Source of the DNA: Maribellus sp. YY47
GTDB lineage: Bacteria > Bacteroidota > Bacteroidia > Bacteroidales > Prolixibacteraceae
DNA: 64,000 bases
Direction of reading: 5' to 3'
NCBI RefSeq assembly: GCF_023111095.1
Contig: NZ_JALGYW010000025.1
Location: forward strand, 1 to 64,000
How positions within the stretch are numbered: the first letter of the stretch is position 1; each line of letters begins with the position of its first letter. The notes under the pieces were generated by a model. The model did not search any database and was not told the origin of the DNA. It worked only from the letters and a program-made list of their open reading frames with translations. This document shows, piece after piece, positions 1 to 64,000 of this stretch. Both the position numbers and the translations under genes were made by a program.

Positions 1-39
1 CACAAACAAGATACCATTAAAATTAAAAGCTATAAAAGA

Positions 40-75
40 ACAGACCGTTTCAAAGCTAGCTTTGAAACGGTCTGT
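40..75. repeat. Perfect 36-bp palindrome (hairpin)
   Basis: Two 17-base arms (ACAGACCGTTTCAAAGC and its exact complement) are separated by TA. Downstream on the plus strand there is no T-run. On the minus strand the hairpin is followed by TCTTTTATAG, so it could end minus-strand transcription or transcription of a gene lying left of the window. Confidence 0.8.
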
Positions 76-374
76 GAATCTATTAACTTAGTCCAATAAT
101 CTGTAACGCTTATTTAGGACTAGTCAACTTTTCATTGATTCGTTCCCAAACCTGCTATCCATCAGAAAGCTTGCCTTGAATGACGATGTTCAGATGTTCA
201 ATTTCGCCTTATCATAATAAAAACATGCCGATAAGCTTTTAAGATTCAGTAACTTCAAACTAAACTTTTCACTAATTCAAAAAAAATAGGTTAGTTCTAT
301 TGCAAATGTCGGATTAAGGATATTTATTTGTCGAAGAAAGATTGCAGTTCATTGTGTGATTGTAAGGAGAAGAT

Positions 375-390
375 GCTTAGACATCTAAGC
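375..390 (+). repeat. Small leader hairpin
   Basis: GCTTAGA-CA-TCTAAGC forms a 7-bp stem with a 2-base centre, about 40 bases before the gene at 432. It may shape the 5' leader of that mRNA. No function is known. Confidence 0.4.
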
Positions 391-431
391 AATGAAATAT
401 TTAAGGAACAATAACTTAACTGGTTCAAAAA

Positions 432-833
432 ATGACAAGCAGCAAGCCCAAGGTAATTAAAGACTATAACAAACTTGATAAAGATCTGCAACAGCAGATC
501 AAGCTAATTTATGCAGACGGATTCGCCGATAACCTGATCCATTTCTTTGACAAAAACGGACAGAAAATTACTGTTCTTCCGTTTGAAACAGAGGATAAGT
601 ATTACATGCTACGCATGACCGAAAACGAAGCCGTTGCACTGGTTGACGAGGACGACGACTACGATGATGAAGGCTTCCTGAAGGATGAAGTAAAACAGGA
701 ATACGAAGACAAATACTCGGAACTCGACCATATCGCTGATAAGCTAAATGATGATGAGGATGTTCCGGACGATGATGAAGACGAAGAAGATGATGATGCT
801 GATGAAGACGAAGGAGACGAAGACGATTTTTAA
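432..833 (+). CDS. Acidic conserved hypothetical protein (133 aa)
   Basis: A small cytoplasmic protein with no signal peptide or membrane segment. Residues 1-70 look folded (a KVIKDYNKLD start, then a beta-rich stretch). From about residue 72 to the end it is dominated by Asp and Glu, finishing in an almost purely acidic tail. Proteins like this recur in Bacteroidetes genomes, sometimes under a doubtful primase label; I do not recognise a proven function. The acidic tail may bind basic proteins or mimic nucleic acid (inference). It stands alone, followed by a strong terminator and convergent with yqeY. Confidence 0.75.
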   Translation: MTSSKPKVIKDYNKLDKDLQQQIKLIYADGFADNLIHFFDKNGQKITVLPFETEDKYYMLRMTENEAVALVDEDDDYDDEGFLKDEVKQEYEDKYSELDHIADKLNDDEDVPDDDEDEEDDDADEDEGDEDDF

Positions 834-840
834 CATAAAA

Positions 841-865
841 AAGGCCGGTTAAAACCGGCCTTTTT
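841..865 (+). terminator. Intrinsic terminator
   Basis: AAGGCCGGTT-AA-AACCGGCCTT followed by TTT lies 8 bases after the stop of the acidic protein. A-rich sequence on the other side means it can also act for minus-strand transcripts leaving yqeY. Confidence 0.85.
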
Positions 866-909
866 CATTTCCCAAAAGCGGAAACTGTTGATCTGGATTA
901 TTACAGATT

Positions 910-1359
910 CTATCCTAACAGTTCTTTTACTTTTGCTGAAATATCTTTTCCGTCAGCCTTTCCGGCGAGCTTTTTGGAAGCAATGCCCATCACTTTCCCC
1001 ATATCTTTCATCGAAGTGGCACCTACTTCTTCTACAATTGCCTTCACCGCTTCAGTCAATTCTTCGTCCGACATTTTGGCGGGCAGATATTGTTCAAAAA
1101 CGGCTACCTGCAGCATTTCCTGCTCATAGAGATCTTCCCGGCCCTGTTGCTTAAAAATAGCAGCAGCATCGCTTCCCTGTTTGGCCAGTTTTGAAATGAT
1201 CTGCAAAGCTTCCTCGTCGGTAAGATCTGCACCGGCACCTTTGGCGGTTTTGGCTTCCAGCATTACTTTTTTGATTCCGCGAATGGCTTCAAGCTTTTCC
1301 TTCTCGCGTGCTTTCATCGCCTCCTTGATATCGTTGTTGATTTGATCGAATAATGACAT
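910..1359 (-). CDS. yqeY: GatB/YqeY domain-containing protein
   Basis: A 149-aa protein of the YqeY family, related to the tail domain of the GatB subunit of aspartyl/glutamyl-tRNA amidotransferase. The family start (MSLFDQINNDIKEAMKAREK), the central KAREKEKLEAIRGIKK helix and the MKDMGKVMGIASKKL segment near residues 117-131 are all present, and the length is normal. The role is poorly defined; a tRNA-related function is inferred from the GatB similarity. It sits 14 bases after ftsZ2 as the last gene of the cell-wall cluster, its usual place in Bacteroidetes. Confidence 0.92.
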   Translation of the reverse strand: MSLFDQINNDIKEAMKAREKEKLEAIRGIKKVMLEAKTAKGAGADLTDEEALQIISKLAKQGSDAAAIFKQQGREDLYEQEMLQVAVFEQYLPAKMSDEELTEAVKAIVEEVGATSMKDMGKVMGIASKKLAGKADGKDISAKVKELLG

Positions 1360-1373
1360 AACGTTTGTTTTTA

Positions 1374-2762
1374 TTAATCTACTTTATCGTGTAAATAACT
1401 ATTACGGTCTGAAATCTGGTTGTTCCGGTTCACCGAATATTTCGATGGTTTCTTCTGAAACTTTGGATCGTTCATCCTGATCTGGCGACGCCGGTAGGCA
1501 GGTATTTTGTCGAGGTCATCCATATCTTCCTCGCTTAGCGACGAAAAATCGGAGATATCCAGTGGTTGTTTTTCCTGGGTTGTACGTTTACGGCTCGTAT
1601 TAGGATACAGGTTCTCAAATTCCATATCCTCAATTTCGCGTTCTTTTTTAATATCGAACTCAAAGGTTTTCTGACCAGCGCCATGGCCTTGAGCGTGTTT
1701 TGCATGACTTGATGCATCGCTTTCCGAAGTGGCATCGTCCGATAAATAGACCCGTTCTTTTTGCTGACTGTTTTCATGCGTTCCGGAAAGAATGCCGTTT
1801 GGGAATCCGGTGGCAATCACTGTCACCGAAAGTTCCTCATCAAGGCTTTCATCAAAGCCGTTCCCCCAGATCAGGTCGGCATCAAATCCGGCTTTATTTT
1901 GAATATAATCGGTTATTTGCCCGATTTCGGACATGGTGACTTCCTTTTCTCCCGAAGTAATATGAACCAGCACATTTCGTGCTCCGCGAATATCGTTATT
2001 GTTCAGCAAAGGAGAATTGAGTGCCAGCTCCACTGCTTCTTCTGCACGGTTGGGTCCTAACGAAACTCCTGTTCCCATCACGGCCATACCGCTTTTGCGC
2101 ATTACGGTTTCGACATCGGCAAAATCGACGTTAATATAACCGGGCACGGTGATGATCTCCGCAATCCCTTTAGCGGCCGTAGACAGAATGTTGTCGGCCC
2201 TCAAAAATGCTTCAGAAATTCCAAAATCGCCATACATTTCACGAATCCGCTCGTTATTGATCACCAACAGCGAATCCACGTATTTTTCCAATTCTTTGAT
2301 GCCCTCGTAAGCCTGTTTTATTCTTCGCCGTCCTTCGTTTCGGAAAGGAATGGTTACAATCGCCACGGTCAGGTATCCTTTTTCGTGACAGGCCTGTGCG
2401 ATTACCGGCGCTGCACCTGTTCCGGTACCACCGCCCATTCCGGCAGTGATAAATACCATTTTAGTGTCCTTCTCCAGCGCTTTTTTTACGTCTTCAATAT
2501 TTTCGATGGCAGCCTGCCGTCCTGTTTCGGGTTTATTCCCCGCGCCCCGTCCTTCAGTAAGTGTAGCGCCAAGCTGCACCCTCCGGCGGATCGGACTGTT
2601 TTCCATTGCCTGAGCATCGGTGTTGCAAATCATATAACCTACATCACGGATTCCATGCTCGTGCATGTGATTAACGGCATTTCCTCCGCCTCCACCAACT
2701 CCTACAATTTTTATTACCGTTCCCGGTTCTTGCTCCAGATTAAAATTTGCCAGTTTCTCCAT
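1374..2762 (-). CDS. ftsZ: Cell division protein FtsZ, second copy
   Basis: A tubulin-like GTPase that polymerises into the division ring. The GTP-binding loop GGGTGTG lies at residues 110-116 and the catalytic T7 loop NVDFAD at 211-216; both are canonical. The globular domain ends near residue 325, followed by a roughly 95-aa hydrophilic linker. A conserved-type tail peptide, IPAYRRRQIR, lies at 420-429; in other FtsZ proteins this region binds FtsA. Unusually, 33 basic and polar residues follow it. It lies 28 bases downstream of the other ftsZ in the same orientation and is complete (462 aa). It is the copy that best matches ordinary Bacteroidetes FtsZ in its tail. Confidence 0.95.
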   Translation of the reverse strand: MEKLANFNLEQEPGTVIKIVGVGGGGGNAVNHMHEHGIRDVGYMICNTDAQAMENSPIRRRVQLGATLTEGRGAGNKPETGRQAAIENIEDVKKALEKDTKMVFITAGMGGGTGTGAAPVIAQACHEKGYLTVAIVTIPFRNEGRRRIKQAYEGIKELEKYVDSLLVINNERIREMYGDFGISEAFLRADNILSTAAKGIAEIITVPGYINVDFADVETVMRKSGMAVMGTGVSLGPNRAEEAVELALNSPLLNNNDIRGARNVLVHITSGEKEVTMSEIGQITDYIQNKAGFDADLIWGNGFDESLDEELSVTVIATGFPNGILSGTHENSQQKERVYLSDDATSESDASSHAKHAQGHGAGQKTFEFDIKKEREIEDMEFENLYPNTSRKRTTQEKQPLDISDFSSLSEEDMDDLDKIPAYRRRQIRMNDPKFQKKPSKYSVNRNNQISDRNSYLHDKVD

Positions 2763-2790
2763 TTTCCAGTCTTTTAAGGGTTAAGTGGTG

Positions 2791-4101
2791 TTAATCCAAC
2801 GATTGGTCATCTTCATCAAAAAACTTGCTCAAACCAAAGTTCTTAAAGAACCAGTTATCCACGTTCGATTCAGTCACCGGCTCATCCCTTTTGCTTTTTT
2901 CCTTCTTCTCTCGCTTGGCCTTTTTTTCTTTTTTTCTGTCATACTCCTGCCGGGGAGGCCTGACAATAATAGTTTCTTCAGTATCCGAATTGTCGACGAT
3001 GTGTTCCTCTTCTTCCTCCTCATCGCGATTCGAGAAATCGAAGCTCACAAATCCTTCAGTTTCATTTTCATCTTCCTCCTCCAGATCAAATTTCTCCGGT
3101 TCCTGAACGGGCTGCATTACCCGGTTCGGATTGGTTACAAAACCGGTGGCCAGAATGGTAACGCTGATCCGGTCGCCCAAGCGATCGTCGTATCCGTTAC
3201 CCCAGATAATATCAGCTTCCTGGCCGGCTTTTTCCTGCAATGCTTCAATAATTTCGCCGATCTCTCCGATCCTGATTTCTTCACTTCCGGAGATGATATT
3301 GAGCAGAATATTTTTAGTGCCGAAAATGTCGTTGCTGTCGAGCAGCGGCGATTCCAAAGCAGCCTGCACCGCATCCATAGCGCGTCCTTCGCCGGTTGCA
3401 AACCCGGTTCCCATAATGAAAACGTCGCTTTTGTGCATTACAGTATGCACATCGGTATAATCGATGTTCACATTTCCGTGAACCGTGATGATTTCGGCAA
3501 CTCCTTTTACAGCCGTCGAAATAATATTATCGGCCATTTTGAAGGCTTTGCTCGCCGGCAAATCGCCATAAATATTGTGCAGCCTGTCGTTGCTGATCAC
3601 CAGCATACTGTCGACATATTGTTTTAGCTTCTTGATGCCTTCCTGTGCCTGATCGTAGCGTTTACGACCTTCGGCCGGCGACGGAATGGTAACCACTGCA
3701 ATGGTCAGAATATCCAGCTCGCGGGCCAGACTGGCAATTACAGGTGCTGCACCGGTCCCGGTACCGCCGCCCATTCCGGCAGCAATAAAAAGCATCTTTG
3801 TATTTTCCTGCAGAACCTTTTTCAGGTCTTCATAATTTTCGCGGGCTGCTTCTTCCCCCATTTCGGGCCTGTTCCCTGCACCTCGTCCTTCGGTTAGCGT
3901 AACTCCTAACTGTATTTTTACGGGTACCGGGCTATTTTCCAACGCCTGTGCGTCGGTATTACAAATAATGTAGTCAACCCCTTTAATGCCTTCTTCGTAC
4001 ATGTGATTGACCGCATTGCAGCCAGCACCTCCCGCACCTATCACCTTAATTATGGAAGATGTTGCTTTTGGAAATTGAAAGTTTACGAATTCTTCGGCCA
4101 T
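2791..4101 (-). CDS. ftsZ: Cell division protein FtsZ, first copy
   Basis: A second full-length FtsZ (436 aa) directly after ftsA, the normal ftsZ position. GGGTGTG lies at residues 111-117 and the T7 loop NIDYTD at 212-217, which keeps the N-x-D-x-x-D pattern, so GTP binding and hydrolysis should be intact. The globular core ends near residue 322. The linker (about 323-405) is first very acidic (DEEEEEE run) and then very basic ([16 protein letters not shown]). The last ~30 residues ([18 protein letters not shown]) lack the PAYxRR-type peptide seen in the second copy. The two copies are clearly paralogues, not a recent identical duplication. This copy probably interacts with different partners at its C-terminus (inference). 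Confidence 0.95.
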
Positions 4102-4112
4102 AATATCATTAT

Positions 4113-5396
4113 TTAATTTAATTCTGCGTCTGAACCATCGGTATCAAAAAGGTTGAGCGCGCCCTGCACTACATCCTTAAAAAGCGGTGCAAAACGACGT
4201 TCCTTTTTCTTGCTGCTCCTCACCTGTGTCCGTTCCGAAATATTTCCGGATGAACTCAGCACAAGCTTTAAAGCTCCCAGGGCGGTAAAAAGTTCAGGAT
4301 TTTTAAATTCTTCCTTGCGATTTACGGGATGAATAACCGCGTGAGCATTTCGCGCATCCATGGCAGTTTTGAATTTTACCAACGCCACCATATTGTCGAG
4401 TTTTGCCGTACCGCCCGTAATCACAATTCCGGAACCGAGGTTACTTTCCATTCCCGATTTTTCAATCTGAACATTTACACATTCGATGATTTCCTCGAGG
4501 CGTGCCTGAATAATGTAGGCCAGGCTTTTAAAGGAAATATCGCGGGGTTCCCAACCGTTTTCGCCGGCGATGGTCACCACTTTCTGCTCGTCGGCGAAAT
4601 CGCCCATTGCCTGCCCGTATTTTACTTTTAACAGTTCTGCCTTTTTCAGAAAGATCGAGCATCCCTCTTTGATATCGTTCGTGACTACTTGCCCGCCAAA
4701 AGGAATTACGGCAGTATGTCTTAAAATACTGTCCTGATAAACGGCGATATTTGTAGTTCCGGCTCCAAAATCCATGACAATTACGCCCATTTCTTTTTCT
4801 TCGGAACTTAACACAGCTTCCGAAATGGCCAGCGAAGCATGAACGATTTCGCCCAGCTCCACTCCGGCTTTGTCAAAAACCAGGTTCAGGTTGTTCACGT
4901 ATTGCGTAGGCATAACCACCAGCTTAAAGTTGGCTTCTATCTTCCGACCCGTGGTGCCCACTGGTTTTTCCACTTCGTGCTCGTCATCGATCATGTACGA
5001 AGTAGGAATCACTTTCACGACTTTGTAATCTTGCTGAATCTCCACCCTTTCGGCTTCATCGAGTAAACGCTGCACATCGGAAGCGGTCACAAAACCTTCG
5101 CCCGAGGTAAGTGAAGTAGTCCGGTAATCGATGGTTCTCATTTTTGATCCGGCAAAAGCCACATGCACCACTTCCGGCCTCTCTTCCAGCTGATTTTCGA
5201 GCAGATTGAGCAAATCGCCAAGAGCATCAGCAGCTTCCTCAATATTCACAATCACCCCCCGTTTTATTCCTTTAGAGGGTATTTGAGCTGTACCTAAAAT
5301 TTCCATTTTACCCAGCTCCGTAAGTTTACCCGCCAGCGCCACCATTTTTGACGTGCCCAGGTCAACAACCACCGAAAAATTCTGTTTTGAAGCCAT
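4113..5396 (-). CDS. ftsA: Cell division protein FtsA
   Basis: An actin-like ATPase that tethers FtsZ filaments to the membrane. The N-terminal phosphate-1 motif (VVDLGTSKMVALAG, residues 10-23), the phosphate-2 motif (VIVMDFGAGTTNIAVY, about 205-220) and the adenosine motif (GIVITGGTAKLDNM, about 323-336) are visible. Length 427 aa is typical. The gene starts 2 bases from the ftsQ stop and ends 11 bases before the first ftsZ. With two ftsZ genes downstream, FtsA may have to choose between two FtsZ tails. Confidence 0.95.
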   Translation of the reverse strand: MASKQNFSVVVDLGTSKMVALAGKLTELGKMEILGTAQIPSKGIKRGVIVNIEEAADALGDLLNLLENQLEERPEVVHVAFAGSKMRTIDYRTTSLTSGEGFVTASDVQRLLDEAERVEIQQDYKVVKVIPTSYMIDDEHEVEKPVGTTGRKIEANFKLVVMPTQYVNNLNLVFDKAGVELGEIVHASLAISEAVLSSEEKEMGVIVMDFGAGTTNIAVYQDSILRHTAVIPFGGQVVTNDIKEGCSIFLKKAELLKVKYGQAMGDFADEQKVVTIAGENGWEPRDISFKSLAYIIQARLEEIIECVNVQIEKSGMESNLGSGIVITGGTAKLDNMVALVKFKTAMDARNAHAVIHPVNRKEEFKNPELFTALGALKLVLSSSGNISERTQVRSSKKKERRFAPLFKDVVQGALNLFDTDGSDAELN

Positions 5397-5398
5397 AA

Positions 5399-6175
5399 TT
5401 ACCTTCTTTTAGCAATTACCTGATTAGTATATTTTAAACTTATCGATTCGTATTTGTTCCAGTTTCTGTTGGCCAACACCTGTTTGTAGAAGGCCTTCAT
5501 GTTCCGGAATTTTTCCTCCAGATGCTCCGGAGTTCCCAGTTCTATTAAATGATCGCCCATCAATGGACTTAAGACCATGTCGCCATCGGGCTCCACATGA
5601 ACCTGCTCAATCTGTGCATTCCAGAACTCATCGCCGGTGATAAACAACACACACGGCAACAATTGTTCTTTTGCGTAGGTGGTATCGATCCTTCCGGTGG
5701 CTACCAGCACCTGAGCAGGGTAAGTGGACGATACCGGGAAACGGTGCCCGTACTTATCGAGATAATACGAGTCGGTACTTGTGATTACCCTCACCACCGG
5801 CTCGCGGTGTTTCACCCGCACGGTCAGTATTCCGGAGAACGATGAGCTGTCTTTGGCAACAGTCTTGAAAACTTCGGCTTTAAAAACAGCAGCCTGTTTT
5901 TCCACAGCGGCCTCCAGCTTCTCGGCATCGATTTGATCGAATTTCTTCCCAACAATGTCTTTGTCCGCTTTCCTGACCATTCTCCGGATCACTTCTTTAT
6001 TCAGCGTGATCTTGTCGTCAGCTTCATATTCGATACGGACAGATTTACAGGTAACTCCGGAATATTTCATAGAGGTGAATGCCAGTGTTATGATCATGAA
6101 TAACACCACCAGCAAAGCACTTCCTATTTTCCAAAGTTTCTTAAACACCTTGTTCCTGTTGTAAAAGTTCAACAA
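5399..6175 (-). CDS. ftsQ: Cell division protein FtsQ/DivIB
   Basis: A bitopic inner-membrane divisome protein of 258 aa. It has a short cytoplasmic start, one membrane helix at about residues 15-36 (IGSALLVVLFMIITLAF) and a periplasmic domain with a POTRA-like region (residues ~40-115) and a FtsQ-type beta domain. Sequence conservation in this family is low, so the call leans on topology and on position between murC and ftsA. Its start overlaps the murC end by 35 bases, suggesting translational coupling. Confidence 0.88.
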   Translation of the reverse strand: MLNFYNRNKVFKKLWKIGSALLVVLFMIITLAFTSMKYSGVTCKSVRIEYEADDKITLNKEVIRRMVRKADKDIVGKKFDQIDAEKLEAAVEKQAAVFKAEVFKTVAKDSSSFSGILTVRVKHREPVVRVITSTDSYYLDKYGHRFPVSSTYPAQVLVATGRIDTTYAKEQLLPCVLFITGDEFWNAQIEQVHVEPDGDMVLSPLMGDHLIELGTPEHLEEKFRNMKAFYKQVLANRNWNKYESISLKYTNQVIAKRR

Positions 6176-7532
6176 TGGGTTTTACCATTCTGTCAATGTC
6201 GCCTGCTCCCATAGTCAGGATAATCTCATTCTGATCGTCTTTTAAAAGATCTTCCAGTTCACTTTTATCCACAAGTTGCTTCTCCTCCAACTTCATTTTA
6301 TCAAAAATAATTTCGGATGAAACGCCTTTGATAGGTTCCTCTCTCGCCGGATACAAAGGCAATAAAACAGCGTGATCGAGCAGATCGAGGCTGGCAGCAA
6401 ATTCAGCGGCAAAATCGCGGGTACGCGAATACAGGTGCGGCTGAAAAATACCGGTTACTTTTTTGCCCGGATATAGCGCTTTCACCGACGAAATAAAAGC
6501 TTTCAACTCTTCGGGATGATGCGCATAATCGTCGATATATATCTTCTTTTCGGAACGGAAACGCACATCGAAACGACGGGCCACTCCCTGGTAATCCTGA
6601 ATTCCGGCCTTTAATTCGTTGGCGCCCACTCCGGCCAGCCAGGCGAGCGAAGCTGCTCCCACAGCATTTTCCACATTTACCAGTCCGGGATATTCCATTT
6701 TACAATTGGCAATAATACCGCCCGGCGTTTTCAAATCAAAACTGTACGTTCCGCTTGCCTCATCCAGCTTTAAATTCAGCGCAGCGAAATCGGTATCGTC
6801 TTTTAACGAATAGGTGAATACTTGTGCTTTTGTTTTTGAGGTATCCAGTTCCACGCCTTTTTTGATAACCAGCTTCCCCTCCTCACGGATCTGAGAAATA
6901 AATTTCTCGAACGACTCAACAATTTGTGCCTTGTCGCCATAAATATCCAAATGATCGGCATCCACCGAAGTTACCAGCGCCAACAAGGGATGCAAATGCA
7001 AAAACGAACGATCGAACTCGTCGGCTTCTGCCACAATCCACGGCGATTCCTCTTTCGGCAAAACCAGGTTACTTCCAAAATTCTTGGAAATGCCCCCGAG
7101 AAATGCGCCACATCCTTCGGTGGTTTTGTTCAGAATATTCGCCACCATTGTACTGGTGGTGGTTTTACCGTGGGTCCCTGACACCGCAATGGTGCTCTTT
7201 TCGTTGGCGATTAAACCCAGCACTTTGGCCCGTTTAAACAAACCAATGGGCTGACTTTTAAACCAATTCAATTCTTCGTGCTCGTCGGGTAAGGCCGGGG
7301 TGTAAATCGCGATGGTTTCTGCCGGGTTCCATTTCGACGGAATTTTACGAATATCGTCTTCAAAGTGCACATCAATTCCCTCTTCCTGCAAGGCATCCGT
7401 GAGCGCAGTTTGCGTACGGTCGTAACCTGCTACGTTCTTTCCGGTATATTTAAAATACCGGGCCAAAGCGCTCATCCCAATTCCACCGATACCGAGGAAA
7501 TACACATTTTTTATCTTTTCGATGCTCTTCAT
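6141..7532 (-). CDS. murC: UDP-N-acetylmuramate--L-alanine ligase
   Basis: Cytoplasmic ATP-dependent ligase that adds the first amino acid of the peptidoglycan stem to UDP-MurNAc. The N-terminal glycine-rich motif (FLGIGGIGMSALARYF, residues ~13-28), the ATP loop GTHGKTTT (~118-125) and the central-domain histidine region (DADHLDIYGD) are all present. Length 463 aa is normal. It shares an ATGA-type overlap with murG upstream and overlaps ftsQ downstream, so it is part of one tightly packed operon. Confidence 0.96.
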   Translation of the reverse strand: MKSIEKIKNVYFLGIGGIGMSALARYFKYTGKNVAGYDRTQTALTDALQEEGIDVHFEDDIRKIPSKWNPAETIAIYTPALPDEHEELNWFKSQPIGLFKRAKVLGLIANEKSTIAVSGTHGKTTTSTMVANILNKTTEGCGAFLGGISKNFGSNLVLPKEESPWIVAEADEFDRSFLHLHPLLALVTSVDADHLDIYGDKAQIVESFEKFISQIREEGKLVIKKGVELDTSKTKAQVFTYSLKDDTDFAALNLKLDEASGTYSFDLKTPGGIIANCKMEYPGLVNVENAVGAASLAWLAGVGANELKAGIQDYQGVARRFDVRFRSEKKIYIDDYAHHPEELKAFISSVKALYPGKKVTGIFQPHLYSRTRDFAAEFAASLDLLDHAVLLPLYPAREEPIKGVSSEIIFDKMKLEEKQLVDKSELEDLLKDDQNEIILTMGAGDIDRMVKPIVELLQQEQGV

Positions 7533-8632
7533 TTTAACAACTTTTCTACTTCATCAACTATTGTTTTCGTGGCTTCCGGCCTGGCCAAACCCTTTATCTT
7601 TTCTGACAGCCGGGAACATTTTTCTGCGTTGTTTACCACTTCGAATGCAAGCGGAAACAAGCGGATATCAATTTCATCGTCGCGTAACATTAAAGCGGCT
7701 TCTTTTTCAACCAGCGCCAAAGCATTTTTTGTCTGATGGTCTTCTGCCACATTTGGCGAAGGCACCAGCACCGATGCCTTTTCAACCAGGCACAGCTCGG
7801 AAATCGTACCCGCGCCGGCTCTCGAAATCACCAGGTCGGCCACGGCATAAGCCAAATCCATTCGCGAAATAAACTTATGCACCTGCAGATTTCCGGGTTT
7901 CGAAGTTTTCAGTTCTTCTTCAATACGATCGTAATAAATGGCGCCGGTCTGCCAAACTACTTTAATGTCAGTATCAGCAATCGACTTTATATTTTTAAGT
8001 ACCGCATTGTTGATCGACCGCGCGCCAAGGCTTCCGCCAACAATGAGTATTACTTTATCGGTTTCATTCAGCCCGAAATAGTTCAGGGCCTCTTGTTTGT
8101 CTATTTTCTGAATGAGGTTTTCGCGCACCGGATTTCCGGTAAACACAATCTTCTCTTTTGGGAAAAAACGTTCCATTTTGTCGTAAGCCACACAAATGCT
8201 TTTCACCTTTTTGCTTAGCAGCTTGTTGGTGATTCCTGCATATGAATTCTGCTCCTGAATGAGTGTAGGCACCTTAAATTTGGCGGCTGCGCGTAAAAGC
8301 GGACCACTTGCATAACCACCCACTCCAATTGCAACTTCGGGTTTAAAGTCTTTCACAATTTTGCGGGCCATCGATGCACTTTGCATCAGCTTTCTGAAGA
8401 AAGTGATCATTTTTAAGCTAGGCTTGCGCGGAAATCCCATCACGGGCAGACCAATAATTTTGTAACCGGCAGCAGGAACTTTCTCCATTTCCATGCGCCC
8501 CAAAGCCCCTACAAAAAGTATTTCGGCATCCGGATTCCGGCGCCGTATTTCGTTGGCAATGGCCAAAGCCGGGAAAATGTGCCCCCCGGTTCCGCCACCG
8601 CTTAATATGACTCTATTTATCTTTTTCTTCAT
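7529..8632 (-). CDS. murG: UDP-GlcNAc:lipid I N-acetylglucosaminyltransferase
   Basis: Peripheral membrane glycosyltransferase (367 aa) that turns lipid I into lipid II. The GT28 N-terminal motif SGGGTGGHIFPALAIA (residues ~11-26), the GVGGYASGPLL segment (~103-113) and the sugar-nucleotide-binding RAGAGTISELCL segment (~270-281) are present. It overlaps ftsW by 20 bases and murC by 4. All expected motifs are intact. Confidence 0.96.
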   Translation of the reverse strand: MKKKINRVILSGGGTGGHIFPALAIANEIRRRNPDAEILFVGALGRMEMEKVPAAGYKIIGLPVMGFPRKPSLKMITFFRKLMQSASMARKIVKDFKPEVAIGVGGYASGPLLRAAAKFKVPTLIQEQNSYAGITNKLLSKKVKSICVAYDKMERFFPKEKIVFTGNPVRENLIQKIDKQEALNYFGLNETDKVILIVGGSLGARSINNAVLKNIKSIADTDIKVVWQTGAIYYDRIEEELKTSKPGNLQVHKFISRMDLAYAVADLVISRAGAGTISELCLVEKASVLVPSPNVAEDHQTKNALALVEKEAALMLRDDEIDIRLFPLAFEVVNNAEKCSRLSEKIKGLARPEATKTIVDEVEKLLK

Positions 8633-9836
8633 TGGCTTCTATTTCATAATCTTCGTCAGGAGCTTTTACCATCACGGGCTGATCCACTGCCTCGCGGTTC
8701 ACCTGGTTCTGATAACTCACACTCAAAATACACCCAAAAGAAATGGCAGTAAACAACAAGGCGGTTCCACCGTAACTTACCCACGGCAAGGGCTGCCCGG
8801 TAACCGGTAAAGTGCCGCTGGAAACTCCAATATTTATCATGGCCTGGTAAACCAGTATCATTGTTAGCCCCACCACTAAGAATGCGGGGAAAGTCCGGTT
8901 GGCCCTTCGCACAATCGTCACTCCCCGAAAAAAGAAGATCAGGTACAAAAAGATCACCCCGATACCGATAAACAAACCGTATTCTTCAACTATAATTGCA
9001 AAAATAAAGTCGTTGTAGGCCGCCGCCATAAAGTTACTTACATCAGAATGACCAGGTCCTTTTCCCAGGAAACCTCCGGAATAAATGGCCAGTTTGGCAT
9101 AGTCGGCCTGGGTAATCCCATGTTCGGAATTCGGATCGCCGTGAACAAAACGATCGATACGCCCTTTTATGGTAGCAATACGTGCAGGCGGCTCGTCCAA
9201 TACACTTGCGCCAAAATACATCAACGCTACAAAGCCAATTCCGGCTATCACCACCAGAAACATATATTTTAATGGAATGCGACCGATAAACATCATTGTC
9301 ATAATGGTTGCAAAAAGCAGTGCCGAGGTAGAGAAATCGGATAAGGAGATCAGGAAACACACGATCCCCGCAGGAATGATTATTCCCCGGAACGCCAGGA
9401 AAAGGTCCCGGTTTGTTTTTTGCTTTTTCCCCAGCACTTTCGCAGCGTACATGATCAATGAAATTTTGGCGACTTCGGCAGGCTGAAACGACAAGGGCCC
9501 CAATGGAAGCGTACGCCCACTTCCTGAAATAAGGTGTGTAAACTTAAGCGCCACCGCCAGCATCAGCAAAGCGATACTCAGGTAGAGCGCCAGATTGGCC
9601 GCCATCGAATAAATCTTTACCGGCAGGATGTTCACCATCAGCAACATCACACCAAAACCGGCAACCAGAAATCCCAGGTGCCGAACCAGGTAAATCCAGG
9701 TTTTGCCCGAGGCCACACGATATGCCAATGCCCCGGTCGCGCTGTAAACAATCAGCAACGACAGCAACGACAGCAAAATCAGCACAGCCCAGATAACACG
9801 GTCGCCTTTAAATATTTTCCAAAAGGAAACGTTCAT
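8613..9836 (-). CDS. ftsW: Peptidoglycan glycosyltransferase FtsW
   Basis: A SEDS-family polytopic membrane protein (407 aa, about ten hydrophobic segments) that polymerises lipid II at the septum together with FtsI. Family motifs include LPLGPLSFQPAEVAKISLIM near residues 110-129 and the C-terminal GQPLPWVSYGGTALL region. It ends in a charged cytoplasmic tail (EDYEIEANEEKDK). Placement between murD and murG inside the division cluster favours FtsW over RodA. Confidence 0.95.
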   Translation of the reverse strand: MNVSFWKIFKGDRVIWAVLILLSLLSLLIVYSATGALAYRVASGKTWIYLVRHLGFLVAGFGVMLLMVNILPVKIYSMAANLALYLSIALLMLAVALKFTHLISGSGRTLPLGPLSFQPAEVAKISLIMYAAKVLGKKQKTNRDLFLAFRGIIIPAGIVCFLISLSDFSTSALLFATIMTMMFIGRIPLKYMFLVVIAGIGFVALMYFGASVLDEPPARIATIKGRIDRFVHGDPNSEHGITQADYAKLAIYSGGFLGKGPGHSDVSNFMAAAYNDFIFAIIVEEYGLFIGIGVIFLYLIFFFRGVTIVRRANRTFPAFLVVGLTMILVYQAMINIGVSSGTLPVTGQPLPWVSYGGTALLFTAISFGCILSVSYQNQVNREAVDQPVMVKAPDEDYEIEANEEKDK

Positions 9837-11173
9837 TACAAATTTCTTACCTGTTTCTTAAACTGATTACCGCGGTCTTCGTAATTTTCAAACAAATCGA
9901 AACTTGCACAGGCAGGCGAAAGCAAAACCGTATCTCCGTTTCGTGCCAGGTAGTAGGCAGCGCGCACTGCTTCTTCCATACTCATTGTTTCGACGATGTC
10001 CGACACACAATCACCAAAAGCTTCTTTAATTTTTGCATTGTTTTTCCCCAGGCAAACAATGGCTTTTACTTTACTGGTTACCAATCCCTTCAGGATCGAG
10101 TAATCGTTGCCTTTGTCAACACCGCCGGCAATCCAAACCACCGGTTTGTGCATGCTTTCCAAAGCATACCACGAAGAGTTGACGTTTGTTGCCTTTGAAT
10201 CGTTCACAAACTCGATTCCGTGAACTTTCAGGAAATGCTCCAGACGGTGCTCTACCCCTTTAAAGTCGGACAGGCTCTCCCTTAACTGTTCGTCGCGAAT
10301 TTGAAACACCATGCTCGCAATGCCCGCAGCCATGCTGTTGTAAATGTTGTGTTTCCCCTGTAATGATAAATCCAGAATAGACATACTGAATTGGTTTTGT
10401 TTTAAGTTGATAATTATCCGATTCTCTTCCACTCCTGCTCCCGGCACAGCGGCCGCTCCCAACCCAAAAGGAACCTGAACAGAAGCAATTTCTCTTTTTC
10501 CTATTTCTTGTTTCACCACTTCATCGTCGTCGCAATAGATGAAGTAGTCGTCGCTTGTTTGATTTTGAAGGATCCTGAATTTTGAATCCACATAATTCTG
10601 CATCTGATAGCCGTAACGATCGAGGTGATCGGGTGTAATGTTCAGCAAAACTGCCACGTCGGCACGGAAGTCGTACATACCGTCGAGCTGAAAACTGCTG
10701 AGTTCAATTACATACACATCGTGATTTTCTTCGGCTACCTGCCAGGCAAAACTTTTCCCCACATTTCCGGCAAGGCCCACATCTAATCCGGCTTTCTGCA
10801 AAATGTGATAAGTAAGCAGCGTAGTGGTGGTTTTTCCGTTGCTACCGGTAATGCAGATCGTTTTTGCATCGGTATACCTACCGCCAAATTCTATTTCAGA
10901 AATAACCGGGATACCCTTTTCTCTGAGTTTGACGATCAGTGGTGCAGTCTCCGGAATGCCCGGGCTTTTTACCACTAACTCAGCATTCAGAATTTTATCT
11001 TCGGTATGCTGACCGGCTTCAAATTCAATCGCATATTCTGAAAGAACGTTCTGGTATTTCTCCTTGATCTTCCCGAGGTCGGAAACAAAAACGTCAAATC
11101 CCTGTTTCCTGGCGAGGATAGCTGCACCAACCCCACTTTCTCCTGCTCCTAATATGGCTACCAGCTTTTTCAC
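9836..11173 (-). CDS. murD: UDP-N-acetylmuramoyl-L-alanine--D-glutamate ligase
   Basis: Cytoplasmic Mur ligase that adds D-glutamate (445 aa). It shows the N-terminal nucleotide-binding fold (AILGAGESGVGAAIL, residues ~6-20), the ATP loop GSNGKTTT (~111-118), the NITPDHLDRYG region (~177-187) and the C-terminal LLSPACASFDLFENYEDRG motif typical of MurD. It shares one base with ftsW and lies 1 base from mraY. Confidence 0.96.
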   Translation of the reverse strand: MKKLVAILGAGESGVGAAILARKQGFDVFVSDLGKIKEKYQNVLSEYAIEFEAGQHTEDKILNAELVVKSPGIPETAPLIVKLREKGIPVISEIEFGGRYTDAKTICITGSNGKTTTTLLTYHILQKAGLDVGLAGNVGKSFAWQVAEENHDVYVIELSSFQLDGMYDFRADVAVLLNITPDHLDRYGYQMQNYVDSKFRILQNQTSDDYFIYCDDDEVVKQEIGKREIASVQVPFGLGAAAVPGAGVEENRIIINLKQNQFSMSILDLSLQGKHNIYNSMAAGIASMVFQIRDEQLRESLSDFKGVEHRLEHFLKVHGIEFVNDSKATNVNSSWYALESMHKPVVWIAGGVDKGNDYSILKGLVTSKVKAIVCLGKNNAKIKEAFGDCVSDIVETMSMEEAVRAAYYLARNGDTVLLSPACASFDLFENYEDRGNQFKKQVRNL

Positions 11174-11174
11174 T

Positions 11175-12425
11175 TTATCTCATTTTTAGTGTTGCCACGG
11201 TTATTACTGCCAGGATAATTCCGACGATCCAGAAACGTGTTACAATCTTTGGTTCCGGAAATCCCTTTTTCTGAAAATGATGATGAATCGGGCTCATCAG
11301 GAATACACGCCGCCCCTCACCATATTTGCGTTTCGTATATTTAAACCAGCTCACCTGAATGACCACCGAAAGGTTTTCGACCAGGAAAATTCCGCAAAGC
11401 AGCGGGATCAGAATTTCTTTTCGGATGATGATGGCAAAAACAGCCAGAATTCCTCCAAGCGCCAGACTTCCGGTATCGCCCATAAAAACCTGCGCCGGAT
11501 AGGAATTGTACCACAGGAAACCTACAGTAGCACCGATAAACGCCGCTATAAAAATCGTCAGTTCACCAATGTTGGGGATGTACATGATGTTGAGGTAGTC
11601 GGCATAAATAATGTTACCACTTACATACGCCAGAATACCAAGTGTTGCCCCGCTAATCGCCGAAGTCCCGGTTGCCAGTCCGTCGATACCGTCGGTAAGG
11701 TTGGCGGCATTCGAAACAGCTGTGATAATCAGAATAATGGCGATGGCATAAATCACCCATTTTAACCAGCGGGCTGCATCGCCGGCAAAAGCCACCAGCC
11801 AGGCGTAATCAAATTCATTCTTTTTGATAAAAGGAAGAGTTGTTTTGGTTGACTTCACTTCCTTGGTTACAAACACCTCCTGAGTTTCACCCGTCACCGG
11901 ATCAGAGGTTTGCATCGTCAGGTATTTTCCGTTCTCGTCGCGAACATGCTCCCGCACTTTTACATCTTCACTGATGAAAAGTGTGGCCACCACAAAAAGC
12001 CCCAAACTCACCTGCCCCAGTATTTTAAACCTTCCGGCCAGCCCTTGCTTGTTCTTTTTGAAAACCTTAATATAATCGTCGAGAAAACCGATCAACCCCA
12101 GAAAAGCTGTGGTGATCAGCATCAAAAGAATATACACATTATCGAGGCGGGCAAACAACAAGGTTGGAATAATGATCGCCATCAGAATAATAATACCGCC
12201 CATGGTTGGCGTACCCTGTTTTTGCATCTGACCTTCGAGGCCCAGATCGCGCACTTCGTCGCCAATTTGCTTGCGTTGCAAAATGCGGATCATTTTTTTA
12301 CCAAACACCGTGGTAATAAACAACGACAGAATAATGGCTGCCGCCGACCGGAAAGAGATGCCGGGGATCATCCCTGCTCCCGGAATATCATAATCTTTTA
12401 AAATTTCATATAACCAGTACAACAT
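11175..12425 (-). CDS. mraY: Phospho-N-acetylmuramoyl-pentapeptide transferase
   Basis: Integral membrane enzyme (416 aa, about ten helices) that makes lipid I from UDP-MurNAc-pentapeptide and undecaprenyl phosphate. It has the [11 protein letters not shown] motif (residues ~72-82), the aspartate-rich FLDDYIKV (~114-121), the [10 protein letters not shown] segment (~242-251) and the C-terminal [12 protein letters not shown] motif. It is longer than the ~360-aa E. coli enzyme because of a hydrophilic insertion at about residues 155-205, a feature I associate with Bacteroidetes MraY. Confidence 0.96.
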
Positions 12426-12435
12426 ATCTCTGTAT

Positions 12436-13893
12436 TTAATCGTCCAATCCGAAACATTTTTTTACTTCTTCCCTGTCGTCGAAATGATGTTTCACTCCGT
12501 TTACTTCCTGGTAATTCTCGTGCCCTTTTCCGGCAATCAGAATAATATCGCCGGGCTGTGCCATCAGCACTGCAGTTTTTATGGCGTCCCTGCGGTTTTC
12601 GATCGAAACCACTTTGTTTTTGTACTGCGGATCAACACCCGCTTCCATATCTTTAATGATCGCAGCCGGGTCTTCAGTACGCGGATTATCCGACGTTAAA
12701 ATCACCTTGTCGCTGGCCACCAAAGCCTCATGCGCCATCTCGGGGCGTTTGGTTTTATCGCGGTCGCCACCGGCACCAACTACCGTAATTACCTGTTCGT
12801 TTCTTGTTCTTATTTCAGAAATAGCAGCAAGCACATTTTTCAGTGCATCGGGAGTGTGCGCATAATCTACAATAGCATATTTTCCATCGAGGCTGCGAAT
12901 GGTTTCGAAGCGCCCCTGCACCGACTGAAGATTGCTAATGTGTGCCAAAACTTCATCCCGGTTCTGCCCCAGCTGAATGGCCGTAGCATAAACTGCCAGC
13001 AGATTGGATGCATTGAACAAACCCACAAAACGGGTCCAGATTTCCTGTCCGTCGAGGTTGAGCAACATCCCGTCGAAATGACTTTCCAATACCTTGCAGC
13101 GAAAATCGGCCATCGCGCGATTGGAATAAGTCAGTTTCTGCGCCTTTGTATTTTGCAACATCACCAACCCATTTTTGTCGTCGAGGTTGGTTAGCGCAAA
13201 AGCTGAAGACGGTAATCCGTCAAAAAAGGCTTTTTTCGCTTTGATGTATTCCGCAAAAGTTTTGTGGTAGTCCAGATGATCGTGAGTGATATTCGTAAAA
13301 ATTCCTCCCGCAAATTCGATTCCGGCAATACGTTCCTGGTGAATCGCGTGCGAACTCACTTCCATAAAACAATATTCGCAACCTTCAGCGGCCATCTCTG
13401 CCATCAGCTGCTGTATTTTCAGCGCATCCGGCGTAGTATGCGAAGCCACTTCCTCGGTTTCGTTAATCTTATAAGTAATCGTAGAAATCAGCCCAACGTT
13501 GTAGCCCTGCATACGAAACAAACGATGCAACAATGTTGCAATGCTTGTTTTTCCGTTCGTTCCGGTTACGCCTACCACTTTCATTTTGGCCGACGGATAA
13601 TTGTAAAATGCCGAAGCCAGTTTTCCGAGTACTGCGTTTGAGTCAGCTACTTTTACAAAGGTCACGTTCTCCGGAAGTTCGCTGGGAAACTCCTCACAAA
13701 TCACAACCGATGCACCACCGGCAAGCGCTTTGTCAATAAATTTATGTCCATCCACATGAACGCCACGCTGTGCAACAAATGCAATTCCTTCCTGCACTTT
13801 TCTTGAATCGAAAGCAATCCCCTTCACCTCACCGGCCGGATTGCCAACGAGTTCCACCACTTCAATCTTTTCGATCAGCTGATTTAATTTCAT
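12436..13893 (-). CDS. murE: UDP-MurNAc-tripeptide synthetase, meso-DAP type
   Basis: Mur ligase that adds the third residue of the stem peptide (485 aa). The ATP loop [10 protein letters not shown] (~108-117) and the DNPRTEDP motif (~399-406) are clear. The DNPR form is known to select meso-diaminopimelate over lysine, so the wall is predicted to carry meso-DAP. No murF lies in the cluster; it must be elsewhere, as is common in this phylum. Confidence 0.96.
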
Positions 13894-13894
13894 A

Positions 13895-15997
13895 TTATCC
13901 CAGTGCTATGTAAATCGTTTGTCCGGGGTTACATTTTACTCCCGCCCTTAACGATTGTGTTTTTACTTTTCCTACTCCGTTTATTTTAACTTTCAAACCT
14001 GCATTTTCAAGTAAAAAAATGGCATCGCTGACACCCATTCCACGAACATCGGGAACCAGCCCCTGCTGAACATCTGCTCCGGTAACCACCAATTGATCTT
14101 CTTTTTCGGCCACGTTGGCGAGCTGAGCGTCAGGTTTTCCCTTCACATTCTCCAAATCCAGCTCTTCTGCCACTTCAAAAATGTCCGCTGTTTTGCCTTT
14201 TGCGATTTCGCGGTTGCGAACCGTCACCTCTTCTTTTCCGTCATCCAGATTGGCCAGAATCTGGCTCGCATATACTTTTTCTGATATTTCTTTGAATACA
14301 GGACCGGCAACTGAACCTCCGTAATAAGCCCCCCGTGGATTATTAAAGGTGACGATCAAAGAATACTCAGGATTATCAGCCGGGAAATATCCGGTAAACG
14401 ATGCCAGGTACATTCCCGCACTATACCCCGAGCTACTGGTAGCCACACGGGCCGTTCCGGTTTTTCCGGCTACTTTGAAATAATCTCCCTGAATGGTAGT
14501 CCCGGTTCCGCGCTCGCAAACACCTTCCAGCATTGCCCTCGCTTTCCCGATGGTTTCGCGAGACGCGATCATCGGATTCAACACCACGGGCTCAAATTTT
14601 TTCACTAAAATCCCATTATCACGAATTTCTTTTACCAGACGGGGTTTTACCATTTTGCCGCCATTCGCTACCGCATTGTAAAACGTGAGAATCTGTAGCG
14701 GTGTCATTTTGGTTTCGTAACCGTACGACATACCGGCCAGTGTGGTTCCCCACCAGTCGGCATCGCCCGGATATTTGAAATAGGGACGACCTTCCCCTTC
14801 AATTTCAATTCCCAGTGGTTTATTCACCCCAAAACTGTACACCCGGTCCACATATTTTTTTGGATTTTTTGCGTAGTGCTCGGTGATAATTTTGGCCGTT
14901 CCAATATTCGACGATTTCTCAAAGACCTGCTTTACGGTAATCCTTCCGTAACCGTGGGTGTCTTTTATCACCCTTCCGTTATTGGCCCAAGCTCCGTTTC
15001 CGGTATCCACCACATCACTGGTATCCACCACACCATCTTCCAATGCCGCCATTAACGACATCAACTTAAACGAAGAGCCAGGCTCGAAGCAGCCCCGGTG
15101 CCCCAGTGCATAATTATCTTTTTCGTAATAATCACCTCCCCCTTTCCCCAGATTGGCAATGGCTTTAATCTCGCCGGATTTTACTTCCAGTAAAATAGCA
15201 GTTGCCCAATCCGCGTTTGATTCCTGCAACTGATGATGTAACGCACTTTCTACAATGTCCTGAAGTTTAACATTGAGTGTAGTGATAATATCCATTCCAT
15301 CCTGCGGCTCGATTTCGGTGCGAATCACCCAGCGACCGGAAAGATTCTGACGGTAACTCACGCCATCCTGCCCTTTTAAGTACGATTCGTAGGCGCGCTC
15401 CAAACCGGTGTAGCCGATCGGGCCATTAATTTCTTCATATTCTCCCTTGTTCAGGCTGCCGATGGTACGCAAAGCCAGTCCGCCAAGCGGATTCACACGT
15501 TTGTTCTCCTGCTCCACAATCATACCACCGCCATAACGGCCACGACGAAGGATCGGAAATTTCTTTAATTGCTGAAGTTCGAGGTAATCCACTTTTCGCG
15601 GCGTAAGCAGAAACCCACGGTTACGGGCTTTGTACGCCCCTTTTATTTTCCGAAGGTATTCGTTTTGAGAAGCATCTTTAAAAAACCGGGACAAGTGCCA
15701 CGCTAACGAGTCGCATTCATTATTAAATACCTTTCTAACTCCTTCGGAAGCCAAATCGATACGCACAAAATAACCGGGTACCGAAGTAGCCAGTACACTT
15801 CCGTCATCTGCACAAATATTTCCACGTGTAGGTTCCACCACCACCGTATTCTTACTGAGATTCTCCTCAATCTGCTGCCAACGGTCGTTTTTGATGCGTT
15901 GCACCGAAAACAACTTGGCAATCACGACCAGGGTAAACAGCAGGAGTACAAAATACACCAGCGCAAAACGTGCCAATATGGTTTTCCTTATTCCCAT
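13895..15997 (-). CDS. ftsI: Penicillin-binding protein (FtsI/PBP3 class) with PASTA domain
   Basis: Septal transpeptidase (700 aa). It has a short cytoplasmic start, a membrane anchor at about residues 8-28, a pedestal domain and a transpeptidase domain with the SxxK motif in GSSFK (~307-311), the SxN motif in SSN (~361-363) and KTG in GKTGTA (~490s). A C-terminal PASTA domain starts at VPDVRGMGVSDA and ends near the C-terminus. PASTA on FtsI is frequent in Bacteroidetes and Firmicutes but absent from the E. coli enzyme. It lies 3 bases from ftsL. Confidence 0.95.
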   Translation of the reverse strand: MGIRKTILARFALVYFVLLLFTLVVIAKLFSVQRIKNDRWQQIEENLSKNTVVVEPTRGNICADDGSVLATSVPGYFVRIDLASEGVRKVFNNECDSLAWHLSRFFKDASQNEYLRKIKGAYKARNRGFLLTPRKVDYLELQQLKKFPILRRGRYGGGMIVEQENKRVNPLGGLALRTIGSLNKGEYEEINGPIGYTGLERAYESYLKGQDGVSYRQNLSGRWVIRTEIEPQDGMDIITTLNVKLQDIVESALHHQLQESNADWATAILLEVKSGEIKAIANLGKGGGDYYEKDNYALGHRGCFEPGSSFKLMSLMAALEDGVVDTSDVVDTGNGAWANNGRVIKDTHGYGRITVKQVFEKSSNIGTAKIITEHYAKNPKKYVDRVYSFGVNKPLGIEIEGEGRPYFKYPGDADWWGTTLAGMSYGYETKMTPLQILTFYNAVANGGKMVKPRLVKEIRDNGILVKKFEPVVLNPMIASRETIGKARAMLEGVCERGTGTTIQGDYFKVAGKTGTARVATSSSGYSAGMYLASFTGYFPADNPEYSLIVTFNNPRGAYYGGSVAGPVFKEISEKVYASQILANLDDGKEEVTVRNREIAKGKTADIFEVAEELDLENVKGKPDAQLANVAEKEDQLVVTGADVQQGLVPDVRGMGVSDAIFLLENAGLKVKINGVGKVKTQSLRAGVKCNPGQTIYIALG

Positions 15998-16000
15998 CTG

Positions 16001-16348
16001 TTAATCTTCCTCAACTACCAGCTTTCTGGGTGGCTTTACCGGCTCTTTCAAACCGATACCTGCCTCATCTACTTTTTTTGCGACCTCAGAAGGACGACTT
16101 GCGTCCATCAGTCTTGCAGAAATGGTTGCATGCTCCGAACGAAGCGCTTCCAATTCTTTTTGCATATCTCCAATTTGTCGGATTGTTTTCTCCGACCAGT
16201 TTCTATTCATAATCAACGCCAGACCAAACATGGCCAGCAACACCAAAAACGGGAATTGTTTCGAAATCCGCTCATCCGTTAAAATCGTTCCACCAATGAA
16301 AGATTTCATCCCGGGCTTCTTCTTCTTTCCTGTGCTTTCTCCTGCCAT
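16001..16348 (-). CDS. ftsL: FtsL-like cell division protein
   Basis: A 115-aa bitopic membrane protein. It has a basic N-terminus, one hydrophobic segment at about residues 34-47 (PFLVLLAMFGLALI), then a heptad-like helical stretch (~53-85). This is the FtsL plan; FtsL in E. coli forms a complex with FtsQ and FtsB. Sequence identity to FtsL from other phyla is expected to be low. Size, topology and position between rsmH and ftsI carry the call. Confidence 0.85.
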   Translation of the reverse strand: MAGESTGKKKKPGMKSFIGGTILTDERISKQFPFLVLLAMFGLALIMNRNWSEKTIRQIGDMQKELEALRSEHATISARLMDASRPSEVAKKVDEAGIGLKEPVKPPRKLVVEED

Positions 16349-16349
16349 C

Positions 16350-17252
16350 TTAAACTCTTTCTGCGATTCTTAATTTTGCACTTCGCGAACGCGGATTTGC
16401 GGCCAGTTCCTCTTCGCCGGGCGTAATTACTTTGCGGTTCACCTGCACAAACGGCGACTGAACATTACCATAAAAATCCTTCTCGACTTTTCCCTCGAAA
16501 TTTCCGGTCTTTATAAAATTCTTACACAAACGATCTTCGAGGCTGTGATAAGTGATAATCACCAAACGCCCTCCCGGGTTGAGCAAATCCAGACTGGCCT
16601 CCAGAAACTCTTTCAGCGCTTCCATCTCTTCGTTCACTTCGATGCGTAAAGCCTGAAAAACCTGCGCCAGGTACTTATTCTCAATTGCCCTCGGCGCACA
16701 GGCGGCAGCAATCTCTTTTAACCGGGTAGTGGTATCGATCCGCTTCGCAACACGCGCCTTTACAACCTCAGCAGCCAGTCGTCGTGCATTTTTAATTTCA
16801 CCATACAATGAAAAAATCTGCTGCAACTGCGCTTCCGAATATTCATTTACGATAGTTGCGGCGTCGACCTGCGCATTACGGTTCATTCGCATATCCAGCG
16901 CACCGTCGAAGCGAAACGAAAAACCCCTTTCAGCTACGTCAAAATCGTGTGAAGAAACACCAAGATCAGCAAACATGGCATCAACTTTATCCACGTCATA
17001 GTGCTGAAGAAAGTTTTTAACATATTTAAAATTATGACGGATAAAAAAAAGCCGGTCATCCTCTATGGCATTCCCGGCAGCATCTTCATCCTGATCGAAG
17101 GCAAAAAGCCTTCCGTTGCGAAGCTGGTCGAGAATGAGCCGGGAGTGACCGCCACCTCCAAAAGTGGCATCCACAACATCGCTGCCCGGATCGAGATTCA
17201 TCGCCTCGATACTCTCCTTCGCCAAAACCGGTATATGATAAACGTCTGTCAT
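16350..17252 (-). CDS. rsmH: 16S rRNA (cytosine(1402)-N(4))-methyltransferase
   Basis: SAM-dependent methyltransferase (300 aa) acting on C1402 in the ribosomal decoding centre. The start YHIPVLAKESIEAMN, the SAM motif DATFGGGGHS (~28-37), the MFADLGVSSHDFD segment (~91-103) and the ITYHSLEDRLCKNF motif (~224-237) are diagnostic. It lies 8 bases downstream of mraZ, the usual second gene of the cluster. Confidence 0.96.
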   Translation of the reverse strand: MTDVYHIPVLAKESIEAMNLDPGSDVVDATFGGGGHSRLILDQLRNGRLFAFDQDEDAAGNAIEDDRLFFIRHNFKYVKNFLQHYDVDKVDAMFADLGVSSHDFDVAERGFSFRFDGALDMRMNRNAQVDAATIVNEYSEAQLQQIFSLYGEIKNARRLAAEVVKARVAKRIDTTTRLKEIAAACAPRAIENKYLAQVFQALRIEVNEEMEALKEFLEASLDLLNPGGRLVIITYHSLEDRLCKNFIKTGNFEGKVEKDFYGNVQSPFVQVNRKVITPGEEELAANPRSRSAKLRIAERV

Positions 17253-17260
17253 CTGCTACT

Positions 17261-17716
17261 CTACGCCCCCTGTCCATCAATCATTTTCAACATATCCAGG
17301 TAATCCTCATCTGAAACAATACTGTCCTGAGCACTAACCGCGACACTCAAACGAATGGAAGTCTGCATACCAAGGAAAGTCACTTTTTCCTTTAGTCCGG
17401 CATAGTCGAGAAACTCGTTTGGAATATTAATCCTGCCATTGGCAGCAACACCTACATGCACAAAATTTTGAAAATAAAGTTGAAGCAGCTTGTCATGCAT
17501 CGGGTTGGTTTCCGGATTCAGTTTTGCCCTAAACTTCTCAACATCTCTCTTCCACGTCTCAACAGTGTGTATATCCAGGCACTTACTCCGGCGGTTTTTT
17601 TCCACTACAACAAACTCCAGCTGCATCTCACCCAACGCCTTCTTAAAGGCTGCGGGTAGTACCACCCTGCCTTTGTCGTCGATAGTTGCGTTGTATTGTC
17701 CAGCGAAAGTTGCCAT
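17261..17716 (-). CDS. mraZ: Transcriptional regulator/division protein MraZ
   Basis: An AbrB-like DNA-binding protein (151 aa) that in other bacteria binds its own promoter and controls the downstream division genes. It contains the DKGRVVLPAAFKKAL motif (~14-28) and a second copy of the fold with RINIPNEFLDYAGL (~96-109). I chose the ATG at 17716, giving MATFAGQYNA; the frame stays open 24 codons further upstream, but those codons do not look like family sequence. It is the first gene of the dcw operon. I do not see the classical tandem TGGG repeats upstream. Confidence 0.93.
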   Translation of the reverse strand: MATFAGQYNATIDDKGRVVLPAAFKKALGEMQLEFVVVEKNRRSKCLDIHTVETWKRDVEKFRAKLNPETNPMHDKLLQLYFQNFVHVGVAANGRINIPNEFLDYAGLKEKVTFLGMQTSIRLSVAVSAQDSIVSDEDYLDMLKMIDGQGA

Positions 17717-18077
17717 AAATGAGGTTCCACTTTTATAAGCGTAAAAATACAATTTTATTCCAAATCCTGCCAAACTATGACATTTCATTCCACCGCGATT
17801 ATTGATAATTTTGTTGATAACAGCTTACCAAGTTGTTAATAACAGGAAACACACAGTTAAAATCATTTTATTCAACACTGGTTTTGAGCACCTTACTACA
17901 AACACAAAACTTTATGCACACACGTTGATAACTCACAAAACGCCCATAATTCAACGCCCAACCAAACCCTCAAAAAGATGCTACAATACTCTCAGAATTG
18001 TTAATTTTACACCCTCGTTACACCGGCTGTTTTCAGATCATTTTTCTGACCGGCCTTTCTGATAAAAAAAGAAGACA
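17717..18077. promoter_or_regulatory. Divergent intergenic region with DnaA-box-like 9-mers
   Basis: A 361-bp AT-rich gap between the dcw cluster (leftward) and the acyltransferase gene (rightward). It should hold the dcw promoter. It contains one exact TTATNCACA match (TTATGCACA, 17912-17920), two single-mismatch inverted forms (TGTTGATAA 17812-17820 and TGTTAATAA 17834-17842) and a weaker CGTTGATAA (17923-17931). Whether DnaA binds is unknown. Confidence 0.4.
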
Positions 18078-18929
18078 ATGACAGGTACCGAAAAAAATAA
18101 ACCGATTAAACCCATCAATATCCGGGAAATTTTCAGGGAAAAGAACGAGCGGATCGCCCGCTTCACTCCGGGCTTTGTATACAGCTATCTTCACCGCATC
18201 CTGCATATCGATTTCATCAATAACTTACTCAAGAAACACGGCCAGCAAACAGGAATCGCTTTTGTTGACAAAGTAGTGGAAGAATTCAATGTCAGAGAAC
18301 ATTTGCACGGCCTTGAAAACATCCCCTCAGAAGGCAAATTTATCTTTGCCAGCAACCATCCGCTGGGAGGTTTTGATGGCATGTTACTCATGAAAAACGT
18401 TGAAAAAAAACTGGGGAGTTTCAAGTTCCTGTCCAACGATATCTTATTAAATATTCCGCAACTCAGCCCTGTTTTTGTGCCGGTTAACAAACATGGAAGA
18501 CATGCCCGTGAAGCTGCCAAAATGTTATCAGGCGTGTATGATTCAGATGTGCAGGTTTTGATTTTTCCATCCGGATTAGCCTCCCGCAAAATAAAAGGAC
18601 AGATCATGGACCTGGAATGGAAAAAACATTTCATCTCGAAAGCTATCGAGCACAAACGAGATATTATTCCGGTATTTATTAGCGGAAGAAACACCAACCG
18701 GTTTTACCGACTGGCGAAGCTCAGAAAATTTCTGGGCATAAAATGGAACCTCGAAATGTTCTTTCTTCCCGACGAAACCTACCGCCACAGAAATACCGAT
18801 GTTCATTTATATTTTGGAAAACCAATCCCTTACACCACCTTCAACTCGACAAAAAATCACAAAGAATGGGCTGAATGGGTAAAACAAGAGGTGTACAAAT
18901 TACCCACATCTTATTCTGCGATTAATTAA
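18078..18929 (+). CDS. PlsC-like acyltransferase, candidate amino-lipid O-acyltransferase
   Basis: A 283-aa member of the lysophospholipid acyltransferase superfamily. The catalytic motif is NHPLGGFD (His94, Asp100), with five residues between His and Asp instead of the usual four. The second motif is FPSG (163-166) in place of FPEG. It has no obvious membrane helix. The next gene is a GNAT-type N-acyltransferase. That pairing is the layout of ornithine/glycine lipid synthesis, where the N-acyltransferase makes an acyl-amino acid and the PlsC-like partner adds the second chain. The role is inference from domain pair and neighbourhood. Confidence 0.75.
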   Translation: MTGTEKNKPIKPINIREIFREKNERIARFTPGFVYSYLHRILHIDFINNLLKKHGQQTGIAFVDKVVEEFNVREHLHGLENIPSEGKFIFASNHPLGGFDGMLLMKNVEKKLGSFKFLSNDILLNIPQLSPVFVPVNKHGRHAREAAKMLSGVYDSDVQVLIFPSGLASRKIKGQIMDLEWKKHFISKAIEHKRDIIPVFISGRNTNRFYRLAKLRKFLGIKWNLEMFFLPDETYRHRNTDVHLYFGKPIPYTTFNSTKNHKEWAEWVKQEVYKLPTSYSAIN

Positions 18930-19059
18930 ATAGAAAGAAAATGTCATGTGTAGACGGATTTTTTTAATTTTGTAATCCATTTTTCTAAAAAATCGTAAAC
19001 AACCTTATAATGATTTAAATTCAATTGGTTGGGTTTAGAAAAACTAACAAAAATAACAG

Positions 19060-20019
19060 ATGAAGGAAATTGTAGCACCTGTATCCAAAGCAGAGCTTAT
19101 AGCAGAGCTTACGCCGGATAAACTCATGAGGAAAACAAACAAGGGAGGAAATGAGATATACATTACGACAGCCCAGGATTCTCCGGCAGTGATGCAAGAA
19201 CTGGGACGATTACGGGAAATTACGTTTAGAGAAGCAGGTGGGGGAACAGGCAAAGAAACCGACATAGACAATTACGATACACAGGAAAAACCTTATAAAC
19301 AGCTTTTTGTTTGGGATCCGGATGCCCAGGAAATTTTGGGCGGTTATCGTTACATGCTTTGTGCCGATGCTCCACGCGACGAAAACGACGAAGTACTGAT
19401 GGCAACATCACGGGTATTTCATTTCTCGAAAGAATTTATTAACGATTACCTTCCTTATACGCTGGAACTCGGGCGTTCTTTTGTTCAGCCGGCCTATCAG
19501 TCGAGCAAAGCGGGGGCAAAAGCTCTTTTCGCCCTCGATAATCTTTGGGACGGACTGGGCGCGTTGACTGTCGACCATCCGGAAATCAAATATTTTTTTG
19601 GGAAAATCACGATGTATCAGCACTTCCATAACGAAGCGCGCAACCTGATTCAGTATTTTTTCAAAAAATATTTCCGCGACAAGGAAAACCTTGTATACCC
19701 AAAACATCCGGTAGAATTTGACATTGATATGCCTGCGATGCGAAAGCTATTTACCGGCAGTAACTATAACGAAGATTACAAGATTTTGGTGCAAAGCGTG
19801 CGTCAGTTTGGAGAAAACATTCCGCCACTGGTAAATGCGTACATGAATTTGTCGCCATCGATGAAGACCTTCGGCACCATCAAAAATGAAAAGTTCGGAA
19901 ATGTGCTCGAAACAGGAATCATCGTTACCATAAAAGACATTTACGATGCAAAGGTTGATCGGCATATCGAAACCTATATAAAGGATAAAGAGAATGACGA
20001 CTTTCCCACACCCAAATAA
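19060..20019 (+). CDS. GNAT-fold N-acyltransferase (OlsB/GlsB-like)
   Basis: A 319-aa protein of the hemolysin/OlsB-type acyltransferase family, which moves a 3-hydroxyacyl chain from acyl carrier protein to an amino acid. Recognisable parts are the RLREITFREAGGGTGKE segment (~49-65), the GGYRYMLCADAPRD strand (~94-107) and the LELGRSFVQPAYQ motif (~133-145). Relatives make glycine lipids in Bacteroides and ornithine lipids in proteobacteria; which amino acid is used here cannot be read from sequence. It starts 130 bases after the PlsC-like gene and overlaps the next gene by 26 bases if that gene uses its first ATG. Confidence 0.8.
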   Translation: MKEIVAPVSKAELIAELTPDKLMRKTNKGGNEIYITTAQDSPAVMQELGRLREITFREAGGGTGKETDIDNYDTQEKPYKQLFVWDPDAQEILGGYRYMLCADAPRDENDEVLMATSRVFHFSKEFINDYLPYTLELGRSFVQPAYQSSKAGAKALFALDNLWDGLGALTVDHPEIKYFFGKITMYQHFHNEARNLIQYFFKKYFRDKENLVYPKHPVEFDIDMPAMRKLFTGSNYNEDYKILVQSVRQFGENIPPLVNAYMNLSPSMKTFGTIKNEKFGNVLETGIIVTIKDIYDAKVDRHIETYIKDKENDDFPTPK

Positions 20020-20716
20020 CGACATGGATTTCTATCGGCAAGAGCCGAGAATGCATGTAGCCGTCGATTCGATCATCTTCGGATTCAACGAAAACGACTA
20101 CGAACTAAAGCTACTGCTTCTGAAAAGAAATTTTGAGCCGGCCAAAGGACAATGGTCACTTATGGGCGGTTTTGTCACCTTGGAAGAAAGTCTGGATGAT
20201 GCAGCCCAACGAATTCTGTCAAACCTCACCGGGCTCGACGACGTTTACATGGAGCAACTTTATGCTTTTGGTGATCCTCGCCGCGATCCGGGGGGCAGAA
20301 TCATCTCGGTGGCTTATTTCTCGCTGATCAAGATTAATGAATACGACAAAGAGCTGGTAAAAAAGAACGGCGCTTGGTGGGTTCCGTTGTCAGAATTGCC
20401 CGAACTGATATTCGACCACAACGACATGGTAGCGAAAGCCCTCAGAAAACTTCGGATTCGCGCACGCACACAACCCATCGGGTTTGAATTGCTACCCGAA
20501 AAATTCACCATACCTCAGTTGCAAAGGCTTTACGAAGCCATCTACCAAAAGCCTTTTGACAAACGCAATTTCCGGCGTAAGGTTTTAACAATGGGCTTGC
20601 TCGACAAGTTGGAAGAAAAAGAAAAGGAAACCTCGAAAAAAGGTGCCTACTACTACCAATTTAATACAACGAAATACGAAGAATTACTTCGCAGGGGATT
20701 CAATTTTGAACTTTAA
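19994..20716 (+). CDS. Nudix-domain transcriptional regulator (NrtR/AraR-like)
   Basis: A 240-aa protein with an N-terminal Nudix fold (residues ~20-150) and a C-terminal winged-helix region (~160-240, FTIPQLQRLYEAIY...RNFRRKVLTMGLL). The Nudix box (G59 to L81) has lost catalytic residues: the RE-x-x-EE part reads RILSNL. It is therefore unlikely to hydrolyse nucleotides and fits the NrtR/AraR class, where the domain senses a ligand. The ATG at 20024 (MDFYRQ) is an alternative start that avoids overlap with the previous gene. It may regulate the lipid genes it follows; the ligand is unknown. Confidence 0.85.
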   Translation: MTTFPHPNNDMDFYRQEPRMHVAVDSIIFGFNENDYELKLLLLKRNFEPAKGQWSLMGGFVTLEESLDDAAQRILSNLTGLDDVYMEQLYAFGDPRRDPGGRIISVAYFSLIKINEYDKELVKKNGAWWVPLSELPELIFDHNDMVAKALRKLRIRARTQPIGFELLPEKFTIPQLQRLYEAIYQKPFDKRNFRRKVLTMGLLDKLEEKEKETSKKGAYYYQFNTTKYEELLRRGFNFEL

Positions 20717-20742
20717 AAAATTGGAAAAATGGAGAGCAGACT

Positions 20743-22641
20743 TTAATAAGCCCGCTCATCTTTCCCTTCTACAAAATTGATAAACGAACTGTTTACCACC
20801 CGGTTTCCACCCGGAGTTGGGTAATTTCCGGAGAAGTACCAGTCGCCTAAATCGTTCGGACATGCTTTGTGCAGGTTTTCCAACGATTGATATACAATTT
20901 CCACTTCTGCCCTGCAATCTTCAGGTTTTAGCAACTCGGCTATTTTTGCTGAAATCTCTTCGGCAGTAAACGGCTTGTATATTTCGCGCACGTAATTCAC
21001 CATTTCCTCTTTTGGCAAATTCTCCTGCTCCTTGCACTTCCTGTACACATCGTGAATCAGTGCCTCTTTTCCCTGATCTTTTAGCAATTCGATGGCAGCG
21101 TTAAACGCGATAAATTTATCGAGACGCGCCATGTCGATTCCGTAACAGTCGGGATACCGGATTTGCGGCGCTGATGACACCACTATAATTTTTTTCGGCT
21201 TTAAACGATCCAGAATTTTCAGGATACTGTTTTTCAACGTGGTTCCCCGAACAATGGAGTCGTCAATAATAACCAGCGTATCCACATCGTTTTTAATGAT
21301 ACCGTAAGTAACATCGTATACGTGCGCCACCAGGTCGTCGCGACTGGCATCATCAGCAATAAATGTACGCAGTTTAACGTCCTTTATCGCGATTTTTTCC
21401 ACGCGTGGTTCAAACGAAAGTATTCGCTTAATGTCTTTATCACTTAACGATCCGTTCTTCTTTTGAATCTGGTCAATTTTCCAATCGACGAGGTGATTTC
21501 TCACTCCGTGCACCAACCCGTAAAAAGCAGTTTCTGCAGTATTCGGTATGTAAGAAAACACGGTATTCTCAAAATCATAATCCACAGCCTTTAAAACGGT
21601 TGGAGTAAGCAAACGCCCCAGTTCCTTGCGTTCCTGGTAAATACTTTTGTCGCTGCCCCGCGAAAAATAAATCCGTTCAAACGAACAGGACTTCCGTTTG
21701 TGCGGTACCCTGATCATATCGTGACGAATTTCGCCGTTCTTCTTTACAATCAAAGATTCTCCCGGCGCTATTTCCTTAACCAGGTCGGCATGCACGTTCA
21801 TAACGGTTTGAATCACCGGACGCTCCGATGCAATTACCACAATCTCATCATCGTAATAATAATGTGCGGGTCTGATTCCCCAGGGATCGCGCACCACAAA
21901 AGCATCGCCGTGCCCGATCAAACCAGCCATAGCGTAACCACCATCCCAGTCTTTCGACGCACGCTCCAAAATATTCTGAAGATCGATATTTTTTTCAATC
22001 AGCGGCGATATTTCAGAATTAGAATACCCTTCGTTTTTATATTTCCTAAAGAGCAGCTGATTTTCCTCGTCTAAGAAATGCCCTACTTTTTCAAGTGCCG
22101 TTACCGTATCGGTGTATGCCTTCGGATGTTGCCCCAGGTCGACCAATACATTGAACAGCTCGTCGGTATTGGTTAGGTTGAAGTTTCCGGCAAGCGCCAG
22201 GTTTCTCGATTTCCAGTTATTCTGCCGCATAACCGGATGTGCGAATTCAATGCTGTTTCTGCCAAAAGTACCGTAACGCAAATGTCCTAAATAAAGCGAT
22301 CCGGCAAAGGGGTAGTTTTGTTCAGCCCAATCCGGATCATTTATATCAGCATCGTGTCGCTTAGCTTTCTTCAATGGTTTGTTTACCTTCTCGAAGATAT
22401 CCTTTATCGGATTTTGCTCAACCGATCGTACACGATTGATATACGGATGTCCCGGCTCCACATCAGTTTTTACACACACCAGCCCGGCGCCATCCTGTCC
22501 GCGGTTGTGTTGTTTCTCCATTAAAAGATACAGTTTGTTAAGACCGTACTTCCATGTTCCGTACTTTTGGTGATAATACGACAGTGGCTTTAACAAACGA
22601 ATTAACGCAATGCCACACTCGTGCTTAATCTGGTCACTCAT
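20743..22641 (-). CDS. purF: Amidophosphoribosyltransferase, long Bacteroidetes form
   Basis: A class II glutamine amidotransferase fused to a phosphoribosyltransferase (632 aa), matching PurF, which makes phosphoribosylamine in purine synthesis. The nucleophile is an internal Cys9 (HECGIALIR), which requires N-terminal processing. QHNRGQDGAG (~44-53) and the PRPP loop TLVIIDDSIVRGTTL are present. It is about 130 aa longer than classical PurF, with extra segments after the N-terminus and a C-terminal extension. Bacteroidetes often carry this long version alongside a standard one, so it may be a paralogue with a shifted role. Confidence 0.85.
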   Translation of the reverse strand: MSDQIKHECGIALIRLLKPLSYYHQKYGTWKYGLNKLYLLMEKQHNRGQDGAGLVCVKTDVEPGHPYINRVRSVEQNPIKDIFEKVNKPLKKAKRHDADINDPDWAEQNYPFAGSLYLGHLRYGTFGRNSIEFAHPVMRQNNWKSRNLALAGNFNLTNTDELFNVLVDLGQHPKAYTDTVTALEKVGHFLDEENQLLFRKYKNEGYSNSEISPLIEKNIDLQNILERASKDWDGGYAMAGLIGHGDAFVVRDPWGIRPAHYYYDDEIVVIASERPVIQTVMNVHADLVKEIAPGESLIVKKNGEIRHDMIRVPHKRKSCSFERIYFSRGSDKSIYQERKELGRLLTPTVLKAVDYDFENTVFSYIPNTAETAFYGLVHGVRNHLVDWKIDQIQKKNGSLSDKDIKRILSFEPRVEKIAIKDVKLRTFIADDASRDDLVAHVYDVTYGIIKNDVDTLVIIDDSIVRGTTLKNSILKILDRLKPKKIIVVSSAPQIRYPDCYGIDMARLDKFIAFNAAIELLKDQGKEALIHDVYRKCKEQENLPKEEMVNYVREIYKPFTAEEISAKIAELLKPEDCRAEVEIVYQSLENLHKACPNDLGDWYFSGNYPTPGGNRVVNSSFINFVEGKDERAY

Positions 22642-22642
22642 A

Positions 22643-23104
22643 TTATAGATTCTGTTTCAGCAATGGAAAATTTATTACATCCGGAACAACAAAGGCAGTT
22701 GGATATTCCTTTTGAATCTTTCTATACAATTTCCAGGCTTCGTTTTTTGTCCGGAAATCGCCGACTCTCACCCGAAAGTTTGGTGCTACAAATTTGATAT
22801 GCACCGGATAATCGGGGTATTCAGATAAAAAATCAACTTTGGTTTTCAGCGCCTGTTCTTTTGCGTCCATTTTGGAGCTGAAAAAGATCTCAACTCTAAA
22901 CCCATCCATCCCCTCTTTTTCGTGATTCTTTTCAATGTGCCATCCCAGCATTTTGTCTAAAACCGGATCTCGCTCCACCTGCAGCTGGTCAAGTATAGCA
23001 ACGCGCACCGAATCGTGTGCAGCATCCAATCCTACAACCTCCTGAGCGCAAGCAAACTGCGCAACAAAGAAAACAGCTAAAAAGAGAATCAGAATCCTCA
23101 TCAT
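22643..23104 (-). CDS. SPOR-domain secreted protein
   Basis: A 153-aa protein with a signal peptide (MRILILFLAVFFVAQFACA, cleavage near residue 20) and a C-terminal SPOR-like fold (~70-150, GFRVEIFF...VRVGDFRTKNEAWKLYRKI). SPOR domains bind denuded glycan strands of peptidoglycan, often at the septum. It is expected in the periplasm. The gene begins 1 base after the purF start region ends, on the same strand, so the two are probably co-transcribed with this one first. Confidence 0.85.
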   Translation of the reverse strand: MMRILILFLAVFFVAQFACAQEVVGLDAAHDSVRVAILDQLQVERDPVLDKMLGWHIEKNHEKEGMDGFRVEIFFSSKMDAKEQALKTKVDFLSEYPDYPVHIKFVAPNFRVRVGDFRTKNEAWKLYRKIQKEYPTAFVVPDVINFPLLKQNL

Positions 23105-23338
23105 TCCTTCAATTGAGTGTGCAAATATAATTCAAAAACCTATAAAACAAGAACGCAACAAAGATCAACACATTGCCTTAATCTAATGGTAATGTCAACC
23201 GCCGAAACCCTAATGAACACTCGATTACTTTACCGCCAATTAAAATTAAACGTTTTCGCCAACTTACCAAAACCAGCTCATTACCAAGCATGTTCTTGTA
23301 AAAATCGGCTGACACACGATTCATTCACAAATAAAAAA

Positions 23339-23346
23339 TAACTTTG
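23339..23346 (+). promoter_or_regulatory. Bacteroidetes-type -7 box for miaB
   Basis: TAACTTTG matches the TAnnTTTG box of the Bacteroidetes housekeeping sigma factor. The -33 region (CTGACA near 23309) is only a partial match. The box ends 10 bases before the miaB ATG, so the 5' leader would be only a few bases long. Confidence 0.5.
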
Positions 23347-23356
23347 CGCCCGCATC

Positions 23357-24688
23357 ATGGAAGAAAGAAAATTATTTATTGAAACGTATGGCTGTCAAAT
23401 GAATGTGGCAGACAGCGAAGTAGTTGCAGCTATACTGCAGGAAAAGAAATACACAGTGGTTGAATCAGCCGAAGAAGCAGACACTATTTTCCTGAACACC
23501 TGCTCGGTACGCGACAATGCAGAACAGCGTATTTGGGGAAGACTCGCCCATTATAAAAGCCTGAAAAAAAACAGAAAAGGTTTGGTGGTCGGGGTTTTAG
23601 GCTGCATGGCCGAAAGGGTTGGCGAAGAGTTTATCGCAAAAGGAGCAGCCGACTTGGTTGCCGGACCCGATGCGTACCGCGATCTTCCCTACCTAATCGA
23701 CAAAGTGAACGATGGGCAAGCCGCCGTAAATGTGGAACTTTCGACGATAGAAACTTACGATAAGATAACTCCGGTTCGAATTGGCGACAAAGCCATTTCC
23801 GGATTTGTAAGCATTATGCGCGGATGTAATAATTTCTGCACCTATTGCATTGTCCCCTACACCCGCGGACGCGAACGCAGCCGTGATCCGCAGGACATTT
23901 TAAACGAAGTCCGCGATTTATCGGAAAAGAACTACAAAGAGGTTACCCTGCTCGGACAAAATGTGAATTCGTACATGTGGTTACCCGAAGGTGAACGCAA
24001 ACCGGTTAAATTCTGGGATTTGCTTGACATGGTTGCACAGGTAAATCCGAACATGCGGATCCGTTTTACCACATCGCACCCGAAAGACATGTCGGACAAG
24101 GTTCTGCGCGCAATGGCCAAACACAATAACCTATGCAAACACATTCATTTGCCGGTGCAATCGGGCAGTTCGAATGTGCTAAAAACCATGAACCGGAAAT
24201 ACGACCGGGATTGGTACCTGGGCCGAATCAAGGCCATACGTGAAATACTTCCTGAATGCGGCCTAACCACCGACCTGTTTACCGGGTTCTGTGGCGAAAC
24301 GGAAGAAGACCACCAGGACACCATCGCGCTAATGAAAGAAGTTCGTTTCGACAGTGCATTTATGTTTAAATATTCCGAACGACCGGGAACCTACGCAGCC
24401 AAACATCTTGCCGATGATGTGCCGGAAGAAATAAAAACACGCCGACTGAATGAAGTGATCGCTTTGCAAAACCAAATCTCGATCGAAAATAACCGGGCCG
24501 ATATCGGAAAGACAGTTGAAGTGCTGGTAGAAGGAACTTCGAAAAAATCGGACGAAATGCTGTTTGGCCGAACTTCACAAAACAAGGTTGCTGTTTTTCC
24601 GAAATACGATTTCAAAAAAGGCGACTTCGTAACCATAACCGTGAACGATTGCACGCAAACAACGTTAATTGGAGATGTATTAAAATAG
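23357..24688 (+). CDS. miaB: tRNA-2-methylthio-N6-dimethylallyladenosine synthase
   Basis: Radical-SAM methylthiotransferase (443 aa) that adds the 2-methylthio group to i6A37 in tRNAs reading UNN codons. It has an N-terminal UPF0004 domain with cluster cysteines (TYGCQMN, NTCSVRD, GCMAER), the radical-SAM motif CNNFCTYC (~155-162) and a C-terminal TRAM domain (~375-440). It is followed 4 bases later by the AhpD-like gene. Confidence 0.96.
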   Translation: MEERKLFIETYGCQMNVADSEVVAAILQEKKYTVVESAEEADTIFLNTCSVRDNAEQRIWGRLAHYKSLKKNRKGLVVGVLGCMAERVGEEFIAKGAADLVAGPDAYRDLPYLIDKVNDGQAAVNVELSTIETYDKITPVRIGDKAISGFVSIMRGCNNFCTYCIVPYTRGRERSRDPQDILNEVRDLSEKNYKEVTLLGQNVNSYMWLPEGERKPVKFWDLLDMVAQVNPNMRIRFTTSHPKDMSDKVLRAMAKHNNLCKHIHLPVQSGSSNVLKTMNRKYDRDWYLGRIKAIREILPECGLTTDLFTGFCGETEEDHQDTIALMKEVRFDSAFMFKYSERPGTYAAKHLADDVPEEIKTRRLNEVIALQNQISIENNRADIGKTVEVLVEGTSKKSDEMLFGRTSQNKVAVFPKYDFKKGDFVTITVNDCTQTTLIGDVLK

Positions 24689-24692
24689 GACC

Positions 24693-25046
24693 ATGGGAAA
24701 ATTAGTAGACGAATTCAATGCCTACCGGGCAAAAATGAATGAAAAGATACTGGCTTCGGATAACAAAGTCATGAAGCGTTTGTATAGCCTGGACACCTTA
24801 ACCTACCAGGAGGGAGCACTCAGTACAAAAGTGAAAGAAATGCTTGGACTCGCGACCTCGATGGTATTGCGTTGCGACGATTGCGTAAAATATCACCTCG
24901 AAAAATGCCACGAACAAGGTGTAACAACCGAAGAAATATTTGAGGTATTCGGAGTGGCCAACCTGGTGGGTGGAACCATCGTAATTCCTCACACGAGGAG
25001 AGCTGTCGAGTACTGGGAAGAACTAATTAATACCGAATTGAATTGA
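24693..25046 (+). CDS. Carboxymuconolactone decarboxylase/AhpD-family protein
   Basis: A 117-aa all-helical protein of the CMD/AhpD family. The redox motif CDDCVKYHLEKC (~55-66) has the CxxC pair and downstream His that AhpD-type peroxidase partners use. It probably works as a small cytoplasmic thiol oxidoreductase; the substrate is unknown. It lies 4 bases after miaB and is likely co-transcribed. Confidence 0.88.
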   Translation: MGKLVDEFNAYRAKMNEKILASDNKVMKRLYSLDTLTYQEGALSTKVKEMLGLATSMVLRCDDCVKYHLEKCHEQGVTTEEIFEVFGVANLVGGTIVIPHTRRAVEYWEELINTELN

Positions 25047-25094
25047 GCCATTTTCAATTTAAATTGTTATAATTAAATCTTAAAAATTAGAAAT

Positions 25095-25418
25095 ATGGGC
25101 AAACTGTTTGCGATAACTTCATCGGGAAAGACCGAAAAATCGTTTTTAGATCTACGTTTTGGGAAATGCCTGAACGTTGTCATATTTGATCCTGAAAAGA
25201 ATACTTATTCCATTCAGGAAAATCCTTGTCTGGAGGCTGAACACACCGGCATTAAGCTGGTAGAATACCTGAAAGAACAGGGCGTAACAACCATTATTAC
25301 AGGGGAAGTTGGCCCAATGGTGAGTCAGAAACTCGAAACTGAAAAAATGCAGTTGGTGCTGCTTCACGAAGAACGGATCAAAATAGAAGAAGTGATGGAC
25401 CGCATCAGCGGAAACTAG
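25095..25418 (+). CDS. NifB/NifX-domain protein
   Basis: A 107-aa protein of the dinitrogenase iron-molybdenum cofactor biosynthesis (NifX/NafY/VnfX) domain family. Visible are the start FAITSSGKT, an LRFGKC segment (~22-27) and the typical EYLKEQGVTTIITGEVGPM helix-strand (~56-74). No nitrogenase genes are nearby, so this is one of the widespread stand-alone forms, possibly handling an iron-sulfur or metal cofactor (inference). Its end overlaps the convergent yjjX-like gene by 14 bases. Confidence 0.85.
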   Translation: MGKLFAITSSGKTEKSFLDLRFGKCLNVVIFDPEKNTYSIQENPCLEAEHTGIKLVEYLKEQGVTTIITGEVGPMVSQKLETEKMQLVLLHEERIKIEEVMDRISGN

Positions 25419-25938
25419 GCGAATAAAGTTCTTTGTTCAGAAAAGGGATCAGTGCCAGTTGAACGGCCTGACGATATAACTGCGTACGGTCTATTTTATC
25501 TCCGGTCAGCAATCCCACTGCTCCCGATTTCTGCTTCGAATTGTGTTGTTTAAAAACCATATCGTTGGCAGTACCCAACTCGTAACCGCTTTCAACTAAT
25601 AAGGCCACTTTGGGCGGCAACATAAAACTGGTGGTTCGCGATTCTCCTTTTTGTGAACCATCAGTAATAACAATCCACGCAAAAGCAACCAGCCCTTCAG
25701 CCTCGCGTTGCAAACCTCCTTCAACTCCGATCCAAAAATCAGCTCCCGGGAAAAGTTTCTGCGCATTGGCAACCCGGTTACGTGCGCCCGCCAGTGTTTC
25801 CTCATCACTCATCGGCTGGTCAGAAACTCCTGATTCTACTGAAACACCTTCGACGCTTACTTCATCAAAAAAATCACCAAACCCTTCGAGGGTGGCGTTG
25901 ATCTTTACCGGATTTTTGGATGCAACAATAATTTTCAC
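25405..25938 (-). CDS. yjjX: Inosine/xanthosine triphosphatase (YjjX family)
   Basis: A 177-aa non-canonical purine NTP phosphatase that clears ITP and XTP. The start KIIVASKNPVKINATLEGF, the SDQPMSDEETLAGARNR segment (~39-55) and WIGVEGGLQ (~67-75) are family hallmarks, and the length is normal. The last 14 bases overlap the convergent NifX-like gene tail to tail. Confidence 0.92.
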   Translation of the reverse strand: MKIIVASKNPVKINATLEGFGDFFDEVSVEGVSVESGVSDQPMSDEETLAGARNRVANAQKLFPGADFWIGVEGGLQREAEGLVAFAWIVITDGSQKGESRTTSFMLPPKVALLVESGYELGTANDMVFKQHNSKQKSGAVGLLTGDKIDRTQLYRQAVQLALIPFLNKELYSPSFR

Positions 25939-26050
25939 CTTTCAAAATTTTCCGAAAAATAGGGATTTAATGAAAACTACCTCGTTAAGTATAGAGAATA
26001 ATAGATTGAATAAGACCTTGTAACTAATCCAAAGATTTTTATTTTCACCT

Positions 26051-26058
26051 TACATTTG
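26051..26058 (+). promoter_or_regulatory. Possible -7 box for the alpha/beta hydrolase gene
   Basis: TACATTTG fits TAnnTTTG and lies 27 bases before the ATG at 26086. I see no TTG at the -33 position, so support is partial. Confidence 0.35.
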
Positions 26059-26085
26059 CAATTGAAACACTCAAACCACAATAAA

Positions 26086-26952
26086 ATGACCATCCAAAAA
26101 GGAATTATCGAAATCGACGGTTTCAATTTACGTTATCAGATCGAAGGTGCAGGAATTCCCATTCTTTGCATAGGAAGCACGTTGTTTTACTCTCGCATAT
26201 TTTCTGCCCAGATCAAAAATCAACTTCAGTTTATTTTTATTGATCACTGCGGATTTACGAAGGCTCCGGCAAGAGAAATCTCAAACAAAGAATATTCATT
26301 GGAAAATTTGATCCGTCATATTGAAATTATCAGAACTAAACTGAAATTGCATCGCTTCTTTATTTTAGGCCACTCAGGCCACGCTTTTATGGCGCTGGAA
26401 TATGCCAAAAAACATCCCAAAAACATACTGGGCAACATTCTGGTTGGAGTCAGCCCTGATTATAGTGCCCAATCTCATCAGTCGACAGATATTTTTTTTG
26501 AAGAAAGTGCCAGTGATGACCGCAAACAGTTTTATCTCCGTAAAATGAATGAGTTACCGGAATTAATCAAGCTGTCTCCGGAAAAGCGATTTGTCCATTT
26601 TTGCTTATGCAGTGGAGCCCGCAACTGGTTTCGACATGATTTTGATGCCGTATTTTTATGGAAAGGCGTTGAAACCAATATGCAAATGATTGATCATGTT
26701 TGGGGGACCATTTTCAAAGATATTGACATTACCCATCAACTGGATAGTTACAAAATACCTACTCTGCTCATGATAGGAAAGTATGATTTTGTAACTGGTC
26801 CGACTAATCTATGGGACGAGGTAAAAAATAAGTTCTGCGATCTGAAAATAAAAATCTTTGAAAAGAGCGGTCATTATCCGATGTTTGAAGAAAATGATCT
26901 TTTCGATACCGAACTCTTAAACTGGATCGAAGAAAAATACCGAAAGTCGTAG
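26086..26952 (+). CDS. Alpha/beta-fold hydrolase
   Basis: A 288-aa soluble hydrolase related to proline iminopeptidase-like enzymes. The nucleophile elbow reads LGHSGHA (Ser near 103), with His where Gly is usual. The acid is probably in IGKYDF and the base in SGHYPMF near the C-terminus. I chose the ATG at 26086 (MTIQKG); the frame extends 10 codons upstream only through a TTG, and the promoter-like box lies inside that stretch. The substrate is unknown. Confidence 0.85.
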   Translation: MTIQKGIIEIDGFNLRYQIEGAGIPILCIGSTLFYSRIFSAQIKNQLQFIFIDHCGFTKAPAREISNKEYSLENLIRHIEIIRTKLKLHRFFILGHSGHAFMALEYAKKHPKNILGNILVGVSPDYSAQSHQSTDIFFEESASDDRKQFYLRKMNELPELIKLSPEKRFVHFCLCSGARNWFRHDFDAVFLWKGVETNMQMIDHVWGTIFKDIDITHQLDSYKIPTLLMIGKYDFVTGPTNLWDEVKNKFCDLKIKIFEKSGHYPMFEENDLFDTELLNWIEEKYRKS

Positions 26953-27094
26953 ACTATAGATTATTACCATCTGCTTTTTGCTCAGACCCAAGGCATATAG
27001 TTCAGAAAACACAAAAATGACAGGTCGATTTTGGCCGAACAAATTCGGGAAAAGGATCAGAATTCTTATTTTAGACTATCAAAATCTACAGACA

Positions 27095-27541
27095 ATGAAA
27101 GTAAGACTGGCAACCATCGACGATCACGAAAGCCTCGTGGAATTTCAGCTGGCCATGGCCCGCGAAACGGAAGGCATTGAGCTTCACCTGTCAACGGTTG
27201 AAAAGGGAGTGGAAGCTGTTTTGAACGATCCCAAAAAAGGGAATTACTATGTTGCAGAAATCAATGGGAAAGTGGTGGCTTCGCTACTTACTACTTTTGA
27301 ATGGAGCGACTGGCGGAATGGTACGGTTATGTGGATACAATCGGTTTATGTGATGCCGCAATACCGGCGAAGAGGTGTTTATCGCAGCATGTATGCGCAC
27401 ATAAAAAGCCTCGTTCTTAGCTCGGATGAATGGCATGGCGTGAGACTTTATGCCGATAAATCGAATCAATCGGCTCACCGCACCTACGAAAACCTGGGAA
27501 TGAACCAGGATCATTACATTACTTTTGAGTGGTTAAAATAA
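27095..27541 (+). CDS. GNAT family N-acetyltransferase
   Basis: A 148-aa acetyltransferase. The acetyl-CoA-binding motif lies in QSVYVMPQYRRRGVYRSMY (~86-104), and the end RTYENLGMNQDHY matches the C-terminal GNAT strands. The ATG at 27095 (MKVRLATIDDHES) is chosen because the family fold begins there; an in-frame extension upstream is not family-like. The acceptor substrate is unknown. Confidence 0.9.
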   Translation: MKVRLATIDDHESLVEFQLAMARETEGIELHLSTVEKGVEAVLNDPKKGNYYVAEINGKVVASLLTTFEWSDWRNGTVMWIQSVYVMPQYRRRGVYRSMYAHIKSLVLSSDEWHGVRLYADKSNQSAHRTYENLGMNQDHYITFEWLK

Positions 27542-27577
27542 AACTTTCTGGTTGCATAGTTGTTTGGAGTTGGCGAG

Positions 27578-28240
27578 ATGAGCAGATACCTTTATAAGTT
27601 GATAGAACAGGGCGAGCACGAGCAGCAGGATTTTAAATTTTGCATCAACGACTCCAAAAAAATAGCCAAATCGCTTGTCGCTTTTGCCAATACAAACGGC
27701 GGCCGTCTACTGATCGGGGTAAAAGACAACGGGAAAATTGCCGGTATTAGTTCCGACGAAGAATTTTACATGATTGAATCGGCTGCAAAAATTTTCAGTA
27801 AACCGGCCATTACTTTTACCACCCGGCAGTGGCAGGTTGAAGGAAAAACAGTGTTGGAAATCGGTATCGAGCCCGGAAGCGAAAAACCCTATTTCGCCAA
27901 AGACGAAAACGGGAAATGGCTCGCCTATATTCGCATCGGAGATGAAAACTTCCTGGCACACCGAATTCAAATCGAAGCATGGAAAAAGCAAAGCAGCCCA
28001 AACGGAGTATGCTTTTCGTACTCTGACGACGAACGCCTTTTAATTGAATATCTTCAAAACAACGATAGTATTTCCTTTTCAAAATACATGCGACTCGCCC
28101 AGCTTTCGAGAAAAAAAGCCGGAGATATTTTAAGCAACTTTGTTGTTATTGATGTCTTGAAAATCAAGACATCAAACGAAGGGACAACCTTTACATTAAA
28201 TCATGATGTGGATAAAAGTGAATTGGATAAATTCAGATAA
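27578..28240 (+). CDS. AlbA_2 (Schlafen-like) domain protein
   Basis: A 220-aa cytoplasmic protein. The N-terminal half (~1-130) is an AlbA_2/Schlafen-type putative nucleic-acid-binding domain with EQQDFKF, AFANTNGGRLLIGVKDNG and the YIRIGDEN strand. The C-terminal part (~140-220) has helix-turn-helix character. It may be a regulator; relatives occur both as transcription factors and in defence systems, but nothing nearby suggests defence. The ATG at 27578 is preferred over an upstream TTG. Confidence 0.8.
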   Translation: MSRYLYKLIEQGEHEQQDFKFCINDSKKIAKSLVAFANTNGGRLLIGVKDNGKIAGISSDEEFYMIESAAKIFSKPAITFTTRQWQVEGKTVLEIGIEPGSEKPYFAKDENGKWLAYIRIGDENFLAHRIQIEAWKKQSSPNGVCFSYSDDERLLIEYLQNNDSISFSKYMRLAQLSRKKAGDILSNFVVIDVLKIKTSNEGTTFTLNHDVDKSELDKFR

Positions 28241-28258
28241 CCCTTTCAGAAAACCTGA

Positions 28259-28266
28259 TATATTTG
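28259..28266 (+). promoter_or_regulatory. Possible -7 box for alkaline phosphatase
   Basis: TATATTTG fits TAnnTTTG and lies about 58 bases before the ATG at 28325. A clear -33 TTG is missing, so this is tentative. Phosphate control of this gene is likely from the family, but I could not identify a Pho box. Confidence 0.3.
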
Positions 28267-28324
28267 TGTTTCAATTTTTGTTTAAATCAAAATATTTAAT
28301 CGTTTACCAACTAAAAAAATAACA

Positions 28325-29479
28325 ATGTTAAGAAAACTACTTTTACTGTTTGCCCTCGCAAACATGGCATGGGTTGTTGCAGGCCAGGATGAATACTTAA
28401 AAGCAGAAGCTGAAGACGGCGAAAAAACGTACAAGGGAGGAGAAGCCTACGAGGTAAAAATCTACCCGCAAAAATTCAAATCAAATAAACCCAAGAATAT
28501 TATTTTCATGATTGGAGACGGCATGGGAGTAGGCCACGTTTTTGCTGCACATACGGCCAATCGCGGACAATTATTTTTGGATAACTTTAAACATATCGGA
28601 TTCTCGACAACACAGTCGGCAAGTGATTTTGTCACCGACTCATCTGCCGGTGGAACAGCTTTATCCTCAGGAGTAAGAACCTACAACGGGGGACTGGGTG
28701 TGAATAGAGATACAGTAGCGGTTAAATCAATTCTGGAAAATGCCGAAGACAAGGGCCTTGCCACCGGATTAGTATCGACTTCGGCAATTACACACGCCAC
28801 TCCTGCCTCCTTTATTGCTCATCAGCCCTCCAGAAGCATGTATGAAAACATTGCGCTGGACTTCCTGAAAACCGACATTGATGTATTTATCGGAGGTGGT
28901 CTATCTCATTTCATAAAACGCAAAGACGGACGCAACCTTTTGGAAGACCTGGAAAAAAACAACTACCGTGTTGAAACCGATTTGGATAAGATTGCAACAG
29001 TGAAAAGTGGCAAACTGGCAGGTTTGACCGCTGATATCCATAACGGGCGCATTGCTGAAAGAGGCGACATGCTTCCCGTTGCTACCGAAACGGCAATCAA
29101 CATCTTAAGTAACAACAAAAAAGGATTCTTTATGATGGTGGAAGGTTCACAGATTGACTGGGGTGCCCATGCCAACAGCACCATTCAAGTGATTGAAGAA
29201 ACCTTGGATTTCGACAAAGCCATAGGTAAAGCACTTGACTTTGCTGCAAAAGATGGAAATACCCTGATTGTTATTACTGCCGACCACGAAACCGGTGGCC
29301 TCTCCTTTTCGGGCGGAGATATCGAAACCGGCATGATCAAAGGAATATACGCTACTAAAAGCCACAGTGCAGTTATGGTTCCGGTTTTTGCATACGGTCC
29401 GGGAGCTGAAAATTTCACAGGAATTATGAAGAATACGGATATTCACGATAAAATGAAAGCTTTGCTTCTCGGCAAATAA
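28325..29479 (+). CDS. phoA: Alkaline phosphatase
   Basis: A secreted metal-dependent phosphomonoesterase (384 aa) with a signal peptide (MLRKLLLLFALANMAWVVAG). Metal and catalytic motifs are intact: MIGDGMGVGH (~62-71), the nucleophile serine in VTDSSAGGTA (~103-112), the metal ligands in SQIDWGAHAN and TADHETGGLSF, and a late His in SHSAVMVPV. It releases phosphate in the periplasm or outside the cell. Length is near the short bacterial form. The gene is alone, with a strong terminator behind it. Confidence 0.94.
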   Translation: MLRKLLLLFALANMAWVVAGQDEYLKAEAEDGEKTYKGGEAYEVKIYPQKFKSNKPKNIIFMIGDGMGVGHVFAAHTANRGQLFLDNFKHIGFSTTQSASDFVTDSSAGGTALSSGVRTYNGGLGVNRDTVAVKSILENAEDKGLATGLVSTSAITHATPASFIAHQPSRSMYENIALDFLKTDIDVFIGGGLSHFIKRKDGRNLLEDLEKNNYRVETDLDKIATVKSGKLAGLTADIHNGRIAERGDMLPVATETAINILSNNKKGFFMMVEGSQIDWGAHANSTIQVIEETLDFDKAIGKALDFAAKDGNTLIVITADHETGGLSFSGGDIETGMIKGIYATKSHSAVMVPVFAYGPGAENFTGIMKNTDIHDKMKALLLGK

Positions 29480-29496
29480 CTGCGAGATCAAGCCAG

Positions 29497-29536
29497 AAAA
29501 CCGGAATTTGAATTTGTCGAATTCCGGTTTTTTATT
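29497..29536 (+). terminator. Intrinsic terminator after alkaline phosphatase
   Basis: AAAACCGGAATT pairs exactly with AATTCCGGTTTT across an 11-base loop and runs into TTTATTTTC. Confidence 0.85.
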
Positions 29537-29623
29537 TTCTAAGCATTGTTTTTTATCTTGCGCCCACTTTTCGAATGCTGTCCATTCAGCAAAAGCATTC
29601 AAAACTTAATTAGAACTTTTTGT

Positions 29624-30967
29624 ATGAAATACGAAAAATGGTCGTTGGGCTACTACCTCCTCAAGCAATATGTGCGTTTTGTTGATTTCATCATTCATAA
29701 AAAAACGATAGTTAACGGAAAAGAAAATCTTCCTAAAGACGCACCGATCGTTTTTGCCCCTAATCATCAAAACGCATTGAGCGATCCAATGGCAATCCTG
29801 CTTCACACTCCTTATCAACCCGTTTGGCTGGGTAGGGCAGATATCTTCAAAAACAAAATAGCAGCCTTTCTTCTAAGGTTTCTTAAGATAATGCCCGTTT
29901 ACAGGCTTCGCGACGGGAAAGAGCAACTCGCGAAAAACGACAAAACGTTTGCCGATTCCATCCGTGTGCTCGAAAATCATGTTCCGCTTGCGCTGTTCCC
30001 CGAGGCAGCACACTCGGGAAAACGACAAATGCTCGCCCACAAGAAAGCAGTTCCTCGTATTGTTTTTCTGGCAGAAGAAAAAGCAGGACACAACCTGAAC
30101 ATCCACATCGTACCCACCGGAATTTATTACAGCAGTTACTGGAAGTTCAACCGGACAGTGATTGTGAACCTCGGAGCACCGGTTCGTGTCAACGATTTTC
30201 TGGAAGAATATGCTGAAAATCCAAACAACGCCACGCAATTGTTAAAAGACGCGTTGTACAATGCCATCGAACCGCTTACTTTAAATATAAAAAGCAAGGC
30301 CCACTACGAAGATTTTGAAAACATCCGAGAAATATATGGCAGAGAGTTTCTTCGCAGGCAAAACAAACCGTATTCTCCCACCAACCTGTTTCATTCCGAT
30401 CAGAAACTGGTAGGTCAGCTGGATGAATGGGAAAACCGCTCGACCGAGACAACCAACGAATTGGCAACACTGGCACACCAGTACCTGGACTCCTTAAAAA
30501 AGCACGGATTAAAAAGCTGGCTGCTCGACCGGAACACCAACAACGCCTTAAAAATTGTCGGAAATAAATTAGTGTTACTGGTTGGTCTTCCGGTATTCCT
30601 GTGGGGTTTTATTTTTAATGCCATCCCATTCTTCCTGATCGACAGTTTCAGCAGAAAAAAACTAAAAGACGTCGCATTTCGAAGCACCTTCTTTCTGGCT
30701 CTTGGATTAGTATTTTTTCCGGTAGTATATTTGCTTGAACTTTGGGCAGTATCGGCATTCATTCCCGGCTTCTGGCTAAAATTGTTGTTTTTAATTTCAC
30801 TGCCACTTGCCGGAAAGATCGCTTTTCGCTGGTATATTCTGTTTCTGAAGACTTGGGGACGTGGCCGCTTGCTTTGCCTCAGTCTATTTAGCAAATCAAA
30901 ATTGGAAAAACTAAAAACACAAAAAGAAAGGTTGTATTCAATGCTCGAATCGATGATTGCCGTGTAA
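29624..30967 (+). CDS. 1-acyl-sn-glycerol-3-phosphate acyltransferase-like membrane protein
   Basis: A 447-aa acyltransferase with a PlsC-type domain in the first ~200 residues (APNHQNALSDPM catalytic motif, FPEAAHSGK substrate motif). A C-terminal region carries about four hydrophobic helices (~310-415). This two-part layout is common in Bacteroidetes and resembles eukaryotic-like GPAT/AGPAT proteins. It likely acylates glycerolipids at the inner membrane. The ATG at 29624 (MKYEKWSLGYY) is chosen because the upstream extension runs into the terminator. Confidence 0.87.
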   Translation: MKYEKWSLGYYLLKQYVRFVDFIIHKKTIVNGKENLPKDAPIVFAPNHQNALSDPMAILLHTPYQPVWLGRADIFKNKIAAFLLRFLKIMPVYRLRDGKEQLAKNDKTFADSIRVLENHVPLALFPEAAHSGKRQMLAHKKAVPRIVFLAEEKAGHNLNIHIVPTGIYYSSYWKFNRTVIVNLGAPVRVNDFLEEYAENPNNATQLLKDALYNAIEPLTLNIKSKAHYEDFENIREIYGREFLRRQNKPYSPTNLFHSDQKLVGQLDEWENRSTETTNELATLAHQYLDSLKKHGLKSWLLDRNTNNALKIVGNKLVLLVGLPVFLWGFIFNAIPFFLIDSFSRKKLKDVAFRSTFFLALGLVFFPVVYLLELWAVSAFIPGFWLKLLFLISLPLAGKIAFRWYILFLKTWGRGRLLCLSLFSKSKLEKLKTQKERLYSMLESMIAV

Positions 30968-30981
30968 TTGAATCACAATTA

Positions 30982-31332
30982 TCAATTTCGGGAAACCATC
31001 AACTTCCTGGTAAAGGTATTTTGGTCCGAAGTAATTATTCGCAAAATATAAATCCCGTTTGGAAGTTGATTAAGTTGAATGGTACTTTTTTGAACCGGAA
31101 AATCGTACATCTCTTTCATTACTTCTTTCCCGGTTATATTGATGAAATGAATTTCAGCTATTTCTTTAGATTGCAGCTCAACCGTTACCTTATTATTCTT
31201 GCTTGGGTTAGGATATACCTTCAATTCAGATTCGATCTGCTCTTTTTCCTTAAGCGATGAATTCCAGGTATTCTGAGCGGAAGCAGTGACATAAATAAAC
31301 AATGTAAATATGATAGGTAAAATATATTTCAT
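30982..31332 (-). CDS. Small T9SS type A sorting-domain protein
   Basis: A 116-aa protein made of a signal peptide (1-20, ending TASAQ), about 15 linker residues and a complete type IX secretion C-terminal domain: VYPNPSKNNKVTVEL (39-53), IHFINITGKEV and the final LPNGIYILRI and FTRKLMVSRN strands. No cargo domain sits between. T9SS domains normally sit at the end of large enzymes or adhesins and are removed at the cell surface. Here the domain is nearly the whole protein, so it may be a relic of a lost cargo gene or a decoy/competitor of the sorting machine (inference). Confidence 0.88.
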   Translation of the reverse strand: MKYILPIIFTLFIYVTASAQNTWNSSLKEKEQIESELKVYPNPSKNNKVTVELQSKEIAEIHFINITGKEVMKEMYDFPVQKSTIQLNQLPNGIYILRIITSDQNTFTRKLMVSRN

Positions 31333-31396
31333 TCTGCTATTATTTTGCTTCTCTTGCTAAAGGTAACAATTTTCATGCCTTTTTGATCAACGTTTA

Positions 31397-32131
31397 TCAA
31401 AATAAGTTTAGCGCAGCCTCTAAATCTTCAGGAGTATCGATACCTATTGACTGAGAATGAGTTTCTGCCGTTTTTATCCGATAACCGTTTTCAAGCCATC
31501 TCAGTTGCTCCAGCGATTCGGTCAGCTCCAGTCGCCCCTGCTCCAACAGTGTAATCTGCTGTAACACTTCGGCCCGAAAAGCATACATCCCGATATGTGC
31601 CCAGAAGTTGTGTTTAGTCACCCAGTCCTTTTCTTCCACTCCCCGAACATAGGGAACCGTTGACCGGCTGAAATACAATGCATTCCCTTGCTGATCAAGA
31701 ACAACCTTGGGCCTGTTCGGGTTGAATAATTCTTCTGTGCTGTCAATCTTTTTCACTAAAGTTGCAATCTGCACGTCATCCTGAAAACATCCTTTTAAGA
31801 GAGCAATTTGTTCCGACTGAATAAAAGGCTCGTCGCCCTGAATATTTATCACCACATCAAACGAATGGTCAACAGCCAAAATACGAGCCGCTTCTGCACA
31901 ACGGTCCGTTCCGCTCTGGTGCGAAGAAAGTGTTTTTACTGCCTTACCGCCAAAGCTCAACACAGCATCATAAATGCGATCATCATCGGTGGCCACACAA
32001 ACCATATCCAGGGCTTTTGCCGCATTCTCATAAACCCACTGAATCATCGGCTTGTCTTTAATCATCACCAAAGGTTTACCGGGAAAGCGGGTTGACTGAT
32101 AACGGGCGGGGATAATTCCAATAAATTTCAT
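31397..32131 (-). CDS. kdsB: 3-deoxy-manno-octulosonate cytidylyltransferase
   Basis: CMP-Kdo synthetase (244 aa) that activates Kdo for the lipopolysaccharide inner core. The start IIPARYQSTRFPGKPLVMI (residues ~5-23), SHQSGTDRCAEA (~75-86), NIQGDEPFI (~97-105) and IGIDTPEDLE near the end are diagnostic. It is on its own on the minus strand. Confidence 0.96.
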   Translation of the reverse strand: MKFIGIIPARYQSTRFPGKPLVMIKDKPMIQWVYENAAKALDMVCVATDDDRIYDAVLSFGGKAVKTLSSHQSGTDRCAEAARILAVDHSFDVVINIQGDEPFIQSEQIALLKGCFQDDVQIATLVKKIDSTEELFNPNRPKVVLDQQGNALYFSRSTVPYVRGVEEKDWVTKHNFWAHIGMYAFRAEVLQQITLLEQGRLELTESLEQLRWLENGYRIKTAETHSQSIGIDTPEDLEAALNLF

Positions 32132-32477
32132 CTGCTTAAAATTGCTTATCGTTGAGGTAATAACAAAACACGTATCCGTTCAATTTCCGCAACAATTTGT
32201 CGTACGGATAAACCCCGGAAATACGACTCGTGTCTCATTTTAATAATTTACTATCAATTTGATAAGACAAAGATAATATTCAATAACTGATTTAAGCGCT
32301 AAAAAATCGTCTACTGCAATTCGAAAGGCTAAAAATCCTTAATTGTCAGTCACCAACTGTCATTGCCCGTAAAAAATTGTAATTTTGCGGATTGAAGTTT
32401 ATTCGGATAAATTCTCCGAACAAAACAAGATCTGAATGCAGAATTAATCTTTTTGTTGGCCGGTCAGAAGAAATAAC
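32132..32477. other. Divergent intergenic region kdsB / sigma-54 regulator
   Basis: 346 bases between two divergent genes, AT-rich and without a convincing reading frame. It should carry promoters for both. On the plus strand TAATTTTG (32380-32387) fits the TAnnTTTG -7 box for the regulator gene. I see no clear -33 element. Confidence 0.45.
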
Positions 32478-33710
32478 ATGGATATACAGTCAATTAAACA
32501 ACGATTCGAAATTATAGGCAACTCGCCGGGATTAAACCGCGCCATTGAAGTGGCAGTGCAGGTTGCTCCCACCGACTTGTCGGTACTTATCACGGGAGAA
32601 AGTGGTGTGGGGAAAGAAATTTTTCCTCAGATCATTCATCAATATTCCAGCCGCAAACACGGCAAATATATCGCCGTTAACTGTGGGGCAATACCCGAAG
32701 GAACCATCGATTCGGAACTTTTCGGACACGAAAAAGGTGCGTTTACGGGTGCACTTGCCGACCGTAAAGGATATTTCCAGGAAGCAGACGGTGGTACTAT
32801 TTTTTTGGATGAAATCGGGGAACTTCCCCTCTCAACCCAGGTACGCCTGCTTCGTGTTTTGGAAACCGGCGAATTTATAAAAGTTGGTTCTTCGCAGGTT
32901 ATTAAAACAAACGTGCGTGTTATTGCCGCCACCAATGTGAACATTCCGAAGGCCATTGAAGAAAGTAAGTTCCGCGAAGATCTGTACTACCGATTGAACA
33001 CGGTGCCTATCAGCATTCTTCCTTTGCGGGAACGACCCGACGATGTGTACCTGCTGTTTCGGAAATTTGCCCGCGATTTTGCTGAGAAATACCGAATGCC
33101 ACCGGTTCGCCTAACCGAAGATGCGCGTATATCGCTGATGAACTTCAGATGGCCGGGAAACATCAGACAACTGAAGAATGTAACCGAGCAGATTTCAATC
33201 ATCGAACAGGAACGGGAAATAAATGCAGAAGTACTGCGCGAATATCTGCCGTTTACGGGTAGCCAGAATTTGCCCGCTATCTTTTCGAGAGCCGAAGAAA
33301 GCAGGTCGTTTGCCAACGAACGGGAAATATTATACAAAGTTCTTTTCGATATGAAAAAGGACATGAACGATTTGAAAAAGCTGGTACTTGACCTGATGCA
33401 AAACCGTGATGTTTCACTTTCCGGAGACCAGGCTCAAATCATCCGCGATTTGTACAATACCGAAGAGGTCGGATTTCCGCCGAGTGAACCGGTACCCAGC
33501 CCAATTCATATTTCACATGTAGAAAAAGATCATATACAGGATACAGAAGAATTTGTGGAAGAATCGCTTTCTTTGGCCGACAAAGAAATTGAGTTGATTC
33601 AGAAAGCGCTTGACAAACATCGGGGCAAACGAAAATACGCCGCACAGGAGTTGGGAATTTCTGAACGTACGCTCTACCGAAAAATTAAAGAATACGACAT
33701 TAAGGGATAA
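32478..33710 (+). CDS. Sigma-54-interacting transcriptional activator
   Basis: A 410-aa bacterial enhancer-binding protein. The AAA+ domain starts almost at the N-terminus (Walker A GESGVGKE ~40-47, GAFTGA sigma-54 contact loop ~90-95, Walker B GGTIFLDEIGELP). A helical linker (~270-320) is followed by a Fis-type DNA-binding helix-turn-helix at the end (KYAAQELGISERTLYRKI). There is no receiver, PAS or GAF domain, so activity must be controlled by expression or partners. It lies 4 bases upstream of lptE, an arrangement I recognise as recurrent in Bacteroidetes. Confidence 0.94.
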   Translation: MDIQSIKQRFEIIGNSPGLNRAIEVAVQVAPTDLSVLITGESGVGKEIFPQIIHQYSSRKHGKYIAVNCGAIPEGTIDSELFGHEKGAFTGALADRKGYFQEADGGTIFLDEIGELPLSTQVRLLRVLETGEFIKVGSSQVIKTNVRVIAATNVNIPKAIEESKFREDLYYRLNTVPISILPLRERPDDVYLLFRKFARDFAEKYRMPPVRLTEDARISLMNFRWPGNIRQLKNVTEQISIIEQEREINAEVLREYLPFTGSQNLPAIFSRAEESRSFANEREILYKVLFDMKKDMNDLKKLVLDLMQNRDVSLSGDQAQIIRDLYNTEEVGFPPSEPVPSPIHISHVEKDHIQDTEEFVEESLSLADKEIELIQKALDKHRGKRKYAAQELGISERTLYRKIKEYDIKG

Positions 33711-33714
33711 TTTT

Positions 33715-34230
33715 ATGCTGAAAAAAATAATCGCCGGAATCATTTTGGCATTGATTGTTGTGGGCCTCGCTCCATCTTGTAAAATCAATTACTCCTTTAC
33801 CGGAGCCAACCTCTCTCCTGACGTAAAAACTTTTACGGTTTATTATTTCCCCAACCGGGCAAGGCTGGTCAATCCAACACTCGCGCAGAATTTCACCGAG
33901 AAATTAAGGGAAAAACTACAGCGTCAGACCTCCCTGCATGAGTTGTCGGAAGGAGGTGATATTGAATTTGAAGGACAAATAACCGGATACGAATTTCGCC
34001 CGATGGCCGTGCAGAAAGACGACCTTTCGTCTCAAACCCGGCTTACCATTTCGCTCAAACTGAAATACACCAACAACAAAGTTCCGGATGATAATTTCGA
34101 GCAAAACTTTACTGCATACGAAGATTTCGACAGTAATCAACCGATCAGTTCGGTAGAAGACGATCTCACCGAACAGATTATTGATAAACTCACCGAGGAT
34201 ATTTTCAACGCCACCATTGCAAACTGGTAA
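33715..34230 (+). CDS. lptE: LPS assembly lipoprotein LptE, Bacteroidetes type
   Basis: A 171-aa outer-membrane lipoprotein. The signal peptide ends in the lipobox LAPSC with Cys22, followed by KINYSFTGANLSPDVKTF, the typical start of Bacteroidetes LptE. LptE plugs the LptD barrel that puts lipopolysaccharide on the cell surface. I chose the ATG at 33715; the longer frame runs back into the regulator gene. It is translationally close to both neighbours (4 and 1 bases). Confidence 0.9.
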   Translation: MLKKIIAGIILALIVVGLAPSCKINYSFTGANLSPDVKTFTVYYFPNRARLVNPTLAQNFTEKLREKLQRQTSLHELSEGGDIEFEGQITGYEFRPMAVQKDDLSSQTRLTISLKLKYTNNKVPDDNFEQNFTAYEDFDSNQPISSVEDDLTEQIIDKLTEDIFNATIANW

Positions 34231-34231
34231 G

Positions 34232-34831
34232 ATGAACAGAAACCATTTTACAAAATACTTGCAAAATACTACATTGCTCAACCACGATTCGCTGGAGCAA
34301 TTGCGCATTCTGACCACTGAATCACCGTGGTTTCAGGCCGGCTGGATCTTGTACCTCAAAAACCTGAAAGCAGTTGATTCGCCGCAATTCGAAGAGGTAT
34401 TAAAAAAGGTGGCAGTAATGGTTCCCGACCGAAAACAGCTGTACAAATTTCTGAACGACGAGATTCAATTTAGTGTTGAAACCACCGAAAACGAGCAGAT
34501 GTCGGGTTATTCGCTCGACAATAATTCGTCGGAAGGACATCAGGGCAACGCTCTTATTGATCGTTTTTTAAATTCAGGTGCAGGTAATTCCATTCGTGCA
34601 AATCAACGAACACAGCTCACTGAATCAGCAGTAAATAAAGACATTCTGGAGAAATCGGTAATCGAAAACGACGAATTAGTTACTGAAACATTGGCCAACA
34701 TTTATTTCCATCAAAAAAATTATGAAAAAGCGATTAAAGCCTTTAAAAAATTAAGTTTGAAATATCCGGAAAAAAATATTTACTTTGCAAGCCGAATTAA
34801 AGAAATTGAAGTAATAAAGAATAATACTTAA
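34232..34831 (+). CDS. Conserved TPR-like protein between lptE and secG
   Basis: A 199-aa soluble protein of unknown function. The N-terminus (~1-75) is helical (LLNHDSLEQLRILTTESPWF), the middle is low-complexity and polar, and the C-terminus (~160-199) looks like one tetratricopeptide repeat (LANIYFHQKNYEKAIKAFKKL). It begins 1 base after the lptE stop and ends 4 bases before secG. Its conserved place suggests a link to envelope assembly or secretion (inference). Confidence 0.8.
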   Translation: MNRNHFTKYLQNTTLLNHDSLEQLRILTTESPWFQAGWILYLKNLKAVDSPQFEEVLKKVAVMVPDRKQLYKFLNDEIQFSVETTENEQMSGYSLDNNSSEGHQGNALIDRFLNSGAGNSIRANQRTQLTESAVNKDILEKSVIENDELVTETLANIYFHQKNYEKAIKAFKKLSLKYPEKNIYFASRIKEIEVIKNNT

Positions 34832-34835
34832 GAAG

Positions 34836-35162
34836 ATGTATATTTTTATCACCGTTTTACTGTTTATCGTATGTATCCTTTTGGTAATGATTGTTTTGGT
34901 ACAAAACTCAAAAGGAGGTGGTCTGGCCAGCAATTTCCAATCTACAGGTCAGGTAATGGGAGTTCGTAAAACAACTGATTTTCTTGAGAAAGGCACATGG
35001 GTTTTGGCAGCAGCGTTAATGATTCTGTCGATTGTTGGCGCCGGTTTTATCCCACGCGAAAAAACAGATGCTGAACAGTCACGTGTTCAACAACAAATCG
35101 AGAATGTAACTGATCCTACACAGGTTCCTACATTCCCGACTACTCCTCCGGATTCTATCTAA
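34836..35162 (+). CDS. secG: Preprotein translocase subunit SecG
   Basis: A 108-aa inner-membrane subunit of the Sec translocon. Two membrane helices (~2-22 and ~52-72) flank the conserved cytoplasmic loop QNSKGGGLASNFQ. A polar tail rich in Thr and Pro follows, longer than in E. coli, as in other Bacteroidetes. Confidence 0.93.
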   Translation: MYIFITVLLFIVCILLVMIVLVQNSKGGGLASNFQSTGQVMGVRKTTDFLEKGTWVLAAALMILSIVGAGFIPREKTDAEQSRVQQQIENVTDPTQVPTFPTTPPDSI

Positions 35163-35207
35163 CGTTCGAATCCTGTTGACGATCGAAGAATAATTGCAAA
35201 AAATACG

Positions 35208-35236
35208 AAGCCACTTGATTTCAGGTGGCTTTTTCT
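35208..35236 (+). terminator. Intrinsic terminator after secG
   Basis: AAGCCAC pairs with GTGGCTT, followed by a T-rich run (TTTTTCTTTT). It ends the regulator-lptE-secG unit. Confidence 0.8.
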
Positions 35237-35258
35237 TTTCCCTCGGATCAATCGAAAA

Positions 35259-35855
35259 CTATAAGGTAAACCTTGGCGATGCAATATCCGATTCAACCAT
35301 AATCGGAACTTTTAAATCGGCATGTACCGAAATTTCAAAATTTGAATACCCGTAAACACGAATAAAAATGAGTGTCCTGGGATTATTATCCATCATCTGA
35401 ATTACGGGTTGCAAAAATTCATCCAGGTTCAGGCTAAATTCGGATGCAGTGAGCTGTTCCCCCTCTGCCAGCAATTCAACCGGTTCCTGCATGTGACAAT
35501 CTATCGTTCCCACATGTGCATATCCCCATACAACAGTAAGCGATTGAATTTCGTCTGCCCCTTCCAACCCATTAAAAATTAATTGCGATCCGCTACCTGC
35601 TGCTACACCCAAAACAGCACCCGGGCAATTGTTCAGGTTGTCTTTGCTGGCCAAACTAAAAGAAGTACTCCCGTTAAACCGGTACAGCGAACCGACGGTC
35701 GCACTTTTGGGCGTAATTAACTCATCGGCCTGCCACGCTTCCAAAGGTAACTCAACCAAAAGTTGAGCATCAGTTTTCACACTTGTTTCGGCTTTTTCAC
35801 AGGCACACAGGAACGTGAGAAATACTCCCACACAAAGTAAACTTAAGAGTTTCAT
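35259..35855 (-). CDS. Putative lipoprotein of unknown function
   Basis: A 198-aa protein with a lipoprotein signal (MKLLSLLCVGVFLTFLCAC, Cys19). The mature part contains several beta-strand-like stretches, such as LTVVWGYAHVGTIDCHM and TLIFIRVYGYSNFEISV. I recognise no family. The frame stays open 15 codons further up, but the signal peptide fixes the ATG at 35855. It is alone between a terminator and a long non-coding gap. Confidence 0.75.
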   Translation of the reverse strand: MKLLSLLCVGVFLTFLCACEKAETSVKTDAQLLVELPLEAWQADELITPKSATVGSLYRFNGSTSFSLASKDNLNNCPGAVLGVAAGSGSQLIFNGLEGADEIQSLTVVWGYAHVGTIDCHMQEPVELLAEGEQLTASEFSLNLDEFLQPVIQMMDNNPRTLIFIRVYGYSNFEISVHADLKVPIMVESDIASPRFTL

Positions 35856-36419
35856 GGCTTTAGCTTTTAGTATAATTGTTTCCGTTATTTTCTGCTCCAA
35901 AATTGTCTGGCATTTTGTTTACGAGGCATTCAGGTTGCAGGTTTCGGAAGGCAAACAATATGATTGCTCACAAATAAAACAACTAACCCGATAATTCGAA
36001 GGCATCAACAGAACCTAAGTTTGACCGACCCGATTGATGAAAACGACAGAAGCATTGAGAGGTTCTTTTTGTTTTCATGGAATATCCTTTGAGGTTCAAA
36101 CAAAATAACAGAACACGAACAATATCGACATACATTTTTCTGGCTAAGTACAGGAGAACTGAACCACCTCAGCTCCCGCGTTTCACTCTTTCAGGTCGAT
36201 CTTTTTTAAATTCTTTCATATTCTAATTTTCAATTTACGGACAACTTCTTCCGCAATAGCTTTAAAATCGCCCCCCCCGAAATAATCTTATAGGTGATTT
36301 ACTTTGAGCTTAACCAAATTTAAGACGACAAACAGCCGTTATCATATCAAATTTGATTCAAAAGCACATATTTTTAGACCAATTTATCTTTTATTCTCAT
36401 CCAAACAGGTATTGGGTGT
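35856..36419. other. Gene-free region (564 bp)
   Basis: I find no convincing gene on either strand. It is mostly AT-rich, with a C8 tract at 36271-36278. Promoter sequences for the lipoprotein gene are expected at the left edge. The rest is unexplained and may be decayed sequence. Confidence 0.5.
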
Positions 36420-37505
36420 TTATTCGCCCATAATCTGCAGATATTCAGACGGAGTTACCCCATATCTCAGCTGAAAACATTTGGTAAAATATGAAGGACT
36501 GCTAAATCCGGCTTCAAAAGCAACCTCGGCTATATTGGATGTGGTTTTATTCAGCAAATCGATGGATTTACCCAAACGATATTCGCGAATAAAATTATTG
36601 GGAGAAAGCCCCAGTAATGAAATCATCTTTCGGTATATGTGCGATTTACTGGAACTAAGTTGTTTTGAGAACTCATCAACAAAAAACGATTCATCCTGCC
36701 ATTTACGCTCCATACAGTCAAGCAATTTATGGACAAAACGTTCGTCTTCGGCACTCAAAACCTCAATTCCGTCTATTTCAACCGGGGCATTACCGTTTTC
36801 TGGTTCACTTCCATCCTTACAATCCGAACTAACTAATATTTTTTCGCGGGCAACATGGCAAAGTCGTTCACTGCGTTTTAACACCAGCGCATTTGAACCA
36901 TTTTCGTAACCAGATCTATGCCCCTGACTAAGTCCGACTTTAAATGAAATTTTGGTTTGCAGCCCTGAATCCAAACTTTCAAAAAATGAATCCTTTAGAA
37001 ACGAAGCACACCTGATGGCATCTTTTGATGATTCAAAACTGATACAATAACGTTCGCCACCATTATCTATAATTTTCCCGTTAAATGGATCAATCATAAC
37101 TCCGACCCGGGGAGTAAAATGCTTCTTTGCCTTCCAAAAGTTACGGACTTCTTCTTTTTTCATGGCATGGGAGACAATGTCAAATACCAATACAAAGTCC
37201 TCGCCTGCACAATTCCTTTTCTTTTCTTTTGATAAACGACTCAACCGTTGTAACTCATTCCAAATATCCAGGAACGCCTGCTCTTCAACCTCCGACACTG
37301 TATCACAGTTTTTTTTACGAAAAAAAGATTGGCCTTCCGCTCCGGGTACATCAGCCAGACAAATAATCCGTCCGTCAGCCTTACTCGACAAACAGACTAA
37401 TTTCTGTACGTTTTCCCGTTCAAAAAATGATGTATTATCCGACAAATGAAAATTCTGATGTTGCTCGGTCTCTGGTTTATCACGATGGTCGATAAAATCT
37501 GACAT
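36420..37505 (-). CDS. AraC-family regulator with degenerate cyclase-like domain
   Basis: A 361-aa regulator in three parts. Residues ~34-65 (KLVCLSSKADGRIICLADVP) resemble the small DUF4242/nickel-binding type domain. Residues ~102-235 resemble a class III nucleotide cyclase fold (LVFDIVSH, FNGKIIDNGGERYCISFES, AIRCASFLKD, KVGLSQG, EKILVSSD). Residues ~263-361 are an AraC DNA-binding domain (NIAEVAFEAGFSSPSYFTKC). The second metal-ligand site reads GGE instead of GD, so cyclase activity is doubtful and the domain more likely senses something. It faces the groES promoter region. The domain reading is by eye. Confidence 0.75.
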   Translation of the reverse strand: MSDFIDHRDKPETEQHQNFHLSDNTSFFERENVQKLVCLSSKADGRIICLADVPGAEGQSFFRKKNCDTVSEVEEQAFLDIWNELQRLSRLSKEKKRNCAGEDFVLVFDIVSHAMKKEEVRNFWKAKKHFTPRVGVMIDPFNGKIIDNGGERYCISFESSKDAIRCASFLKDSFFESLDSGLQTKISFKVGLSQGHRSGYENGSNALVLKRSERLCHVAREKILVSSDCKDGSEPENGNAPVEIDGIEVLSAEDERFVHKLLDCMERKWQDESFFVDEFSKQLSSSKSHIYRKMISLLGLSPNNFIREYRLGKSIDLLNKTTSNIAEVAFEAGFSSPSYFTKCFQLRYGVTPSEYLQIMGE

Positions 37506-37878
37506 ATCGTGAGTTTTAAATGAACTCTAATTTTCAGGGATATTGGTTGTGAAAAAGAAATGAGCACTTCAATTTAACGTCAAAACAGAAACGTTAATGT
37601 TATTAATTTGTTCACCTTAATGGGTTCAAATTGAATTCTGGCCCTTTACTTTACTAAGCTTGCCTTAAGCCCTGCCAGCCTGTCATATTCCCTGACAAAA
37701 CACTTAAAATATTGTATAGGTGCAATTTATGCACGAATAATAATTCATTCATAATTTTTCGGATGCAATTTTGTCCAGAATAAATTGCTGTTTTTGCCGA
37801 AAGTGCCGTTGGCACAGAATGTGATAAACCGACGGTGTCGAATTAAAAAAAATGTTTAATAAATAAATTGTTACTACA
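37506..37878. promoter_or_regulatory. Divergent region araC-like / groES
   Basis: 373 bases without a gene. It contains a short palindrome GTGCA-ATTTA-TGCAC (37720-37734), a possible operator. I found no CIRCE element (the HrcA inverted repeat) ahead of groES, so heat-shock control is likely by another route. Confidence 0.4.
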
Positions 37879-38157
37879 ATGGCAGAATTAAAAGGTAAAA
37901 TCCTGGCAGGCAAAATACTTGTAAAGCCACAGGAAGCAGAAACAAAAACTTCCAGCGGAATTATCATTCCTGATTCAGCAAAAGAAAAACCCCAGGTGGG
38001 TTCGGTTGTATTGGTTGGTGCTGATAAAAAAGATGAACCAATGGAACTGAAAGTGGGCGATATTGTATTCTACGGTAAGTACTCGGGAACTGAACTCAAC
38101 ATTGATGGTACCGACTATTTATTAATGTCGCAAAACGAAGTTTTATTCATTAATTAA
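37879..38157 (+). CDS. groES: Co-chaperonin GroES
   Basis: A 92-aa lid of the GroEL chamber. KGKILAGKILVKPQEAETKT, the mobile-loop region SSGIIIPDSAKEKP (~30-43), VGDIVFYGKYSGTEL and the closing YLLMSQNEVLFI are all typical. It lies 24 bases before groEL as one operon. Confidence 0.97.
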   Translation: MAELKGKILAGKILVKPQEAETKTSSGIIIPDSAKEKPQVGSVVLVGADKKDEPMELKVGDIVFYGKYSGTELNIDGTDYLLMSQNEVLFIN

Positions 38158-38178
38158 TCAAAACAAAAAAACAGATAA

Positions 38179-39816
<1,638 letters not shown>

Positions 39817-39842
39817 TAAATAAAGATTTATGCAACATAGGA

Positions 39843-39872
39843 AAAGCTCTTCCCTCCGGAAGGGCTTTTTTA
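39843..39872 (+). terminator. Intrinsic terminator after groEL
   Basis: AAGCTCTTCC-CTCC-GGAAGGGCTT followed by a run of T ends the groESL operon. Confidence 0.85.
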
Positions 39873-40204
39873 TTGCCCCAAACAACGAACCGTCCAACTC
39901 ACTTCCTCACTATTCTTACAAATTGTAAGCGAATAACCGCTTCGAAAATAATGACAATCGTCAGACAGTGTTTTTTAACATCTTTTTCACAGGATTAACA
40001 CATTGATATTCTGATAACTACAACGAGCCTAAACTTTATGACAAGCTTGTTTTTTCATTCAGAAGTTCTCTACCTTTAGCGTGTTAATTAAATAAACAAA
40101 ATCGATTGCTAAACACCTAAACAGTGTTTACAATACAACTTAGGTTAAACTTCGGGCAGGTGTTCGATCCTACACAATTGAAGCCGCCGAAAAACAAGGT
40201 CGTT
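39873..40204 (+). promoter_or_regulatory. groEL-gdhA intergenic region and gdhA leader
   Basis: About 330 bases without a gene. It carries the proposed gdhA promoter at 40047-40078 and then a leader of roughly 120 bases. The leader includes an open frame (from 40124) that runs in frame into gdhA but is not family-like. Confidence 0.5.
40047..40078 (+). promoter_or_regulatory. Candidate gdhA promoter
   Basis: TTG at 40047-40049, a 21-base spacer and TACCTTTA at 40071-40078 fit the Bacteroidetes -33/-7 layout, with one mismatch in the last base of the -7 box. Confidence 0.45.
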
Positions 40205-41539
40205 ATGAGAACAGACATAAATGAATTCATCCAGAATTTAGAAAGAAGAACTCCCGGGGAAAAGGAATTTCACCAGGCAGTTGAAGAAGTAATCGGTTCA
40301 GTTTGGGATTTTTACGAAAAAAATCCGCGTTATCAAAAAGCAAAAATTCTTGAACGCATGTGTGAACCGGAACGTGTAATTATGTTTCGCGTTCCCTGGG
40401 TTGACGACAGGGGCGAAATTCAAATCAACCGCGGCTACCGTGTTGAGTTTAACTCCGCTTTGGGCCCCTACAAAGGAGGTTTGCGTTTCCATGCCAGTGT
40501 TACTTTAAGTATTCTGAAATTTTTAGGTTTCGAGCAAACTTTTAAAAACAGCCTTACCACACTTCCTATGGGTGGCGGCAAAGGAGGTTCTGATTTTAGC
40601 CCTAAAGGAAAAACTGACGGCGAGATTATGCGTTTCTGCCAGTCGTTTATGACAGAGCTTTATCGTCACATCGGGCCCAATACAGATGTACCGGCTGGAG
40701 ATATTGGCGTTGGAGGTCGTGAAATCGGCTATCTGTTTGGGCAGTACAAAAGATTGAAAAACGAATTTACAGGCGTACTTACCGGCAAAGGACTTTCCTG
40801 GGGAGGAAGTTTAATTCGCCCGGAGGCCACCGGATTTGGTGCCGTTTACTTTGCACAGCACATGTTGCATCGTCTGGGGCAGGATATCGAAGGACAAACC
40901 GTTGCTGTATCAGGCTTTGGGAACGTTGCATGGGGCGCCATTTCAAAAATCAACCAACTGGGAGGTAAAGTCGTAACCATTTCAGGACCTGACGGTTTTA
41001 TCTATGACAAAGAGGGAATCAGCGGAGATAAAGTTGATTACCTGCTTGAATTACGCGCTACCAACAACGATGTAGTTGAACCGTATGCCAGGGAATTTGG
41101 CGCTGAATTTTTCGCAGGCAAACGCCCGTGGGAAGTTCCGGTTAATATCGCCATGCCTTGTGCTACAGAGAACGAAGTCGACCTGAACGACGCCAAATCG
41201 CTGGTTAAAAACGGCTGCACTATGTTGGCTGAAGTATCCAACATGGGCACAACCGCCGAAGCCGTAGAATACCTGTCTGAGCATATTCACTATGCTCCCG
41301 GGAAAGCAGTAAATGCCGGAGGCGTTGCTGTTTCCGGATTGGAAATGTCGCAAAACAGCATGCGCATTAACTGGCCTGCTGAGGAAGTTGACCTTCGGTT
41401 AAAAGGAATCATGAAAAACATTCATGACACCTGTGTAAACTATGGTCTCAACGGTGAAAAAGTAGACTATGTAAAAGGAGCCAACGTTGGCGGTTTTGTA
41501 AAAGTTGCAGAAGCCATGCTTGCTCAAGGTGTTGTATAA
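40205..41539 (+). CDS. gdhA: NADP-specific glutamate dehydrogenase
   Basis: A 444-aa enzyme making glutamate from 2-oxoglutarate and ammonia. PYKGGLRFHASVTLSILKFL (~89-108), the catalytic loop LPMGGGKGGSDF (~120-131), DVPAGDIGVGGREIGY (~162-177) and the nucleotide-binding AVSGFGNVAWGA (~236-247) are all present. The ATG at 40205 (MRTDINEFIQNLE) matches family starts. It is monocistronic, with its own promoter and terminator. Confidence 0.96.
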   Translation: MRTDINEFIQNLERRTPGEKEFHQAVEEVIGSVWDFYEKNPRYQKAKILERMCEPERVIMFRVPWVDDRGEIQINRGYRVEFNSALGPYKGGLRFHASVTLSILKFLGFEQTFKNSLTTLPMGGGKGGSDFSPKGKTDGEIMRFCQSFMTELYRHIGPNTDVPAGDIGVGGREIGYLFGQYKRLKNEFTGVLTGKGLSWGGSLIRPEATGFGAVYFAQHMLHRLGQDIEGQTVAVSGFGNVAWGAISKINQLGGKVVTISGPDGFIYDKEGISGDKVDYLLELRATNNDVVEPYAREFGAEFFAGKRPWEVPVNIAMPCATENEVDLNDAKSLVKNGCTMLAEVSNMGTTAEAVEYLSEHIHYAPGKAVNAGGVAVSGLEMSQNSMRINWPAEEVDLRLKGIMKNIHDTCVNYGLNGEKVDYVKGANVGGFVKVAEAMLAQGVV

Positions 41540-41570
41540 TATTTGTGCTACTATATTATATATGGTATCG

Positions 41571-41603
41571 AGAATCCGCAGCTTTCTGCGGATTCTTTTT
41601 TTT
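41571..41603 (+). terminator. Intrinsic terminator after gdhA
   Basis: AGAATCCGCA pairs exactly with TGCGGATTCT across a 6-base loop, followed by a long T-run. Confidence 0.9.
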
Positions 41604-41661
41604 GTAACAGCCTGCCCTAAAATGTATCGATCGTTAAATTTAAATTATAGATAATATTAAA

Positions 41662-41695
41662 TTGACCTCCGTCACAAAACACTTTTTTACATTTG
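41662..41695 (+). promoter_or_regulatory. Candidate tatD promoter
   Basis: TTGACC at 41662 and TACATTTG at 41688-41695 fit -33/-7 elements, though the 23-base spacer is slightly long. The ATG follows 16 bases after the box, so the leader would be very short. Confidence 0.45.
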
Positions 41696-41710
41696 TCCAA
41701 ATTTCTAAGA

Positions 41711-42475
41711 ATGCTAATTGATACACATTCACATATTTATTCGGAGGATTTCATACACGATCGTGACGAGGCACTCCAAAGAGCCTATGACAACGGGGTA
41801 AAGAAAATCATTCTTCCGAATATCGATTCGGGTTCTATTAAACACATGCTGGATCTAACGGATGCGTATCCCCATCTCTGCTATCCATTAATTGGCCTTC
41901 ACCCCACTTCGGTTGACGAAGATTATAAAGAAGAACTGGAAGCCATTGAATACTGGCTGAACAAACGCAAGTTTTTCGGAATCGGTGAAATTGGAATTGA
42001 TCTTTACTGGGACAAAAAATACATAAACGAGCAAAAAGACGCTTTTCGGCATCAGATTAAACTTGCCAAAAGCCACAACTTACCCATTGTTATTCATGTT
42101 CGAAATTCCTTTGACGAGACCTATCAAATCGTTAAAGAAGAACAGGATGGGAGTTTAAGAGGAGCGTTCCATTGCTTTACAGGAACAGCCGAAGAAGCTC
42201 AAAAAGTTGTGGAGCTTGGATTTTACCTGGGAATCGGAGGCGTACTGACATTCAAAAACAGTAATCTTGACGAAGTCATCAGTTCAGTAAATATCGATAA
42301 GCTGGTATTGGAAACCGATGCCCCCTATCTTTCTCCTGAGCCCAAACGAGGAAAACGAAACGAAAGTTCCTATCTTGTTTATGTCGCACAAAAATTAGCC
42401 GAAATTTACAACATCTCTGTTACCCGTGTAGCCGAAATAACTACAACAAACGCTCGCGGATTGTTTGAAATTTAA
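41711..42475 (+). CDS. TatD-family metal-dependent hydrolase
   Basis: A 254-aa TIM-barrel metallohydrolase. Metal ligands are in IDTHSHIY (~3-10), GEIGIDLY (~92-99), PIVIHVRN (~125-132), FHCFTG (~152-157) and ETDAPYLSPEPKRGKRN (~202-218). TatD proteins are 3'-5' nucleases or deoxyribonucleases. I start at the ATG 41711 (MLIDTHSH), as the family motif begins there. It probably forms an operon with the asparaginase gene 29 bases downstream. Confidence 0.93.
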   Translation: MLIDTHSHIYSEDFIHDRDEALQRAYDNGVKKIILPNIDSGSIKHMLDLTDAYPHLCYPLIGLHPTSVDEDYKEELEAIEYWLNKRKFFGIGEIGIDLYWDKKYINEQKDAFRHQIKLAKSHNLPIVIHVRNSFDETYQIVKEEQDGSLRGAFHCFTGTAEEAQKVVELGFYLGIGGVLTFKNSNLDEVISSVNIDKLVLETDAPYLSPEPKRGKRNESSYLVYVAQKLAEIYNISVTRVAEITTTNARGLFEI

Positions 42476-42504
42476 TAACTTGCGGACCGATTTTCAGGAC
42501 TGCA

Positions 42505-43548
42505 ATGAACAACGCTACAGACAAAAAGACATCCATTCTTATTATTTATACCGGCGGAACGATCGGGATGGTTCAACATCCTCAAAACGGAACCCTTGTA
42601 CCCGTGCGTTTCGAAAAAATCCAGGAAGTAGTACCGGAACTTAAAAAATTCGATTTTATCATTAAAACGGTAACGTTTAATCCTGCACTCGATTCGTCCA
42701 ATATGAATCCGATGATATGGATTAAAATTGCGAAAACCATCGAACGCTATTACAGTCAGTACGATGGATTTGTTGTACTCCACGGCACTGACACAATGGC
42801 CTACACCGCTTCGGCCTTAAGTTTCATGTTTGAAAATCTTGACAAACCGATCATCTTTACCGGATCACAGTTACCCATTGGTATGATTCGGACCGACGGC
42901 AAGGAAAACCTGATTACGGCGGTAGAAATTGCAGCGGCCAAACAAAATGGCGTTGCCATTGTACCAGAAGTGTGTATTTATTTCGACTTCAAACTATACA
43001 GAGGCAACCGAACTGTTAAACGCGACGCAGAGTTATTCAGCGCTTTCCGTTCGGTTAATTATCCCGAGCTGGCAGTTGCCGGTATCGACATAAAATACAG
43101 CAGCGAATTTATCTACCGCACAGAAAACCGCGGAATATTGAAGGTTAATACCAATTTTGACGACAATGTTGTCATCCTGAAATTCTTCCCAGGAATCAAT
43201 CAAAACGTTTTAAATTCGGTTTTAAACACACCCGGTCTGAAAGGAGTGGTCATCGAAACATTTGGATCGGGAAACGTACCGACATCCAGATGGCTGATCA
43301 ATTGTATCAAACGAGCCATCAAGCGCGGAGTAATTATACTGAATGTTACGCAGTGTGAAGGCGGAAAAGTTGTAATGGGCCAATACGAAACCAGCTTGGA
43401 ACTGCTAAACGGCGGCGTTGTTTCGGGAAAAGATATGACAACAGAAGCAGCCATAACCAAGCTTATGTTTCTGTTGGGCCAAGACTTAAAACACGATGAA
43501 ATTAAAATGTATCTCAATAAAAGCATGAGAGGGGAAATTAGTGAATAG
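42505..43548 (+). CDS. ansA: Type I (cytoplasmic) L-asparaginase
   Basis: A 347-aa enzyme hydrolysing asparagine to aspartate and ammonia. The first threonine motif YTGGTIGM (~15-22) and the second VLHGTDTMAYTASALSFM (~92-109) are intact, and ATEAAITKL-like sequence closes the C-terminus. There is no signal peptide, so it is cytoplasmic. Confidence 0.94.
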   Translation: MNNATDKKTSILIIYTGGTIGMVQHPQNGTLVPVRFEKIQEVVPELKKFDFIIKTVTFNPALDSSNMNPMIWIKIAKTIERYYSQYDGFVVLHGTDTMAYTASALSFMFENLDKPIIFTGSQLPIGMIRTDGKENLITAVEIAAAKQNGVAIVPEVCIYFDFKLYRGNRTVKRDAELFSAFRSVNYPELAVAGIDIKYSSEFIYRTENRGILKVNTNFDDNVVILKFFPGINQNVLNSVLNTPGLKGVVIETFGSGNVPTSRWLINCIKRAIKRGVIILNVTQCEGGKVVMGQYETSLELLNGGVVSGKDMTTEAAITKLMFLLGQDLKHDEIKMYLNKSMRGEISE

Positions 43549-43615
43549 CGAACTTTTTTTTTCACAATTTTTTATTAATTTGCAGCCCTCTTTTGGGAGG
43601 CCAGTTATCAATACT

Positions 43616-43705
<90 letters not shown>

Positions 43706-43839
43706 GCGGGAGAATAGTTCTTAAAATGTGTATACGATTGTAAAAAGCCGGGGCACATTTTTTGTGGTATGGGACAGAATTATATTCAAAAGCAAATAAA
43801 AAATCAAAAGAGATTATTAATTAAAAATTCAAATCAATT

Positions 43840-44643
43840 ATGAAAAGACTATTCGCGTTAATAGCCGTATTTGGGATGCTATTTTTCATGGCGTCAAACG
43901 TAGCGCTTGCTCAAGATGAACCAGCAGCTGCACCGGAAACTACTACCGAACAGGTAGATCAGACTGTCGATCAGGAAGAACAAGCGGCAGCTGCGGCTGA
44001 AGAAGGAAAATCATTACACAGCCAATTAAAACAAAAATTCATCGAAGGTGGTCCAACTTTCATGTCGTTCGTTTTGATCACATTGATTCTTGGTTTGGCT
44101 TTCGCAATTGAAAGAGTTCTTTATTTGAACCTGGCTACCAGCAACACTAAAAAATTACTGGCTAAAGTTGAAGAAGCTTTGGAAAACGGTGGTGTTGAAG
44201 CAGCAAAAGATGTTTGCCGTAATACTCGCGGACCGGTTGCAAGTATTTTCTACCAAGGTCTTGATCGCTTCGATCACGGTATTGATGTAGTAGAAAAAAC
44301 TGTAATTTCTTACGGAAGTGTTCAGGCTGGTCTTTTGGAAAAAGGTTTAAGCTGGATCGCTCTGTTCATCGCTCTTGCTCCTATGTTAGGTTTCATGGGT
44401 ACAGTAATCGGTATGATTAGTGCATTCGACGCTATCGAAGTTGCCGGGGACATTTCTCCCTCATTGGTTGCTAACGGTATCAAAATCGCTTTGATCACAA
44501 CTGTAACTGGTCTTGTTGTTGCTATTATCCTTCAGATTTTCTACAACTACTGTGTAGCTAAAATCGACAGCATCATCAACAATATGGAAGATGCTTCCAT
44601 TTCGTTGCTTGACCTATTGGTAAAACATAACTTGAAAAAATAA
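43840..44643 (+). CDS. exbB: MotA/TolQ/ExbB proton channel family protein
   Basis: A 267-aa inner-membrane subunit of a proton-driven energy transducer. Unlike E. coli ExbB it begins with a signal peptide (1-24, ending NVALAQ) and a periplasmic Ala/Glu/Gln-rich segment (~25-60). Three membrane helices follow (~72-92, ~166-190, ~205-232), with the conserved ALAPMLGFMGTVIGMI segment. Together with the two downstream ExbD proteins it should power TonB-dependent outer-membrane transport. Confidence 0.93.
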   Translation: MKRLFALIAVFGMLFFMASNVALAQDEPAAAPETTTEQVDQTVDQEEQAAAAAEEGKSLHSQLKQKFIEGGPTFMSFVLITLILGLAFAIERVLYLNLATSNTKKLLAKVEEALENGGVEAAKDVCRNTRGPVASIFYQGLDRFDHGIDVVEKTVISYGSVQAGLLEKGLSWIALFIALAPMLGFMGTVIGMISAFDAIEVAGDISPSLVANGIKIALITTVTGLVVAIILQIFYNYCVAKIDSIINNMEDASISLLDLLVKHNLKK

Positions 44644-44659
44644 TAAGGAGTATTGAGAA

Positions 44660-45121
44660 ATGGGTAAAACAGGAAAAATAGTTACGATAGTACTATGGGC
44701 TCTACTCATTGTTTCAGCAATACTTGTAGTTTCGTTGATGGTAAACATTAACGAAGAAGTTGATACTGATCCCGCAATGAATAGTTGGGTAAACTCCAAC
44801 CTGGTTTGGGCTTATATACTTTTAGCTTTCGGAGCTGGCGTAGCAGTTATTTCATCTCTGCTGCACATGTTCACCGACAAAAAAGCTGCAAAAGGAGGAA
44901 TAATTTCGATCGTGTTCCTTGGCGCCGTGTTTGTAATCGCTTATTTAATGGCATCTCCTGAGATTCCTCAGTTTGTAGGTGTTGATAAATTTATTACAGA
45001 CGGAACATTGAACGAGAATGTATCGAAATTGGTAGATACTGGACTATATGCAACTTATATTTTAATCGGACTTGCGATTGTTTCGGTTGCATCATCTTCA
45101 GTAATGCGTTTAATTAAGTAA
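44660..45121 (+). CDS. Unknown membrane protein inside the exb locus
   Basis: A 153-aa protein with about four hydrophobic segments (~6-27, ~46-66, ~75-95, ~128-148) and little else. I recognise no named family. It lies 16 bases after exbB and 33 before exbD on the same strand, so it is probably a partner or assembly factor of the ExbB/D motor (inference). Similar small membrane genes occupy this place in other Bacteroidetes exb loci as far as I recall. Confidence 0.8.
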   Translation: MGKTGKIVTIVLWALLIVSAILVVSLMVNINEEVDTDPAMNSWVNSNLVWAYILLAFGAGVAVISSLLHMFTDKKAAKGGIISIVFLGAVFVIAYLMASPEIPQFVGVDKFITDGTLNENVSKLVDTGLYATYILIGLAIVSVASSSVMRLIK

Positions 45122-45154
45122 TTAGTTTCGTGGTAAATAAAAACAGGAAAAGTT

Positions 45155-45718
45155 ATGTCTAGAAAAATGCCGGAAATACCGTCTGCCTCCTTGGCAGATA
45201 TAGCATTCATGTTGCTGATCTTTTTCCTGGTAACAACCACGATGGACGTTGACAGCGGTCTGCGTAGACAACTTCCACCATGGGCACCTGAACAGAACGA
45301 TGATACTGACGTTAACGAACGTAACATCTTTGTGGTTCTGGTAAACAAAAACAACGACTTGTTGGTGGAAGGAGACTACGAACGTATTGAAAATCTTCGC
45401 GAAAGGGCAAAAGAGTTTATGGAAAATCCATACGACGAAAAAGACCTGCCCGAAAAAGAACCTAAGGAAATACCTTTCTTCGGAGAAGTTCTGGTAACCA
45501 AAGGCATAATTTCATTGCGAAATGACCTTGATACTCAATACGGAACGTATCTTGCTGTACAAAACGAGCTGGTTGCTGCCATTAATGAATTAAGAGACGA
45601 GTTAGCTAAACGAAAATGGGGAAAACCATACGAAAATCTTACGTCAGACCAACAAGACGCCGTTCGTAAAATTTATCCACAAAGGATTTCGGAAGCTGAG
45701 CCTAAAGGTAAAATCTAA
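45155..45718 (+). CDS. exbD: ExbD/TolR family protein 1
   Basis: A 187-aa bitopic protein. One membrane helix (~11-31) contains the essential Asp in LADIAFMLLIFFLVTTTMD, followed by a periplasmic domain. It is longer than E. coli ExbD because of a hydrophilic insertion (~80-110). It should form the proton path with ExbB. Confidence 0.92.
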   Translation: MSRKMPEIPSASLADIAFMLLIFFLVTTTMDVDSGLRRQLPPWAPEQNDDTDVNERNIFVVLVNKNNDLLVEGDYERIENLRERAKEFMENPYDEKDLPEKEPKEIPFFGEVLVTKGIISLRNDLDTQYGTYLAVQNELVAAINELRDELAKRKWGKPYENLTSDQQDAVRKIYPQRISEAEPKGKI

Positions 45719-45730
45719 AAAGAATAAGAG

Positions 45731-46201
45731 ATGAGTAAATTTAGAAAAGATGGCGGGAAAGAACTTCCTCCAATTTCAACGGCTTCTTTGCCGGATATTG
45801 TGTTCATGCTTTTATTCTTCTTTATGGTGAGTACCACCATGCGTGAAGTAACCTTGAAAGTAAAGATGCGTCTTCCTGAAGCTACCGAATTGAGCAAACT
45901 CGAAAAGAAATCTTTGGTGAGTTACATCTACATTGGTGAACCTCAACCTCAGTATCAAAAAACATTCGGGAAAGCTTCACGTATTCAGTTAAACGATCAG
46001 TTTGCTGAAGTAGACGAAGTTCAGGATTATGTAATTGCTGAGCGTGAAGCAAGAGTGGAAGCTGAACGTAATGCTATTATTACGTCTTTAAAGATTGATG
46101 AAAATACAAAAATGGGTATTGTGAACGATGTTAAGCAGGAATTGCGTAAGTCGGCCGCACTAAACATTAACTATTCATCAAGGAAAAAACGTGAACTATA
46201 G
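45731..46201 (+). CDS. exbD: ExbD/TolR family protein 2
   Basis: A 156-aa second ExbD. The helix LPDIVFMLLFFFMVSTTM (~19-36) keeps the key Asp. The periplasmic part is rich in Glu and Arg, with a long predicted helix (~95-150). Two unequal ExbD proteins next to one ExbB are typical of Bacteroidetes and imply a hetero-dimeric stator. It is the last gene before a strong terminator. Confidence 0.92.
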   Translation: MSKFRKDGGKELPPISTASLPDIVFMLLFFFMVSTTMREVTLKVKMRLPEATELSKLEKKSLVSYIYIGEPQPQYQKTFGKASRIQLNDQFAEVDEVQDYVIAEREARVEAERNAIITSLKIDENTKMGIVNDVKQELRKSAALNINYSSRKKREL

Positions 46202-46218
46202 AATAGATTGATGCTATA

Positions 46219-46252
46219 CAAAAAAAGGGAAGCACAGCTTCCCTTTTTTTTG
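46219..46252. terminator. Bidirectional terminator, exbD / DEAD-box gene
   Basis: AAAAAAAGGGAAGC-ACA-GCTTCCCTTTTTTTT sits between convergent genes and has T-runs on both strands. Confidence 0.88.
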
Positions 46253-46267
46253 CTGTCATTTACCAGC

Positions 46268-47587
46268 TTATCTTCTTTTCTTTGTTTTACCCCGGACTTT
46301 TGTTCGTGCAAACTTATCATCAAAAGAACGTTTTGATCCTGTTCTCTTTTTCTTCTGATGAAAAGCTCCCTGAAATGTGGGATCATCAATCTTACGCTGC
46401 CGGTCAATCTCCCTCAGTTGCTGTTGGTTTTCATCAAATTCGGTTTCCGAAACTTCTACAGCATCGGGAAGTGGCAACAAGTCAATGCTTGTACGAATCA
46501 GTTGCTGTATTTTAGCCCAGTGCCATTCGTCAGAGGGATCGATCAGGGTAATGGCATCGCCCGTATTACCTGCTCTTGCAGTACGTCCGATCCGGTGAAT
46601 GTAATCGTCGTAATCGTTGGGCAAATCAAAATTAATGACATGACTCACCTGACTCACATCCATTCCCCGGGCAGAAACATCGGTTGTAATCAATATTCTT
46701 ATTTCACCGTTTTTAAAAGCCTGGATAGCATTTATCCTTGAATTTTGAGCTTTGTTCGAGTGAAGAATTCGCTTCTCCCCTTCAGCTTTTCGCTCAACAA
46801 CCTTAAAAACGCCTTCAGCATGTTCCTTTGTTTTCACAAAAATGACAACACGTGTGAATTTCTCTTCGTCTTCCAACAAATATTTAATCAGGTTTAACTT
46901 CGTCCGGTAATTCGGAACCATGTAAGCGGTTTGTGTCACCTGTTTTACCGGCGTTGCTGACGGCGCGATCTCCAGTTTTTCGTAATGATCCAAAAACTCT
47001 TCCGAGAGTTTCTCAATTTCTTCTGAAAAAGTAGCAGAAAAAAGAAGGTTCTGTCTCTTTACCGGAATAATTTCCTGCAATTGCCGTAATTGCGGCATAA
47101 ATCCCATATCGAGCATCCGGTCGGCTTCGTCGATCACCAGGTATTTTACCTTTTTCAGTGTTAATGCTCCGGACCTGTACAAATCCATTAACCTTCCTGG
47201 CGTGGCCACCAGAACATCAACCCCTTGCTCCAGCAGAGCTGCGTGCTTCGTCCAGCCAATACCGCCAAACACTGAAGCATGCCTCAATTCTGAATACGAA
47301 GTTAATTCAGCGATATCTTCCCCCACCTGAATCGATAATTCCCGCGTAGGCACCAGAATCAAAACCCTCGGATCTGTTCCTTCCGGCTTTTTTAAACGGG
47401 TTAAAAGTGGAAGCAGATAAGCAGCAGTTTTCCCGGTACCGGTTTGTGCGACACCCACAATATTCACTCCCGAATTAATTTTAGGAATCGCATGTTCCTG
47501 AATCGGAGTTGGTGATACAAAACCTATGTCGTCCAACGACTTTAGTATCGACTTTGCTATTTTTAATTCTTCAAATGTTTTCTTCAT
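46268..47587 (-). CDS. DEAD-box RNA helicase
   Basis: A 439-aa ATP-dependent RNA helicase. In order: the Q motif (PTPIQEHAIP), motif I AQTGTGKTAAYLLP (~48-61), motif II DEAD (~152-155), motif III SAT (~183-185) and motif VI HRIGRTARAG (~334-343). A short basic tail (KKRTGSKRSFDDKFARTKV) probably binds RNA. RhlE/DbpA-type; the substrate is unknown, with ribosome assembly or mRNA decay likely. Confidence 0.94.
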   Translation of the reverse strand: MKKTFEELKIAKSILKSLDDIGFVSPTPIQEHAIPKINSGVNIVGVAQTGTGKTAAYLLPLLTRLKKPEGTDPRVLILVPTRELSIQVGEDIAELTSYSELRHASVFGGIGWTKHAALLEQGVDVLVATPGRLMDLYRSGALTLKKVKYLVIDEADRMLDMGFMPQLRQLQEIIPVKRQNLLFSATFSEEIEKLSEEFLDHYEKLEIAPSATPVKQVTQTAYMVPNYRTKLNLIKYLLEDEEKFTRVVIFVKTKEHAEGVFKVVERKAEGEKRILHSNKAQNSRINAIQAFKNGEIRILITTDVSARGMDVSQVSHVINFDLPNDYDDYIHRIGRTARAGNTGDAITLIDPSDEWHWAKIQQLIRTSIDLLPLPDAVEVSETEFDENQQQLREIDRQRKIDDPTFQGAFHQKKKRTGSKRSFDDKFARTKVRGKTKKRR

Positions 47588-47726
47588 CTCAATTCAATTG
47601 TCACCCATTAATGGTATTCGATGTAACCCGCAAACAACAACATTCTTTTGAAAAAATCAAAATGCGAGTTCGTTTAACGTCGCAAAAATAGAAAACTTAA
47701 ATGAGAATGAATGATTTAACGAAAAA

Positions 47727-48830
47727 TCACCTTAAACGATACATTTTTCCAGGCAAGGCCTGAACTACATTTTTGAACTCAAGATTCAGCAGCATCGAGG
47801 AGATACGACTTACCGGAAGCTGAACTTCAGCAGAAATCTGATCAATAAAAAGTTCTTTTTCCTGTTGAAGCAAATCCACAACTCTCTGCTCATCAGCATT
47901 TAATTCTACAAACAGGCTGGATTGAACAGCTTTGTTCTTTGCAGTTGTTTCCCAACCCATAAAATATTCCAGATCTTCAATTCCTTCGATTAAAGTAGCG
48001 CCGTTGTTCCGGATCAATTGATTGCATCCTTTTGAATAGACGTCACCGGCGCGGCCCGGAAAGGCAAAAACATCGCGATTATAAGATGAAGCAATATCAG
48101 CGGTAACCAACGCTCCTCCTTTGACGGCCGACTCAACAACAATGGTAGCATCGGCCAAACCGGCAATAATACGGTTACGTTTTAGAAAATTCTGCGGATC
48201 AATCTTTGTTCCGCTCGGAAAATCAGTTAACAACCCACCATTTTCGAGCATATGAATGGCGGTTTCGCGGTGCAACGACGGATAGAGTCTTTCCAGTCCG
48301 TGTGCTAGTACCCCAACTGTTGGAACATTATTTTTCAAAGCCGCACGGTGTGCATGAATATCAATCCCGTAGGCCAGGCCACTAACAATCAACACTTCAT
48401 ACTGTCTTTCGGCAAAAGCGCTTACCAGATCATCGATCATGCGTTTCCCGTATTCGGTTGCATTGCGTGTTCCAACGATACTGATCACACGTGGTTCATC
48501 AAAATTAAAATGGCCTTTATAATAGATCAGTATCGGAGAATCAATGCAATTTTTAAGACGTCGCGGATAATCTGTATCCGTATAAAAAGCTGTTCTTATT
48601 TCGTGTTTCCGGATGTACTCCAGTTCTTTTTCGGCTTTCTCCAGAACGTTGGCTGCACGAATTCGTTTGGCATTCAGCTCCCCGATTCCGGGGATTTTCA
48701 TCAGGGCCTTTTGCGACGATGTGAAAATCTCCTCCACGCTCCCCACATAGGCAAGCAGGTTTCTCGCCAGAATACCGCCAATCCCGGGCAACATCGAAAG
48801 TGCTATTTTATATTTGAGGTTGTCTTCCAT
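47727..48830 (-). CDS. dprA: DNA-processing protein DprA
   Basis: A 367-aa protein that loads RecA onto incoming single-stranded DNA during natural transformation. An N-terminal helix-hairpin-helix-like region (~1-70) precedes the Rossmann core with SIVGTRNATEYGKR, VSGLAYGIDIHAHR, PSGTKIDPQNFLKRNRIIAG and ESAVKGGALVTAD. A C-terminal winged helix (~305-367) follows. All parts are intact. Most Bacteroidetes keep dprA whether or not they are known to be competent. Confidence 0.94.
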   Translation of the reverse strand: MEDNLKYKIALSMLPGIGGILARNLLAYVGSVEEIFTSSQKALMKIPGIGELNAKRIRAANVLEKAEKELEYIRKHEIRTAFYTDTDYPRRLKNCIDSPILIYYKGHFNFDEPRVISIVGTRNATEYGKRMIDDLVSAFAERQYEVLIVSGLAYGIDIHAHRAALKNNVPTVGVLAHGLERLYPSLHRETAIHMLENGGLLTDFPSGTKIDPQNFLKRNRIIAGLADATIVVESAVKGGALVTADIASSYNRDVFAFPGRAGDVYSKGCNQLIRNNGATLIEGIEDLEYFMGWETTAKNKAVQSSLFVELNADEQRVVDLLQQEKELFIDQISAEVQLPVSRISSMLLNLEFKNVVQALPGKMYRLR

Positions 48831-48839
48831 GTTGAAGGC

Positions 48840-49292
48840 TTAACTTCGCATAATCTTAAACAGGCTTTCCTTTATCCGAAGGCGATCTTCAAAAGGCAAA
48901 GCAGATAAACTTACTGAAGGATATTCGGCAATTCCACGTTTGGTCCGGACTAAAAAGGTAAGATCAGAAAGCTTACCAAAAAAAGAATCTTCAAAGTGTG
49001 CATTTTGCAGGATATTCTGCGGAAACTCGATAGAGTTATATTCCTTTGAACCAAAACTGATAGCTTTGTAATACCGCAAAACAATCCTTCCGTGCTCATC
49101 ATTAAATTGTATATACTGATAGTCGGCTACAAGAAAAAACAAGTACCACACTGAAAATACTCCAACGCCTACTAATCCGTAAATGGTATAATCAAATAAA
49201 AACGCTGCAAGACTAATCAAGGCAATCACAATACTTACCAGGAAAAATATTCGTTTATATCTGGTCGCTCTCCTTCTGTTCGTTATCTTCAT
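48840..49292 (-). CDS. Two-helix membrane protein with PH-like domain
   Basis: A 150-aa protein of unknown function. A basic N-terminus is followed by two membrane helices (~12-32 and ~35-53). The soluble C-terminal domain (~55-150, YIQFNDEHGRIVLRYYKAISFG) is strand-rich and resembles bacterial PH-like domains. It lies 9 bases upstream of dprA on the same strand and may be co-transcribed with it. Confidence 0.75.
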   Translation of the reverse strand: MKITNRRRATRYKRIFFLVSIVIALISLAAFLFDYTIYGLVGVGVFSVWYLFFLVADYQYIQFNDEHGRIVLRYYKAISFGSKEYNSIEFPQNILQNAHFEDSFFGKLSDLTFLVRTKRGIAEYPSVSLSALPFEDRLRIKESLFKIMRS

Positions 49293-49389
49293 TCTTCGTT
49301 ATTAAAATTCTAAGACTTGCCCGTCCTTATTCAGAAACAAATCCGAAACTTATTTTTATTGTAACTTTAACGCAATTTAGCAGCTACTT

Positions 49390-50454
49390 ATGGGAAATTC
49401 AACAATTTATTCCAAAATATTATACACCCGCGAGTTGGAGAAGGAACTCGTTGAATACATTAAAAAATATCCGGTAGGAAAAGTATTTCTGGCCACCGAA
49501 ACTACGATGGACGAAATTTGGCTTCCAAAATTCAACGCTTTTTTCGAAGAATGGGGCGTGAGGAAAGTGGTGATTCCGGCCGGAGAGCACAACAAAAAAA
49601 TTGAATCTGTCGGTAAAATCTGGGGATTTCTTTCGCAAAACGGTTGCGACCGCAAGTCTCTTTTAATTAATATTGGTGGCGGCATGCTCACCGATTTGGC
49701 GGGTTTTGCAGCCACAACATTCAAACGCGGTATCGATTTCCTGAACATCCCCACTACGCTGCTTTCGCAGGTCGATGCTTCGGTGGGTGGAAAAACCGGC
49801 ATTAATTTTAGTGGCTTGAAAAACGAAGTGGGAACGTTTAAAGAACCCGTTGCCGTGATTATCAATACCGATTTTCTGAAAACCATCGACCGCGAAAATA
49901 TGATTTCGGGCTTTGCCGAGATGATCAAACACGGGTTAATTCATAATCCGGAACACCTGGCAGAACTCAAACCTTTCGACTTCGACAACATCGATTATGA
50001 TAATCTTCAGGAGATCATCCGGCATTCGGTAAATGTAAAGGAATACTTTGTTGCCAACGACCTTACCGAGAACAATATCCGCAAGGCACTCAACTTTGGG
50101 CACACGGTCGGGCATGCATTTGAAAGCCTGGCGATGGAACAAAAACGCCCCGTTCTGCATGGATATGCGGTAGCCTATGGAATGATTGCGGAGCTGTACC
50201 TATCGGTAAAAATGTGTGGTTTCCCTGAAAATGATTTAAAAGCGCTTACTCAGTGGATGCTCAGTATCTATGGTAAATTCCAAATATCGGAAAGCGATTT
50301 TGAAAGGCTTTACCAGCTGATGACACACGATAAAAAGAATGAATCGGGGCGCATCAATTTTACGTTGCTGCCGGAGGTTGGCAAAATTGCCATTAACCAG
50401 AACTGCAGCAAAGAACTGATTTTGGAAGCGCTTGAATATTACCGAAATTTGTAA
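49390..50454 (+). CDS. aroB: 3-dehydroquinate synthase
   Basis: A 354-aa NAD- and metal-dependent shikimate-pathway enzyme. INIGGGMLTDLAGFAA (~93-108), PTTLLSQVDASVGGKTGINF (~121-140) and the metal-binding LNFGHTVGHAFES (~236-248) are clear. aroA follows 41 bases downstream, so two shikimate steps are clustered. Confidence 0.95.
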   Translation: MGNSTIYSKILYTRELEKELVEYIKKYPVGKVFLATETTMDEIWLPKFNAFFEEWGVRKVVIPAGEHNKKIESVGKIWGFLSQNGCDRKSLLINIGGGMLTDLAGFAATTFKRGIDFLNIPTTLLSQVDASVGGKTGINFSGLKNEVGTFKEPVAVIINTDFLKTIDRENMISGFAEMIKHGLIHNPEHLAELKPFDFDNIDYDNLQEIIRHSVNVKEYFVANDLTENNIRKALNFGHTVGHAFESLAMEQKRPVLHGYAVAYGMIAELYLSVKMCGFPENDLKALTQWMLSIYGKFQISESDFERLYQLMTHDKKNESGRINFTLLPEVGKIAINQNCSKELILEALEYYRNL

Positions 50455-50495
50455 GCGGTTTTTCAATCAAATTATTACCTCACAATTTCCAGCAT

Positions 50496-51728
50496 ATGAA
50501 TTACCAGATTTCAGCAGATATAAAACACTTGTCGGGAACCATACAACTTCCGGCGTCGAAAAGTATCAGTAACCGCGCGTTGATTATCCATGCCCTGAGT
50601 TACAGTCCCTACCCGATCCGCAACCTTTCGGACAGCGACGATACCAAAGTACTGCAGGCCGCGCTTAATTCGAACTCGAATAAGTTTGATATCGGGCACG
50701 CGGGAACGGCCATGCGTTTCCTGACTGCTTTTTTGGCTAAAGTGGTTGGCGAATGGGAAATCACCGGTTCGGACCGGATGAAACAACGCCCCATTAAAAT
50801 TCTGGTGGATGCTTTAACCGAACTGGGAGCCCAAATTGAATACATGGAAAATGAAGGTTGTCCTCCTCTCAAAATATTTGGCAAGCACCTGACAGGAAAA
50901 ACCTTGCAACTCGACGGCAGCGTCTCGAGCCAATACATTACAGCTTTGTTACTGATTGCACCCACACTCGAAAGTGGCCTGACACTGAATCTGAAAGGCG
51001 ACGCTACTTCGCGCTCTTATATAAAACTGACACTGGAACTGATGGGCAAATTTGGCATTCGCTACCAGTGGCATAAAAACGAAATTATCGTTCCCGAACA
51101 GCGTTATTTCCCGATCGATTATACCTGCGAAGCCGACTGGTCGGGAGCTTCGTACTGGTACCAGATTATGGCGCTTGTTGATTCGGGCGAGATACTGATG
51201 GAAAACCTGGTACTCGACAGCCTGCAGGGCGATGCCGACATTGCCGCCTGGTTTGAGCATTTTGGTGTGGAATCCATTCAGGAGAAAAACGGTGTGCTCC
51301 TCAGCAAAACAAAAAATAACCAACCCGATCGTTTAAATCTTGACTTTATCGAAAACCCGGATGTGGCGCAAACCATGGCTTGTTTGTGTGTAGCCAAAAG
51401 TATTCCCTTCCATTTCACCGGATTGAAAACACTGAAGATCAAGGAAACCGATCGTATTGCAGCTTTGCAAAACGAATTGGCGAAGTTTGGTGCTGCGTTA
51501 ACAGAACCGGAACACGGCGAACTCGCCTGGGATGGTAAACTGGATATGGAAATGAAAGACGACAATCCGGTTATAAAAACTTATCACGATCACCGGATGG
51601 CGCTGGCATTTGCTCCCATGGCGCTGGCCGGACTTCCGATGCAAATCGAAGATCCGATGGTGGTTACCAAATCTTATCCCGGCTTTTGGAATGATTTGAA
51701 AAAGATCGGGTTTGAGGTTTCTGAATAG
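50496..51728 (+). CDS. aroA: 3-phosphoshikimate 1-carboxyvinyltransferase (EPSP synthase)
   Basis: A 410-aa enzyme adding enolpyruvate to shikimate-3-phosphate. The substrate-binding motifs PASKSISNRALIIHAL (~18-33), GHAGTAMRFLTAFLA (~68-82), DGSVSSQYITALLL (~139-152), LKIKETDRIAALQNEL and the closing YHDHRMALAFAP are present. The active-site loop reads GHAGTAMRF; tolerance or sensitivity to inhibitors cannot be read from this. Length is near normal. Confidence 0.95.
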   Translation: MNYQISADIKHLSGTIQLPASKSISNRALIIHALSYSPYPIRNLSDSDDTKVLQAALNSNSNKFDIGHAGTAMRFLTAFLAKVVGEWEITGSDRMKQRPIKILVDALTELGAQIEYMENEGCPPLKIFGKHLTGKTLQLDGSVSSQYITALLLIAPTLESGLTLNLKGDATSRSYIKLTLELMGKFGIRYQWHKNEIIVPEQRYFPIDYTCEADWSGASYWYQIMALVDSGEILMENLVLDSLQGDADIAAWFEHFGVESIQEKNGVLLSKTKNNQPDRLNLDFIENPDVAQTMACLCVAKSIPFHFTGLKTLKIKETDRIAALQNELAKFGAALTEPEHGELAWDGKLDMEMKDDNPVIKTYHDHRMALAFAPMALAGLPMQIEDPMVVTKSYPGFWNDLKKIGFEVSE

Positions 51729-51762
51729 AAAAAAAGAAACATTAGATCTGGTTAAAATTTGA

Positions 51763-51910
51763 GATTGCTTCTCCCGATACATCGGGATCGCAATGACAGG
51801 CGCTTCATGCATTATAATTGATAGAGGGTTTGGTTGGCGGCATTCCGCCAACCAAACCCTCCTCAAAAGACGATCAATCAATAGGTCATTGCGAACGTAG
51901 TGAAGCAATC
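51763..51910. repeat. Mosaic interspersed repeat, copy A
   Basis: A 148-bp element bounded by inverted ends. The left end runs GATTGCTTCTCCCGATACAT and on to GCAATGAC. The right end starts GTCATTGCGAACGTAGTGAA and ends GCAATC. Between them is a perfect 17-bp hairpin at 51824-51861. The ends recur in mirror order at 55825-55920. There is no coding capacity, so it looks like a REP/BIME-type element. Confidence 0.75.
51824..51861. repeat. Perfect hairpin inside copy A
   Basis: GAGGGTTTGGTTGGCGG, a CATT loop and the exact complement. It may double as the terminator region for aroA, though the trailing sequence is not T-rich. Confidence 0.8.
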
Positions 51911-51955
51911 TAATTTTGTACTGCAATTGTAATAGAACAAAGGAATACTAAAATC

Positions 51956-52399
51956 CTACCGTTTTTTCCGAAAGAAATCCTGCATCAACTCACGGCATTC
52001 GGTTTCGAGAATTCCACCTACAATTTCAGTTTTAGGATGAAGCGCCTGTGCTGCGTATTTTTTGAAGCCCCGTTTTTCGTCGTGCGCTCCAAAAACCACT
52101 TTGCCAATTTGTGACCAACCCAGCGCTCCGGCACACATTACACAAGGCTCCAGCGTAACATACAAAACACAATCGTTTAAATATTTTCCGCCCAGCAAAT
52201 TAGCGGCTGCAGTAATCGCCTGCATTTCGGCATGAGCCGTAACATCGTTCAGCGTTTCGGTGAGATTGTGGGCACGTGCGATAATTTTCCCCTTCGAAAC
52301 TACCACTGCTCCTACCGGAACTTCTCCTTTGTCGTAGGCCTGCAAAGCTTCGGCAAAAGCCTTTTTCATAAAATACTCGTCGTTAAATGGCTCAATCAT
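51956..52399 (-). CDS. tadA: Nucleoside deaminase, TadA-like
   Basis: A 147-aa zinc deaminase. The catalytic motif HAEMQAI (~56-62) and the zinc motif PCVMCAGA (~84-91) are intact, and the C-terminal region ends in MQDFFRKKR. The TadA role, making inosine at position 34 of tRNA-Arg, is the best guess; a guanine-deaminase-like relative is possible. It lies alone on the minus strand next to repeat copy A. Confidence 0.88.
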   Translation of the reverse strand: MIEPFNDEYFMKKAFAEALQAYDKGEVPVGAVVVSKGKIIARAHNLTETLNDVTAHAEMQAITAAANLLGGKYLNDCVLYVTLEPCVMCAGALGWSQIGKVVFGAHDEKRGFKKYAAQALHPKTEIVGGILETECRELMQDFFRKKR

Positions 52400-52559
52400 G
52401 GCTGCAAATCCCCTTTAATTCTTCTTTCATTTTCTCCCTTGCTCCTGTTCTTTCTGCCAGAAGCATAATTCTTGGTTATCACACAAGTTAAGGCGACAAA
52501 TGTCGGACAAAATTGCCAAAATCTTCTTATTTTCGCAACCGAATAAAAAGACAGACATC

Positions 52560-54317
52560 ATGTACAGAACACATACCTGCGGCGAGCTACGCATCGAAAA
52601 TGTAAACCAGGAAGTTACCCTTTCAGGTTGGGTGCAGCGCATCCGCGACCTGGGAGCCATGAGCTTTATCGATCTGCGCGACCGCTACGGAATTACTCAG
52701 TTGGTAGTTGACGAACAAACCGATGCTTCGGTGGCTTCCATTTTGGATGGACTGGGCCGCGAATTTGTGATTCAGGCCAAAGGAACCGTTCGCGAACGTT
52801 CGAGCAAAAACAAGAATATCCCAACCGGTGAGATCGAAATCGCACTGAGCGATATTAAAGTTTTAAGCCAATCCGATATTCCTCCGTTTACCATTCAGGA
52901 CGATACCGACGGTGGCGACGAGCTGCGCATGAAATACCGTTACCTCGATTTACGCCGTGCTCCGGTGCGTGATAACCTGATTTTGCGTGCAAAAATGGCA
53001 CACGCCGTCCGCAATTACCTCAACGGCAAAGATTTTATCGAAACCGAAACTCCGGTGCTGATCAAATCGACTCCCGAAGGTGCCCGCGACTTTGTAGTTC
53101 CGTCGCGTATGAATCCCGGTGAGTTTTATGCTTTGCCGCAGTCGCCGCAAACATTCAAACAACTGTTGATGGTGGCCGGTTTCGACCGCTACTACCAGAT
53201 TGTAAAATGTTTCCGCGACGAAGACCTCCGTGCCGACCGTCAGCCTGAGTTTACCCAAATCGACTGCGAAATGTCGTTTGTGGAACAGAAAGACGTGCTC
53301 GAAATGTTCGAAGGCCTTACCAAGTACATGTTCAAAGAAACGCTGGGTGTTGAAGTGGAAGATTTCCCGTGGATACCTTACAGCGAAGCCATGGAAAAAT
53401 ACGGTTCTGACAAACCGGATACCCGTTTCGAAATGACAATTAGTGAGCTGACCGAAACTGTAAAAGGAAAAGGTTTTGGCGTATTTGATGCAGCCGAATA
53501 TGTGGGAGCGATTGCTGCCAAAGGCTGTTCGGAGTACACCCGCAAACAGCTTGACGGATTGACCGAGTGGGTAAAACGTCCGCAAATTGGCGCCAAAGGT
53601 TTGGTGTATGTAAAATGCAATGCCGACGGAACCTTCAAATCATCGGTCGATAAATTTTATTCGGAAGAAGACCTGAAAACCTGGGCAGAAATTACCGGTG
53701 CTGAAGCCGGCGACCTGATCCTGGTACTTTCGGGAGACAAAAAACACATGCAGGAAGCGCTGGGCACACTGCGGCTTGAAATGGGCAACCAGCTGGGACT
53801 GCGCGATAAAAATGTTTTCAAACCTTTGTGGGTGGTCGACTTCCCGCTTTTGGAATGGGACGAAGACACCCAACGTTTTTACGCCATGCACCACCCGTTT
53901 ACTTCGCCCAAGCCCGAAGATATTCCGCTGCTGGATACCGATCCGGGAAAAGTTCGTGCCAATGCCTACGACCTGGTGATTAACGGAGTTGAAATTGGCG
54001 GAGGTTCGGTGCGAATCTTCAATTCGGAGTTACAGGCAAAAATGTTTGACAAACTGGGCTTTACTCCCGAACAGGCACAGGCACAGTTTGGCTTCCTGAT
54101 GAACGCCTTTAAATACGGTGCGCCGCCACATGCCGGTATCGCCTTTGGCTTCGACCGTTTGGTATCAATGTTTGCCGGGCTCGATACAATCCGCGACGTA
54201 ATTGCCTTCCCGAAAAACAACGCCGGTCGCGATGTAATGATCGACTCGCCCGCACCAATTGCCAACGAACAGTTAGATGAACTGAATTTGGTGATCGATC
54301 TTAAAGAGAAAAAGTAA
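52560..54317 (+). CDS. aspS: Aspartyl-tRNA synthetase
   Basis: A 585-aa class II synthetase. It has an N-terminal anticodon-binding OB fold (~1-105, [20 protein letters not shown]), catalytic motif 2 ([18 protein letters not shown], ~219-236), the bacterial GAD insertion (~280-410) and motif 3 ([15 protein letters not shown]). The ATG at 52560 ([11 protein letters not shown]) matches the family start; the frame is open 20 codons further up. A terminator follows. Confidence 0.96.
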
Positions 54318-54336
54318 TAGCAATCCGATAAATTTG

Positions 54337-54371
54337 GAAAGGCATCTCCGCGAGGGGGTGCCTTTTTTTTA
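54337..54371 (+). terminator. Intrinsic terminator after aspS
   Basis: AAAGGCA and TGCCTTT flank a G/C-containing loop and are followed by a run of T. Confidence 0.75.
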
Positions 54372-54388
54372 TGAAAGTCTATTTTTAA

Positions 54389-54470
54389 AAATATCCAATT
54401 CCCAATTTTGAATGTAAAATATCCAACAAAATCATGGAAATTGGATATTGGGAATTTTGCATTGGATATT
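54389..54470. repeat. Imperfect inverted repeat
   Basis: AATATCCAAT on the left and ATTGGATATT on the right enclose further partial complements (ATATCCAA/TTGGATAT). It could fold into a long bulged hairpin and looks like a dispersed non-coding repeat, but no second copy lies in this window. Confidence 0.5.
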
Positions 54471-54611
54471 CTGGATAAGAGTAAGCTTCTTAATTTTCAC
54501 ATCTGTTGGTGCTTCCTGTGAATCATGATTGTTTTATGGATAGAAATTCTCACAAGCAATTGAGTTACGGTTTCGCCCCTTCAGGGCTAATTTCATTGTG
54601 CATTAATACCA

Positions 54612-54898
54612 CCGAACGGTTTTTCATGTCATTGACACGGACAAAAGCCTTACCGAATAGTTTTTCATGTCATTGACACGGTCAAAGGACTGTCGGAACA
54701 GTTTTTCATGCTATTGACACAGGCAATGACTTGTCCGAACAATTTTTCATCGTATTGACACGGTCAAAAGCCTTACCGAACAGTTTTTCATGTCATTGAC
54801 ACGGTCAACGGGGTGCCGGAACAATTTTTCATGCTATTGACACGGTCAATAGAGTCACCGGGCAATTTTTCAAGTCATTGACACGGTCAATAAGCTTT
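54612..54898. repeat. Seven-unit 41-bp tandem array
   Basis: Seven units repeat with an exact 41-base period. The TTTTTCA core follows positions 54619, 54660, 54701, 54742, 54783, 54824 and 54865. Each unit has a conserved part of about 26 bases (TTTTTCATGTCATTGACACG then GTCAA) and a variable part of about 15 bases, usually ending CCGAACA. The conserved part nests two small palindromes, TGTCA-T-TGACA and TTGAC-ACG-GTCAA. A 41-base period is not a multiple of three, so this is not a coding repeat. Confidence 0.9.
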
Positions 54899-55099
54899 AA
54901 AACATAAAATCCCATGCAGGCTTCGTGCTTTACTTACAACAAAAAACCTGATCCCCTTCCCGCATCTGAAGAAAAAGTAAACTTTATCAGTTTCAGCGCC
55001 AATAAGTTCGGAGTTCGGTAAACTTTGCTAAACTTTGTACCTGTTATTTCGAAGAAACCAATAGACGAACTCAAACCCCACCACAAAAAGTAATTGACT

Positions 55100-55765
55100 A
55101 TGATTTACATGGCAGATACGGCTGATATAGAAGCCTTGAAAAATCTATATGAATTCTTTCCGCTACAAGGAGTAACCACCAATCCAACCATCCTGAAACA
55201 GGCAGGGCAACCGCTTTCGGTAGCTATTGAACAAATCAAAGCGATTGTGGGCGACGGGATGATCCACGTTCAGGTAATGAGCGAAAATGCCGAAGACATT
55301 GTGCGCGAAGCCAAAAAGTACAAAACGTATTTTGATTTGGGCGACAACTACTACACCAAGATCCCGGTAACACCGCAGGGTTACAAGGCCATGTCGATTT
55401 TAAAAGATGCCGGAATTAATGTAACCGCCACTGCTATTTTCACCCAGCAACAGGCACTGGTAGCCGCCAAGGCAGGCGCCGATTTTGTAGCGCCGTACGT
55501 GAGCCGTTTGGACAACATTTCGTCGCACGGAATTGACGTGGTGGGCGACATTGCCAAAAACATTATCGAGTACGAACTCAACACCAAGGTACTGGCGGCG
55601 AGCTTCAAAACCGTTGACCAGATTTACCGCGTAAGCATGAAACGCGCTCACTCGGCCACCATCAGTCCGGAGTTACTCATGCAGCTGATCAAACACCCGA
55701 TGACCGACATCAGTGTAAAAACCTTTTTGGAAGACGGCCAGGACCTGTACGACATCTCGTTCTAG
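55100..55765 (+). CDS. fsa: Fructose-6-phosphate aldolase / small transaldolase
   Basis: A 221-aa TIM-barrel aldolase of the TalC/FSA family. GVTTNPTIL (~22-30), the Schiff-base lysine in YYTKIPVTPQG (~82-92), the NVTATAIFT strand and the VLAASFKTVDQI segment are present. It may act as a fructose-6-phosphate aldolase or a true transaldolase of the pentose phosphate pathway; the small subfamily does both in different species. The ATG at 55100 (MIYMADTADI) is preferred over a TTG two codons earlier. Confidence 0.9.
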   Translation: MIYMADTADIEALKNLYEFFPLQGVTTNPTILKQAGQPLSVAIEQIKAIVGDGMIHVQVMSENAEDIVREAKKYKTYFDLGDNYYTKIPVTPQGYKAMSILKDAGINVTATAIFTQQQALVAAKAGADFVAPYVSRLDNISSHGIDVVGDIAKNIIEYELNTKVLAASFKTVDQIYRVSMKRAHSATISPELLMQLIKHPMTDISVKTFLEDGQDLYDISF

Positions 55766-55824
55766 GCGATACGCAACATAGTACTTGATAACTGTTTCCG
55801 GTTAAAACATAGTTATAGACAACA

Positions 55825-55920
55825 GATTGCTTCACTGCGCTCGCAATGACGGTGTTGTTAAACTGTTAAAGTCCTTGAATTGTGTGTCATTCCGATCCCT
55901 ATACATCGGGAGAAGCAATC
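55825..55920. repeat. Mosaic interspersed repeat, copy B
   Basis: A 96-bp element with the same two end types as copy A but in the opposite orientation. The left end is GATTGCTTCACTGCGCTCGC with AATGAC following. The right end starts GTCATTCCGATCCCTATACA and ends GAAGCAATC. The interior differs from copy A and has no strong hairpin. Confidence 0.75.
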
Positions 55921-55996
55921 GTAAAGCTTAACCTGACACTAAAGTATTTTTTTATTCAGAGCCTCCTGCTTATCTTTCCGCTTCAAAACACGTAAA

Positions 55997-56353
55997 ATGA
56001 AGCGGAAAGTTTATTTTTTATCCACCTGCGATACCTGCCGGCGAATTATGAAAGAAGTGGGAGTTGACGACAGTTTTGAACAACAGGACATCAAATTCTC
56101 GCCGGTAACCGAAGAACAGGTGGATCATTTCTACCAGTTTACAGGCAGTTACGAGGAACTGGTGAACAAACGGGCACGAAAGCTGAAAGAAGTGCTGGCC
56201 GAAACTCCTGTTAATAAAGACGCTGATTACAAAAAACTGCTGTTAAGTGACTACACCTTTTTGAAACGCCCTGTTTTTGAAATCGACGGCGAACTGTTTA
56301 TTGGAAATGCAAAAAATACCGTGGAAGCTATAAAAGCGAAACTGAAAGCGTAA
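55997..56353 (+). CDS. ArsC/Spx-family thioredoxin-fold protein
   Basis: A 118-aa protein of the ArsC/YffB/Spx family. The active site is CDTC (~11-14) in FLSTCDTCRRIMKEV, so it has a CxxC pair where arsenate reductase ArsC has a single N-terminal Cys. The typical YKKLLLSDYTFLKRPVFEI segment (~75-93) is present. No arsenic genes are nearby, so a redox or regulatory role is as likely as arsenate reduction. Confidence 0.85.
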   Translation: MKRKVYFLSTCDTCRRIMKEVGVDDSFEQQDIKFSPVTEEQVDHFYQFTGSYEELVNKRARKLKEVLAETPVNKDADYKKLLLSDYTFLKRPVFEIDGELFIGNAKNTVEAIKAKLKA

Positions 56354-56369
56354 AGCAGGGCAGTTTCGT

Positions 56370-57041
56370 TTAGCTCTTTTCCCTTATCAACTTATTTCGG
56401 AGCCACACATACAGCACCCAAAATAAGAGCGTACCCAGCGGAAGCACAATCTTCAGCGAAAAGGGATAAGTCGCGAAATGTGCCAGAAAAACCGGGCCGT
56501 TAAGCGGTAGGAACTGCGAAATATTCCCATTGGTGACCGACAGGAAAAAAGTTGGATTCAGCAGGACTATCGCACAAATCCAAAGCGCTTTTCGTTTTAT
56601 TCCTTTTTTGAAAATAACAAACAGTAGGGTGAGCACGTTGAGCAGCGAAATTACATACATATTTATATAATACATCATGGAAACCCAGCGCGGTTCGAAC
56701 ACTCGGTCAGACTGCGTTGTTTCCCTCCGTTCCATTTCAATCAGCATATTCTGCGGGTCTGCCTTACCGGACCGAAAGGAAATGTGCCTGCTTTTGTATC
56801 CTTCTTTCGACAGAAGCATCTCCAGGCTGCCCGTATAACCAAACAACACCTTGTGGAAGGTATAATACCCGGCCGTGTCGGTATAGACCGAATCGATATT
56901 CTTAAAATTAACTGTCACTCCGCTGAGCGGCTCGTGAGTATCCTTGTCAATTACCTTTCCTTTCGATGAAAACAGGGTATCGCACGAAGTCAGCAACAGA
57001 AGCGCTAAGACTGGAATAAAAAAGCGGTTCAGGATTTTCAT
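56370..57041 (-). CDS. Lipoprotein with carboxypeptidase-regulatory-like domain and membrane helices
   Basis: A 223-aa protein with an unusual plan. A lipobox signal (LLLLTSC, Cys20) leads into a beta-sandwich domain (~28-105, GKVIDKDTHEPLSGVTVNF, TDTAGYYTF). About three membrane helices follow (~128-145, ~150-168, ~195-215). A lipid anchor plus several helices suggests an inner-membrane protein, since helical proteins are rare in the outer membrane. Function unknown. Confidence 0.75.
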   Translation of the reverse strand: MKILNRFFIPVLALLLLTSCDTLFSSKGKVIDKDTHEPLSGVTVNFKNIDSVYTDTAGYYTFHKVLFGYTGSLEMLLSKEGYKSRHISFRSGKADPQNMLIEMERRETTQSDRVFEPRWVSMMYYINMYVISLLNVLTLLFVIFKKGIKRKALWICAIVLLNPTFFLSVTNGNISQFLPLNGPVFLAHFATYPFSLKIVLPLGTLLFWVLYVWLRNKLIREKS

Positions 57042-57276
57042 GGAATTCGGTTTTTACGGTTTGATTGCTGTAGTTCAAACAGGCTTCTAAATTAACAGAA
57101 AACCAGCCACTTCACAACATCAGCAAACCTATTAGACAACATAATTTCATCCGAAGACCGGCTATTGAGTACGATCCCAATTAAATATTAGTTAAATCAA
57201 AACATCCGGTAGAACAATCCTTCTCCCCTGTCGTTTTGATAGTACGATTTCCAGAACAGAAATTCTGAACAAAATA

Positions 57277-58302
57277 ATGCAGGCAATGACAAATAAAATA
57301 AAACGCATCCAATCGCTTGGATTTCCGTGGCCCACACTCGATCCATTTTTGTTTTGTGTTCACCATCTCGATCATTATCCAAAAGCCAACAACGAAATGG
57401 GGCCGACAGCCTCGTTACTGGGCCGTAACATTGGCAACGATTTTGTGACAAAAGATGGCTGGCGCATGTACCACGGCGATAAAGTTCCCGGATTTCCGGC
57501 CCATCCGCACCGTGGTTTCGAAACCGTAACCTTTGTTTTGCAAGGTATGGTCGATCATGCCGACTCGGCAGGCGGCGCGGGCAGATACGGCAACCGCGAT
57601 GTGCAATGGATGACTGCGGGCAGCGGGTTGCAACATTCCGAGATGTTTCCTTTACTCGATCAGGAAAATGAAAACACTACGGAACTTTTCCAGATCTGGC
57701 TCAATCTTCCCGCCTCGAAAAAAATGGCTACACCAGCTTATAAAATGCTTTGGAGTGAAGATATTCCTGCCCTTGTTTTTGAAGATGTCAGCCACAGGAA
57801 AACCACCGTTGATGTGGTGGCAGGTGACATCGCCGATGTTCAGGCTCCTGAACCTACACCCGAATCGTGGGCTTCCGACCCAGACCACGAAGTCGCCATT
57901 TGGCAACTAAGCATGGAAAAGAACGCCATCTGGGAAATACCGCCTGCCAGCCCCGATGTGAACCGGATGTTGTACTTTTTTGAAGGAGAATCCATAACAC
58001 TGGAAGGCAACAAAATACAACCGGGAAAAGCAATAGAACTCGATGCTTCACAAAAACTAAGCATTGAAAACGGACCGGCAGCAAGCCGGCTTCTGCTGTT
58101 GCAGGGAAAACCGATTGGCGAGCGGGTGGTTCAGTACGGTCCCTTTGTAATGAATTCGGAAGCTGAAATTCAGCAGGCCTTTAACGACTACCGAATAACC
58201 GAATACGGCGGCTGGCCGTGGCCCCGCCCCGATCAGGTTTTTGAGAGAACAAAAGGTCGTTTTGCGCACTTCTCTGACGGCACCGAAGTTGTTAAAGCCT
58301 AA
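57277..58302 (+). CDS. Pirin family protein
   Basis: A 341-aa bicupin protein. The metal-binding motif HPHRGFETVTFVLQG (~77-91) and the matching HSEM later in the N-terminal cupin define pirin. The C-terminal cupin (~215-300) is less conserved. Some pirins are quercetin dioxygenases and others regulators; the substrate here is unknown. A second ATG three codons in is equally possible as start. Confidence 0.9.
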   Translation: MQAMTNKIKRIQSLGFPWPTLDPFLFCVHHLDHYPKANNEMGPTASLLGRNIGNDFVTKDGWRMYHGDKVPGFPAHPHRGFETVTFVLQGMVDHADSAGGAGRYGNRDVQWMTAGSGLQHSEMFPLLDQENENTTELFQIWLNLPASKKMATPAYKMLWSEDIPALVFEDVSHRKTTVDVVAGDIADVQAPEPTPESWASDPDHEVAIWQLSMEKNAIWEIPPASPDVNRMLYFFEGESITLEGNKIQPGKAIELDASQKLSIENGPAASRLLLLQGKPIGERVVQYGPFVMNSEAEIQQAFNDYRITEYGGWPWPRPDQVFERTKGRFAHFSDGTEVVKA

Positions 58303-58470
58303 TGCGAACCGGTTATACTACAGAATGCTATTACTTTTTAAATAAATTCAGTCAAATCAAGATGACAGTAAAGTCTTCGGAGGAAAATAGATTTATCTTA
58401 GCAGTTGTCAATAGCCAAAACTATTGAAGCATAAAAAGACAAATACCTTTACCAACCAACAAGTTCAAAA

Positions 58471-61140
58471 ATGAAGTTATTCCTTAATGTTCTGCTGATT
58501 GTTTTCGTTACAGGCCTGTCACTGAGCGGCACAGCACAAAGTAAAAAAGATAAAAAACAGCAAGCCAAACACCTGAGCGCCTTCGAACAGGAAACACTAA
58601 CCGACGATAATTTGCCGGTATTGATGCCTTTTAACCGATGGATCGATCCGGCAGGAGAACAGCTTTATTTTGGCGATTCCAATCAGGAAAACCATGCGCT
58701 CGATTGCGCTGCATCGCCTGACGGAAAGTGGGTGGCCGTTGAAGGACGTTATTCCATCGTAATCATTTCAACCGAAAAAAACAAAATTGCCGAACGAGTA
58801 ACTTTGAAAGATTTAACCGGAGAAAGTGTGATGAATACTTTTTCAGGAATCAGCTGGCTCGGCAACGAACTATACGTAAGCGCGTCGGGAAGAGGAAAAT
58901 CGTATGTAATAAAAACTGTGTGGAATGGCAGGAAATTGCAGTTGGCTGAGAAATACAGTTTTGATGCCGTGGCACCTGCGTCTTCAGCCCTTCCCAACGA
59001 ACTGACAGTTCAAAAAGAAAAAGGGTCAACCGTATTTTACGTGGCTTTGAACGGCAATAATCAACTGGTAAAGCAAAACGTTGAAACAGGAGCTGTTTTA
59101 TGGACCGCAGCTACAGGAGTTGCACCGTATGGGGTTGTTAAAACTGCCGGTAAAATATATGTAACCAACTGGGGCGGCTCTGTTCCCGACGAAAACGACA
59201 AAAACGTGGCAGGCGTACCGTGGGGATCGGCAAAAGTGGATCCGGTAACAGGTGCTACCCGTGAAGGAACAATTTCGGTTTTCAATCCGGAAACCGGAAC
59301 ATTAATAAATGAAGTTAAAGTGGGTTTACATCCAAACGATATCGTCGCCAGCCCTGACGAACGTTTTCTTTACGTGGCAAACGCCAACAGCGACAATGTA
59401 TCGGTCATTGATACAAAAACCGACAAGCTTGTTGAATCCATTCCGGTAAAACTGGGAGACGAAAAGAACCCTTACTTTGGTGATTCTCCTAACGGATTGG
59501 GAATCACTTCGGATGGAAAAACACTTTACGTTGCCAACGGAATGGACAATGCACTGGCGGTCATCGAACTCGGAGAAAATGCTTCATCAACATCCAAATC
59601 AACTGAAAGTAAGCTCACCGGTTTTATTCCTACCGGAGCCTACCCAGGCGGAGTTTGTATTTTGAACGACTCTCATTTGTACGTGCCCAACATTGAAGCA
59701 GAAGGTGCCCGTATTTCAAGTGTTTCGGAAGAAAGCGGGCAAAAATCGTACAATAGCCACCGGATGATGGCTTCAGTTTCGGTTATTCCGGTTCCGGATA
59801 AAGCACAACTGGCCCAATACACAAAAAAAGTAGAAACGAATAACCAATATTTTCGAATTGCACTCTCCAAAAAACTTCCAAGAAAAAATGTGGAGCCGGT
59901 GCCGGTTCCTGCCCGAATCGGAGAACCTTCGGTATTTAAACACGTGGTATACATTATCAAGGAAAACCGCACCTACGATCAGGTTTTGGGAGATATGAAA
60001 GAAGGCGACGGAGATCCTTCGCTTTGCAATTTTGGAGAAGAAGTAACACCGAACATTCATAAACTATGTCGTGATTTCTTACTGCTTGACAATTTCTACG
60101 CATCGGGTAAATGTTCGGCAGAGGGCCATCAGTGGACCGACATGGCCATGGTTACAGACTATGTGGAAAAGAATGTACGGGCCTGGTTCCGGAGTTACCC
60201 GCATGTACAAACAGATGCCCTGGTATATGCCCCCACCGGATTTATCTGGAACAATGCACTTAACCACGGAAAAAGCGTCCGAATTTACGGTGAAGCCTGT
60301 GTTCCCAAATTTGACAAAGATGCCACCTGGACATCAATTTACAATGGTTTTAAAAACGGGGAGAAGTTTGAATTCACCAACCACACCACGATTGCTCCGG
60401 CAGAGGGAATTTTAAGCAAAAACTACCCGGGATACGACAGCCACAAGATTCCGGACGTTCTGCGTGCCCAATCGTTTATCGACGAATTAAACGAATATGA
60501 AAAAATGGACGGAGACCAGTGGCCGGAACTGTTGGTGGTGGCACTACCCAACGATCATACCGGAGGCACACGTCCGGGTTTACCCACTCCACGCGCCATG
60601 GTAGCCGACAATGACGTGGCATTGGGTCAAATTATCGAAGCCATCTCGAAAAGCCGTTTCTGGGAGAACACTGTCATTTTTGTAACTGAAGACGATTCTC
60701 AGGCAGGATGGGACCATGTTTCGGCTTACCGCACCGTTGGATTGGTTGTTAGTCCGTACACTCGTTTAGGCGCAACCAACCATACCAACTACAACCAGGT
60801 TTCGATGGTACGGACCATTGAACAGATTTTGGGAATTCCGCCCATGAACATTCAGGATGCAACAGCTATGCCCATGTTTGATTGTTTTGGCGCTACACCC
60901 AACAACAGCTCGTTTGTTTCCTTGCCCAATAATATTGCTTTAGATGAAATGAATCCTGATCTGTCCAAACTTAACGGATCGGCATTGCATTATGCCAAGA
61001 AAAGCATGCATCCGCAGTTTGACCGGGTTGATGCAGGTAATGATGCTCTTTTTAACCGCATCATTTGGGCAGCCACCATGGGAGATAAATCGTACCCGGC
61101 AAAATACGCCGGAAAAGACGACGACGATGACGACGATTAA
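58471..61140 (+). CDS. Secreted beta-propeller / phosphoesterase fusion protein
   Basis: An 889-aa exported protein. Signal peptide 1-23 (ending GTAQ). Residues ~60-450 form a YVTN/YncE-type beta-propeller with repeats such as DERFLYVANANSDNVSVIDT and GKTLYVANGMDNALAVIEL. Residues ~490-850 are an alkaline-phosphatase-superfamily phosphoesterase domain (VVYIIKENRTYDQVLGD; DNFYASGKCSAEGHQW; VTEDDSQAGWDHVSAYRT). The protein ends in a run of seven aspartates. It probably acts in the periplasm or at the surface; the substrate is unknown. Confidence 0.88.
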   Translation: MKLFLNVLLIVFVTGLSLSGTAQSKKDKKQQAKHLSAFEQETLTDDNLPVLMPFNRWIDPAGEQLYFGDSNQENHALDCAASPDGKWVAVEGRYSIVIISTEKNKIAERVTLKDLTGESVMNTFSGISWLGNELYVSASGRGKSYVIKTVWNGRKLQLAEKYSFDAVAPASSALPNELTVQKEKGSTVFYVALNGNNQLVKQNVETGAVLWTAATGVAPYGVVKTAGKIYVTNWGGSVPDENDKNVAGVPWGSAKVDPVTGATREGTISVFNPETGTLINEVKVGLHPNDIVASPDERFLYVANANSDNVSVIDTKTDKLVESIPVKLGDEKNPYFGDSPNGLGITSDGKTLYVANGMDNALAVIELGENASSTSKSTESKLTGFIPTGAYPGGVCILNDSHLYVPNIEAEGARISSVSEESGQKSYNSHRMMASVSVIPVPDKAQLAQYTKKVETNNQYFRIALSKKLPRKNVEPVPVPARIGEPSVFKHVVYIIKENRTYDQVLGDMKEGDGDPSLCNFGEEVTPNIHKLCRDFLLLDNFYASGKCSAEGHQWTDMAMVTDYVEKNVRAWFRSYPHVQTDALVYAPTGFIWNNALNHGKSVRIYGEACVPKFDKDATWTSIYNGFKNGEKFEFTNHTTIAPAEGILSKNYPGYDSHKIPDVLRAQSFIDELNEYEKMDGDQWPELLVVALPNDHTGGTRPGLPTPRAMVADNDVALGQIIEAISKSRFWENTVIFVTEDDSQAGWDHVSAYRTVGLVVSPYTRLGATNHTNYNQVSMVRTIEQILGIPPMNIQDATAMPMFDCFGATPNNSSFVSLPNNIALDEMNPDLSKLNGSALHYAKKSMHPQFDRVDAGNDALFNRIIWAATMGDKSYPAKYAGKDDDDDDD

Positions 61141-61193
61141 ATAGTTAGTCAGTGTAATCGACCTAAAAGAAAGTACAATAAGACTGCATACTT

Positions 61194-62030
61194 TTAACCC
61201 ACATCCAGTTTATCGATCTCGAACTTGCGCATGTTTTTGAATGACTCGAAAACCCGTGCTGCTTTTTCCGGATCACTCATCAGTTGATTGAGAATTTTCG
61301 GAAATACCTGCCACGAAACGCCGAATTTATCTTTTAACCAACCACACATACTTTCTTGCCCTCCGGCAGTCAGCTTCTCCCAGTAATGGTCAATTTCCTG
61401 TTGATCCTCGCACTCAATCACCAACGACACACCCTCCGAAAAATCAAAATGGTGTTCGCCGGGACCGTCCATCGCAATAAATTCAGCGGTATTCAAACTA
61501 AACTCAGAATAAAGAGTCTTACCGGCATTTGCATCTCCTTCCGGATATTTCTGCATTTCATTCAACGATGTATTTTCAAAAATTCCCAAGTAAAAACTGA
61601 CGGCTTCAGCCGCTTTCCCAAATTTTTCATCAGTAAAAAGTAATGACGGAATAATCCGGAGATTTCCGTCCTTCGCTCCCGAAGATGAAATTTGCCAGGT
61701 CATTCCAAAACGATCCTTTAACCAACCATACCTTTCACTCCACGGATAAGTACCGATGGGAATAAGAACACTCCCGTCTTTTGCCAGCTCGTCCCAAATT
61801 CTGTTTGTTTCTTCTTCCGAATCGCAGGTAGCAAAAAGAGAGATCGAAGGAGTAATTGAAAACATTGGCCCGCCGTTGAGAGCCATATGTTTTTTCCCGT
61901 TTAATTCGAATGAGACAACAATCGGAGACTCGGAAATAATACGGGAATTTTTAAATACTGAACAATATAAAGAAGCTGCTTCTTTTGCCTGGTTATCAAA
62001 CCAGATACAAGGATAAACGGGCATTGCCAT
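61194..62030 (-). CDS. VOC-superfamily protein with two PhnB-like domains
   Basis: A 278-aa protein with two tandem domains of the PhnB/3-demethylubiquinone-methyltransferase-like VOC family. Domain 1 (~1-125) has YPCIWFDNQAKEAASLYCSV and DRFGMTWQIS. Domain 2 (~130-275) has LLFTDEKFGKAAEAVSFYLG and KDKFGVSWQVFPKIL. The start at 62030 removes a hydrophobic, cysteine-rich upstream extension that is unlike the family. Enzymatic role unknown. Confidence 0.85.
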   Translation of the reverse strand: MAMPVYPCIWFDNQAKEAASLYCSVFKNSRIISESPIVVSFELNGKKHMALNGGPMFSITPSISLFATCDSEEETNRIWDELAKDGSVLIPIGTYPWSERYGWLKDRFGMTWQISSSGAKDGNLRIIPSLLFTDEKFGKAAEAVSFYLGIFENTSLNEMQKYPEGDANAGKTLYSEFSLNTAEFIAMDGPGEHHFDFSEGVSLVIECEDQQEIDHYWEKLTAGGQESMCGWLKDKFGVSWQVFPKILNQLMSDPEKAARVFESFKNMRKFEIDKLDVG

Positions 62031-62240
62031 AATTTTAGCTTTTGTGCATCCGTTACAACAAATATCGGTATGCATATTATTTATACAATATATGGAAAAA
62101 CACCAAAGCAGAAAAGAGACCCAATAACTGAAGAACATTCGCCGATTAACAAAATGTTTTTCCGAAATATAGAAACCTATTCACGGGAATGAAGTATATT
62201 GAATAAAAACATATCCTACAAATTCAAAAAAACTTACAAG

Positions 62241-63248
62241 ATGAACGACAGAAGAACCTTCCTGAAATCGCTGGCGGGACTCACAGCCGGACTGAGTCTT
62301 GCGCCATCAACAGCACTTGCAAAAGATTACAGTTCAGATCGTTTGGGCGAAGTACTCCCCAAACGCAAACTGGGCAGAACAGACGAGTTTGTAACCATGC
62401 TCGGAACAGGTGGCTATCATATTGGATGGACAACCGAACGAGACGCACAAGAAGTAATTGAGGCGGCACTGGAAGGAGGCGTTCGTTTTTTCGATACCGC
62501 TGAAAGTTACTCGGCAGGAAGAAGTGAGGAACGTTACGGCAAATACCTCACCCCAAAATACCGCGATCTGATTTTTCTGATGACCAAGTCGACCGGGCGG
62601 GATGCCAAAACCGTGAGAGAACACCTCGAAGGTTCATTGCGCAGGCTAAAAGTAGATCAGCTTGATCTTTTCCAGGTGCATGCCATATCCACTCCGCAAG
62701 ATGTAGACGACAGAATTTCGAATGGCGTTTTAGAAGTTTTGTTAAAAGCCAAACAGGAAGGGAAAGTGAAATACCTGGGATTTACCGGGCATCAGAATCC
62801 GTTCGCGCACAAACACATGCTCGAACGAACAGCAGAAAACAATATGTTCGATACCGTACTTATGCCGGTGAATGTGCTTGATCAGACTTATTTCAGTTTT
62901 ACACAAAATGTGCTTCCTGAAGCCATGGAACGAAATATGGGAGTCCTGGCGATAAAATCACTGGCCGACGGACGATTCTTCGCCAATAAGAAAGAAGCGG
63001 GTTGGACTACGGAAGACCCTCTGATTCCGAATTATCTAAGTATTAAAGAGGCCATGCATTTTGTCTGGTCACTACCGGTAAGCGTGCTCATTTCCGGAAA
63101 TGAAAACGCGACTTACATGCGTGAGAAAATTGCACTGGCACGCTCGTTCTCTCAACTTCACGAAGACGAAAGATTAGCGTTAATTGAAAAAGTAAAAGAG
63201 ATTGCTTTAAGCGGAAAAATTGAATACTTCAAACAAAAAGATTTATAA
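62241..63248 (+). CDS. Exported aldo/keto reductase
   Basis: A 335-aa NADPH-dependent oxidoreductase. It begins with a twin-arginine signal (MNDRRTFLKSLAGLTAGLSL, cleavage near ALA 26-28). The TIM-barrel core keeps the catalytic set: Asp in FFDTAESYSAG, the Tyr four residues later, Lys in FLMTKS and His in QVHAIS. The ATG at 62241 is chosen because the twin-arginine motif follows directly. Substrate unknown. Confidence 0.9.
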   Translation: MNDRRTFLKSLAGLTAGLSLAPSTALAKDYSSDRLGEVLPKRKLGRTDEFVTMLGTGGYHIGWTTERDAQEVIEAALEGGVRFFDTAESYSAGRSEERYGKYLTPKYRDLIFLMTKSTGRDAKTVREHLEGSLRRLKVDQLDLFQVHAISTPQDVDDRISNGVLEVLLKAKQEGKVKYLGFTGHQNPFAHKHMLERTAENNMFDTVLMPVNVLDQTYFSFTQNVLPEAMERNMGVLAIKSLADGRFFANKKEAGWTTEDPLIPNYLSIKEAMHFVWSLPVSVLISGNENATYMREKIALARSFSQLHEDERLALIEKVKEIALSGKIEYFKQKDL

Positions 63249-63254
63249 AAGAAA

Positions 63255-63278
63255 ATCCCGGGGTCAACACCCCGGGAT
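63255..63278. terminator. Hairpin after the aldo/keto reductase
   Basis: ATCCCGGGG, TCAACA, CCCCGGGAT forms a 9-bp stem. There is no T-run on the plus strand; the T-rich flank is on the minus side. It could still stop or stabilise the reductase mRNA. Confidence 0.5.
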
Positions 63279-63306
63279 CAAAACTAAACCTAACTAAACC
63301 AAACTT

Positions 63307-63432
63307 ATGAAAAAACAGCAAATTGCTGTGAAGTATCTTTATTGTTTCTAAAAAAACTGTTTTCTGTTTTCCAGTTTAATTGTTTTCATGCTACAAAACA
63401 TTCCACAATTACCGTGCCAAAAATTCACATCC
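63307..63432 (+). pseudogene. Possible N-terminal relic of a TonB-dependent receptor gene
   Basis: After AACTAAACC repeats, an ATG at 63307 reads MKKQQIAVKYLYCF and stops. Ignoring one extra base in the following A-run, the reading continues FLKKLF. A hydrophobic stretch (LFSSLIVFMLQN) lies in the original frame. This resembles the long signal region of Bacteroidetes SusC/FecA-type receptors (MKKxxI...Y...LKK then a hydrophobic core). Nothing receptor-like follows, so it would be a remnant. It could also be chance. Confidence 0.3.
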
Positions 63433-63695
63433 GCTTTTTTTCATTGAAACACGAACCTTTTTTAACAACTTTTTACATTTTCGTAGTTTCCAACCATTTC
63501 TTTAGAGAACCTAAAGTAAGCATTACAAAAGTCGGGCCTAAACCAAGACTGAATTCTTAATAAATCCTAATAATGAAAGCTCAACAGATGAACTTTCATA
63601 CTACATCAACGTATCGCATTATTACAAAACCGTTTAGCAGCCAGATAAATTAGCGTGACAGTCTATTTATACACATGGGAATTTGAAAAATTAAA

Positions 63696-63703
63696 TATCT
63701 TTG
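63696..63703 (+). promoter_or_regulatory. Candidate -7 box for lepA
   Basis: TATCTTTG fits TAnnTTTG and lies about 50 bases before the lepA ATG. The -33 region is not clear. Confidence 0.45.
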
Positions 63704-63752
63704 CGGCAAATTGAGAAAGCCTGCTTTCAAAAAGTTTATAATGGTTTAGTAA

Positions 63753-64000
63753 ATGGAAAACATACGAAATTTTTGCATCATCGCACATATTGATCATGGG
63801 AAGAGCACCCTTGCTGATCGTCTTTTAGAATTCACCAAAACGGTTGGCGAACGTGAAATGCATGCCCAGGTCCTTGACAGTATGGAGCTTGAACAGGAAA
63901 GGGGCATAACGATTAAAAGTCATGCCATCCAAATGGATTACCAGTATGAAAGCAAAGATTTCAAACTGAACCTGATCGACACTCCCGGACACGTGGATTT
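63753..64000 (+). CDS. lepA: Elongation factor 4 (LepA), 5' part
   Basis: A translation GTPase cut by the window edge; the first 82 codons are visible. [20 protein letters not shown] gives the G1 loop (AHIDHGKS), [10 protein letters not shown] is the G2 region, and [10 protein letters not shown] is G3. The RGITIKSHA form distinguishes LepA from EF-G and EF-Tu. It back-translocates or remodels stalled ribosomes. Confidence 0.93.

Follow-up and report, generated by a model that had tools for sequence, protein, structure and literature searches.

The window, by which we mean the whole stretch of 64,000 nucleotides of Maribellus sp. YY47 that was analysed, holds on its minus strand the end of a dcw cluster with the gene order murC-ftsQ-ftsA-ftsZA-ftsZB-yqeY. 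The label ftsQ is given by position alone; that gene has no family match. The original prediction had described two adjacent ftsZ genes on the same strand, 28 bases apart and in their native dcw cluster. This is confirmed by the open reading frames (Table 1): the pair is flanked by ftsA and by a yqeY-like gene, and the latter recurs as a neighbour in most Prolixibacteraceae loci that extend far enough. Tubulin and FtsZ_C domains were found in both copies, which we call FtsZ-A and FtsZ-B. Both exceed the curated cut-off (295.2 bits) of TIGR00065, the FtsZ equivalog model, membership of which does not itself require a docking peptide; 42/42 members of the FtsZ-A alignment also match it (E<=0.001). 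A search of the organism's own genome returned this pair, with no third copy and no extra ftsZ at a second locus outside the dcw cluster, and one ftsA above the TIGR01174 cut-off.

Table 1. Features of the tandem ftsZ locus; positions are counted from the first letter of the window.
Feature	Positions	Strand	Description	Basis
ftsA	4113..5396	(-)	Upstream neighbour with its own amphipathic C-terminus	TIGR01174, 294.8 bits
ftsZ-A	2791..4101	(-)	ftsA-proximal copy, 436 aa; FtsZ core, K-rich variable linker, no C-terminal docking peptide	ORF; TIGR00065, 359.3 bits
FtsZ-A Ser141 codon	3679..3681	(-)	Phe at this place in B and single-copy rows	
FtsZ-A T7 loop	3451..3468	(-)	N-I-D-Y-T-D, residues 212-217	
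FtsZ-A C-terminal peptide	2812..2862	(-)	Residues 414-430 (17 residues); conserved, amphipathic, FtsA-like	
ftsZ-A/ftsZ-B gap	2763..2790	(-)	28 bp	
ftsZ-B	1374..2762	(-)	Downstream copy, 462 aa; FtsZ core, linker, C-terminal docking peptide	ORF; TIGR00065, 367.4 bits
FtsZ-B docking peptide	1485..1505	(-)	IPAYRRR, residues 420-426; canonical type	
FtsZ-B extreme C-terminus	1377..1406	(-)	RNSYLHDKVD; conserved, found in single-copy FtsZ too	
yqeY-like gene	910..1359	(-)	Downstream of the pair	PF09424

Because the gaps between ftsA and ftsZ-A (11 bp) and between the two ftsZ genes (28 bp) are short, co-transcription of the three genes is suggested, in agreement with the co-expression that had been proposed. 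Promoter-like and terminator-like matches occur in the region at chance numbers (8 against 7.6 and 7 against 6.6, respectively). One weak promoter-like match lies inside ftsZ-A on the coding strand (3737-3709), and ftsZ-B could therefore have a separate promoter. The RNA around the gap between the two ftsZ genes folds no better than its own shuffles.

The genome was placed in Prolixibacteraceae by named relatives, the nearest being Maribellus species, with 92% identity for FtsZ-A. It had been proposed that relatives in this family be checked for the tandem, and an adjacent ftsZ pair is present in 57/60 sampled genomes, our own included. Two of the other three have no match, and in the third the only match begins at base 277 of the contig. 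Named carriers include records of Draconibacterium, Maribellus, Mangrovibacterium and Mariniphaga. The tandem is thus a trait of Prolixibacteraceae and not a local oddity. Its recurrence also rules out an assembly artefact.

The rest of the order was surveyed with 117 genomes from 107 families. Six genomes have an adjacent pair or triplet; they belong to the families that we denote by the codes f13, f19, f28, f63, f77 and f96, with triplets in f28 and f63. One copy is found in 104 genomes and no match in four; the remaining three are either fragmented or show part of a second copy at another place. Within f19 the pair is present in 11/12 genomes, the twelfth being 67% complete and without a match, and within f96 in 13/13, together 24/25. 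In f13, f28, f63 and f77 a pair or triplet is seen in one genome each, where f63 and f77 hold a single genome and the counts for f13 and f28 are likewise of one genome each. Whether all Bacteroidia carry the pair had also been raised as a question, and most of the class does not: among 144 genomes from other orders of Bacteroidia there is no tandem and no complete second copy (a match is missing from one of them, and in another the gene is in two pieces). There is likewise no tandem in 46 genomes of other classes of the phylum. In two of these 46 (G379 and G393, members of a single family) a second ftsZ lies on another contig.

Several unusual arrangements were met in the course of this survey. 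Two loci from two families of the order, one genome each (L101 and L102), have three tandem ftsZ genes after ftsA; copies one and two have hydrophobic ends without a docking motif, and the last copy has the motif. The match to the third copy of L101 was extended by the search across one upstream stop. Divergent FtsZ-like genes off the dcw cluster occur in three loci, each in a single genome: L108 (G017, 2862-3974, 370 aa), beside a 209-aa ORF without a Pfam match; L109 (G048, 2285-3271, 328 aa), two genes downstream of a WYL-domain gene; and L106 (G132, 1890-2666, 258 aa), with a match to the Tubulin domain and none to FtsZ_C.

The two copies differ most plainly at their C-termini. A motif of the type PA[YF]xR near the C-terminus is the mark of a canonical FtsZ that docks on FtsA. 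Tails were counted with identical ones merged and with the divergent extra copy of L108, end-cut tails and fragments of under 250 aligned residues set aside. The motif is present in 0/47 tails of Prolixibacteraceae FtsZ-A vs 45/46 of FtsZ-B, in 0/29 first or middle copies and 24/24 last copies of other families, and in 55/67 single-copy FtsZ. Tryptophan followed by a hydrophobic residue is found in 46/47 family A tails and in 19/29 first or middle copies of other families, and in none of the 46 B tails, 24 last copies or 67 single copies. In complete pairs and triplets no docking motif is seen in the ftsA-proximal copy, which carries a short hydrophobic peptide at the C-terminus or close to it; the last copy has the motif in all complete arrays examined but one. 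Both exceptions within the family come from that one genome (L112), whose A copy has no W yet is strongly amphipathic and whose B copy lacks the motif.

The end of FtsZ-A follows the consensus W-F-x3-F-x(2-4)-[FL]-F-[DE]. Across 28 family rows W417 is kept in 27, F418 in 25, F422 in 26 and F428 in 27, and mean entropy is 1.32 in the tail vs 2.49 in the linker. An ending of the form [VIAP]D is shared by 46/46 B tails and 56/67 single-copy tails, and in B as well as in many single-copy Bacteroidia FtsZ a stretch resembling N-N-[SP]-[YF]-L-H-D-x-V-D comes after the docking peptide.

Judged by its sequence, the FtsZ-A tail resembles the membrane-targeting tails of FtsA. The maximal hydrophobic moment in the last 30 residues is 0.61 for A tails, near the 0.64 of FtsA (p=0.3) and above the 0.38 of B tails (p=3e-15) and of single copies (0.38). 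Tested against its own shuffles the moment of a single tail is often not significant (p=0.28 for FtsZ-A of the window), and the group tests took the place of these weak tests. Some differences from FtsA are seen: mean hydrophobicity is 0.70 in A tails vs 0.59 in FtsA tails (p=0.0002), and the first copies of other families depart slightly from FtsA in hydrophobic moment (p=0.03).

An HMM trained on 52 FtsA tails from single-ftsZ loci, with ten loci (L058-L066 and L105) left out, gave a median of 9.6 bits for family A tails (own shuffles 1.1) and 6.7 bits for the A-type tails of other families (1.3). The medians were 0.7 for B tails (0.2), -0.2 for last copies (-0.5) and 0.4 for single-copy FtsZ (0.0); a small excess over shuffles is present in B tails (p=0.018) and single copies (p=0.0013) also. 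A set of 298 C-termini was drawn from proteins predicted in the window and in twenty 20-kb pieces of this genome; FtsZ-A ranks first in the set with 15.9 bits, the next having 9.3. The FtsA of this genome is absent from the top 12, and scores above 6.9 bits are reached by only 3/28 FtsA tails of Prolixibacteraceae and by 14/24 FtsA of other tandem families. Since few FtsA of the family are recognised and the genome's own falls outside the top 12, this generic HMM is not a sensitive detector of membrane tails. With an HMM made from Prolixibacteraceae FtsA tails, FtsZ-A is second of the 298 at 9.0 bits (next 6.6), the first being the genome's own FtsA, itself in the training set. The family HMM scores A tails at 7.7 vs 0.5 for their shuffles and B tails at -0.5 vs -0.9.

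The tail could instead be a protein-docking motif, so that a divisome partner (FtsA, a Zap-like protein or some other), and not lipid, recruits FtsZ-A. It is short (about 15 residues), with W and F as anchors and an acidic end, features frequent in linear motifs, and a W/F-rich peptide could bind protein instead of lipid. However, the tail is like those of FtsA in both profile and hydrophobic moment, it comes after a K-rich linker, and its exact residues vary between families while the hydrophobic pattern is kept. We regard recruitment by a protein partner as unlikely.

The cores of the two proteins appear competent for catalysis, as had been expected from their motifs: GGGTG and N-x-D-x-x-D are kept in 52/52 distinct A and 53/53 distinct B core rows of the family. 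Position 141 of FtsZ-A is S (46 rows) or A (6) in 52/52 family A rows. The equivalent residue is F in 53/53 B rows, in 67/67 single-copy rows and, among the 7 first or middle and 5 last copies compared from other families (f13 excluded), in 7/7 and 4/5, respectively. Other near-fixed differences of A (I at 213, V at 198, F at 228) are in or near the T7 loop. A141 aligns with the F at index 136 of chain 2vam_A, in a P-F-x-x-E-G loop which we take to touch the nucleotide; a literature search on Phe136 found nothing. Given the change in this loop, FtsZ-A of Prolixibacteraceae may differ in GTP turnover besides anchoring.

The same substitutions have a bearing on another possibility, namely that FtsZ-A is attached to the membrane but works outside the Z ring, either as a regulator (for instance a modulator of FtsZ-B turnover) or as a separate polymer (for instance a cell-shape filament). 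The replacement of F by S/A at 141 in the P-F-x-x-E-G loop, and those of V by I at 213 and of A by F at 228 in and after the T7 loop, could alter the GTPase rate or subunit contacts. On the other hand, the catalytic motifs are intact in every one of the 52 A rows and A occupies the ftsA-proximal place in the dcw cluster. Such a role outside the ring seems to us quite improbable.

Purifying selection acts on A as well as on B. When each was compared with two Maribellus loci, the four dN/dS values were 0.027-0.072 (0.053 for A and 0.040 for B against Maribellus luteus) with dS high to saturated (0.78-5.4); a pseudogene is ruled out on these values. Mean core identity within the groups is 0.70 and 0.71, so the two are similarly conserved. 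Selection and conservation of this kind could be taken to mean simple duplication for dosage, with the same job for both copies and tails that drifted. But every complete pair examined except L112 shows opposite tail types in one constant order, and FtsZ-A has residues of its own, such as the non-Phe residue at 141 in 52/52 rows, and we give duplication for dosage hardly any credence. The original prediction was right in seeing a real and old pair in the dcw cluster; what it missed is that the copies are not equivalent, the upstream one having no docking peptide, an FtsA-like amphipathic end and core changes specific to the family.

That the duplication is old is borne out by a core identity of 54% between A and B in the window; single-copy FtsZ from other families stands at a like distance from A (median 55%, best 61%). 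A recent duplication is rejected, and there is no trace of gene conversion, since A and B are no more alike in core identity within a genome (mean 0.561, 56 locus pairs) than between genomes (0.557). A tree might have placed one of the copies outside FtsZ; both are inside, and FtsZ-A lies among Bacteroidales FtsZ in trees that hold no plastid sequences. Family A and family B each form one clade (support 100/98 and 90/91, in a tree with 10/56 A rows and 10/57 B rows), and none of the best trees pairs A with the B of its own family as sisters. Deep branches are weak, however. Two trees join family A to the first copies in both triplet families (96/85 and 99/91), a grouping absent from the first tree, which included long-branched rows. 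One tree groups the triplet middle copies with the first copies of f96 and f77 (84/90); the joining of f96 first copies with triplet middle copies is seen in that tree only, unstarred.

These groupings fit an ancestral array of up to three ftsZ genes followed by many losses. AU tests do not reject a single clade of all A-type copies (p=0.28 with 75 rows, p=0.40 with 95 rows); nor do they reject duplication within the family for Prolixibacteraceae A and B (p=0.18 and 0.25), for f19 (p=0.26) or for f96 (p=0.26). They are compatible with one origin as well as with several. The tree set was made without nine duplicate loci (L001, L002, L003, L006, L023, L054, L074, L081 and L089), seven loci in which genes are incomplete (L067, L106, L109, L113, L115, L116 and L041, the last with an intact A copy) and the A row of L114, which contains X letters; for the second tree and its AU test twenty rows, mostly long-branched or near-duplicate, were left out.

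What might such a pair do? The reading that we favour, and hold to be somewhat more probable than not, is that of an old pair of paralogues with two modes of membrane attachment, direct for FtsZ-A and through FtsA for FtsZ-B. FtsZ-B would be an ordinary FtsZ whose C-terminal peptide docks on FtsA, and FtsA would supply the membrane-targeting helix. FtsZ-A would be an FtsZ GTPase without the docking peptide; its own FtsA-like amphipathic tail, behind a basic linker, leads us to infer that it fixes directly onto the inner membrane. As products of a presumed single operon, the two probably assemble together, or else in parallel, within one Z ring, as the neighbouring genes and intact FtsZ cores suggest. 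If roles are divided in this way, FtsZ-A would give anchoring or nucleation independent of FtsA, and FtsZ-B would recruit FtsA and the downstream divisome. Neither SepF nor ZipA turned up in this genome: there is no PF04472 (SepF) match at E<=0.01, where the control found SepF in 7/14 genomes, and no ZipA match.

An FtsZ-A-like protein is workable in principle, since according to PMC5979038 a membrane-targeting sequence in FtsZ gives dynamic rings in vitro without FtsA. In that engineered protein, too, a membrane-targeting sequence replaces FtsA; FtsZ-A would be its natural counterpart, though standing beside a copy anchored by FtsA. More speculatively, some Bacteroidales may build a two-component Z ring. 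One FtsZ would anchor itself by an FtsA-type membrane tail, either acquired from the neighbouring ftsA or shaped after it, and the other would rely on FtsA; an ancestral tandem array with two or three ftsZ genes would have persisted in some families and disappeared from most. We put this broader scheme forward only tentatively and would not be surprised to see it fail.

We know other examples in which FtsZ copies share out such tasks. In chloroplasts, as passages of PMC11285052 describe, FtsZ2 keeps a docking peptide, for ARC6, and FtsZ1 of land plants does not dock but has a C-terminal end (RR/KLFF in angiosperms) that binds membrane. The likeness of FtsZ1 and FtsZ2 (FtsZB and FtsZA in red algae) to the present pair is that one copy has a docking peptide and the other has none. 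Here, however, the pair is bacterial, stands in tandem in the dcw cluster and presumably goes back to a separate duplication, and the docking partner would be FtsA instead of ARC6. The same passages describe the Arabidopsis FtsZ1 motif as an amphiphilic beta-strand, whereas the FtsZ-A tail resembles the helix of FtsA in sequence.

In Odinarchaeota, according to passages of PMC12583498, one FtsZ of the FtsZ1/FtsZ2 pair tethers itself by an amphipathic helix and the other is tethered through an adaptor by way of its C-terminal tail, so that, as may be the case here, tethering is split between a self-anchored copy and an adaptor-bound one. Theirs is an N-terminal helix with SepF as adaptor, in contrast to the C-terminal tail and putative FtsA adaptor of the present pair, and SepF was not found in our genome. 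Mycoplasma FtsZ with membrane-targeting sequences (Dutta et al 2025, as cited in PMC12583498) is similar in being a bacterial FtsZ with a terminal stretch that binds membrane; the cited passages concern N- or C-terminal ends of FtsZ and mention no tandem of specialised paralogues. A few bacteria, too, have two ftsZ, and the part of PMC9871819 that deals with them puts the additional copy outside the dcw cluster. In Prolixibacteraceae both copies are adjacent inside it, and the pair is an exception to that statement. We found no description of this Bacteroidota pair among the matches listed in the open-access literature, a body that leaves preprints and most subscription journals outside.

What makes FtsZ depend on an adaptor, and what purpose a second FtsZ serves, are questions that have been addressed mainly in plastids and archaea. 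In the present pair, docking and membrane binding seem to fall to separate, neighbouring FtsZ genes, and a pair that is stable and occurs in bacteria open to culture would allow each mode of anchoring to be studied by genetics apart from the other. If this reading is correct, split tethering of a dual FtsZ arose in plastids, in archaea and here, and bacteria have a natural counterpart of the engineered membrane-targeted FtsZ, parallel to the plastid and archaeal systems.

Two further genes of the window may be mentioned. Just past the dcw cluster there is a 133-aa ORF (432-833, plus strand) with a very Asp/Glu-rich end and no Pfam match. On the same strand, at 58471-61140, an 889-aa protein is encoded that has matches to a beta-propeller (YNCE/lactonase-like) and to a phosphoesterase.
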